From positions 1 to 30,747 of the IMG/VR virus record IMGVR_UViG_3300025840_000163: DNA of 30,747 bases. One strand, written 5' to 3'. Source of the stretch: a virus. Both the position numbers and the translations under genes were made by a program. Shown here piece by piece: positions 1-30,747 of the stretch; position 1 is the first letter of the stretch, and each line of letters begins with the position of its first letter. The notes under the pieces were generated by a model. That model was not told where the DNA came from. It made no database searches and worked only from the letters and a program-made list of their open reading frames with translations.

Positions 1-1199
1 GTGCTGGTGCATCGCCTATTGACGCAAATATTACAAGTGTTGGTGGCGGCTGGTATCGTTGTTCTTTAACTTATATTGATGGATTTTCTGGTAGTTTAAG
101 GATTTACCCAGCAGATGGCGATGGTGATGTAAGCGGCACAAGCGGCTCAATCTACATCCAAGACGCCCAACTTAATCAAGGGTTAGTCGCAGACTCATAT
201 TTAGAAACAACCACAACGGCAGTTTATGGAGGTATTACAGACAATATCCCAAGACTTGACTATACAGATGCTTCTTGTCCATCGCTGAAACTTGAGCCGC
301 AGAGGACTAACTTGGTAACGAATTCGGAGTATGTATTGGATTATGGACAAAATACCGCAGATATTACATTAAGTACAAATTTATCGCCAGAAGGTGTTAA
401 AAATTGTTGGAGAGTAGAAGGAACGGCAAGTGGTTTAAGAGTCGGAATTGCAACTTTTTCAGCGGTTACTGGGCAAACATACACTGGTTCGGTATATGTA
501 AGAAAAATAAGCGGTAGTGATACTGCGACAATAACCGATATAGATAATAATTCACAAACTATAAACATTACAACTGAATGGCAAAGATTTTCAGTAACAA
601 AAACAGCGGTTGATTATATTGGGCGGGTATATGTTTTAGTAGATAATATTGGTGATGTTATTGAAGTATACGGATTCCAACTCGAAGAATCAAGTTACCC
701 AACAAGTTACATCCCTACCTATGGGGCGAGTGTGACATTCGCAAGTGATGGGTGTGAAAAAACAAGTGCAAGTGATTTAATTGGGCAAACAGAGGGGACT
801 ATATTGTGTGAGATAAATGTTAGCACAAAGGTTTTGCCAAGTTCTTGGGCGTTTAGTTTGAATGATGGAACTACATCAAATTATATCGGATTAAGAAGGT
901 CTGGTAGTTCTAATTTCTTTACTCATATCAATGTAAGCGGAACGACAAGTGCTTTAATAGATACTGGCATAAATAATGGAATTCATAAAATTGCCATTGC
1001 GTATGCATCAAATGACATTCAAGTTTATGTTGATGGCTCAAGCGTTGGTACTGATACATCAAGCGGTATTCCATCAACGAGCATTATTGAATTAGGCGAT
1101 TTGGTTAGTAACAGATATTTAGATGATTCTGTAAAGCAATTTATATTATTTAAGACTCGACTATCAAATGAAGAACTCGCAGATTTAACAACAATATAA
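1..1199 (+). CDS. Tail fibre / adhesin protein with LamG-like C-terminus (5' partial)
   Basis: The reading frame is open from base 3 to the stop at 1199, so the gene runs in from outside the window and the ATG at 312 is internal. The visible part has two carbohydrate-binding-like segments, with phrases such as GGWYRCSLTY, IPRLDY and LEPQRTNLVTNSE followed by a beta-rich region. A C-terminal concanavalin/LamG-like domain follows (GTILCEINV, IQVYVDGSSVG, ending in RLSNEELADLTTI). These phrases recur in receptor-binding fibres of Bacteroidota phages. The role is inferred as host-surface recognition at the tail tip. The gene starting at 30526 is a plausible missing 5' end, since it has the FTFSRGS and ENLLLQSN phrases that precede this region in such proteins. 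Confidence 0.75.
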   Translation, partial: AGASPIDANITSVGGGWYRCSLTYIDGFSGSLRIYPADGDGDVSGTSGSIYIQDAQLNQGLVADSYLETTTTAVYGGITDNIPRLDYTDASCPSLKLEPQRTNLVTNSEYVLDYGQNTADITLSTNLSPEGVKNCWRVEGTASGLRVGIATFSAVTGQTYTGSVYVRKISGSDTATITDIDNNSQTINITTEWQRFSVTKTAVDYIGRVYVLVDNIGDVIEVYGFQLEESSYPTSYIPTYGASVTFASDGCEKTSASDLIGQTEGTILCEINVSTKVLPSSWAFSLNDGTTSNYIGLRRSGSSNFFTHINVSGTTSALIDTGINNGIHKIAIAYASNDIQVYVDGSSVGTDTSSGIPSTSIIELGDLVSNRYLDDSVKQFILFKTRLSNEELADLTTI

Positions 1200-1201
1200 T
1201 T

Positions 1202-1585
1202 ATGAAAGTATTTAGAAAATATCAGTTTGGCTCTAAAAGTGCCGCAACAACTAAAATCAATGCATTAGGTATTGATGAGGAAGGTAACCCAACACACAAC
1301 AACGCAATCGTAAGATTAGGGAATCTTGTAGTTACCCCAGCAGAGATAGACGCAGAAGGCAATGTTATTACCGAAGCCGTTTTAACAGATACCTATCACG
1401 TTGATGTTTTATGGGATGGTGAGCCAAACCCAGATTGGGATGCTCAAATGGTGTGGCCAAATCCAGATATTCTTGGCGTTCACGTTTTTGGATCATCAAA
1501 AGCAATTGCCGAATATATGGAAAAGGTTAAAGAATTACATCCGGAGTATTTCCCAGATCCAGAGGAAAACGTAGATTTGCCTTAA
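1202..1585 (+). CDS. Small protein downstream of tail fibre, function unknown
   Basis: This 127-residue acidic protein starts two bases after the fibre stop, so it is co-transcribed and probably translationally coupled with it. It has no membrane segment or signal peptide. The N-terminus is basic (MKVFRKYQF). The middle is rich in D/E/W/P (LWDGEPNPDWDAQMVWPNP), and the C-terminus ends in PDPEENVDLP. From its position alone it may be a fibre accessory or assembly protein; I recognise no enzymatic motif. Its stop overlaps the start of the homing endonuclease (TAATG), which suggests the endonuclease gene invaded just behind it. Confidence 0.7.
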   Translation: MKVFRKYQFGSKSAATTKINALGIDEEGNPTHNNAIVRLGNLVVTPAEIDAEGNVITEAVLTDTYHVDVLWDGEPNPDWDAQMVWPNPDILGVHVFGSSKAIAEYMEKVKELHPEYFPDPEENVDLP

Positions 1586-2280
1586 TGATAGGATTTGTTT
1601 ACAGATGGATTAATCTTTCAAACAATATGTATTACATTGGCAGTCATAAGGGATCGCCAGATGATGGTTATATTGGAAGCGGAATCTATTTTAAACGAGC
1701 ATATAAAAAAAGTCCAAATAACTTTGTGCGCGATATTTTATATCAAGGCAAAGATTTCAGAGAATTAGAGGAGTTTATTTTAAAAACTTTAAATGCCAAA
1801 AAAGATAAATTATCTTATAATTTAAAGAATACAAGTATCGGTGGAAATACTCGAAGCGGACATAAAAATTCCCCAGAACATATTAGAAAAGTGGCTAATG
1901 CTAATAAGGGCAAAAAAATGTCTGAATCTCAAAAAGAAAAATTGAGATTAGCAAATTTAGGTAAAAGGCATTCCATTGAATCAAGAATAAAAATGTCTAA
2001 ATCCAGAACCGGATTTAAAAATCATTTTTACGGCAAATCACATACAGATGATTCTAAAAAAAAGATAAGCCAAAGCAAATTGGGATTTTATATTGGAGAT
2101 CATAAGATGCAAGAAATATGGGATGGTAATAAAAAAAAAGTTTATTGTGCTTATTTAGATAAAACTTTTGATTCTATGAAACAATGCGCAAAGGCATTAA
2201 ATTTATCAGAATCATCTATTTCTAATATGATAGCAAATCGAGTTAAAAATAGATATGGTATTTTAAAGGTAAATAACTAA
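1585..2280 (+). CDS. GIY-YIG homing endonuclease with NUMOD3 repeats
   Basis: A 231-residue, lysine-rich free-standing endonuclease. Residues 1-85 form a GIY-YIG domain: VYRW (5-8) and YYIG (16-19) replace the GIY and YIG strands. Next come YIGSG (29-33), the NFVRDIL helix, an ELEEF segment with the likely catalytic glutamate, and YNL near 78-80. Residues 85-170 carry NUMOD3-type DNA-binding repeats (NKGKKMSES, NLGKRHSIES, HFYGKSHTD). The C-terminus (about 195-225) is a small HTH of the IENR/NUMOD1 type (SMKQCAKALNLSESSISNMI). Such enzymes cut phage DNA to spread their own gene. It sits between fibre genes with long A runs unlike its neighbours, a sign of horizontal insertion. Confidence 0.88.
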   Translation: MIGFVYRWINLSNNMYYIGSHKGSPDDGYIGSGIYFKRAYKKSPNNFVRDILYQGKDFRELEEFILKTLNAKKDKLSYNLKNTSIGGNTRSGHKNSPEHIRKVANANKGKKMSESQKEKLRLANLGKRHSIESRIKMSKSRTGFKNHFYGKSHTDDSKKKISQSKLGFYIGDHKMQEIWDGNKKKVYCAYLDKTFDSMKQCAKALNLSESSISNMIANRVKNRYGILKVNN

Positions 2281-2289
2281 TTTAAACAA

Positions 2290-4005
2290 ATGAGTCTACT
2301 CGACAAGGCAAGCATAATTTCAATCCCCATTGCATACGATGAGGGGACATATAATAATGCCAAGCCGCAACAAGTTATTGGCCCAGCCAATGAGGTAACC
2401 AATGGCACATTTGATTATGATTTAGATTGGACATTAGGCACAAAATGGTCAATTAGCGGAGGCAAATTAAATTCCGTTGGCACATTATCTTCAGATACCG
2501 CATCGCAAGCCACAAGCATCGTAATTGGCAAAACTTACAAAGTACAATATACCATATCGCAATATGCATTGGGAGGTGTACGCATTAAGTTAGGATCGGC
2601 CGCTGGGCAAACGCGAACAAATGATGGCACATATATCGAATACATAACTTGCGCCGGATCATCAACAATATATTTTGAGGGGACATCAATAAGCAATACA
2701 ATGGCTATTGATGACGTATCGGTTAAATTAGCAACCGCAACAGATTTTACATTTTCGCGATCAAGTGTTGGCACAAGAATAAACGAGGCCGCATTGGTCG
2801 AAGAAATAGCCGCAGACATACCGCGCATAAATTATGATAATGGTTTTGGCGCATTACTACTTGAGCCACAATCAACCAATCTTTGCACCGAATCGAGCAA
2901 CGTTGATAATTGGTCAAATTTATCCAATGTAACGGCAACCGCCAATTATGATTATTCGCCAACCGGTGATTTTAATGCCAATCGTTTGTTGTTTACCGCC
3001 AATGGGTACGCATACAATAATGATGCACAAGTGGCATCAACAGAGTACACAATATCAGTTTGGGCCAAGCGTAATGATACCGGTGAGCAAAACGTTGGTT
3101 TTTTTGTCAATAGCGCAACCGGTACAATTGTATCGCCTTTTAAATTAACCGATCGTTGGCAAAGATTTGATTATACATATACGGCAACTAATACCGGATA
3201 TGCCGGGATTGCCGGAGAGTCAAAAGCGGATATTTCATTTTATGGATTTCAGCGTGAGGCATTGCCTTATGCCACAAGTTTAGTAGAAACAAGCGGCTCC
3301 GCGGTTACAAGATTAAAAGACGAGTGCAATAATGCCGGCAGTCAATTTTATATTGATAGCACACAAGGCGCATTGTACGCGGAAATTGCCGCATTATATA
3401 ACGATAGCACAAACCGCATTATATCATTATCAGATGGCACAAGTGCAAACGTGGTGAGTTTATTATATTCATCAACGGCAAATGAATTACAAGCGTGGGT
3501 GCGCGTAAGCGGCATATTACAAGCGCAATTGACTTATACGTTATCCAATGCCACAAACGCCGTTAAATGCGCGTTAAAATACCGAAATAACGAGTTTGGG
3601 TTATGGGTTGATGGTGAGAATGTCGGTTGGGATTATAGCGGATCCGTATTTAGTGCCAATACCTTAAACACATTGCATTTTGATGATGGCGGAGGGTTAA
3701 ATGAATTTTTCGGCAAGGCAACCGCGGTAATTGTATTTGATGAGTTTTTGTCAGATACGGAAATGGAAAACTTGACCGGTGGTAATTTAAGCGATGCCGA
3801 ATATGTAGATTTATTTGAGTTGCGTGTTGCGGCAGATGGTGGATCATTGGAGGCCATTGCGTGTTTATTAGCGGCATTGGATGCAATCCCGGAGTCAGAC
3901 GATGCAAGGCGTTTATTTGACGTATATAATAACCGATGCGCGTTACTTGGCGGAGGCACAGAAGCGCGAGCGTGTACCATTACCGAACTTGATAATTTAT
4001 TGTAA
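2290..4005 (+). CDS. Modular tail fibre with inserted carbohydrate-binding module
   Basis: A 571-residue protein with visible modules. Residues 1-26 (MSLLDKASIISIPIAY) match the start of the fibre gene at 30526. Residues 33-147 look like a family 4/9-type carbohydrate-binding module (NGTFDYDLDWT, GKTYKVQYTIS, GTYIEYITCAGSS, IDDVSVKL). Residues 153-200 hold the FTFSRSSVGTRIN and LLLEPQSTNLC core shared with the other fibres. A second jelly-roll and a LamG-like domain follow. The last 65 or so residues (RVAADGGSLEAIACLLAAL to TITELDNLL) match the free-standing protein at 30272. Role inferred: receptor binding. The gene has no close upstream promoter and follows the endonuclease by nine bases. 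Confidence 0.8.
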   Translation: MSLLDKASIISIPIAYDEGTYNNAKPQQVIGPANEVTNGTFDYDLDWTLGTKWSISGGKLNSVGTLSSDTASQATSIVIGKTYKVQYTISQYALGGVRIKLGSAAGQTRTNDGTYIEYITCAGSSTIYFEGTSISNTMAIDDVSVKLATATDFTFSRSSVGTRINEAALVEEIAADIPRINYDNGFGALLLEPQSTNLCTESSNVDNWSNLSNVTATANYDYSPTGDFNANRLLFTANGYAYNNDAQVASTEYTISVWAKRNDTGEQNVGFFVNSATGTIVSPFKLTDRWQRFDYTYTATNTGYAGIAGESKADISFYGFQREALPYATSLVETSGSAVTRLKDECNNAGSQFYIDSTQGALYAEIAALYNDSTNRIISLSDGTSANVVSLLYSSTANELQAWVRVSGILQAQLTYTLSNATNAVKCALKYRNNEFGLWVDGENVGWDYSGSVFSANTLNTLHFDDGGGLNEFFGKATAVIVFDEFLSDTEMENLTGGNLSDAEYVDLFELRVAADGGSLEAIACLLAALDAIPESDDARRLFDVYNNRCALLGGGTEARACTITELDNLL

Positions 4006-4058
4006 TTTTACAAGGCATTGCAAGGGGTAATGCCAAAAATGATTTAAAATAAAATAAT

Positions 4059-4066
4059 TATATTTG
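4059..4066 (+). promoter_or_regulatory. Putative Bacteroidota-type promoter of the major tail protein gene
   Basis: TATATTTG matches the Bacteroidota -7 consensus TAnnTTTG and lies 22 bases before the ATG at 4089. No clear TTTG sits at the -33 position. Transcription would start about 6 bases downstream, leaving a short A-rich leader without a Shine-Dalgarno sequence. Confidence 0.5.
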
Positions 4067-4088
4067 TAACAAATAAAAGAGAAATAAT

Positions 4089-4499
4089 ATGGCAACAACA
4101 TCAGTATTTAACGGAACTAATTTATTGCTTTCAGTAGAGGGTAATGTATTAGGCCACACCACATCTTGTAGTTTGTCTTTGTCAAATGATTTGCCAGAGG
4201 CAACCACTAAAGATTCAAATGGTTTTCAAGAAGTGATCGCCGGTGTGATTTCCGGAGAATTATCTTTTGATGGCCTTGTTGATTATAGCGATACCGCTAA
4301 CGCGATTGAATTAGCCGATTATCTTTTAGCGCGTACGCAAATCACTTGTGTTTTCGGAACTGCCGAAACCGGTGATGCGATTTATACCGCCGAAGGGTAT
4401 CTTTCAAGCGTTGAGCAATCAGCCGAAATGGAATCACCGGTATCATATAGCGGATCGATTACATTGACCGGTGCAATCACCAAATCAACCAACCCATAA
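4089..4499 (+). CDS. Major tail (tube) protein
   Basis: A 136-residue protein of the TP901-1 type major tail protein family, which polymerises into the tail tube. It begins ATTSVFNGTNLLLSVEGNVLGHTTSCSL, the usual edge strand followed by a short core. It then shows a beta-rich tube fold with SGELSFDGLVDY and TAEGYLSSVEQSAEMESPVSYS and ends SITLTGAIT. Size, beta content and position directly before the G/GT chaperone pair and tape measure support the call. It has its own promoter (4059) and a strong terminator (4524), as expected for an abundant structural protein. Confidence 0.85.
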   Translation: MATTSVFNGTNLLLSVEGNVLGHTTSCSLSLSNDLPEATTKDSNGFQEVIAGVISGELSFDGLVDYSDTANAIELADYLLARTQITCVFGTAETGDAIYTAEGYLSSVEQSAEMESPVSYSGSITLTGAITKSTNP

Positions 4500-4523
4500 T
4501 TTAAGGGATTAACCTACTAGGGT

Positions 4524-4559
4524 AAGTCATCGTCATTAATTTGGCGGTGGCTTTTTTTT
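4524..4559 (+). terminator. Rho-independent terminator after major tail protein gene
   Basis: GTCATCGTC (4526-4534) pairs with GGCGGTGGC (4543-4551) over nine positions when G-U pairs are allowed. An eight-base loop separates the arms and eight T residues follow. The stem is hard to spot as DNA because several pairs are G-U wobbles. Confidence 0.75.
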
Positions 4560-4563
4560 GTGC

Positions 4564-4571
4564 TATTTTTA
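4564..4571 (+). promoter_or_regulatory. Putative promoter for the tail chaperone genes
   Basis: TATTTTTA followed by CAAAAAAT lies directly after the terminator at 4524 and 17 bases before the ATG at 4589. The same TATYTTTR-nAAAAAAT layout recurs at 19550, 22175, 25574 and 29975. Confidence 0.45.
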
Positions 4572-4588
4572 CAAAAAATATTTACACA

Positions 4589-4966
4589 ATGGCAAACAAA
4601 AAAAGAGGATATATTAATATCCAATTAGGGGGCAAAAAACGTACTTTGCACTTTTCAATGAATTTTTGGGTTGAATTTACAGAGCAACTCGGCGTATCAT
4701 TAACGGACATCGGAGAGGTATTTAATGGCGGTATGTCATTAAGCGGCATCCGCGCATTAATTTATTCAGCGGTTCGTGCCAATGATTTAGAGCAAGGCAA
4801 TCCGATTGATTATACGCTTTATTCCGTAGGCGAATGGCTTGAGGATTTAGAAGCCGAGGCAATCAATGATATTGTTGCGGTAATGATGGAATCAAAGATA
4901 TTAGGCAACTCATTGGCCGATTCTAACGCGCCAAAAAAGCCGAAGCCGCAGAAAGCACAGAATTAA
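4589..4966 (+). CDS. Tail assembly chaperone, G-like (unshifted product)
   Basis: A 125-residue protein in the position of lambda G, between the major tail protein and the tape measure. It begins MANKKRGYINIQLGGKKRTLHFSMN, a phrase typical of short phage chaperones that bind the tape measure during tail assembly. The ATG at 4589 is preferred over the in-frame TTG at 4541, because 4541 lies inside the upstream terminator and promoter. Near the 3' end the codons CCA-AAA-AAG contain the slippery heptamer A-AAA-AAG, and translation without slipping stops at 4966. The downstream -1 frame encodes the T-like extension. Confidence 0.8.
   Translation: MANKKRGYINIQLGGKKRTLHFSMNFWVEFTEQLGVSLTDIGEVFNGGMSLSGIRALIYSAVRANDLEQGNPIDYTLYSVGEWLEDLEAEAINDIVAVMMESKILGNSLADSNAPKKPKPQKAQN
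4933..4939 (+). promoter_or_regulatory. Programmed -1 ribosomal frameshift site (A-AAA-AAG)
   Basis: The heptamer is in the correct zero frame for a -1 shift, since the codons of the G-like ORF are CCA, AAA, AAG. It is the same sequence used by E. coli dnaX. After slipping, the frame beginning at 4939 is open and in register with the next ORF, whose first ATG is at 5011. No strong downstream stem-loop is visible. Confidence 0.8.
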
Positions 4967-5301
4967 ATTTTGAGTCCATTACAGATTATTATATTGGGCA
5001 AATTGGCATAATGCCCGATGTTTTCTGGCGGCAAACTTGGCGAGAAAATGCACTAATGGCCGAGGCACATCACAATCAAATAAATCTTAATTGGGAGCAA
5101 ACGCGATATTTGGCAACAATGGTTTACAATGTCAATTGTCAGAAGAAATCGCAAATGGTCAAACCGGAGGATTTATTCCCATTGCCATCGGATAAAAAGA
5201 GAAATCCGGACAAGGGCAAACCAAAATCAACGCAAGAGCAATTTGAGGCGTTTAAAGAGAAATATCAGAGTGCCGTACCGCAAAAGACGTTTAAATTATA
5301 A
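4939..5301 (+). CDS. T-like extension of the tail assembly chaperone (GT by frameshift)
   Basis: This is the -1-frame continuation of the G-like gene. Read from the slippery site it gives AEAAESTELNFESITDYYIG and runs on into MPDVFWRQTWRENALMAEAH, so the ATG at 5011 is probably not the natural start. The fused product would be about 237 residues. In lambda, GT bridges the tape measure and tail tube protein during assembly. The C-terminus is polar and lysine-rich (KRNPDKGKPKSTQEQFEAF). The stop codon lies within the loop of the terminator at 5282. Independent initiation at 5011 cannot be excluded. Confidence 0.78.
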   Translation, partial: AEAAESTELNFESITDYYIGQIGIMPDVFWRQTWRENALMAEAHHNQINLNWEQTRYLATMVYNVNCQKKSQMVKPEDLFPLPSDKKRNPDKGKPKSTQEQFEAFKEKYQSAVPQKTFKL

Positions 5302-5315
5302 GCGTCTTTTTTTTT
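5282..5315 (+). terminator. Terminator after the chaperone genes
   Basis: AAAAGACG (5282-5289) is complementary to CGTCTTTT (5303-5310), with a 13-base A/T loop that contains the TAA stop of the T-like frame, followed by a run of T. It precedes the tape measure promoter. Confidence 0.7.
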
Positions 5316-5316
5316 G

Positions 5317-5324
5317 TATTTTTG
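5317..5324 (+). promoter_or_regulatory. Putative promoter of the tape measure gene
   Basis: TATTTTTG fits TAnnTTTG and lies immediately after the terminator T-run, 19 bases before the ATG at 5344. No convincing -33 TTTG is visible. Confidence 0.5.
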
Positions 5325-5343
5325 TTTCACTACATTTTAGATT

Positions 5344-7800
5344 ATGGCACAACAAGATTTAAGGGTTAATATCAAAGGGGATGCCTCCGGTTTAACCACC
5401 GCATTGAGCAGCGCGCAAGGCAAATTAAAATCATTCGGGTCAAAGATGTCATCCATTGGATCGTCTTTGCAAACCAGATTGGCATTGCCATTATTGGCCA
5501 TTGGAGGTGCGGCCACAAAAATGGCGTTTGATTTTGACCGCTCGATGACTCAAATAAAATCTTTGGTAGGGGTTGCCGGGGATGAGGTAGATGCAATGGG
5601 CCAAAAAGTTAAGCAAATGGCAATTGCAACTGGCATAAGTAGTGCAGAGGCCGCAGATGCTTTGTTTTTTATTACATCGGCTGGGTTGCGTGGCGATGAG
5701 GCGATGCAAACATTGGAGGCATCATTAAAAGCCGCCGCAGTTGGTTTGGGTGAAACCAAGACGATTGCGGATTTGGCAACATCAGCGATGAACGCATACG
5801 GATCGGATACATTATCCGCATCAAATGCAACTGATATTCTTGTTGCCGCAGTACGCGAGGGTAAACTTGAGGCAAGTGAATTAGCCGGCGCAATGGGTGG
5901 AGTAATTCCAATTGCATCAAGTATGGGTGTGGAATTTCACGAGATTGGTGCGGCAATGGCTGGTATGTCAAGAACTGGAACAAACGCGGCGAATGCGGCA
6001 ACGCAATTAAATGCCATATTGATGAGCATCCAAAAACCAACGTCGGAGGCAGAAAGTTTGCTAGCAACAATGGGTATGACGTTCACAGATATTGAAAAAT
6101 CTGTTGGTAAGGATGGACTAATTGTTACCTTAAAAAATTTAAAAGGAGAACTTGAGGCTAATAATTTAAGATTTAAAGATTTATTTCCAAATGTTCGCGC
6201 CATAAAAGGTTTACTTGATTTGACCGGTGCATCAATGGAGGACAATATCCGAATTAATGATGCGTTGGCTAATTCATTGGGCGCAACAAACGAGGCGATG
6301 GGTATAAACGCTCAATCTGCATCATTTAAAATGACCAAGTCCATAAACAAAGCGAAAGAATCATTAGCAAGTTTAGGGCAACAATTACTTGTTGCGGTTG
6401 TGCCGATATTAGAAAAGGCGGCAAATTTTGTAAGTAATTTATATCAATCGTTTACCAATTTAGAGCCAGCAACGCAAAAACTTTTAATTGGACTTGGCGG
6501 TTTTGCAATTGTATTGCCAACCATCATAAGTTTAGGTGGCACGCTTGTTTCGATTATGGGCGCATTGCTTTCGCCGGTTGGATTGGTTGCTGCGGCACTT
6601 GCGGCAGTTGCTTATGTTATTTATAAAAATTGGAATGAAGTGTTGCCGGTAATAACCGGCTTATATAATCGTTTTGTCGATTTATACAACGGAAGTGAAA
6701 CATTACGAGTGGCAATTGCATTAATGGGCGCGGCATTTAAAAGCGCATTTATTGGTGTCAAAATGCAGATTGACCAAGTGGTTAATTTGTTTAAAACAAT
6801 GTGGGCCGTTATCGTGGCATTTTCCGAAGATGGATTGGATGCGGCATTTGGGGATATAATAGAGCAAGGATTTGAAAATGGCAAACAGATTGCAAAAGAT
6901 GGCGCGAAGGATATTTCACAAGAATTTTCAGATGCCTACGCTAACGCTTTAGGAAGTCAATTAGAGCATAAAACCGAGGAGCAAATACAAGCCGGATTAA
7001 CCAACGCACTAGATAACGCAACCGGTTTTATAAAAGGTATTGCCGGCAAGGTTGGCAATTTATTTAGCGGTGGAATGTTTGCCGGAGGTGATGGCGGCAG
7101 TTTGTCCGAGCAAATAAGCGCGGAAACACCAAAGATTCAACAAGCGCTTGAAGAGCAATCCGTTGTATTAAGCGAATGGCAAAAAGCCAATATGGCAAGG
7201 GCGCAAGCGTTCAATGAGGGTGTATCGCAAATCATTACCGGAGGTTTAAACGATTTAGCCGTTGGTATTGGTGAGGCATTAGGAAATGCACTTGCCAATG
7301 GCGGTAATTTAGCCGGAGCATTGGCCGAAACGTTATTGAGTACAATTGGAAATATGGCGGTCGAACTTGGTAAACTTGCCATTGGAATTGGTATTGGATT
7401 GGAATCGATACAAGCCGCATTAAAAACATTAAACCCAGCGGTGGCCATTGCGGCCGGGGTTGCACTTGTAGCGCTTGGTTCATTCTTAAAATCGCGTGCC
7501 GCTGGAATTGCAGATGGTGGAAGTGCTGGATCAATGCCCGGCGGAGGTGCGCCAACAATCGGAGGCATCCCAGCATTTGCAAATGGTGGTATTGTAAGCG
7601 GCCCGACATTAGGATTGATGGGTGAATATCCCGGAGCAAGGTCAAATCCGGAGGTTATTGCGCCATTGAATAAATTGCAATCATTAATTGGCGGAGGCAG
7701 AGGGCAAGATGTAAATGTGGGCGGTGAATTTGTAATGCGTGGATCGGATTTAGTTGTGGTTTTAGAACGCGCCAATAAAAACAAAAGCCGTTTAATTTAG
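5344..7800 (+). CDS. Tail tape measure protein
   Basis: An 818-residue protein that sets tail length and is usually ejected with the DNA. It starts with a short beta segment (DLRVNIKGDASGLTTALSSA) and an amphipathic helix. A TP901-type minor tail domain follows (FDRSMTQIKSLVG, ATGISSAEAADALFFITSAG, GAMGGVIPIASSMGVEFHEIGAAMAGMSR). Hydrophobic stretches lie at about 380-430 (LLIGLGGFAIVLPTIISLGG, VGLVAAALAAVAYVIYK) and again around 650-715. The C-terminus is Gly-rich with FANGGIVSGPTLGLMGEYPG and NPEVIAPLNKLQ, a familiar tape measure ending. Its size and its position after the chaperones fit. It is short for a tape measure, suggesting a modest tail length. Confidence 0.92.
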   Translation: MAQQDLRVNIKGDASGLTTALSSAQGKLKSFGSKMSSIGSSLQTRLALPLLAIGGAATKMAFDFDRSMTQIKSLVGVAGDEVDAMGQKVKQMAIATGISSAEAADALFFITSAGLRGDEAMQTLEASLKAAAVGLGETKTIADLATSAMNAYGSDTLSASNATDILVAAVREGKLEASELAGAMGGVIPIASSMGVEFHEIGAAMAGMSRTGTNAANAATQLNAILMSIQKPTSEAESLLATMGMTFTDIEKSVGKDGLIVTLKNLKGELEANNLRFKDLFPNVRAIKGLLDLTGASMEDNIRINDALANSLGATNEAMGINAQSASFKMTKSINKAKESLASLGQQLLVAVVPILEKAANFVSNLYQSFTNLEPATQKLLIGLGGFAIVLPTIISLGGTLVSIMGALLSPVGLVAAALAAVAYVIYKNWNEVLPVITGLYNRFVDLYNGSETLRVAIALMGAAFKSAFIGVKMQIDQVVNLFKTMWAVIVAFSEDGLDAAFGDIIEQGFENGKQIAKDGAKDISQEFSDAYANALGSQLEHKTEEQIQAGLTNALDNATGFIKGIAGKVGNLFSGGMFAGGDGGSLSEQISAETPKIQQALEEQSVVLSEWQKANMARAQAFNEGVSQIITGGLNDLAVGIGEALGNALANGGNLAGALAETLLSTIGNMAVELGKLAIGIGIGLESIQAALKTLNPAVAIAAGVALVALGSFLKSRAAGIADGGSAGSMPGGGAPTIGGIPAFANGGIVSGPTLGLMGEYPGARSNPEVIAPLNKLQSLIGGGRGQDVNVGGEFVMRGSDLVVVLERANKNKSRLI

Positions 7801-7804
7801 TCTT

Positions 7805-9913
7805 ATGAGTAGATATACTTTAAATGATCAGTTAATTAGCCGATCAGAATTTTCTGAAAATACACTTAATGCTGATGGCTTATTAAGCAGTTTGCGTGAG
7901 GAATTTGGCAATAAATATTTATTGGAATTTGGCGATGATTATGACAATTTTAAATACCGCGTAATTATTCAAGAGCGTGGGTATATCGGCGCAGTATTGC
8001 CAATGGTTGGTGGTAGTGATCCGGTAGTTATAAAATGGGAGGGAGATGATGATTTTTATGAGCCAATTAAAGGATCGCAATGCACCATAAATTTAATGGT
8101 TACCGATTCGGTAACTTATGACAATTTTTACGAGGCACCGGAAAAAACATATAAAGTATTGGTTCAATGGTATGGATATGATGGTACTGGAAGTGGCCCA
8201 TTAACTTGGAACACAATTTGGCGTGGGTGGATTGTTGCCGATACATTCAAGGAATTAGTTAGCACAACGCCATATCCGATAACTTTAACGGCTTTTGATT
8301 GCCTCGGTACAATAGATGATTATGAGATAAATCCGGCCGCTTATCAGCCGCAATTTGGCGTTGAGAATATTTACCCATTACAAATAAAAATCATTGCCGA
8401 CATATTGCGCAATATTGATTTGGGTATGGATATAATTGCAACTCACGAATGGGTGAAATATGAGCAACAAACATTTATACCATCAAATACCGCGGCATTT
8501 GATTCTTTTATATTTGAAGGAAATCAACTATCAACAAAAGAAATTTTAACGGCCATTTTAAAATCAACCAATTCAAGGATATTTCAATCAGATGGGCGTT
8601 GGTGTATTATTCCTAATAGTTGTTATGAGGCGAGTGGGTTTACAACATCAATATCAAATTATACGGCATTTTTAGGTTATCAGCCGCCAGATATTCGCGA
8701 TTTAAAAACCCAATATTTAACCACAAACAATGCCGAGGTGGTAGTATTTGAAAAGTTTAATCCAAGAGGCGCGTACATTGGCACCGAGTCAAAAGATGCC
8801 CATATCGCAATGCCATCGGATGTTCAGAACATAGGCAATGATTTTGTTGTGGAATATTTACCACCATATAAAGAGGTAAGTATTGATTACAATATTGAGT
8901 CATATAATCATAGAAGATACCAAACAAACGCCAATCAGTTTTTTAATTTCGGCTTAACCGGTTACGATATTACCAATGGTGTAATTGGGCAATGGAATTA
9001 TACGCTTGGCGATTCGAAATATTCGTATCGTTTGGGGTTGTACAATCTTAGTTTAGGCAGTTATATTGAAGCAATGCGCACAAGTTTTTTGCAAACCGAT
9101 GAAAATGAGTTTGTGAGAAATAATAGAGATATGTCTTTAAATATAAGTTACTTATACGATAGTGATGCAACTGCCATAAATTACAATTTTTTATATAGTG
9201 TTAAATACACATCAAGCACATCATCGGATCGTTGGTATGATCCAGATACCGAGAGTTGGTCATTTACACCAATTTATATTGACGTAAATACAACACGAAC
9301 AAACGTCAATAAATTATGGGAATCGGCAAGTTTAGATTTTAAATCAATTGGTGATTCTACCGAATTGCAAGTGATTATTTATCGCCCATATATTGCCGGA
9401 ACTGGAGGTAATTACAACGCATTATATATTGGCGAGGTGTCATTGCAAGCCGTTGATCAATCGGAGCGTAAAATTCACAATTATAAAATAACCCAAGCAG
9501 ACAATACAAAGGTATATGAGCAAGAGCGAACAAGCGTTGAGCATATTACCGGATTTAGTGTATTTCCAAATTTTGATGTAGACAACGGACAATTGGCAAA
9601 AAGGCCGCGAGATAATTATCAAACGTGGGTTAAAACAAACCGAGCGCAAGTCATCAATAAAGAGATAATGAACGATTTTAGAACGTCAATTCATCGTTAT
9701 GAGGGTACGTTTAAAAACAATCATTACAAGCCGTTATCGATGCTCAATCGCCTTTGGATTAACTTTGGCGCAAGTGTAATGCAGTTGCCAGATAGTTGCA
9801 TCATTGATACCATAGAAGCGAATTTGAAGCGCAATGCGTACAAAATAAATATGCACTTGCCGAACATTGATAGCGACCAATTAGCGGTTGAAACCAATCA
9901 ATTCAAAAAATAA
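7805..9913 (+). CDS. Tail tip / distal tail structural protein
   Basis: A 702-residue protein starting five bases after the tape measure stop. The order tape measure, then tail tip, is standard in siphoviruses, so a baseplate or distal-tail role is inferred. The sequence is rich in Tyr, Asn and Asp, largely beta by appearance, with no catalytic motif I recognise. Residues 1-180 include YRVIIQERGYIGAVLPMVGG, WRGWIVADTFKE and ITLTAFDCLGTIDDYE. The latter resembles segments found in tail proteins of Bacteroidota phages. Later phrases include ILTAILKSTNSRIFQSDGRW. No signal peptide or membrane segment is seen. A combined Dit/Tal-like role is possible but unproven. Confidence 0.7.
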   Translation: MSRYTLNDQLISRSEFSENTLNADGLLSSLREEFGNKYLLEFGDDYDNFKYRVIIQERGYIGAVLPMVGGSDPVVIKWEGDDDFYEPIKGSQCTINLMVTDSVTYDNFYEAPEKTYKVLVQWYGYDGTGSGPLTWNTIWRGWIVADTFKELVSTTPYPITLTAFDCLGTIDDYEINPAAYQPQFGVENIYPLQIKIIADILRNIDLGMDIIATHEWVKYEQQTFIPSNTAAFDSFIFEGNQLSTKEILTAILKSTNSRIFQSDGRWCIIPNSCYEASGFTTSISNYTAFLGYQPPDIRDLKTQYLTTNNAEVVVFEKFNPRGAYIGTESKDAHIAMPSDVQNIGNDFVVEYLPPYKEVSIDYNIESYNHRRYQTNANQFFNFGLTGYDITNGVIGQWNYTLGDSKYSYRLGLYNLSLGSYIEAMRTSFLQTDENEFVRNNRDMSLNISYLYDSDATAINYNFLYSVKYTSSTSSDRWYDPDTESWSFTPIYIDVNTTRTNVNKLWESASLDFKSIGDSTELQVIIYRPYIAGTGGNYNALYIGEVSLQAVDQSERKIHNYKITQADNTKVYEQERTSVEHITGFSVFPNFDVDNGQLAKRPRDNYQTWVKTNRAQVINKEIMNDFRTSIHRYEGTFKNNHYKPLSMLNRLWINFGASVMQLPDSCIIDTIEANLKRNAYKINMHLPNIDSDQLAVETNQFKK

Positions 9914-9939
9914 ATTTCTTGTTTTAGGCAATTTTTAGG

Positions 9940-9960
9940 AAAATATTTTTTAAATTTGCC
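9940..9960 (+). promoter_or_regulatory. Putative promoter of the recombination/replication module
   Basis: An AAAATATTTTTT tract runs into TAAATTTGCC. The TAAATTTG part (9951-9958) matches the Bacteroidota -7 box and lies 23 bases before the ATG at 9982. Two close relatives occur at 10992-11014 and 15301-15326. Confidence 0.5.
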
Positions 9961-9981
9961 ATTAATTAAACAAGATAAACA

Positions 9982-10203
9982 ATGTTTGAAAATCATTTTA
10001 AGGGCGAAATGAAACGCCTCGGTTTAAAGCGTTATGATGTTTGCAGTATTTTAGAATGCACAATGCCAACGCTTAAATCAAGATTACAAAATCCGCAAAA
10101 CTTTACAATAAACGAAATATCCATTTTATTGGATAAAGGGTTTAATATGTCAAGTTTAAACGATATGTTCAATTTTAAAATTCAGTACAATGAAAACAAT
10201 TAA
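9982..10203 (+). CDS. Small helix-turn-helix protein
   Basis: A 73-residue first gene of the replication module. LKRYDVCSILECTMPTLKSRLQNPQNFTINEISILL looks like a Cro/XRE-like HTH: a helix, a turn around ECTMPT, a recognition helix, then an EISILL helix. By position it could be a transcriptional regulator of the early genes. The HTH is inferred by eye, since no strict signature is present. Its 3' end overlaps the next gene by 14 bases. No opposing repressor gene is seen nearby, so this is not a clear lysogeny switch. Confidence 0.6.
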   Translation: MFENHFKGEMKRLGLKRYDVCSILECTMPTLKSRLQNPQNFTINEISILLDKGFNMSSLNDMFNFKIQYNENN

Positions 10204-10669
10204 CATCAAAGGCAAGGAGTACATCCCGGTCAATGAGCGTTTGTTGCATTTTAGATCAAGCGATGATTATAAGATGTGGCAGATTCACGAGGAGGTTGTC
10301 AGCGTTAATGACAACGAGGGTATTTTTAAAGTAACCATTTGCGATAACAATGGCGTTGTGATTGCCTCGGCACATTCCCAAGAGTACCGCGATTCAAGTT
10401 ATATTAACAAAACGTCATTTTTAGAAAATGGTTTTACATCGGCATTGGGCCGCGCATTGGGTTATTTAGGTATTGGCATTGATGTCAGTATTGCAAGTGC
10501 CAATGAGGTGGGCAATGCGGTAAGCAACCAAGACGATAAAAAATGGCTTACAGAGCAACAATTAAATGCCACATTAAAAGGAACGGCGGAACAAGCGCAA
10601 AAGGTATTGGGCGCATTCAAAATGAAAAAAGAATACCGAGAGAAAATAAATCAAAAGTTTAATATTTAA
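10190..10669 (+). CDS. Putative single-strand annealing / recombination-associated protein
   Basis: A 159-residue protein. An N-terminal beta region (YIPVNERLLHFRSSDDYKMW, GIFKVTICDNNGVVIASAHS) is followed by a helix containing INKTSFLENGFTSALGRALG and then YLGIGIDVSIASANEV. The beta-strands-then-helix pattern with ALGRALG, and the placement beside an SSB-like gene and upstream of a RecE-like exonuclease, suggest an Erf/Rad52-type annealing protein. I do not recognise an exact family, and the residues after 115 look like a charged tail. The neighbouring genes support a recombination role more strongly than the sequence does. Confidence 0.5.
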   Translation: MKTINIKGKEYIPVNERLLHFRSSDDYKMWQIHEEVVSVNDNEGIFKVTICDNNGVVIASAHSQEYRDSSYINKTSFLENGFTSALGRALGYLGIGIDVSIASANEVGNAVSNQDDKKWLTEQQLNATLKGTAEQAQKVLGAFKMKKEYREKINQKFNI

Positions 10670-10679
10670 AATTCAAGCA

Positions 10680-10916
10680 ATGAGTTACGAACACAAAAAC
10701 GGTAATGGTAGTTTATTCAAAAACGAGTACAAGAAATCAGATGCACAACCGGATTATCAAGGCACAATTAAGTTGCCAGATGGAACGGATCAACAAATTG
10801 CCGCGTGGGTTAAAGATGGCACCAAAGGCAAGTATTTCAGTTTAAAATTAAGTGCGCCATACGTCAAAGACGAGGCAAAAGCAAGCACAGAAGATAGTGG
10901 CGATCTGCCATTTTAG
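10680..10916 (+). CDS. SSB-like small protein (DUF736-like) with acidic tip
   Basis: A 78-residue protein. The region GNGSLFKNEYKKSDAQPDYQ followed by GTIKLPDGTDQQIAAWVKDG and GKYFSLKLS resembles the DUF736 family, an OB-like small domain. The C-terminus, EDSGDLPF, is like the acidic tip that bacterial single-stranded DNA-binding proteins use to recruit repair enzymes. Role inferred: coating phage ssDNA during recombination or replication together with the upstream putative annealing protein. A strong terminator follows 23 bases after the stop. Confidence 0.6.
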   Translation: MSYEHKNGNGSLFKNEYKKSDAQPDYQGTIKLPDGTDQQIAAWVKDGTKGKYFSLKLSAPYVKDEAKASTEDSGDLPF

Positions 10917-10939
10917 TAGTTTTTTTCATAGTAGGAAAA

Positions 10940-10971
10940 GTGCGGTTCAGAAATGGGCCGCATTTTTTTTT
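10940..10971 (+). terminator. Terminator after SSB-like gene
   Basis: GTGCGGTTC (10940-10948) pairs with GGGCCGCAT (10955-10963) over nine positions including G-U pairs, followed by nine T. The 3' arm shares its GGCCGCAT core with other hairpins of the window. Confidence 0.75.
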
Positions 10972-10991
10972 AATATTTATTGCGATTATTT

Positions 10992-11014
10992 AAAAATATT
11001 TTTTTAATTTAGCC
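10992..11014 (+). promoter_or_regulatory. Putative promoter upstream of the small-ORF cluster
   Basis: AAAAATATTTTTTT runs into TTTAATTTAGCC, directly after the terminator at 10940. The 12-base TTTAATTTAGCC recurs exactly at 15315-15326 before the primase-helicase gene, and a variant is at 9940-9960. Inferred as a phage promoter class; TAATTTAG deviates from TAnnTTTG by one inserted A. Confidence 0.4.
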
Positions 11015-11033
11015 AATGTAAAACAATAACAAA

Positions 11034-11053
11034 TAACGCTGGCGAGCAACGCA
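11034..11053 (+). repeat. 20-bp direct repeat, copy 1 (leader element)
   Basis: TAACGCTGGCGAGCAACGCA is found exactly here and at 11261-11280. In both places seven bases separate it from the ATG of a short ORF. It is GC-rich against an AT-rich background. Function unknown; likely a translational or RNA-level leader element. Confidence 0.8.
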
Positions 11054-11060
11054 CAACATT

Positions 11061-11228
11061 ATGAAAGCACAAATCAATCGCTACAAGTACAATCCAGTAT
11101 TGAATGTAATTAATGGAGGTCAATTTTACGATGTAACTTATTTCGTATGGAATGAAGGTCAAGAAACGCAATCTTTTAGAACATACGAAGAGGCTAAAGT
11201 GTTGTTTAATACAATTCCTTTAAAATAA
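11061..11228 (+). CDS. Small hypothetical protein (55 aa)
   Basis: The ORF reads MKAQINRYKYNPVLNVINGG and continues with QFYDVTYFVWNEGQETQSFR, ending NTIPLK. It follows repeat copy 1 by seven bases. Tyr/Phe-rich strands with basic residues suggest a small beta protein; the TYEEAKVLF part looks helical. Its repeated leader, its placement between a promoter and a hairpin, and its position within the replication module support a real early gene. No family recognised. Confidence 0.6.
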   Translation: MKAQINRYKYNPVLNVINGGQFYDVTYFVWNEGQETQSFRTYEEAKVLFNTIPLK

Positions 11229-11235
11229 ACTAACC

Positions 11236-11253
11236 GGGTCGCGCAAGCGGCCC
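11236..11253 (+). repeat. Intergenic hairpin with GCAA tetraloop, copy 1
   Basis: GGGTCGC-GCAA-GCGGCCC forms a seven-pair stem (one U-G pair) capped by a GNRA loop, eight bases after the stop at 11228. It is followed by CATAAACTTAA rather than a T-run, so it is not a standard terminator. A near-identical copy is at 11481-11498. Confidence 0.75.
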
Positions 11254-11260
11254 ATAAACT

Positions 11261-11280
11261 TAACGCTGGCGAGCAACGCA
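11261..11280 (+). repeat. 20-bp direct repeat, copy 2 (leader element)
   Basis: An exact copy of 11034-11053, again seven bases before an ATG (11288). The seven bases between repeat and ATG differ in the two copies, so the conserved part is the repeat itself. Confidence 0.8.
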
Positions 11281-11287
11281 TAAGATA

Positions 11288-11473
11288 ATGACAACACAAG
11301 AAAATCAGCAGTATCAAAAATTAGAAAAAAAAGTCTACAAGGGTTTAACATTTGATGAGTGGAATGTTTTAAAGCAATTGCGCAAGAAGCACTTAATTTC
11401 CAATAACGAAAATCCAGATCATTATAATTTGGGATGTCGATATTTTTCAAAAAAGTTGCATTATAGACAATAA
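11288..11473 (+). CDS. Small hypothetical protein (61 aa)
   Basis: A 61-residue basic protein: an N-terminal charged helix (MTTQENQQYQKLEKKVYKGL), then TFDEWNVLKQLRKKHLISNN, and an aromatic C-terminus ending RYFSKKLHYRQ. It is preceded by leader repeat copy 2 and followed by the second GCAA hairpin, so it forms a cassette with the previous gene. No family recognised. The basic charge would allow nucleic-acid or protein binding, which is speculation. Confidence 0.6.
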   Translation: MTTQENQQYQKLEKKVYKGLTFDEWNVLKQLRKKHLISNNENPDHYNLGCRYFSKKLHYRQ

Positions 11474-11480
11474 ATTAACC

Positions 11481-11498
11481 GGGCCGCGCAAGCGGCCC
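11481..11498 (+). repeat. Intergenic hairpin with GCAA tetraloop, copy 2
   Basis: GGGCCGC-GCAA-GCGGCCC is a perfect seven-pair stem with a GNRA loop, seven bases after the stop at 11473. Relative to copy 1 the only change is T to C at the U-G pair, which keeps the pairing. CATAAACTT follows in both copies. Confidence 0.78.
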
Positions 11499-11512
11499 AT
11501 AAACTTTAAACA

Positions 11513-11629
11513 ATGGCAAGATTAGGCAAGTTATTCAAGAAGGCACAAATTACATTTTTGGTGTTTTCATTTATGTACGTTGTGGGACAATTAGCAAGAA
11601 TTTTATATATCGAATTATGGCAGAGTTAA
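11513..11629 (+). CDS. Tiny single-pass membrane protein (38 aa)
   Basis: It starts MARLGKLFKKAQITFLVFSF and ends with YVVGQLARILYIELWQS. A basic N-terminus is followed by one hydrophobic span of about 17-20 residues (ITFLVFSFMYVVGQL), so an inner-membrane protein with a cytoplasmic N-terminus is likely. It follows the second GCAA hairpin and overlaps the next ORF by 13 bases. Function unknown. Small early membrane proteins in phages may affect the host envelope, but nothing here proves that. Confidence 0.5.
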   Translation: MARLGKLFKKAQITFLVFSFMYVVGQLARILYIELWQS

Positions 11630-11868
11630 ACGATTTATATCGACATCAGATTGAGGCGTTACAAAAGCAAGTGAAATCATTACAAGCGCAAAACGAATCA
11701 TTACGAGCGCAGTTGCGCGGAGAACGCAGAGGCGTTGATTTTAGAGATGAGGAAATCGAAAAAATCGTTAAAGCCATATTAGATCATCACGAGTTAATTA
11801 TTGGCATCACAGACAAGGTAAATGCCGCCATTATTTCAAGACTTAAAAACTTAATTAGCAATGATTAA
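11617..11868 (+). CDS. Coiled-coil hypothetical protein
   Basis: An 83-residue protein. Residues 1-35 form a heptad-type coiled coil (LYRHQIEALQKQVKSLQAQN, then ESLRAQLRGE), followed by a helical region EEIEKIVKAILDHHELIIG and AAIISRLKNLI. It is probably oligomeric. It overlaps the preceding membrane ORF and, by eight bases, the exonuclease gene. Possible accessory subunit of the recombination machinery by position only. Confidence 0.65.
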   Translation: MAELNDLYRHQIEALQKQVKSLQAQNESLRAQLRGERRGVDFRDEEIEKIVKAILDHHELIIGITDKVNAAIISRLKNLISND

Positions 11869-12616
11869 AAAACAAGATTCAAACGAGGTGTATCATACAC
11901 AACCCGGCATAAGCGCATCGGGATTAAAAAAGATTTACAAGAAATCAGTATATCATTATTTAACGCAACAACCATTTGAATCGTCAGCAATGGCACTTGG
12001 TTCAGCGGTGCATTGCGCGATGCTGGAGCCGGAAAAGTTCTTTGATGAATATCACATTATGCCGCGAATGGATCGCCGCACAAAGGCCGGAAAAGAGGCG
12101 TATGAGATAGAGCAAAAAAAGGCCGAAGGCAAGTTGCTTATATCATCGGATGATTACGATACCATTGAGTCAATACTCACTAATTTCCGCAATGATGATT
12201 TGGCACAAAAATATTGCAAAGGCATTGTGGAGTTATCGCATTACACCAAGTATGAAGGTTTAGAGGTGCGCGTTAGACCGGATTGTTTAAATCGCGTTGA
12301 GAATTGGATTTCAGATATAAAGACGTGCCAAGATAACTCACCGCAAGCATTCAAAAGAGATGTGTACAAATACGCCTATCATTTACAAGCGGCGTTTTAT
12401 ATGGATATGCTTGGCATTGATAATTTTAGATTTATTGCCGTTGAAACAAATTATCCATATAGCGTTGAGGTTTACGCATTGAGTGAGGATATGATCGAGC
12501 AAGGCCGCCAAGCGTGGAAACAAGCGTTTGCGGATTGGAGATTGTATAAAGAGGCCGGCATTGTAAGCAAGCACAATTGGTTTGAATTTAATGATGATGG
12601 GAGCAAGGTATTATGA
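11861..12616 (+). CDS. RecE-like exonuclease (PD-(D/E)XK, DUF3799-like)
   Basis: A 251-residue protein resembling the C-terminal nuclease of E. coli exonuclease VIII. Motifs in order: GISASGLKKIYKKS (16-29) near the N-terminus; ALGSAVHCAMLEPEKF (45-60) with His51; RVRPDCLN (137-144) with Asp141; ISDIKTC (150-156) with Asp152 and Lys154, the D...DxK metal site; and YAYHLQAAFYMDMLG (171-185), the QxxxY motif. It would degrade one strand of duplex DNA to expose ssDNA for annealing, working with the proteins at 10190 and 10680. Length fits the nuclease domain alone. Confidence 0.85.
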   Translation: MIKKQDSNEVYHTQPGISASGLKKIYKKSVYHYLTQQPFESSAMALGSAVHCAMLEPEKFFDEYHIMPRMDRRTKAGKEAYEIEQKKAEGKLLISSDDYDTIESILTNFRNDDLAQKYCKGIVELSHYTKYEGLEVRVRPDCLNRVENWISDIKTCQDNSPQAFKRDVYKYAYHLQAAFYMDMLGIDNFRFIAVETNYPYSVEVYALSEDMIEQGRQAWKQAFADWRLYKEAGIVSKHNWFEFNDDGSKVL

Positions 12617-12900
12617 AGGCAGAAGATAGAAAACAAAGGCCGGTGTATAGCGGCGTTTTAAAATATTTCCCCGATGCCATTATGGAGGTAGCGTATGTGA
12701 GTTATATGGGAAATCAGCAACATCATCCAGATAAAGAGTTGCATTGGGATCGCAACAAATCAACCGATGAATTGGATGCATTAATGAGGCATTTAATAAG
12801 TGCCGGAACAAAAGACAAAGATGGGGTTCGACATTCTGCAAAGGTAGCGTGGAGGGCATTGGCTAACTTGCAAAAGGAAATAGAAAATGATGGCAGATAA
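12613..12900 (+). CDS. dATP/dGTP diphosphohydrolase-like protein (DUF5664 type)
   Basis: A 95-residue protein with the conserved phrases GVLKYFPDAIMEVAYVSYMG, GNQQHHP, LHWDRNKSTDELDALMRHL and DGVRHSAKVAWRALANLQ. These match the domain listed as dATP/dGTP diphosphohydrolase N-terminal, formerly DUF5664, and are mainly helical. Members are thought to act on purine dNTPs; a MazG-type dATP/dGTP enzyme takes part in Z-genome synthesis in cyanophage S-2L. No PurZ-like gene is visible here, so a base-substituted genome is not supported. It overlaps its neighbours by 4 and 14 bases. Confidence 0.75.
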   Translation: MKAEDRKQRPVYSGVLKYFPDAIMEVAYVSYMGNQQHHPDKELHWDRNKSTDELDALMRHLISAGTKDKDGVRHSAKVAWRALANLQKEIENDGR

Positions 12901-13303
12901 AAAAATTAGAGAATTGGTTGAGCAAGTTTATAAAGTAGACATAACCAATAGTTGCCGCGAGTCAAGATTTGTGCAAGCGCGTTTAATTTATTATAAATTG
13001 TGTATTGAATTTAGCCAATTAAATCAAACCAATATCGCAAAAAGCATCGGCAGAAATCACGCTACATTAATACACGGAATGAAACAATGGGATGTTTATG
13101 TGCGTTTTTTTGAAGGTTTTGAGAAAAATTATAATTTCATAAAGGCGGCATTATTGGAGGCAAAGATGTTTCCGAATGTCAAAAAGCGCATCACATTGGA
13201 TGAGTTATTGATAAAATACAATACGCTAATGGTCGAGAATGAGCAATTAAAAATTAAATTAGGCGAATCAAAAACTTGTAAGTGTGGCAAATGCGTTTTA
13301 TAA
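12887..13303 (+). CDS. DnaA domain IV-like DNA-binding protein
   Basis: A 138-residue protein. Residues 25-66 look like the C-terminal DnaA-box-binding domain: SRFVQARLIYYKLCIEFSQL, then NIAKSIGRNHATLIHGMKQW. GRNHATLIHG (55-64) parallels the DnaA signature GRDHTTVLHA. The ATPase part of DnaA is absent. A coiled-coil-like segment (LLIKYNTLMVENEQLKIKLG) and a C-terminal CKCGKC motif follow. Inferred role: binding DnaA-box-like sequences to steer host or phage initiation. Located one kilobase upstream of the putative origin-carrying gene. Confidence 0.7.
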   Translation: MMADKKIRELVEQVYKVDITNSCRESRFVQARLIYYKLCIEFSQLNQTNIAKSIGRNHATLIHGMKQWDVYVRFFEGFEKNYNFIKAALLEAKMFPNVKKRITLDELLIKYNTLMVENEQLKIKLGESKTCKCGKCVL

Positions 13304-13655
13304 ATATCTAACCGGCGAGGATAAATTGCAACACAATGTCATATTATATTTGCAGATGCAATACCCATCAGTTTTATGGGCGCACATTCCAAACGAGGGA
13401 AGGCGCACACCATTTGAGCGGTTTAAATTAAAATACTTGGGTGCAAAAAGTGGCGTGCCGGATCTTATGATATTTGCGCCAAATAAAAAATATAATGGAT
13501 TGGCCATTGAATTAAAATATAAGAAAAACAAACCAACCGAAAACCAAAAAAAATGGCTTGAGCAGTTATCTCAAAATAATTGGCTTGCCGTTTGGATTAA
13601 TGATTTCGATGAGTGTTGTGCATTAATCGATAAATATTTCAGAGATGAAGCATAA
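13284..13655 (+). CDS. VRR-NUC domain nuclease
   Basis: A 123-residue stand-alone VRR-NUC domain. EDKLQHNVILYLQMQYP is the usual N-terminal helix. SGVPDLMIF (56-64) carries Asp60, and LAIELKYKKNKPTENQKKWL (73-92) carries Glu76, Lys78 and Gln88, the catalytic set of this PD-(D/E)XK branch. IPNEGRR (35-41) is also typical. Stand-alone VRR-NUC proteins are considered Holliday-junction or branched-DNA nucleases, which fits the replication and recombination context. Its start overlaps the preceding gene by 20 bases; the ATG at 13284 is the only one giving the full N-terminal helix. Confidence 0.85.
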   Translation: MANAFYKYLTGEDKLQHNVILYLQMQYPSVLWAHIPNEGRRTPFERFKLKYLGAKSGVPDLMIFAPNKKYNGLAIELKYKKNKPTENQKKWLEQLSQNNWLAVWINDFDECCALIDKYFRDEA

Positions 13656-13890
13656 AAACGTTTATTTTGATCACATCAATCAAAAGGTCAGATGGACACA
13701 ATCAACAACGGCAGATGTACCGGTGCAATACAATTACATTGGTTCGATGTCGCGCGTTGAGTTCGATTTGCTTGTGGAGGTTCTTTGGGAAATATTCGAT
13801 GACTCGGATATTACGCTCGAAGAATTTTTGCGGTATTACGGACAGATTCGCGAGTTTTGTGATGACATTAAAAGATTGATAGACAAGTAA
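13645..13890 (+). CDS. Small hypothetical protein in replication module
   Basis: An 81-residue protein overlapping the VRR-NUC gene by 11 bases. The N-terminus is beta-like and basic (MKHKNVYFDHINQKVRWTQS). The remainder is acidic and helical (MSRVEFDLLVEVLWEIFDDS, ITLEEFLRYYGQIREFCDDI). No motif recognised. A competing ORF in another frame (13667-13879) is rejected because this frame continues the operon with the usual short overlap and better codon use. Confidence 0.65.
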   Translation: MKHKNVYFDHINQKVRWTQSTTADVPVQYNYIGSMSRVEFDLLVEVLWEIFDDSDITLEEFLRYYGQIREFCDDIKRLIDK

Positions 13891-13902
13891 AAAAACAAGA
13901 CA

Positions 13903-14889
13903 ATGAAGATTAACAAGATTATCAGACCGGCTCACACCGAGCAATGGTCAATGATTCCGACCGCCATATTTAAAAATAACGATGTTTCAATGGCCGCAGT
14001 TGGGTTGTATTGCTGGGTATATTCTCAACCGCCATCGGCAGAAATATCAAAGGATGCCATTTTAACGCATTTTAAGATAGGTTTAAGCGCGTTTTATGGT
14101 CGAGTGAAGGAATTAATCAACTGCGGATTTTTAGTGCGTGAGAACGCCCGAAATGAAGGCAAGTTTTCCGGTGTGAATTATTTACTGCTTAATGAGCCGT
14201 TTATTGATTTACCGCATACGGATTTGCCGTATATGGAAAAACCGCATACTGATAATCCGCATACGTATGATTTAAATCGAGGGATATATAATAATATATA
14301 TAATAATAATATATATAATAATAAAACCTTAGATAATAATAATATAAACTTAGATACTAATATAAACTTAGATAATAAGGTTAAACCTTATTTAGAGAAT
14401 ATTGTAAACAATATTCTTCCTCGAAATGAAAAAACTGCATTTTCAGATGGCACCATTAAAGCATTTGATCATTTCGTGGCATTGTTTCCGGATAAATACA
14501 AACCAAAATCCGAGGCACAAAAAAACAAATGGTTGGATTGCCTTGACAAAGTTCAGCGCATAGATGGGTATGATTTGCGTGAGGTTTATTTGATGGTCAA
14601 GAAAATGCGACAAGATGATTTTTGGCAAAGTAATTTTTTGAGCATTTTAAAACTGCGCAACACAGATAAAAATGGCGTGAAGTACATTGACCGGTTTATG
14701 GATCGTCAAGAGGATTATTTAAAATCGGCAAAAAATAAAATACAAGGCATCATCAGATTTTATAAATACACAACGCCGAGTGGTCAGATTGTTATTGGCG
14801 CAAAAACAAAAGGCGGTGATTTATCACACGAGATAATTGAGCAGAAATTAACTAATCAAGAAATTGAAAAAATAAAGGCAACATTATGA
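13903..14889 (+). CDS. Replication initiator (lambda O-like winged-helix protein)
   Basis: A 328-residue protein. Residues 8-95 form a winged-helix DNA-binding domain: EQWSMIPTAIFKNNDVSMAA, VGLYCWVYS, AEISKDAILTHFKIGLSAFY, RVKELINCGFLVRE. Residues 97-121 are five-residue repeats (NEPFI, DLPHT, DLPYM, EKPHT, DNPHT), followed by an Asn/Ile/Tyr-rich linker to about 165. Residues 185-260 form a C-terminal domain (FVALFPDKYKPKSEAQKNKW, MRQDDFWQSNFLSILKL, NGVKYIDRFM) resembling domains that contact helicase loaders. The layout, with the linker DNA forming the origin, mirrors lambda O. The partner helicase is encoded at 15344. Confidence 0.75.
   Translation: MKINKIIRPAHTEQWSMIPTAIFKNNDVSMAAVGLYCWVYSQPPSAEISKDAILTHFKIGLSAFYGRVKELINCGFLVRENARNEGKFSGVNYLLLNEPFIDLPHTDLPYMEKPHTDNPHTYDLNRGIYNNIYNNNIYNNKTLDNNNINLDTNINLDNKVKPYLENIVNNILPRNEKTAFSDGTIKAFDHFVALFPDKYKPKSEAQKNKWLDCLDKVQRIDGYDLREVYLMVKKMRQDDFWQSNFLSILKLRNTDKNGVKYIDRFMDRQEDYLKSAKNKIQGIIRFYKYTTPSGQIVIGAKTKGGDLSHEIIEQKLTNQEIEKIKATL
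14191..14416 (+). other. Putative replication origin inside the initiator gene
   Basis: Three elements occur in order: tandem iterons (14206-14265, with a degenerate unit at 14191); a tract made almost only of A and T from 14283 to about 14376 with internal repeats (AATATAAACTTAGATA at 14341 and 14359); and inverted repeats AAGGTTAAACCTT (14377-14389) and GAATATTGTAAACAATATTC (14397-14416, nine-base arms). The lambda origin inside gene O has the same order of four iterons, AT-rich region and inverted repeat. Function is inferred from this layout. Confidence 0.75.
14206..14265 (+). repeat. Four tandem 15-bp iterons
   Basis: The units are GATTTACCGCATACG, GATTTGCCGTATATG, GAAAAACCGCATACT and GATAATCCGCATACG, with exact 15-base spacing. 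The consensus core is CCGCATACG. They encode DLPHT, DLPYM, EKPHT and DNPHT. They are the likely binding sites of the winged-helix protein encoded by the same gene. Confidence 0.85.
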
Positions 14890-15302
14890 CGCATAAGGAA
14901 GTGAAAATTTGGGAGCAAGAATTAATTTTTTTACTGAACCTTGATGGTTGGCAACTAAAGCCATCAGAGGATAAATATTGTTTTTATGATGCGTATGGCA
15001 CAAATCCAAAAGGACAGAGTTGCATTTTAGAGTTTAAGTTTCGCCAAGATTATTACAAGACAAAAATATTAGAATGCGAGAAATGGAATAATTTGACCAA
15101 ATACAAAGTTGATGAAATTTATTATGTCGTAATTGATTCAAAGGGTTGCCATATATACACCGCAGATGCAATTGATCATCAAAAAGTAATTACATTGGAA
15201 TTACCAAAAAAGACAATTGCAGAGATAATTGAGAAGAAAACAAAAGCGTGTTATGAACTTGTAAAACCACCGGCATATTTTTACAAATATCATTTTTTTT
15301 AA
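14886..15302 (+). CDS. Hypothetical protein, possible PD-(D/E)XK-type fold
   Basis: A 138-residue protein overlapping the initiator gene by four bases. YCFYDAYGTNPKGQSCILEF followed by KFRQDYYKT has the spacing of a nuclease core: a strand with Asp, then a strand with E-x-K (LEFKFR). Later strands include VDEIYYVVIDSKGCHIYTAD, and the C-terminus ends KPPAYFYKYHFF. The nuclease reading is tentative, because the fold could equally be a non-catalytic relative. Position between the initiator and the primase-helicase promoter suggests a DNA-metabolism role. Confidence 0.6.
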   Translation: MTHKEVKIWEQELIFLLNLDGWQLKPSEDKYCFYDAYGTNPKGQSCILEFKFRQDYYKTKILECEKWNNLTKYKVDEIYYVVIDSKGCHIYTADAIDHQKVITLELPKKTIAEIIEKKTKACYELVKPPAYFYKYHFF

Positions 15303-15326
15303 AATATATTTTTATTTAATTTAGCC
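15301..15326 (+). promoter_or_regulatory. Putative promoter of the primase-helicase gene
   Basis: AAAATATATTTTTA runs into TTTAATTTAGCC, 17 bases before the ATG at 15344. The 12-mer TTTAATTTAGCC is identical to that at 11003-11014. Confidence 0.42.
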
Positions 15327-15343
15327 GAACAAGAAACAAGACA

Positions 15344-17023
15344 ATGTACAGACAAGAATTAGAACAAATTGGCATAATTGTCAAGGGCAATGCTGGTATG
15401 ACAAAAACCAAATGCCCAAAATGCTCACACGAGCGCAAGAAAAAATCGGATCCGTGCCTATCGGTAAACATCGATAAAGGGTTATACAATTGCCACAATT
15501 GCGGATGGAGTGGCGGCGTTAAATTTAAAGCGAGGCAAGAGTACACGATTCCAGAAAAAGAAAATGCCAACGTATCGGAGCGCGTGTTAAAATACTTTGA
15601 ATCACGAGGCATAAGCGAGCCAACGTTGGTGCATTGGAAAGTAGGCGAATCGTTGGAGTATATGCCGCAAGTGCAAAAGAATCGCCGCGTAATTAATTTT
15701 AATTATTACCGCGATAATAAACTTATCAATGTCAAATACCGCGATTCAGAAAAGAATTTTAAAATGGTCAGCGGCGCGGAGTTAATTTTTTATGGTTTGG
15801 ATAACATCCGAGAATTGGACAAAGTTTATGTGGTTGAGGGTGAGATGGATGCTTTATCCTTACACGAGGCCGGCGTCTATTCCGTTTGTAGTGTACCCAA
15901 TGGCGCATCAAAGGGCAATCAAAAATTAGAGTATTTAGATAATTGCTGGCAATATTTCAAAGACAAAAAGGAAATAATTATTTGCACCGACAACGATGAC
16001 GCCGGACTAATGTTACGCAATGAGTTGGCGCGTAGGTTTGGGCGGTATAAATGCAAATACGTTGATTTTGGGCAGTATAAAGATGCCAATGAGGTTTTAA
16101 TGGCCGAAGGCACAAAGTCATTACGAGCGTTTGTTAATGAGGCAAAATCGTTTCCTTTAGAGGGTGTTTTAAATATTGATAACATTTGGCAGAACGTACT
16201 GAATTACAACGAGAAGGGTGTTGTCAATTATGGCATTGGACTTGGTGAATCGGATGATTATTTTAAAATGGCATTTGGTGAGTGGTCCGTAATTACCGGG
16301 ATACCCAATAGCGGCAAGAGCGACATTGTGGATCAGATTTGCGTTAATATGGCAACCAAATATGGTTTTAGGAGTGCGATGTTTTCGCCGGAGTCATTCC
16401 CATACGAGGGCCACATAAAACGCATTGCCAATAAGTTAAACGAAAAGAATTGTAACAATGACGATTTGAATAATACCAAAGATTTTATTAGCGAGCATTT
16501 CCATTGGGTAAAGATTGATTTGGAAAACTTAACGCTAAAAGGTATTTTAACCGCATTCAGAGAGTTAGTGTTTCAAAGGGGGATAAACATTTGCGTGATT
16601 GATCCGTGGAATATGCTTGACCATTCCGCGCAAAAGGATTATTCCTACATTGGGCGGTTATTGTCAGAGATAACGCAATTTTGCCAACAAACCAATGTGC
16701 ATTTGTTATTGGTGGCGCATCCAAGAAAAATTGAATCAATCGAGGGGACATACAAAAAACCAACATTGTATGATATTAGCGGCTCCGCTGACTTTTTTAA
16801 TAAAACATATAATGGAATAATTTGTTACCGATGCATTGGGCAAAAGTCAAGTTATAAATCAGACATCGTCAAGATATACATTGAGAAGGTAAAGCGAAAA
16901 GAAAATGGCCAATTAGGTGATTTTGAAGTGGCACCGGATTTTTATAATGGTGGGGTGTATAAACCCATTGACCAAAACAATAAACGCTTTGAGGTAATAA
17001 AGGATAATAATATACCATTTTAA
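15344..17023 (+). CDS. DNA primase-helicase (T7 gp4 / Twinkle-like)
   Basis: A 559-residue bifunctional replication enzyme. The N-terminal zinc ribbon has Cys24/Cys27 (CPKC) and Cys50/Cys53 (CHNC). The TOPRIM primase domain shows KVYVVEGEMDALSLHEAG with Glu166 and TDNDDAG (215-221). The RecA-type hexameric helicase domain has Walker A GIPNSGKS (319-326), the post-strand FSPE with Glu350, Walker B ICVIDPW (416-422), and LLLVAHPRK (454-462). DISGSADFFNKTYNGIICYR matches the DnaB-family C-terminal motif. It would unwind DNA and prime lagging-strand synthesis. With no phage polymerase in the window, host polymerase is presumably recruited. Confidence 0.93.
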   Translation: MYRQELEQIGIIVKGNAGMTKTKCPKCSHERKKKSDPCLSVNIDKGLYNCHNCGWSGGVKFKARQEYTIPEKENANVSERVLKYFESRGISEPTLVHWKVGESLEYMPQVQKNRRVINFNYYRDNKLINVKYRDSEKNFKMVSGAELIFYGLDNIRELDKVYVVEGEMDALSLHEAGVYSVCSVPNGASKGNQKLEYLDNCWQYFKDKKEIIICTDNDDAGLMLRNELARRFGRYKCKYVDFGQYKDANEVLMAEGTKSLRAFVNEAKSFPLEGVLNIDNIWQNVLNYNEKGVVNYGIGLGESDDYFKMAFGEWSVITGIPNSGKSDIVDQICVNMATKYGFRSAMFSPESFPYEGHIKRIANKLNEKNCNNDDLNNTKDFISEHFHWVKIDLENLTLKGILTAFRELVFQRGINICVIDPWNMLDHSAQKDYSYIGRLLSEITQFCQQTNVHLLLVAHPRKIESIEGTYKKPTLYDISGSADFFNKTYNGIICYRCIGQKSSYKSDIVKIYIEKVKRKENGQLGDFEVAPDFYNGGVYKPIDQNNKRFEVIKDNNIPF

Positions 17024-17095
17024 GATTATAGCCATACAAATACAATCGAAACTTAAGCCTATAATGAAACAAAACAGATGCAAATTGTATAAATA

Positions 17096-17329
17096 ATGAA
17101 ACAATCAACGAGCATAATCGTAACCGATGAGCATCATTTGGCAATGAGTTGGTGCATTAAAAATAAAATTTTAGTGTATCCAAAAGTTGCCATAAATGGA
17201 TACTTTATGGAGGTAAATGACAACGGCAAGATAATACGATCACCGGTTGTTTACACAAAATCAGAAATGGAGGTAAAAGGTTGGGAATTATATTTGTATT
17301 TTTATCAAAAGTTTTGCAATGAATCTTGA
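17096..17329 (+). CDS. Small hypothetical protein (77 aa)
   Basis: A 77-residue protein: MKQSTSIIVTDEHHLAMSWC, then IKNKILVYPKVAINGYFMEV, continuing with a strand-rich part and ending LYLYFYQKFCNES. No family recognised. The gap before it (17024-17095) contains a ten-codon ORF (17064-17096) whose stop overlaps this ATG (TAATG) and a seven-base inverted repeat ATTATAG/CTATAAT, which may influence its translation. The 3' end overlaps the next small ORF. Confidence 0.6.
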   Translation: MKQSTSIIVTDEHHLAMSWCIKNKILVYPKVAINGYFMEVNDNGKIIRSPVVYTKSEMEVKGWELYLYFYQKFCNES

Positions 17330-17471
17330 AATACATTTTTATCCCATTGTTGGTTGCGCCGTTGGAATAGATTATTTTGACAATGAACACGATGACGAGC
17401 GTGATTGGGAAATAAAAACCATTTGCGTGCAATTGTTCGTGGTAGGTATTAATTTTAATTTTTATCAGTAA
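17319..17471 (+). CDS. Small acidic hypothetical protein (50 aa)
   Basis: The ORF begins MNLEIHFYPIVGCAVGIDYF, continues through an acidic DNEHDDERDWEIK patch, and ends with VQLFVVGINFNFYQ. It overlaps the preceding gene by 11 bases and the next by one base (TAATG), the same packing as accepted genes. Alternating hydrophobic residues suggest a small beta hairpin fold. No family recognised. Confidence 0.5.
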   Translation: MNLEIHFYPIVGCAVGIDYFDNEHDDERDWEIKTICVQLFVVGINFNFYQ

Positions 17472-17575
17472 TGAAAAACAAAGACAGACAAAGAGAAGAT
17501 TCGTACAAGATTACGTTTTATGCAATGATGGCATTCATTGCTTTATTTTTAATTGAAATAATAAGATCATTTTAA
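17471..17575 (+). CDS. Tiny single-pass membrane protein (34 aa)
   Basis: MKNKDRQREDSYKITFYAMM is followed by AFIALFLIEIIRSF. A charged N-terminus and one C-terminal hydrophobic span of about 18 residues predict a tail-anchored inner-membrane peptide. Its ATG overlaps the previous stop. Its stop overlaps the apparent beginning of the ParB-like frame, which has no ATG of its own there. Function unknown. Confidence 0.45.
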   Translation: MKNKDRQREDSYKITFYAMMAFIALFLIEIIRSF

Positions 17576-18012
17576 AAAGACTTGTAAATATTGCCGAGGT
17601 AAAAGAAAACCCGGAAAATCCGCGTTTTATAAAAGATGGCAAGTTTAAAAAACTTGTTAAATCCATTAAGGAATTTCCGCAAATGCTTGAAAAGCGGCCT
17701 ATTGTGGTTGATGAAAATATGGTTGTTCTTGGTGGCAATATGCGTTTAAAGGCGTGCAAATCCGCTGGGTTATTTGAAGTGTGGGTGGACATCGCGCAAG
17801 GATGGACAGATGCAGAAAAACGAGAATTTATTATTAAAGATAATATTGGCTTTGGTGAGTGGGATTGGGATATATTGGCAAATGCTTGGGATACAAAACA
17901 ATTGATTGATTGGGGGATGGATTTACCGGTATTTGATATGCCAATGGATGATGAGCCAAAAGAAGAAAAAGAGCAAGAAGAAAAGGAACTTTGCCCAATG
18001 TGCGGTAAATGA
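17569..18012 (+). CDS. ParB-like nuclease-domain protein (start uncertain)
   Basis: The conserved ParB/sulfiredoxin-like region begins upstream of the first ATG (17683). In frame from about 17572 it reads LKRLVNIAEVKENPENPRF, then DGKFKKLVKSIKEFPQMLEK, RPIVVDENMVVLGGNMRLKA and FIIKDNIGFGEWDWDILAN. These match stand-alone ParB-like phage proteins near terminase genes. No ATG, GTG or TTG occurs between the upstream in-frame stop (17554-17556) and 17683, so initiation at ATT 17569 or ATC 17566, coupled to the preceding stop, is inferred. Starting at 17683 would remove the first third of the domain. The acidic tail ends in CPMCGK, possibly half a zinc site. Confidence 0.7.
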   Translation: MLKRLVNIAEVKENPENPRFIKDGKFKKLVKSIKEFPQMLEKRPIVVDENMVVLGGNMRLKACKSAGLFEVWVDIAQGWTDAEKREFIIKDNIGFGEWDWDILANAWDTKQLIDWGMDLPVFDMPMDDEPKEEKEQEEKELCPMCGK

Positions 18013-18013
18013 T

Positions 18014-18021
18014 TAATTTTG
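18014..18021 (+). promoter_or_regulatory. Putative promoter of the terminase genes
   Basis: TAATTTTG matches TAnnTTTG and lies only five bases before the ATG at 18026. If used, transcription would start at or near the start codon, giving an almost leaderless mRNA. Confidence 0.35.
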
Positions 18022-18025
18022 CGTT

Positions 18026-18376
18026 ATGACAACGAAATCGGACATATTAAAAAATAATTTGCTTGAGGCACTTGAGCAATCATTGGGAGTTGTAACAACC
18101 GCTTGTAAGTTAGCCGGATGCCAAAGATCAACGTATTATAAGTATTATGCAGATGATCCGGAATTTAAAGCGGCAGTTGATGAGTTACAAAATATGACAT
18201 TAGACTTTGCCGAGAGTCAATTGCATAAGCAAATAAAAGAGGGTAATACAACCGCCACAATCTTTTATCTTAAAACCAAAGGCAAAAAACGCGGATATGT
18301 TGAGCGTCAAGAAATCCAAGTTGATGGCGCAGTTGAATCAAAAGTGGTTGAATGGACACCAGCAAAAGAAGAGTAA
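18026..18376 (+). CDS. Terminase small subunit
   Basis: A 116-residue protein directly upstream of, and overlapping by 25 bases, the large terminase. Residues 8-50 form an HTH that would recognise the packaging start: NNLLEALEQSLGVVTTACKL, AGCQRSTYYKYYADDPEF. A helical middle follows (DFAESQLHKQIKEGNTTATI, FYLKTKGKKRGY), a phrase common in small terminase subunits of this type. The C-terminus is acidic. It selects phage DNA and delivers it to the motor encoded next. Confidence 0.88.
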   Translation: MTTKSDILKNNLLEALEQSLGVVTTACKLAGCQRSTYYKYYADDPEFKAAVDELQNMTLDFAESQLHKQIKEGNTTATIFYLKTKGKKRGYVERQEIQVDGAVESKVVEWTPAKEE

Positions 18377-19530
18377 AAGAATTTTGCAACATCCAATTTT
18401 ATCAAACGCTTAATTCTAAAAAGCGGATAAAGGTACATCAAGGCGGTACGCGATCCGGTAAGACTTACGCCATTGTTCAGTATTTAATTTACAGAATCAC
18501 AACGGCACAAGAGCCATTAACCATTTCCATTGTGCGTAAGACATTGCCAGCGTTAAGGCGTTCGGTAATGCGTGATTTTATTAATATAGCGGACAAACTC
18601 GGCATCTACTATCTAGGCGAGCATAACAAGAGCGAAAACATTTTTAAATACAATGGGCATACCATTGAGTTTTTATCGACTGATGAGCCGCAAAAGATAC
18701 GCGGAGCAAAGCGCAATATCTGTTTTATTAATGAGGGCAATGAGTTAAATTATGAGGATTTCCGACAATTGTCAATGCGAACAACTGACGAGATAATAAT
18801 TGACTTTAACCCATCGGATCCGGTGCATTGGTTGTATGAGGAGATAATTGACCGCGATGATTGTGATTTGTTTATAACCACATATAAGGATAACAAGTTT
18901 TTGCCATCGGAGTTGGTGCGCGAGATAGAGCGCATCCGAGAGCGAGACCCGGATTATTGGTTGGTATATGGTGAGGGGCAAAGGGCCGTATTTAGTGATC
19001 GCCAAATATTTAAAGGTTGGCAATATATTCCGCTCAAGGATTTCCCAGATTTTGACGATACCACCATTGGCATCGATTTCGGATTTTCGAACGATAGTTG
19101 TGGAATTGTAGAAATTGCCAAAGTAAAAGACAAAATATACATCAATGAGTTATGTTATCGTAAAGGAATGACCAATCGAGATATTGCCGAATTTTTAAAA
19201 TCAATCGGCAAAAACAATGTATTGGCGTTTTGTGATTCAGCAGAGCCAAAGAGTATTGAGGAACTGCGCCAAATGGATATATGGGCCAAAGGCGCAACAA
19301 AAGGTGCCGGATCAATTAATGCCGGTATTTCGTTATTAAAAGAGTTTCAAATCATAGTTAGCGATGAATCCAAAAACATAAAGCGAGAGCAACAAACGTA
19401 TTTTTGGCATCAGTTAAAAGATGAAACAATCATTAACAAACCAATCGATAAAAACAACCATTTAATGGATGCCATTAGATATGCGGTTTATTCCCAATAT
19501 CGCAATCGCAATGATTTCTTCGTGGTATAA
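18352..19530 (+). CDS. terL: Terminase large subunit
   Basis: A 392-residue packaging motor. The ATPase domain has Walker A GGTRSGKT (31-38) and a Walker-B-like strand ICFINEGNEL (123-132) with Glu128. IIDFNPSDPVHW (149-160) follows. The RNase H-like nuclease has TIGIDFGFSND (238-248) with Asp242, LAFCDSAEPKSIEEL (291-305) with Asp295, and NNHLMDAIRYAVY (368-380) with Asp373, the three expected acidic residues. Asn replaces the usual Asp in Walker B, a known variant. It belongs to the PBSX-like branch. The short N-terminus before the Walker A motif is normal for this branch. Confidence 0.95.
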   Translation: MDTSKRRVKEFCNIQFYQTLNSKKRIKVHQGGTRSGKTYAIVQYLIYRITTAQEPLTISIVRKTLPALRRSVMRDFINIADKLGIYYLGEHNKSENIFKYNGHTIEFLSTDEPQKIRGAKRNICFINEGNELNYEDFRQLSMRTTDEIIIDFNPSDPVHWLYEEIIDRDDCDLFITTYKDNKFLPSELVREIERIRERDPDYWLVYGEGQRAVFSDRQIFKGWQYIPLKDFPDFDDTTIGIDFGFSNDSCGIVEIAKVKDKIYINELCYRKGMTNRDIAEFLKSIGKNNVLAFCDSAEPKSIEELRQMDIWAKGATKGAGSINAGISLLKEFQIIVSDESKNIKREQQTYFWHQLKDETIINKPIDKNNHLMDAIRYAVYSQYRNRNDFFVV

Positions 19531-19541
19531 TAAACAATTTT

Positions 19542-19557
19542 TAATTTTGTATTTTTA
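19542..19557 (+). promoter_or_regulatory. Putative promoter region of the portal/head genes
   Basis: Two overlapping candidates are present: TAATTTTG (19542-19549) and TATTTTTA followed by CACAAAAT (19550-19557). The second copies the layout at 4564 and 25574 and lies 22 bases before the portal ATG at 19580. Confidence 0.42.
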
Positions 19558-19579
19558 CACAAAATTTCATTAAGCAGAT

Positions 19580-21319
19580 ATGGCATCATTACTCGACCGG
19601 CTGAAATTCCTTGTTTCTAAAAACGCACAACAAACATCAGAGCAGTACAATAGAGCCATATATAATTGGCTTGGGGAATCAATCGTTTGGAATCCAGAAA
19701 ATGATGATTCATATATCACCGAGGGGTATCGTAAGAACGCCACAATTTATTCATTGGTTAATATCATAACCAAAGCGGCAACCACAATCCCATTTCAAGT
19801 TTACGAGATACAAAACCAAAACGATTATAAAAGATATAAGGCCATCACAAGCGGCACATTTGATTCCAATGTGATGCATAAGGCCGAGTTATACAAAAAC
19901 CGATCATTGGTTGAATTGGATTCAACGCCATTACACGAGTTACTCGATAGACCAAACCCGGCGCAATCTTATGCGAGTTGGCTTACTGAATTAATTGCCT
20001 TTGGTAAATTAACCGGAAACCGATATATCTATGGTATAGGGCCGGATACCGGAATGAATGCCAATAAATACACCGAATTATATGTAATGCCATCACAGAT
20101 TATGGAAATCGTCAGCGGTGGGATTATGCAACCGGTGCAAAAGTACAAGATTGAGTACAACGGAACGTACGAAATACCAGCCGAGCATATTTGCCACATT
20201 AAAGATTTTAATCCTTACTACGATGGTACCGGATCACATTTATACGGACAATCACCATTGCGTGCTGGCCTTAGAATGCTAACAACAAACAACGAGGCGG
20301 TGCAAACCGGAGTTAAGTATTTACAGAATCAAACCGCACGTGGTATCTTAATGAGTGAGGAGGGTGATTTGAATGAGGTACAAGCGCAACAATTAAAAGA
20401 TAAATTCCGCCAACAACATCAAGGCGCAAACAATGCTGGTGATGTGATCATCACACCAAAGAAATTGAGTTGGGTTAATTTCGGATTAAACGCCTCGGAT
20501 GTATCCCTTATTGAGCAATACAATGCATCGATTAAAGACTTATGTAATATCTACAATGTACCGGTGCAATTATTAAACAATACTGATTCATCGACTTATA
20601 ACAATATGAAGGAGGCCAAAAAGGCGTTGTATCAAAACGCGGTGATTCCAGAATTGGTAAAAGTACGCGATGAATTAAACCGATGGTTAGCACCACAATA
20701 CGGCCCAAATATCTGCATTGAATTTGATTTCTCGATGATACCGGAAATGTCAGAAGATACTGACAAGGTGGTTGATCAGTTATCAAAGGCGTGGTGGATT
20801 ACGCCAAACGAAAAGCGTGAAATAATGTCGTATGGTATGGATGAGGAAAACGAGCAACTAAATGATTATTTTATACCGGCAAACTTAATTCCAATGAAAG
20901 CCGCAGAGATGGATATGGATGCCGTTGCCAATGCGCCAATTGATTTGGATGTTTCAAAGTTTATGACTGACGAAAGTCTAAAAAAAAAAGCCGTAACGTT
21001 TAGCGATTACCCACAAAGCGCAAGCAACAACGCCAAAAGAATGATTGAATGGCGTGAGAAGTATGGGCGCGATGTTGTGCAAGGAGGGACAGAGGTTGGA
21101 TGGCGTAGAGCAAACCAATTAGCCAACAGAGAGGCGTTATCATTGGATGTTGTTAGCCGTATGGCACAATTTAATCGCCATCGAGAAAACGCCGAGATTG
21201 ATCCGCAATATAAGGGTGAGCCTTGGAAGGATCGCGGATATGTAGCGTGGAATTTATGGGGCGGTACTGCCGGGGTGGATTGGGCCATCAGAACAATGGA
21301 CAAACTTAACGATGAATAA
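19580..21319 (+). CDS. Portal protein with extra C-terminal domain
   Basis: A 579-residue HK97-type portal forming the dodecameric DNA gateway. Core motifs: NATIYSLVNIITKAATTIPF (about 53-72), LDRPNPAQSYASWLTELIAF, GNRYIYGIG, HIKDFNPYYDGTGSHLYGQS, and NTDSSTYNNMKEAKKALYQN followed by IPEL in the region that binds the head interior. Residues 475-579 form a separate module (SDYPQSASNNAKRMIEWREK, VGWRRANQLAN, RMAQFNRHRENAE, LWGGTAGVDWAIRTM). This pattern I recognise as a recurring phage-associated domain of unknown role, not part of the standard portal fold. The stop overlaps the next ATG. Confidence 0.92.
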   Translation: MASLLDRLKFLVSKNAQQTSEQYNRAIYNWLGESIVWNPENDDSYITEGYRKNATIYSLVNIITKAATTIPFQVYEIQNQNDYKRYKAITSGTFDSNVMHKAELYKNRSLVELDSTPLHELLDRPNPAQSYASWLTELIAFGKLTGNRYIYGIGPDTGMNANKYTELYVMPSQIMEIVSGGIMQPVQKYKIEYNGTYEIPAEHICHIKDFNPYYDGTGSHLYGQSPLRAGLRMLTTNNEAVQTGVKYLQNQTARGILMSEEGDLNEVQAQQLKDKFRQQHQGANNAGDVIITPKKLSWVNFGLNASDVSLIEQYNASIKDLCNIYNVPVQLLNNTDSSTYNNMKEAKKALYQNAVIPELVKVRDELNRWLAPQYGPNICIEFDFSMIPEMSEDTDKVVDQLSKAWWITPNEKREIMSYGMDEENEQLNDYFIPANLIPMKAAEMDMDAVANAPIDLDVSKFMTDESLKKKAVTFSDYPQSASNNAKRMIEWREKYGRDVVQGGTEVGWRRANQLANREALSLDVVSRMAQFNRHRENAEIDPQYKGEPWKDRGYVAWNLWGGTAGVDWAIRTMDKLNDE

Positions 21320-22158
21320 TGGCGTTCGACAAAGATAAATACCAAAGGGCATTTGAAAACCAATTGGATATTGTTGAGCGGCGTAATATTGCCAAAGTCA
21401 AAAGATATTACCGCGAGAATTACAACAAGGGTATCGAGTCATTTTTAAGTGGCAACCAAACGGATTTCAGTTTATTGTTTCCAGTTACCGAATTGCTGAA
21501 GATGTACCGCGATTTATATACCGACATTGGTATGCATTTCGCCAAGTGGTATCCTAAAAATTATGATCGCTTACTTAAAAAGAATTTTGACATTGAGCAA
21601 TTTCTTGACCAATGGGAGGTGCGATTTGCGGCCTTTGGAGATGCCATTGCTGGCCAAAGGGTTACATTGGTAAGGGGAACGGCATTAAAGACATTGCAAC
21701 GCATTACATTGGGTTTATTAGAGGATCCGGATTTTATGATGCTTGGCACAAGACAAAAGGCAACGATACTGCGCCGACAATTCAGCACATATACCCAATA
21801 CCAAGCCGAGCGATTAGTGCGTACCGAATCAACATTGGCGGCTAACTTTGCCAGCGGTGTATCGGCTCAAACAATATTTGCCGGTGAACAATTAATGAAG
21901 GAATGGATTGCATCGTTTGACGATAGGACAAGAGATACACACGCAGAGGCCGGAGCCGGTGAGCCAATAAAAGAAAACGAGGCGTTTATGGTTGGCGGCA
22001 ATATGATGATGTACCCCGGTGATCCAGCCGGAGGTGCGGCGGAGGTTATTAATTGCCGTTGCAGTATTGCATATTTCCCATTGGCACCGGTTGCAGTACA
22101 AGGCGATTATACAGATATTGGCTTTGGCATTGGCGGCGGTTCATCGTTTAGCATTTGA
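21319..22158 (+). CDS. Head morphogenesis protein (SPP1 gp7 / Mu F-like)
   Basis: A 279-residue minor head protein located, as usual, right after the portal. The N-terminal helical half includes YQRAFENQLDIVERRNIAKV. The MuF domain occupies about 165-265: RLVRTESTLAANFASGVSAQ, KEWIASFDDRTRDTHAEAGA, YPGDPAGGAAEVINCRCSIA. The conserved R-x-x-D-T-H and NCRC motifs are intact. Members are packaged in the head and may be ejected with DNA. No toxin domain is fused. Confidence 0.92.
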   Translation: MAFDKDKYQRAFENQLDIVERRNIAKVKRYYRENYNKGIESFLSGNQTDFSLLFPVTELLKMYRDLYTDIGMHFAKWYPKNYDRLLKKNFDIEQFLDQWEVRFAAFGDAIAGQRVTLVRGTALKTLQRITLGLLEDPDFMMLGTRQKATILRRQFSTYTQYQAERLVRTESTLAANFASGVSAQTIFAGEQLMKEWIASFDDRTRDTHAEAGAGEPIKENEAFMVGGNMMMYPGDPAGGAAEVINCRCSIAYFPLAPVAVQGDYTDIGFGIGGGSSFSI

Positions 22159-22174
22159 TAAAATCAAAAAATCT

Positions 22175-22182
22175 TATCTTTG
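22175..22182 (+). promoter_or_regulatory. Putative promoter of prohead protease and capsid genes
   Basis: TATCTTTG matches TAnnTTTG, 13 bases before the ATG at 22196. A TTTG at 22154-22157 lies 17 bases upstream, slightly closer than the usual spacing for the -33 element. AAAAAAAT follows, as at other late promoters in this window. Confidence 0.55.
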
Positions 22183-22195
22183 AAAAAAATATATT

Positions 22196-22885
22196 ATGAG
22201 TACAATTTTATATAAGGCATCGCCAGTTGGTGAGTTATTGGATGCCGATGAGGCCGCTGGTATTGTTAAGGGGTACGGATCATACTTTGGCAATAAAGAT
22301 TCCGATATGGATGTTATTACTAAAGGGGCATACACTAAAACCATAAAAGAGAATGGCGAGCGCGTAAAGTATTTATATCAACACGATATGATGCAACCCA
22401 TTGGTAAAATGCGCGAGTTGTATGAGGATGATAAAGGATTGGTTTTTGTGGCAGAAATCGCCAAAACGCAATTGGGCCGCGATGTTGTTGAGTTAATGAA
22501 ATCCGGAGTAATTACCGAGAATAGCGTTGGTATTATGCCAATTCAAAAACAAAACAAAAGCGATTATCGCGAAATCACCGAAGTAAAATTGTACGAGATT
22601 AGTGCCGTAACATTAGCGGCCAATGATCAAGCCAAAATTTTAGATGTTAAAGGAAACATTGACTTGGATAAATTAACCAAGCGTTACGATAATCTTGCGA
22701 AGTTAATTCGTAAGGGCAATATTTCTGATGATATGGGTTATGCCATAGAGGCGGAGATATTAAAACTAAAATCATTATTTGTGGAGTTCACAAAGCCATC
22801 TGATGAAGATACTTTGCCGAACGTAGAGGCAAAAAATAATGATGTCGAAATTTTAAATTATTTGTTTAATTCCATAAAAAAATAA
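22196..22885 (+). CDS. HK97-family prohead protease
   Basis: A 229-residue serine protease that cleaves the scaffold part of the capsid protein during maturation. Motifs: GIVKGYGSYFGNKDSDMDVI near the N-terminus, VKYLYQHDMMQPIGKMRELY with catalytic His63, and LMKSGVITENSVGIMPIQ with Ser110. KLYEISAVTLAANDQAKIL (131-149) is the conserved strand carrying the third active-site region. The C-terminal 70 residues are charged and probably dispensable after processing. The stop is four bases before the capsid ATG. Confidence 0.93.
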   Translation: MSTILYKASPVGELLDADEAAGIVKGYGSYFGNKDSDMDVITKGAYTKTIKENGERVKYLYQHDMMQPIGKMRELYEDDKGLVFVAEIAKTQLGRDVVELMKSGVITENSVGIMPIQKQNKSDYREITEVKLYEISAVTLAANDQAKILDVKGNIDLDKLTKRYDNLAKLIRKGNISDDMGYAIEAEILKLKSLFVEFTKPSDEDTLPNVEAKNNDVEILNYLFNSIKK

Positions 22886-22889
22886 TCAA

Positions 22890-24077
22890 ATGGAAGAAAA
22901 TGTAAAAAATCAATTAGATGCCATTAGTGGTGCTATTGATTCAAAAATCGAAAAGAGCAACGCACAAGCCGTTGAACTTGCCTCTCAAAAATCTGCCGAA
23001 TTGGTAAAAGAGCAAGTGTCTGACGTTGTTGCTAAATTTAACGAGCGTATGGATGCAATGGAAGTTGCAAACAAAAAGCAAATGAACGCTGGGAAAAAAA
23101 TGAATTTTAAAAGCGCATTGCAAGAAGCCATAGAAGGTGGAGCAATCGAAGGACTTTTAAAAGGAAATAGCCGTAGCGCATCATTGGTTGTCAAGGCCGA
23201 TATGACCACCGGAGCCGATTTCACCGGGGAAGTTATCCCAGCCGATCGCGTACCCGGATACAAATACGATCCAACGCGCCCAGTACACGTTCGTCAATTG
23301 ATTCCTCAAGGATCAACTGCATCTGACGTTGTTCGTTTCGTAAAAGAAAGTGGATACTCAAATGGTGCCGCCGCAACTGCTGAAGGTGTAACCCTTACTC
23401 AATCTGATTTCGATATGACCGCAAGCGATGCTAACGTTCGCAAGATTGGTACATATTTCCGTATTTCAGAAGAGATGTTGGCTGATACGCCTCAACTTAC
23501 ATCATATCTTTCTGCGCGTGCGCCAGAGAAATTATTGGAGGTTGAAGATACTCAAATCATCAGCGGAAGTGGTACTGGTGCAAACTTGAGTGGTATTACT
23601 ACTGATGCCGCCGCGTTTGATCTTACCGGTGAGTTTGCTGATTCAGTTGATTCTGCAAATGAATTTGACGTACTTATTGCCGCTCTTAACCAATTGGCAA
23701 TCGCTAATTATTCAGCGGATACGATTATGCTCCACCCAACAGATTTTCACAAAATCTTGTTATTGAAGGATAGCACCGCCGAGTATATCAAAAAAGATGT
23801 TTATCAAGGATTGCAACCACAATTCAATGGTGTGCGTGTAGTATTAAATACTGCCATCACATCTGGGACTTTCTTGGTAGGTAACTTTGCACAAGGTACT
23901 CAACTATGGGTTCGTGATAACGTAAATGTCGAGTTCTTCAGAGAAGATGGCACTAACGTACGCGATGGATTCGTAACTGTCCGCGTTTCTGAACGTGTGG
24001 CACTTACCAATTATCTGCCTAATGCTTTTGTATACGGAACGTTCTCAACTGCAATTGCATCTTTGGAAACACCATAA
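22890..24077 (+). CDS. Major capsid protein (HK97 fold)
   Basis: A 395-residue capsid subunit. Residues 1-75 are a coiled-coil scaffolding delta domain (MEENVKNQLDAISGAIDSKI, VVAKFNERMDAMEVANKKQM). The mature fold probably begins near 90-100 (KADMTTGADFTGEVIPADRV). Typical phrases include RQLIPQGSTASDVVRFVKES, GTYFRISEEMLADTPQL, EDTQIISGSGTGANLSGI, NYSADTIMLHPTDFHKI and FVTVRVSERVALTNYLPNAF. Codon use shifts towards C-ending codons and CGT for arginine compared with neighbours, as in a highly expressed gene. It is followed by a strong terminator. Confidence 0.95.
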   Translation: MEENVKNQLDAISGAIDSKIEKSNAQAVELASQKSAELVKEQVSDVVAKFNERMDAMEVANKKQMNAGKKMNFKSALQEAIEGGAIEGLLKGNSRSASLVVKADMTTGADFTGEVIPADRVPGYKYDPTRPVHVRQLIPQGSTASDVVRFVKESGYSNGAAATAEGVTLTQSDFDMTASDANVRKIGTYFRISEEMLADTPQLTSYLSARAPEKLLEVEDTQIISGSGTGANLSGITTDAAAFDLTGEFADSVDSANEFDVLIAALNQLAIANYSADTIMLHPTDFHKILLLKDSTAEYIKKDVYQGLQPQFNGVRVVLNTAITSGTFLVGNFAQGTQLWVRDNVNVEFFREDGTNVRDGFVTVRVSERVALTNYLPNAFVYGTFSTAIASLETP

Positions 24078-24095
24078 TCATTGGCATAGTGATTT

Positions 24096-24124
24096 AAAGA
24101 GAGGCCTCCGGGCCTCTTTTTTTT
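24096..24124 (+). terminator. Terminator after the capsid gene
   Basis: AGAGGCC (24100-24106), loop TCCG, GGCCTCT (24111-24117), then a T-run. The stem extends with A-U pairs on both sides, and TCCG fits the stable UNCG tetraloop class. It ends the protease-capsid transcript. Confidence 0.88.
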
Positions 24125-24163
24125 GTGCCAAGAAAAAATAAATTGAAAGTTTTTTTAAAATTG

Positions 24164-24196
24164 TTTGGTGTAATTAAAAAAATTCTTTTATATTTG
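24164..24196 (+). promoter_or_regulatory. Bacteroidota-type promoter with both -33 and -7 elements
   Basis: TTTG (24164-24167), 21 bases, then TATATTTG (24189-24196). This is the best match in the window to the Bacteroidota TTTG-N19/21-TAnnTTTG promoter and starts the small-ORF island after the capsid terminator. The leader to the ATG at 24238 is about 35 bases. Confidence 0.65.
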
Positions 24197-24237
24197 TAGG
24201 GTATTAATCAAGTAACAACAATCAAAAACAACAAGTT

Positions 24238-24486
24238 ATGAATTATCAAAGATTTAACCGCCACGAAATTTTTACATCAGAAGATCGCACACTTGTTTTC
24301 AATGCCATTAATGAGGTTGAGGACAGAAACGATCGCGAAACTGCAAATATGCTTTTTGGTCTTTTCGATGGGTATTTATATGCAAATCTTTATCAAGCAT
24401 TAGATAGTCAATTGCGAATCAAAACGCTAAAGCAAATGACTGATTTGATTTGGAGAATTGAAGATTACATTTTATTTAAAAAATAA
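24238..24486 (+). CDS. Hypothetical protein, first gene of accessory island
   Basis: An 82-residue, mostly helical acidic protein (NRHEIFTSEDRTLVFNAINE, DRETANMLFGLFDGYLYANL, LKQMTDLIWRIEDYILFKK). It is driven by the strong promoter at 24164 and separated from the capsid gene by a terminator. It is the leading gene of a five-gene block placed between capsid and connector genes. No family recognised. A hairpin follows its stop within four bases. Confidence 0.65.
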   Translation: MNYQRFNRHEIFTSEDRTLVFNAINEVEDRNDRETANMLFGLFDGYLYANLYQALDSQLRIKTLKQMTDLIWRIEDYILFKK

Positions 24487-24489
24487 TAT

Positions 24490-24512
24490 AATGGCCGCCT
24501 CGCGCGGCCATT
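24490..24512 (+). repeat. Intergenic GC-rich hairpin
   Basis: AATGGCCGC-CTCGC-GCGGCCATT is a perfect nine-pair stem with a five-base loop. There is no T-run after it (ACCTTTTA), so it is unlikely to be a full terminator. It sits between a stop (24486) and an ATG (24524), as the GCAA hairpins at 11236 and 11481 do, and shares their GGCCGC/GCGGCC core. Confidence 0.75.
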
Positions 24513-24523
24513 ACCTTTTACCA

Positions 24524-24673
24524 ATGGCACAAGACAAGAAAAAACAAGAGGCAATTAAGCGGCTCGAAAAGTTGCTTTATTATTTCCCTTATATGAGTGA
24601 GAATATTTTATTGAGGGATCAAATCATCGAAGTATATAATTTATTAAGCGACAAAGATTATGCAAAAGACTAA
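24524..24673 (+). CDS. Small helical hypothetical protein (49 aa)
   Basis: Starting at the ATG after the hairpin it reads MAQDKKKQEAIKRLEKLLYY, then FPYMSENILLRDQIIEVYNL and LSDKDYAKD. Two amphipathic helices are likely. An upstream in-frame ATG at 24458 would read through the stem-loop and overlap the preceding gene, so 24524 is preferred. It overlaps the next ORF by 14 bases. Function unknown. Confidence 0.58.
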   Translation: MAQDKKKQEAIKRLEKLLYYFPYMSENILLRDQIIEVYNLLSDKDYAKD

Positions 24674-24803
24674 CACCGGATTGTATATCATACGCAATGG
24701 CAAGCGCGTTAATGTGTACACAGAAAAAGAATTGAAACAATTGTTTAAACCTACATTGCGCAACCGCATCGAGCGATGGTTTGACCGCAATATAAATTTT
24801 TGA
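24660..24803 (+). CDS. Small basic hypothetical protein (47 aa)
   Basis: It reads MQKTNTGLYIIRNGKRVNVY, then TEKELKQLFKPTLRNRIERW and FDRNINF: a short beta hairpin, then a basic helix. It is strongly positively charged. Its start lies inside the preceding gene and its stop is three bases before the next ATG, consistent with translational coupling within the island. No family recognised. Confidence 0.55.
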   Translation: MQKTNTGLYIIRNGKRVNVYTEKELKQLFKPTLRNRIERWFDRNINF

Positions 24804-24806
24804 GTT

Positions 24807-24932
24807 ATGTCAATAGATTTAGATTTTTTGAATCCGTATAACAGACCGGATTATGAGTGCCCAGAGTGTGGGCGGCCCCAACATTACGATGGGTATTGTT
24901 CGAGTAATTGTGCCAATGCATCAGATGAATAG
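24807..24932 (+). CDS. Tiny zinc-ribbon-like protein (41 aa)
   Basis: MSIDLDFLNPYNRPDYECPE is followed by CGRPQHYDGYCSSNCANASD and a final E. Cys18 and Cys21 (CPEC) with Cys31 and Cys35 (CSSNC) form a CxxC...CxxxC pattern suited to one zinc ion. Such mini ribbons often mediate protein contacts; the target here is unknown. It overlaps the following membrane ORF by eight bases. Confidence 0.58.
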   Translation: MSIDLDFLNPYNRPDYECPECGRPQHYDGYCSSNCANASDE

Positions 24933-25068
24933 ACGAGAAATAATAAAGTTAGTTTTACAAATGTCATTTTTGATTATGGCATTGCGCCAATACTTATTGC
25001 TTGGCGATTGGTTTGGTTGTTTGTTTTTAACATTGATTTTACTATCTTTGGTAATATCAGAAAATTGA
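24925..25068 (+). CDS. Small membrane protein (47 aa)
   Basis: From the ATG overlapping the zinc-ribbon gene: MNRREIIKLVLQMSFLIMAL, RQYLLLGDWFGCLFLTLILL, SLVISEN. Two hydrophobic stretches separated by RQYLLLGDW suggest a helical hairpin with the basic N-terminus inside. A longer frame from 24853 would overlap the zinc-ribbon gene almost entirely, so the shorter form is chosen. It is the last gene of the island, followed by a terminator at 25099. Confidence 0.55.
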   Translation: MNRREIIKLVLQMSFLIMALRQYLLLGDWFGCLFLTLILLSLVISEN

Positions 25069-25098
25069 TTGGTTAGTTATTTGTTTTTACAGAGGGAA

Positions 25099-25129
25099 AT
25101 GGGTTAGCGAAAGCGGCCCATTTTTTTTT
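25099..25129 (+). terminator. Terminator closing the small-ORF island
   Basis: ATGGGTT-A-GC (25099-25108), GAAA loop, GCGGCCCAT (25113-25121), then nine T. The stem has one bulged A and two U-G pairs. Its 3' arm GCGGCCCAT is identical to that of the two GCAA hairpins near 11.2 and 11.5 kb. Confidence 0.82.
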
Positions 25130-25145
25130 GTATTACTTTTATGGT

Positions 25146-25517
25146 ATGGACATCAACATTGTTGGTTGCACCGCCGAATATAGATTTGCCGTAATGGCAA
25201 TGGAGAATGGTTTGCGCGTATCGATGCCATTGTTGGATTCATCGCCTTATGATGCCATTGTTGAAACGCCAAATGGATTGCGTAAGATTCAGATTAAAAG
25301 CACCGCACAAAAGATTGTCAATAATGGGGTGGCACTTACAATAAAGCGCACCGGTGATCCATATTCATTGGCAGACGTTGATTATTTCGCCATTTGGATT
25401 GATGCCTTTAAAGGGTTTTATATCATCCCAAATAACGGCACGCAACGCCGTTTTAAGTTCACCATTAATGGAAAAAAATATTCAAATAATTTCAATAACT
25501 TTGGGGTTCTTGTTTAA
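25146..25517 (+). CDS. PD-(D/E)XK nuclease, possible free-standing homing endonuclease
   Basis: A 123-residue protein from the ATG at 25146; an in-frame TTG at 25128 lies in the terminator T-run and is unlikely. MDINIVGCTAEYRFAVMAME, then GLRVSMPLLDSSPYDAIVET and GLRKIQIKSTAQK form the metal site: Asp of YDAIV and Q-x-K of IQIKS. The IQIKS-type core resembles the I-Ssp6803I / PDDEXK_5 group of homing and resolvase-like nucleases. It stands alone between a terminator and another terminator, like a mobile insertion. A Holliday-junction role is the alternative. Confidence 0.72.
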   Translation: MDINIVGCTAEYRFAVMAMENGLRVSMPLLDSSPYDAIVETPNGLRKIQIKSTAQKIVNNGVALTIKRTGDPYSLADVDYFAIWIDAFKGFYIIPNNGTQRRFKFTINGKKYSNNFNNFGVLV

Positions 25518-25540
25518 TTCTTTGTTTTCATTGTCTTGGA

Positions 25541-25574
25541 ATGCGCCGCAAATTTATTGTGGCGCATTTTTTTT
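25541..25574 (+). terminator. Terminator after the PD-(D/E)XK gene
   Basis: ATGCGCC (25541-25547) pairs with GGCGCAT (25561-25567) around a 13-base loop, followed by seven to eight T. It directly precedes the promoter at 25574. Confidence 0.82.
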
Positions 25575-25581
25575 ATCTTTA
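25574..25581 (+). promoter_or_regulatory. Putative promoter of the head-tail connector operon
   Basis: TATCTTTA followed by CAAAAAAT lies immediately after the terminator, 14 bases before the ATG at 25596. It restarts structural-gene transcription after the nuclease insertion. Confidence 0.48.
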
Positions 25582-25595
25582 CAAAAAATAAAATT

Positions 25596-25832
25596 ATGGC
25601 TTTAGTATGTTTAACGGATTTAATTTATAAGGGCAAGAAGTACCGCAAGGGTGATGCCATTAAAGTTGATCCGGCAAAAGTTTCCGTATTTATCGCAAAG
25701 GGTTGGGCCGCTGATGAGGTTGCCGCAGTTAATGAGATAAAGGTTGATGCCAAAGAGGTGAAAGCAAAACGCGAAACAAAAGAATTTAAGGTCGAAGTTA
25801 ATACCAAAGACGATGAGGCAGATCAAGATTAA
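25596..25832 (+). CDS. Small protein at head of connector operon
   Basis: A 78-residue protein. Residues 1-40 read MALVCLTDLIYKGKKYRKGD, AIKVDPAKVSVFIAKGWAAD, a compact beta region like small head or neck accessory proteins. The rest is a Lys/Glu repeat-like helix (KVDAKEVKAKRETKEFKVEV) with an acidic end. ATG 25596 is chosen over TTG 25536, which lies within the terminator. Location before the gp6-like connector suggests a head-completion or decoration role, not proven. Confidence 0.68.
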   Translation: MALVCLTDLIYKGKKYRKGDAIKVDPAKVSVFIAKGWAADEVAAVNEIKVDAKEVKAKRETKEFKVEVNTKDDEADQD

Positions 25833-26325
25833 TTCGACTTTAGGCAATGAGATATTGTCAGTTCAAGAGGTAAAGGATTATGTCCGTATTGATACAAGCG
25901 CAGACGATGCATTGTTGGGCGGTATGATTTCACAAGCGCGCATTTGGTGCGAGAATTATATCTCGCGCGACATCGTAAGTAAAAACCGCACATATTACAT
26001 TGATACAACGGCAAACGGATTGTTCGATTTGCCATTTGGGCCAATTACAAGCGTTGAGCAAATCACTATCGATGGAACGGCAACAACGGCTTATGAGATA
26101 CTCGGATTGGACAACGAAACAATCGAATTGGATCAAGGGAGTGCCGAGCGTGTAAAGATTACATATATCACCGCTGGATTAAATGACTCATTGTTAAAGC
26201 AAGCGATGTTGCAACTCATTTCGACATATTACGATAATAGAGCCGAATTTGTAGAGGGTAGCGTGAGTGAAGTGCCAACCAATGTACGAGTGATATTATC
26301 ATCATATAAAACAATGTTTATTTAA
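25813..26325 (+). CDS. Head-tail connector (HK97 gp6-like adaptor)
   Basis: A 170-residue protein. ILSVQEVKDYVRIDTSADDA, LLGGMISQARIWCENYISRD and DLPFGPITSVEQITIDGTAT are classic phrases of the gp6/SPP1 gp15 adaptor family, which docks on the portal after packaging. The C-terminal part LKQAMLQLISTYYDNRAEFV followed by VRVILSSYKTMFI is the usual helical end. It overlaps the preceding gene by 20 bases and shares one base with the next. Confidence 0.88.
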   Translation: MRQIKINSTLGNEILSVQEVKDYVRIDTSADDALLGGMISQARIWCENYISRDIVSKNRTYYIDTTANGLFDLPFGPITSVEQITIDGTATTAYEILGLDNETIELDQGSAERVKITYITAGLNDSLLKQAMLQLISTYYDNRAEFVEGSVSEVPTNVRVILSSYKTMFI

Positions 26326-26651
26326 TGAATGCCGGCAAATTAAATACACGCATAAGTGTAAACCGATACACAAAGGTTGCCGATGATTTTGGTGGGTATA
26401 CATCAACCGAGGCGGTACTCAAAAACGTATGGTGCCATTTAAAGGAAATTAAAGGCGATGTGAGCGCGGAAAACGGAATGACGCAAAGAAGGATCACCGC
26501 CGAGTTAATATTGCGTAAGAAGGCCGCAGATGAGGTGAGGATAGGCGATACAATTAACATTGATGGCCAAGCAGATAAATTTAAAATAAACAATATGTAT
26601 CAATCCGAGTTGGATTTTTACACAACGATAATCGCAACCAATATAGTATAA
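26325..26651 (+). CDS. Head closure protein (phage head-tail joining, SPP1 gp16-like)
   Basis: A 108-residue beta protein. NAGKLNTRISVNRYTKVADD, FGGYTSTEAVLKNVWCHLKE and LRKKAADEVRIGDTINIDGQ are diagnostic of the head-tail joining family. These proteins plug the connector and form the tail-binding surface. Position between the gp6-like adaptor and gp10-like protein is canonical. Confidence 0.88.
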   Translation: MNAGKLNTRISVNRYTKVADDFGGYTSTEAVLKNVWCHLKEIKGDVSAENGMTQRRITAELILRKKAADEVRIGDTINIDGQADKFKINNMYQSELDFYTTIIATNIV

Positions 26652-27103
26652 TGGCCGGGGTAAACGCATCGATGAAGATTAACCAGAGGGATTTGGCCCA
26701 ACTCAATAAAAAGTTGGCATATCTCAAGGGTTATGATCGTAAGGAGTTGAGCAAAGAGTTGGCATATACTGCGGCCCATATTGTCAGAACGGCAAAAAAA
26801 AGCGTGGTAGTTGATACCGGTAATTTGCGCCAAAGCATCAATTATGAAGCCAACGGCAAAACAATATCAGTTTATGCCAATGCGAAGTATGCGCCATATG
26901 TCGAATTTGGCACCGGTGGATTGGTAGAATTTACAGATATGAGCGAGTTAGGTATCCCGGAATCATACGCAATGCAGTTTAAAGGTGAAGGCAAACGCGA
27001 GGTAAATTTACCAGCGCGGCCATTCTTTTTTAGTTCGGTGCGTTTGGAGTACAAAAAACTATTGGAACGCATAGGTAGAAAAATAAACAGAAATTTAAAA
27101 TAA
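26651..27103 (+). CDS. Tail completion / HK97 gp10-like protein
   Basis: A 150-residue protein. AHIVRTAKKSVVVDTGNLRQ followed by SINYEANGKTISVYANAKYA and PYVEFGTGG is the core motif of the HK97 gp10 family. LPARPFFFSSVRLEYKKLLE completes the C-terminal helix. The family takes part in head-tail joining or tail completion. Start and stop overlap both neighbours by a single base (TAATG). Confidence 0.88.
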   Translation: MAGVNASMKINQRDLAQLNKKLAYLKGYDRKELSKELAYTAAHIVRTAKKSVVVDTGNLRQSINYEANGKTISVYANAKYAPYVEFGTGGLVEFTDMSELGIPESYAMQFKGEGKREVNLPARPFFFSSVRLEYKKLLERIGRKINRNLK

Positions 27104-27588
27104 TGCTTGAGGCAATTCAATATATACGCAGAGCAATATTGCAACGATTAGATGGGCAAGTCTTGGTAAATGGTTCAGCGGTGCCGGTTTATGGTAGAGT
27201 GCCAAACGATGCCACGTTTCCACATATCCGCGTTTATAGCGTAAGCAATAACGAGATAGACCAAAACGCGCAGACGTACACAATGGAAATATTAACACGC
27301 ATTGAATGCATCACAAGATATGCCAGCGATGATGGGGGGGAAACCGATGTTAATTTTATGGCATCAAAATGCTTGGAGTTATTGCGTACAAGGTCAGCCG
27401 GATATTTTGATTTATCCGCCGTTGGTTTTAATGTATATACAAGCGTAAACGAAGGCGTAACATATCTGCAAGATGATTTGAGTGATCGCACATATTTCAG
27501 AGCGGTCATTGAGTTATCAAATCGAGTAGAACAAGTGCCGCCAAGTGGTGGTTTACAAAGCGAATTACAAAACAATTTACAATCATAA
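27103..27588 (+). CDS. Tail terminator protein (DUF3168-like)
   Basis: A 161-residue protein in the tail-terminator slot. MLEAIQYIRRAILQRLDGQV, then VYGRVPNDATFPHIRVYSVS, MEILTRIECITRYASDDGGE and YFDLSAVGFNVYTSV fit the DUF3168/SPP1 gp17 fold, which caps the tail tube and joins it to the head. The tail tube genes themselves are 7 kb further on if the genome is circular (after 4 kb). The C-terminus is a short Gln/Asn-rich tail. Confidence 0.75.
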   Translation: MLEAIQYIRRAILQRLDGQVLVNGSAVPVYGRVPNDATFPHIRVYSVSNNEIDQNAQTYTMEILTRIECITRYASDDGGETDVNFMASKCLELLRTRSAGYFDLSAVGFNVYTSVNEGVTYLQDDLSDRTYFRAVIELSNRVEQVPPSGGLQSELQNNLQS

Positions 27589-27591
27589 GTT

Positions 27592-28182
27592 ATGGCAAAA
27601 ATTGCATATTCATCAAAGAGCGACAACGTTACAACCGCATTACCGGAAATAAACAAGGTAACCGCGGCCAATATGAACGAGATTAAAACGAGTGTTAATG
27701 CCATATATGATACATTAGGCGGATTTGCGTTTTATGAGGATGCCACAACGGCGGTAACGCCCATTGCAATCGTTGCCGATACTTGGACAGATTTGACCAA
27801 TGATAAGGCCGGAAGCGGTACAATAACCACATATAAACCGAGTTATGTGAGCGGTGAGTTATGGGATACGGCAACCAATACCATTGATTTGGATGAGTTG
27901 CCAAATGGCAAAGTGGTTATTATTCGCACAGATTTTGAATACACGCCATCATCATCAAACCAACATATTGATGCAAGATTGTATTTCCCGGATGTACCAA
28001 AAGAGTTGCATTTTTTACACGCTGATGTAGGAAGCCAACACGGAGAGCATCATTTTGTTAATACGTCAATGTTTTATGTTGATTCAAATATCCAGACATC
28101 GGATGTGAAAATACAAGTGCAGTCAAGCGGTGCCGGTTCGGTTAAAGTAAATGGGTTTTTAATTTCTGTTTTAAGTTTCTAA
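27592..28182 (+). CDS. Putative virion appendage protein (C1q/TNF-like beta C-terminus)
   Basis: A 196-residue protein. The N-terminus is helical (MAKIAYSSKSDNVTTALPEI, NKVTAANMNEIKTSVNAIYD), like a trimerisation or attachment stem. From about residue 45 a beta-sandwich follows with alternating strands (NGKVVIIRTDFEYTPSSSNQ, HIDARLYFPDVP, and QSSGAGSVKVNGFLISVLSF). The layout is reminiscent of trimeric C1q/TNF-like knobs on fibres and lysis-adjacent structural proteins. Function inferred as host binding or virion decoration. It begins four bases after the tail terminator gene. Confidence 0.62.
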   Translation: MAKIAYSSKSDNVTTALPEINKVTAANMNEIKTSVNAIYDTLGGFAFYEDATTAVTPIAIVADTWTDLTNDKAGSGTITTYKPSYVSGELWDTATNTIDLDELPNGKVVIIRTDFEYTPSSSNQHIDARLYFPDVPKELHFLHADVGSQHGEHHFVNTSMFYVDSNIQTSDVKIQVQSSGAGSVKVNGFLISVLSF

Positions 28183-28185
28183 AAA

Positions 28186-28353
28186 ATGTTATCAATCACC
28201 GATTTAAAAATATACGCATTAAACGCCACCGCAATGGTAATTAATTTTGCCAATGTTGATTTGGGCCTAAAGATAATTTTGACCATCGTAGCCATTGGAT
28301 ACACCATCAACAAATGGTGGTTTATGGTTCAAGAAAAGCGCAAAAAGAAATGA
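28186..28353 (+). CDS. Small holin-like membrane protein (55 aa)
   Basis: It reads MLSITDLKIYALNATAMVIN, FANVDLGLKIILTIVAIGYT, INKWWFMVQEKRKKK. One transmembrane span (about 26-42) and a strongly basic C-terminal tail match many small holins or holin-associated proteins. An alternative first amphipathic segment lies at 8-22. It overlaps the next gene by four bases (ATGA) and heads the lysis cassette. It resembles phage proteins found immediately upstream of XhlA-like partners. Confidence 0.62.
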   Translation: MLSITDLKIYALNATAMVINFANVDLGLKIILTIVAIGYTINKWWFMVQEKRKKK

Positions 28354-28625
28354 GCCAAGAGTTGTCAAAGGATACAAAATTTTCCTTGAGCATTGAAACG
28401 ATAATTGCTTTGGCGGCGGCAATTACTACATTGGTTGGAATGTATTACGCATTGCAATCGGATATTGATGAGGCAAAGCGTTTACCGCCATCAGAGGTAA
28501 GCCGTACCGAATATGATTTAAAGGATCAGTTAATACGCGAAACAATTATTAATATTGAGGACAAAGTTGATGACAACGGCAGAAAATTAGATATAATAGA
28601 GGAGCGTTTATATAAAATGCAATGA
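28350..28625 (+). CDS. XhlA-like holin-associated membrane protein
   Basis: A 91-residue protein from ATG 28350; an upstream in-frame ATG at 28314 would overlap the previous gene further. One transmembrane helix (SIETIIALAAAITTLVGMYY) is followed by a coiled coil (YDLKDQLIRETIINIEDKVD, RKLDIIEERLYKM). A single TM helix plus a coiled coil is a common pattern of holin partners, although here the TM helix comes first. It would act with the endolysin encoded at 28923. Overlaps both neighbours by four bases. Confidence 0.62.
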   Translation: MSQELSKDTKFSLSIETIIALAAAITTLVGMYYALQSDIDEAKRLPPSEVSRTEYDLKDQLIRETIINIEDKVDDNGRKLDIIEERLYKMQ

Positions 28626-28933
28626 GGGTTTTAATTTTCATATTGATGTTTATGCCAATGACGATGATTGGGCAAGTTAAAGTGATCCAAGTTAATTCAT
28701 CGTGGAATCGGCAAAACGATTTAAAATTGAATTTAAAGAATTGCCAATATCAATTTGCGTTATTAGAAGATTTAAGCGACAATATAAAAGGGCAGATTAA
28801 AAGCGTGCCATTTTTGTACGTCATAAAGGATGGGCATATTGTGCGCCAATATCAAGGCGGATTGCGAATGCGGTTAAATGTAACCGAAGAAGAATTGCAA
28901 GCATTTATAAATCAATTGAACAATGGTCAGTAA
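28622..28933 (+). CDS. Secreted thioredoxin-fold protein lacking CxxC
   Basis: A 103-residue protein with a signal peptide: MRVLIFILMFMPMTMIGQ has a basic start, a hydrophobic core and a small-residue cleavage region, and no lipobox cysteine follows. The mature part ends with IKSVPFLYVIKDGHIVRQYQ, then GGLRMRLNVTEEELQAFINQ, the second half of a thioredoxin fold with the cis-Pro (SVP) and VIKDG strand turn. The active-site CxxC is absent and the region before it looks shortened, so a redox role is unlikely. Placed between holin-like and endolysin genes, a periplasmic lysis role is possible. Confidence 0.65.
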   Translation: MRVLIFILMFMPMTMIGQVKVIQVNSSWNRQNDLKLNLKNCQYQFALLEDLSDNIKGQIKSVPFLYVIKDGHIVRQYQGGLRMRLNVTEEELQAFINQLNNGQ

Positions 28934-29384
28934 AAATATAAGTTACAAGGAGGCAACACATTCAACAACGGCAAAACGATTAGGAATTGACAACACACCA
29001 AACGCCGAGCAGTTTAGTAATATGGTATATGTCGCTGAAAACGTTTTTCAGCCGGTTAGAGAGCATTTTGGCGTGCCGATATATGTATCATCGTTTTTTA
29101 GATCGGAGGCGTTAAATAAGGCCGTACGCGGCTCATCATCATCAACACATATTAAAGGCGAGGCAATGGATTTGGATGCCGATGTATTTGAAGGCGTAAC
29201 CAACGCCCAAATATTTGAGTATATAAAAAACAACTTGGAATTTGATCAATTGATATGGGAATTTGGTACGGATGAAAACCCGGCGTGGGTTCACGTTAGT
29301 TTGTCAAAGCGTAACAACCGCAAACAAGTATTAAAAGCCGTTCGCGTGGATGGCAAAACACATTACGAGATATATGCCGACTAA
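28923..29384 (+). CDS. Endolysin, M15-type peptidase
   Basis: A 153-residue zinc peptidase. VSSFFRSEALNKAVRGSSSS leads into THIKGEAMDLDAD with the SxHxxGxAxD metal motif (Ser74, His76, Gly79, Asp83). WVHVS (122-126) supplies the third ligand, His124. Members cut peptidoglycan cross-bridges or stem peptides. No signal peptide is present, so export relies on the holin. Its 5' end overlaps the thioredoxin-like gene by 11 bases, and its 3' end overlaps the next ORF. Confidence 0.92.
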   Translation: MVSKNISYKEATHSTTAKRLGIDNTPNAEQFSNMVYVAENVFQPVREHFGVPIYVSSFFRSEALNKAVRGSSSSTHIKGEAMDLDADVFEGVTNAQIFEYIKNNLEFDQLIWEFGTDENPAWVHVSLSKRNNRKQVLKAVRVDGKTHYEIYAD

Positions 29385-29820
29385 AAAGAAATTTAAAGAT
29401 ACCGCCGTTGGCAAATTCATATTGGATAAAGTGCCGGATTTTGTGAGTGGCGTTTTACCGGATAAAGGCGTTTTGGGTATTGTCAAAAATTTAATTGATT
29501 CGGATCCCGAAATGACTGCCGAGCAAAAAGCGCAATTGCATAACGAGTTAAAACAGATGTATGAATTGGAGGTAGCTGATCGCGACTCGGCAAGAAAACG
29601 CGAGGTGGAAATTGCCAAGACCGGAAGGTTTGATTTTATGTTTAATTTATCCGGCATCGTTGGCCTCGGCTCTTTTGGTTTTATTATTTATGCCATTGTG
29701 TATTTAAATATCCCGGAAAACAACAAGGAGGTATGGATTCACACCATTGGCATCATTGAGGGTATTGTGTTGTCAATATTCGGATATTTCTTTGGTTCAG
29801 CAGTTAAACAAAATAAGTAA
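29374..29820 (+). CDS. Second holin-like membrane protein (GTA 3TM holin-like)
   Basis: A 148-residue protein from ATG 29374, which overlaps the endolysin by 11 bases; ATG 29350 would add eight residues and a larger overlap. The N-terminal half is soluble and helical (PTKKKFKDTAVGKFILDKVP, EMTAEQKAQLHNELKQMYEL, RDSARKREVEIAK). Two hydrophobic spans follow (LSGIVGLGSFGFIIYAIVYL, IIEGIVLSIFGYFFGSA). This order, a coiled helix then TM segments, fits 3TM holins of gene transfer agents and Bacteroidota phages. It may be the true holin. Confidence 0.68.
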   Translation: MPTKKKFKDTAVGKFILDKVPDFVSGVLPDKGVLGIVKNLIDSDPEMTAEQKAQLHNELKQMYELEVADRDSARKREVEIAKTGRFDFMFNLSGIVGLGSFGFIIYAIVYLNIPENNKEVWIHTIGIIEGIVLSIFGYFFGSAVKQNK

Positions 29821-29957
29821 TGGCAAAAAAGCAAACGCAATTTGTAAAAGAGGAAACGCCCAAGATAAAACGCAAGGGTGTACACGCAAAAACGAAATCG
29901 TCAAAGTTAAAGACGAGCAAGAAATACAAAAAACCATACCGCGGTCAAGGCCGGTGA
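29820..29957 (+). CDS. Tiny, very basic protein (45 aa)
   Basis: The frame reads MAKKQTQFVKEETPKIKRKG, then VHAKTKSSKLKTSKKYKKPY and RGQGR. About a third of residues are Lys or Arg. I recognise the pattern KRKGVHAKTK...YKKxYRGQGR as recurring in small proteins of Bacteroidota and related phages; the role is unknown, with DNA or RNA binding plausible from charge. The ATG overlaps the preceding TAA. A longer out-of-frame ORF at 29747-29968 overlaps the same bases and is judged a shadow. Confidence 0.68.
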   Translation: MAKKQTQFVKEETPKIKRKGVHAKTKSSKLKTSKKYKKPYRGQGR

Positions 29958-29974
29958 GTCAATTTTAAAATTCA

Positions 29975-29982
29975 TATTTTTG
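29975..29982 (+). promoter_or_regulatory. Putative promoter of the distal fibre genes
   Basis: TATTTTTG followed by TAAAAAAT lies 15 bases before the ATG at 29998. Same layout as 22175 and 25574. Confidence 0.52.
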
Positions 29983-29997
29983 TAAAAAATAAATATT

Positions 29998-30270
29998 ATG
30001 GGATCAAATTTATATTATACGGCAGATTACCAAAAGTTAAGTTTCGGTGATAATGGATTGCGTTATTTAGCAACCGGCGATACAAGCGTAGGTGGTGAGA
30101 GTTTCGGTGCGATTCAAGTTATTGATTCGGCGGTTATTTCTTGTGATATTGATGCCGTTGGAGGTGATGCATCACTAACGAGTGTTGCGTTGTTTGCCGG
30201 TACAATTATCTATGGCAATTTCGACAACGTTAGCGTAACAAGCGGTAAGGTCATTGCGTATTTGAGATAA
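29998..30270 (+). CDS. Small beta-structured appendage protein
   Basis: A 90-residue protein: MGSNLYYTADYQKLSFGDNG, RYLATGDTSVGGESFGAIQV and SVALFAGTIIYGNFDNVSVT, ending KVIAYLR. Gly/Ser-rich short strands resemble small capsid or fibre decoration proteins found in Bacteroidota phages just upstream of fibre genes. It is preceded by its own promoter and followed at two bases by the next gene. Function inferred only from context. Confidence 0.62.
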   Translation: MGSNLYYTADYQKLSFGDNGLRYLATGDTSVGGESFGAIQVIDSAVISCDIDAVGGDASLTSVALFAGTIIYGNFDNVSVTSGKVIAYLR

Positions 30271-30271
30271 T

Positions 30272-30529
30272 ATGTTTGGATTAGGATTAAAAGTTGTAAA
30301 CCCAATCGCAGTTTTAGCGGTTACCGATGACGATTATTTCGCGCAGAGGGTAGCGGCTGATGGCGGCATTATGGAGGCATTCGGTTGTGTTGTTGAGGCG
30401 ATCTTGGATTTCCCACAAGCAGATTTAGGCAGACAATTATTCGATGCTTACGATGCAAGATGTGAGGCGGCAAGTGGAGATACAGAGGCAAGAGTTTGCA
30501 CCATTAACGAATTAAACGATTTATTATGA
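30272..30529 (+). CDS. Small protein equal to the C-terminal module of the fibre at 2290
   Basis: An 85-residue protein. From residue 26, RVAADGGIMEAFGCVVEAIL and then RQLFDAYDARCEAASGDTEA, ending RVCTINELNDLL. It aligns over about 60 residues with the last 65 residues of the fibre encoded at 2290-4005 (RVAADGGSLEAIACLLAALD ... TEARACTITELDNLL). Here the module is free-standing with a short hydrophobic N-terminus. Its stop overlaps the ATG of the next fibre gene (ATGA). Possible role: fibre assembly or attachment. Confidence 0.72.
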   Translation: MFGLGLKVVNPIAVLAVTDDDYFAQRVAADGGIMEAFGCVVEAILDFPQADLGRQLFDAYDARCEAASGDTEARVCTINELNDLL

Positions 30530-30747
30530 GTTTGTACAATGACGCAAGTTTAGCGATGATTCCATCTGCGGTTAAGGATGGGAAATTATATAGCATTAGA
30601 CCAAGTGATGGAAGCGGAGATTTTACGTTTTCAAGAGGTTCTAATTTAGCGGCTACAAGGGTTGATGTTAATGGTTTAATTGAGAAGGGTAGAGAGAATC
30701 TTTTGTTGCAGTCTAATCAGTTTGATACGACTTGGACAACGAGTAGT
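30526..30747 (+). CDS. Tail fibre protein, N-terminal part (3' truncated by window end)
   Basis: 74 codons are visible before the window ends. MSLYNDASLAMIPSAVKDGK matches the start of the fibre at 2290 (MSLLDKASIISIPIAYDEG). FTFSRGSNLAATRVDVNGLI and ENLLLQSNQFDTTW are the conserved fibre core. It probably continues as the partial gene at the left end of the window. If the two ends are abutted directly, however, the frame hits a stop after 22 codons, so a piece of sequence seems to be missing between them. Confidence 0.75.
   Translation, partial: MSLYNDASLAMIPSAVKDGKLYSIRPSDGSGDFTFSRGSNLAATRVDVNGLIEKGRENLLLQSNQFDTTWTTSS

Follow-up and report, generated by a model that had tools for sequence, protein, structure and literature searches.

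It is highly likely, on the strength of comparative sequence analysis, that the window (the whole stretch of viral DNA analyzed here, 30,747 bases in length) carries a replication origin embedded in its replication initiator gene (13903–14889, plus strand, 328 amino acids). Within this gene, iterons that are conserved as DNA co-vary with the winged-helix domain encoded beside them and are transferred together with it, and they are accompanied by a conserved A/T-rich tract and by a helicase gene as a conserved neighbor. The repeats lie between the parts of the gene that encode the DNA-binding and C-terminal domains and the A/T-rich tract lies directly downstream of them, as in origins of the lambda type. 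An in-gene origin is of a known kind; less ordinary are an iteron code that is shared independently of the reading frame and a clean natural swap of the cassette that contains it.

The AlphaFold2 model of the initiator consists of a winged helix, a disordered linker (amino acids 102–177, pLDDT < 50), a DnaD-like C-domain and a small C-terminal extension. PHROG profiles matched the N-terminal half to replication initiation proteins and the C-terminal half to the 'DnaD-like helicase loader' (phrog_2514, E = 4e-7) and 'replication initiation O-like' families. The winged-helix DNA-binding domain (amino acids 21–95; 13963–14187, plus strand) is HTH_36-like, as judged from its secondary structure, its relatives and its VIA fold matches, which comprise RctB domain 1 (Z = 9.6), Geobacillus primosomal DnaB (Z = 9.4), a 'Rep-DNA complex' (5kbj, Z = 7.7) and the PLE RepA NTD (4RO3, Z = 7.0). 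The window protein had no Pfam match at E ≤ 0.1, and thus no direct match to HTH_36 (PF13730); the family was recognized in relatives (L004, 1.2e-7; L008, 3e-8; L116, 5e-6), of which L004 and L008 can be aligned with the window initiator across the entire HTH_36 domain. A PF13730 profile search of the record returned a sub-threshold match at 28816–28920 alone and missed the initiator, so the absence of a profile match there is uninformative for the N-domain. The Phage_rep_O profile (PF04492) had no match in the window and its E. coli control was positive, and membership of the lambda O family was rejected on these grounds. RepA_N (PF06970) matched nothing in the window or its relatives, with the control genomes equally silent, no Rep_3 initiator was found in the record, and a PDB sequence search with the initiator alignment gave nothing convincing.

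The helical C-domain (amino acids 182–279; 14446–14739, plus strand) is common to both initiator types distinguished below (A and B). Its best VIA match is to DnaD residues 127–193 (Z = 5.8, 67 aligned), a level at which a chance helical arrangement is possible, and Foldseek with the C-domain alone returned nothing under E = 0.05; the likeness to DnaD, to which phrog_2514 also points, is thus modest. The beta/alpha extension that follows in the model (amino acids 283–327; 14749–14883, plus strand), which makes up the last ~45 residues, is present in most type-A and type-B relatives, is missing in L045–L047 and gave chromo-shadow-like fold matches, weak ones only.

Four tandem 15-base iterons had been reported in the initiator gene in a preliminary description of this DNA, and they are indeed present, though degenerate. 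The units, TTGATTTACCG at 14204, CGGATTTGCCG at 14219, TGGAAAAACCG at 14234 and CTGATAATCCG at 14249 (array 14204–14259, plus strand), are centered on A-tracts and follow the form CGG-W5-CCG (W = A/T) with a 15-bp spacing; the entire 15-bp register extends from ~14196/14197 to ~14271, with copies that are 63–73% identical. Both half-sites are intact in one of the four iterons, and some of the half-sites in the array have decayed. The array is located ~300 bp inside the initiator gene, in the DNA that encodes the linker. It was not listed by TRF at a score of ≥30, and compared with a synonymous-codon null it reached p = 0.03, so that by itself the window array appears moderately unlikely to have arisen by chance; it is through the relatives that the case for iterons becomes strong.

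Viral contigs were scanned twice and genome contigs once, which provided 114 loci containing 95 distinct genes, 93 of which were typed by their N-domain (74 type A and 19 type B). Directly after the wing, the type-A genes carry CCG-N3/4-CGG sites in 14- or 15-bp steps, and CCG/CGG iterons at this spacing are found in none of the 19 type-B genes. At least two CGG-W5-CCG units were detected in 59 of the 74 type-A linkers with the scan used, the remainder containing mostly variants such as ACCACAAACGGA, and the spacer from CGG to CCG is mostly 5 nt long and 93% A/T. Three readings of the repeats occur: CCG NNN NCG is used in the group to which the window belongs, ACC GNN predominates among the other genes, and a third set has AAC CGN, such that one repeat DNA yields RGG/RDG, TAAV/TATV or PGPV peptides according to frame. 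Furthermore, 21 of the genes listed mix frames inside one array (2,2,1,0 in L013, L019 and L020; 1,1,1,0 in L009 and L011) owing to a 14-bp step at some point along it. As the iterons are read in frames 0, 1 and 2, it is the DNA that is kept and not the peptide, and an explanation of the repeats at the peptide level was ruled out. The linker is disordered, as the preliminary description had supposed, but the PHT-type pentapeptides that it drew attention to are incidental, because relatives read that DNA in other frames. The alignment of homologues that it had recommended revealed iterons kept as DNA beyond codon needs in all three frames, with the repeat outscoring all 400 synonymous recodings in 11 relatives (p = 0.0025, the floor of the comparison). 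One relative, L005 (4012–4959; 51% identity), has a diverged recognition helix and lacks CCG iterons altogether, possibly a specificity change in progress; its linker contains the palindromes GATTTAAATC and AGTTTAAACT instead, which are not significant by the codon null.

Downstream of the iterons, the tract at 14284–14378 (plus strand) is a putative DNA unwinding element. With 91.6% A/T it is the top 95-nt stretch of the window (the runner-up has 83%) and the A/T maximum at every scale tried, in agreement with the earlier account of ~95 bases of A/T-rich DNA with internal repeats, which are 15–21 bp long. Across the relatives, the Ile codons of the tract are ATA in 122 of 139 cases, vs. 223 of 689 elsewhere in the gene (p = 7e-35, a nominal value because the sequences are related). 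The tract opens with an A/T inverted repeat, ATATATAATAATATATAT (14284–14301), that recurs in relatives as TATATATAATAATATATATA, and a repeat search identified A/T-rich direct repeats of the AATATAAACTTAGATA type (18–21 bp; 14315–14378, plus strand), which are expanded in L002/L003. The direct repeats form a second repeat class with a variable copy number, and L016–L018 have AATATACAAGAT at the equivalent place.

The two palindromes formerly placed at 14397–14416 and 14377 are real and slightly longer than described: AATAAGGTTAAACCTTATT (arm 9, 14374–14392) and AGAATATTGTAAACAATATTCT (arm 10, 14396–14417). The window contains just one further inverted repeat with an arm of at least 9, and two palindromes of this size within 60 nt are rare under the synonymous null (3e-4). 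The closest relatives (L002–L004 and L059) lack both, and L016/L017 contain unrelated palindromes at the matching end of the tract. The pair is therefore no required part of the shared design and was rejected as an element of it, being lineage-specific. Matches to TnnT, the DnaD-recognition motif, stood at 6.1 vs. 3.9 on the top strand in the wider set and at 15 vs. 14.2 in the window tract, and were not used as evidence because the window's own tract is not enriched in them.

The type-B relatives share their C-domain and gene order with type A, and their N-domain is ~24% identical to that of type A. All 19 type-B linkers, and none of the 74 type-A linkers, contain the iteron TTGAAGAAAACTTCAA (TTGAAG-AAAA-CTTCAA), likewise an inverted repeat with an A-tract at its center. 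A particularly direct comparison is offered by the L012/L037 hybrid: the two loci are 95.7% identical over 3.27 kb upstream and 93.0% identical over 3.74 kb downstream, and in the stretch compared they differ mainly in L012 4914–5376 (463 bp) vs. L037 4597–4952 (356 bp). The replaced block starts just 5' of the start codon and takes in the winged helix, the iterons and the start of the A/T tract; in A/B pairs of this kind the C-domains are 99–100% identical and the N-domains ~24%. The L012/L037 pair constitutes a natural domain swap, indicating which DNA the domain reads, and we propose that the winged helix and the iterons would make up one exchangeable specificity cassette, with the C-domain and the helicase as shared machinery.

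The iteron code extends well beyond these loci. The exact two-iteron pattern CCGN4CGGAAAANCCGN4CGGAAAA is present in at least 120 viral stretches, compared with one for a control pattern in which the half-sites were permuted. Among the matches listed, 98 of the 118 pattern loci tested lie in an ORF with the winged helix of the initiator, typically no more than ~25 residues past the end of the domain, and several of the remaining 20 are initiators cut off at contig ends; frames 0, 1 and 2 are represented 78, 13 and 7 times among the listed pattern loci. Iterons of the form CCG-N4-CGG-AAAA follow the wing in annotated phages of Bacteroides, Parabacteroides, Lactobacillus, Enterococcus, Parageobacillus and Arthrobacter, and the code is also found in plasmids of Staphylococcus nepalensis, Brevibacillus and Sinorhizobium, with a degenerate form at best in a Streptomyces plasmid. 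Phages or plasmids of Bacteroidota, Bacillota, Actinomycetota and Pseudomonadota are thereby represented, including the higher-GC genomes of Arthrobacter phage Wheelbite and a Sinorhizobium plasmid. When 123 arrays (L001–L240) were anchored on their last exact iteron, the consensus read A4-CCG-N4-CGG-A4-T-CCg, then A/T-rich DNA, and the 65 nt past the last iteron contained TACTAA in 59 of the 123 (shuffled mean 8) and GTAATA in 47 (shuffled mean 5.6), counts that are descriptive and no independent proof because the set was partly gathered by pattern search. The two motifs are reminiscent of the DnaA-trio/DRE strand of B. subtilis. Independent evidence for the code comes from its place after the winged helix and from the control pattern. 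A literature search that covered few subscription journals found no report of a CGG-W5-CCG iteron code.

The initiator gene is followed by a gene for a T7-gp4-like primase-helicase (15344–17023, plus strand; phrog_239, E = 1.6e-90) with a Zn finger, recognized by the Cys pattern in its translation, a TOPRIM domain (Toprim_2, 7.5e-14) and a RecA/DnaB-type motor (AAA_25; DnaB_C, 8.9e-5). Of the 95 loci, 82 encode a relative of this protein 3' of the initiator, and many of the loci that lack one are probably cut short by contig ends. No IstB/DnaC-type loader was matched in the record, no loader gene was recognized among the PHROG-scanned ORFs, and no family A DNA polymerase was found in the record, which may be incomplete; the unusual combination of genes remarked upon previously, a gp4-like enzyme next door with no detectable loader or polymerase, is supported to this extent. 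In two distant phages with these iterons, Enterococcus fHoEfm07 and Parageobacillus NIIg3.2, a DnaC-like loader adjoins the initiator. Our guess is that in the window lineage the initiator C-domain may replace the loader. Upstream, in the gene cluster that also includes the initiator, a 138-amino-acid protein (12887–13303, plus strand) consists of DnaA domain IV, the DnaA-box-binding helix-turn-helix, only (Bac_DnaA_C, E = 1.8e-7), and could bind host DnaA boxes or aid the phage origin. A like-annotated 'DnaA protein' (L115 40–507) is situated 5' of the replication protein gene in Cellulophaga phage phi18:3.

The record as a whole is that of a tailed, siphovirus-like phage with terminase, portal, capsid protease and major head and tail genes, and all main genes of the window are on the plus strand. 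Relatives from genome bins point to marine Flavobacteriaceae as hosts; the contig of one relative, L055 (PBPJ01000031.1), is binned as a Woesearchaeota MAG and is probably a mis-binned phage contig. The circular genome assumed at the outset was not borne out, as a search for terminal repeats was negative and the end ORFs are out of frame across the junction. The end ORFs (1–1199 and 30526–30747) resemble parts of similar surface/LamG-type proteins. Cumulative GC skew, another check that had been suggested, is positive throughout the window and shows no inflection at the iterons (detrended extremes at 8237 and 24770), a result that is uninformative because all genes are on one strand. Other features observed were a homing-endonuclease-like gene among the structural genes (1585–2280; phrog_314, E = 4e-36), a short ParB/methyltransferase-N-like protein encoded directly 5' of the small terminase gene (17683–18012; phrog_940, phrog_498) and an inverted repeat, TAATGGCCGCCTCGCGCGGCCATTA (arm 10, 24489–24513), within or after the small ORFs 24238–24486 and 24458–24673, which is no obvious terminator.

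As iterons followed by A/T-rich DNA are arranged in the order known from lambda, SPP1 and pSK41, we infer that the initiator binds the iterons, that the tract opens and that the primase-helicase is delivered to it for use of the site as an origin. The winged helix would bind the four CGG-W5-CCG iterons in the DNA that codes for its own linker, and several bound protomers would bend the array and help to melt the adjoining A/T-rich tract. The linker would tether the DnaD-like C-domain, which would then recruit the phage T7-gp4-like primase-helicase to the opened strands, a step that is conjecture, and the host polymerase would complete the fork.

Three other explanations were weighed against this origin. 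The repeats could simply reflect a flexible, low-complexity linker, Pro/Asn-rich and generated by slippage in an A/T-rich genome, without a function as DNA. The disorder of the linker in the AlphaFold2 model, the p value of the window repeat alone and the general preference of the phage genome for A/T-rich codons are all compatible with such an origin of the repeats, but it would leave unexplained why the same repeat DNA is read in three frames to give different peptides, why the iteron type switches along with the DNA-binding domain, why the pattern exceeds its control by at least 120 to 1 and is localized past the winged helix, and why it is also found in the higher-GC Arthrobacter phage and Sinorhizobium plasmid; we regard it as very improbable. 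Winged-helix proteins frequently autoregulate, and the repeats might alternatively be operators through which the initiator represses itself or its operon, with the true origin elsewhere. The co-variation and the swap demonstrate that site and domain are paired and are silent on what binding does, and so they sit equally well with operators. However, the sites are ~300 bp inside the gene and not at a promoter, the adjoining A/T tract is conserved with its A/T codon bias, and the equivalent layout is an origin in lambda, pSK41 and SPP1 (PMC7466680, PMC5703833, PMC6316719), and we regard operators with an origin elsewhere as improbable.

Somewhat less improbable, though still unlikely, is an origin at this position that is unwound by host DnaA, perhaps with help from the phage DnaA-domain-IV protein, with the initiator just marking the site. 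A relative of the domain-IV protein is encoded just upstream of the initiator in 78 of the 95 loci, and in the wider set the iterons are followed by TACTAA-type motifs that resemble the DnaA-trio/DRE sequence (PMC10201434). Against this, the region 12500–15500 has no consensus DnaA box and only two sites with one mismatch. The DnaA filament is made by the AAA+ part of the protein, and the phage protein was matched at domain IV only, with the AAA+ part unmatched. An origin at which the initiator itself opens the DNA remains our preferred reading.

On a wider scale, we tentatively put forward that a frame-independent CGG-W5-CCG code that repeats every 14/15 bp and leads into an unwinding tract rich in TACTAA or in A/T may be common to replicons of at least four phyla, both phages and plasmids, with the winged helix and iterons as an exchangeable specificity unit, and that in the Flavobacteriaceae phage lineage the origin may be coupled without a loader to a T7-like primase-helicase via the DnaD-like domain. 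If this is true, the origins of such replicons can be read from sequence alone. To our knowledge, the origins of most phages known from metagenomes alone are unmapped. The iteron pattern of one winged-helix family would locate the origin to ~100 bp in many metagenomic phage genomes and would predict which replicons compete for common sites, and with a self-contained primase-helicase as its partner, replacement of a loader by a DnaD-like domain becomes testable.

The lambda origin, with which the preliminary description had equated this site, lies in gene O. Its iterons, imperfect inverted repeats of 19 bp, are bound by the N-terminal domain and precede an A/T tract, the minimal unwinding unit being two iterons plus the A/T region (PMC7466680). 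The equation holds for the layout, in that lambda (and Stx phages) and the window both have tandem repeats and then A/T-rich DNA midway along the initiator gene (PMC7466680), but it does not extend to the protein family, in view of the negative PF04492 result, or to the palindromes, which are lineage-specific. The iterons also differ in length (19 bp vs. 15 bp) and in sequence, and lambda has a P-type loader, whereas in the window none was seen and the phage has its own primase-helicase. The oriL of SPP1 is again inside the initiator gene as in the window, in that the replisome-organizer gene 38 contains direct repeats together with an unwinding element of A/T-rich DNA (PMC6316719); SPP1 differs in its loader gp39, its DnaB-type helicase gp40 and its second origin, oriR. 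The RepA_N plasmids are close in design: the pSK41 Rep protein has four Rep boxes in rep, a dispensable linker and a DnaD-like CTD that binds primase, and so shares with the window initiator a wHTH N-domain, four in-gene sites, an ori-coded linker and, tentatively, a DnaD-like CTD (PMC5703833). In pPR9, ~500 bp of pSK41 Rep, encompassing the N-domain and origin, is replaced by a phage-like HTH_36 N-domain to give a functional, compatible replicon, a precedent for the L012/L037 exchange (PMC5703833). The window departs from these plasmids in its phage-encoded primase-helicase and Flavobacteriaceae host, and in leaving PF06970 unmatched, as the control did too. By PHROG, the N-domain belongs with the HTH_36-type phage initiators and replisome organizers (phrog_270, 428, 4221 and others), among which fHoEfm07 and NIIg3.2 have a DnaC-like loader, compared with the T7-gp4-like primase-helicase and no detectable loader of the window lineage. 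Taken together, the sequence comparisons place the window initiator nearer to the HTH_36 phage initiators than to lambda O, homology to which is rejected, in a design that resembles that of the RepA_N plasmids.
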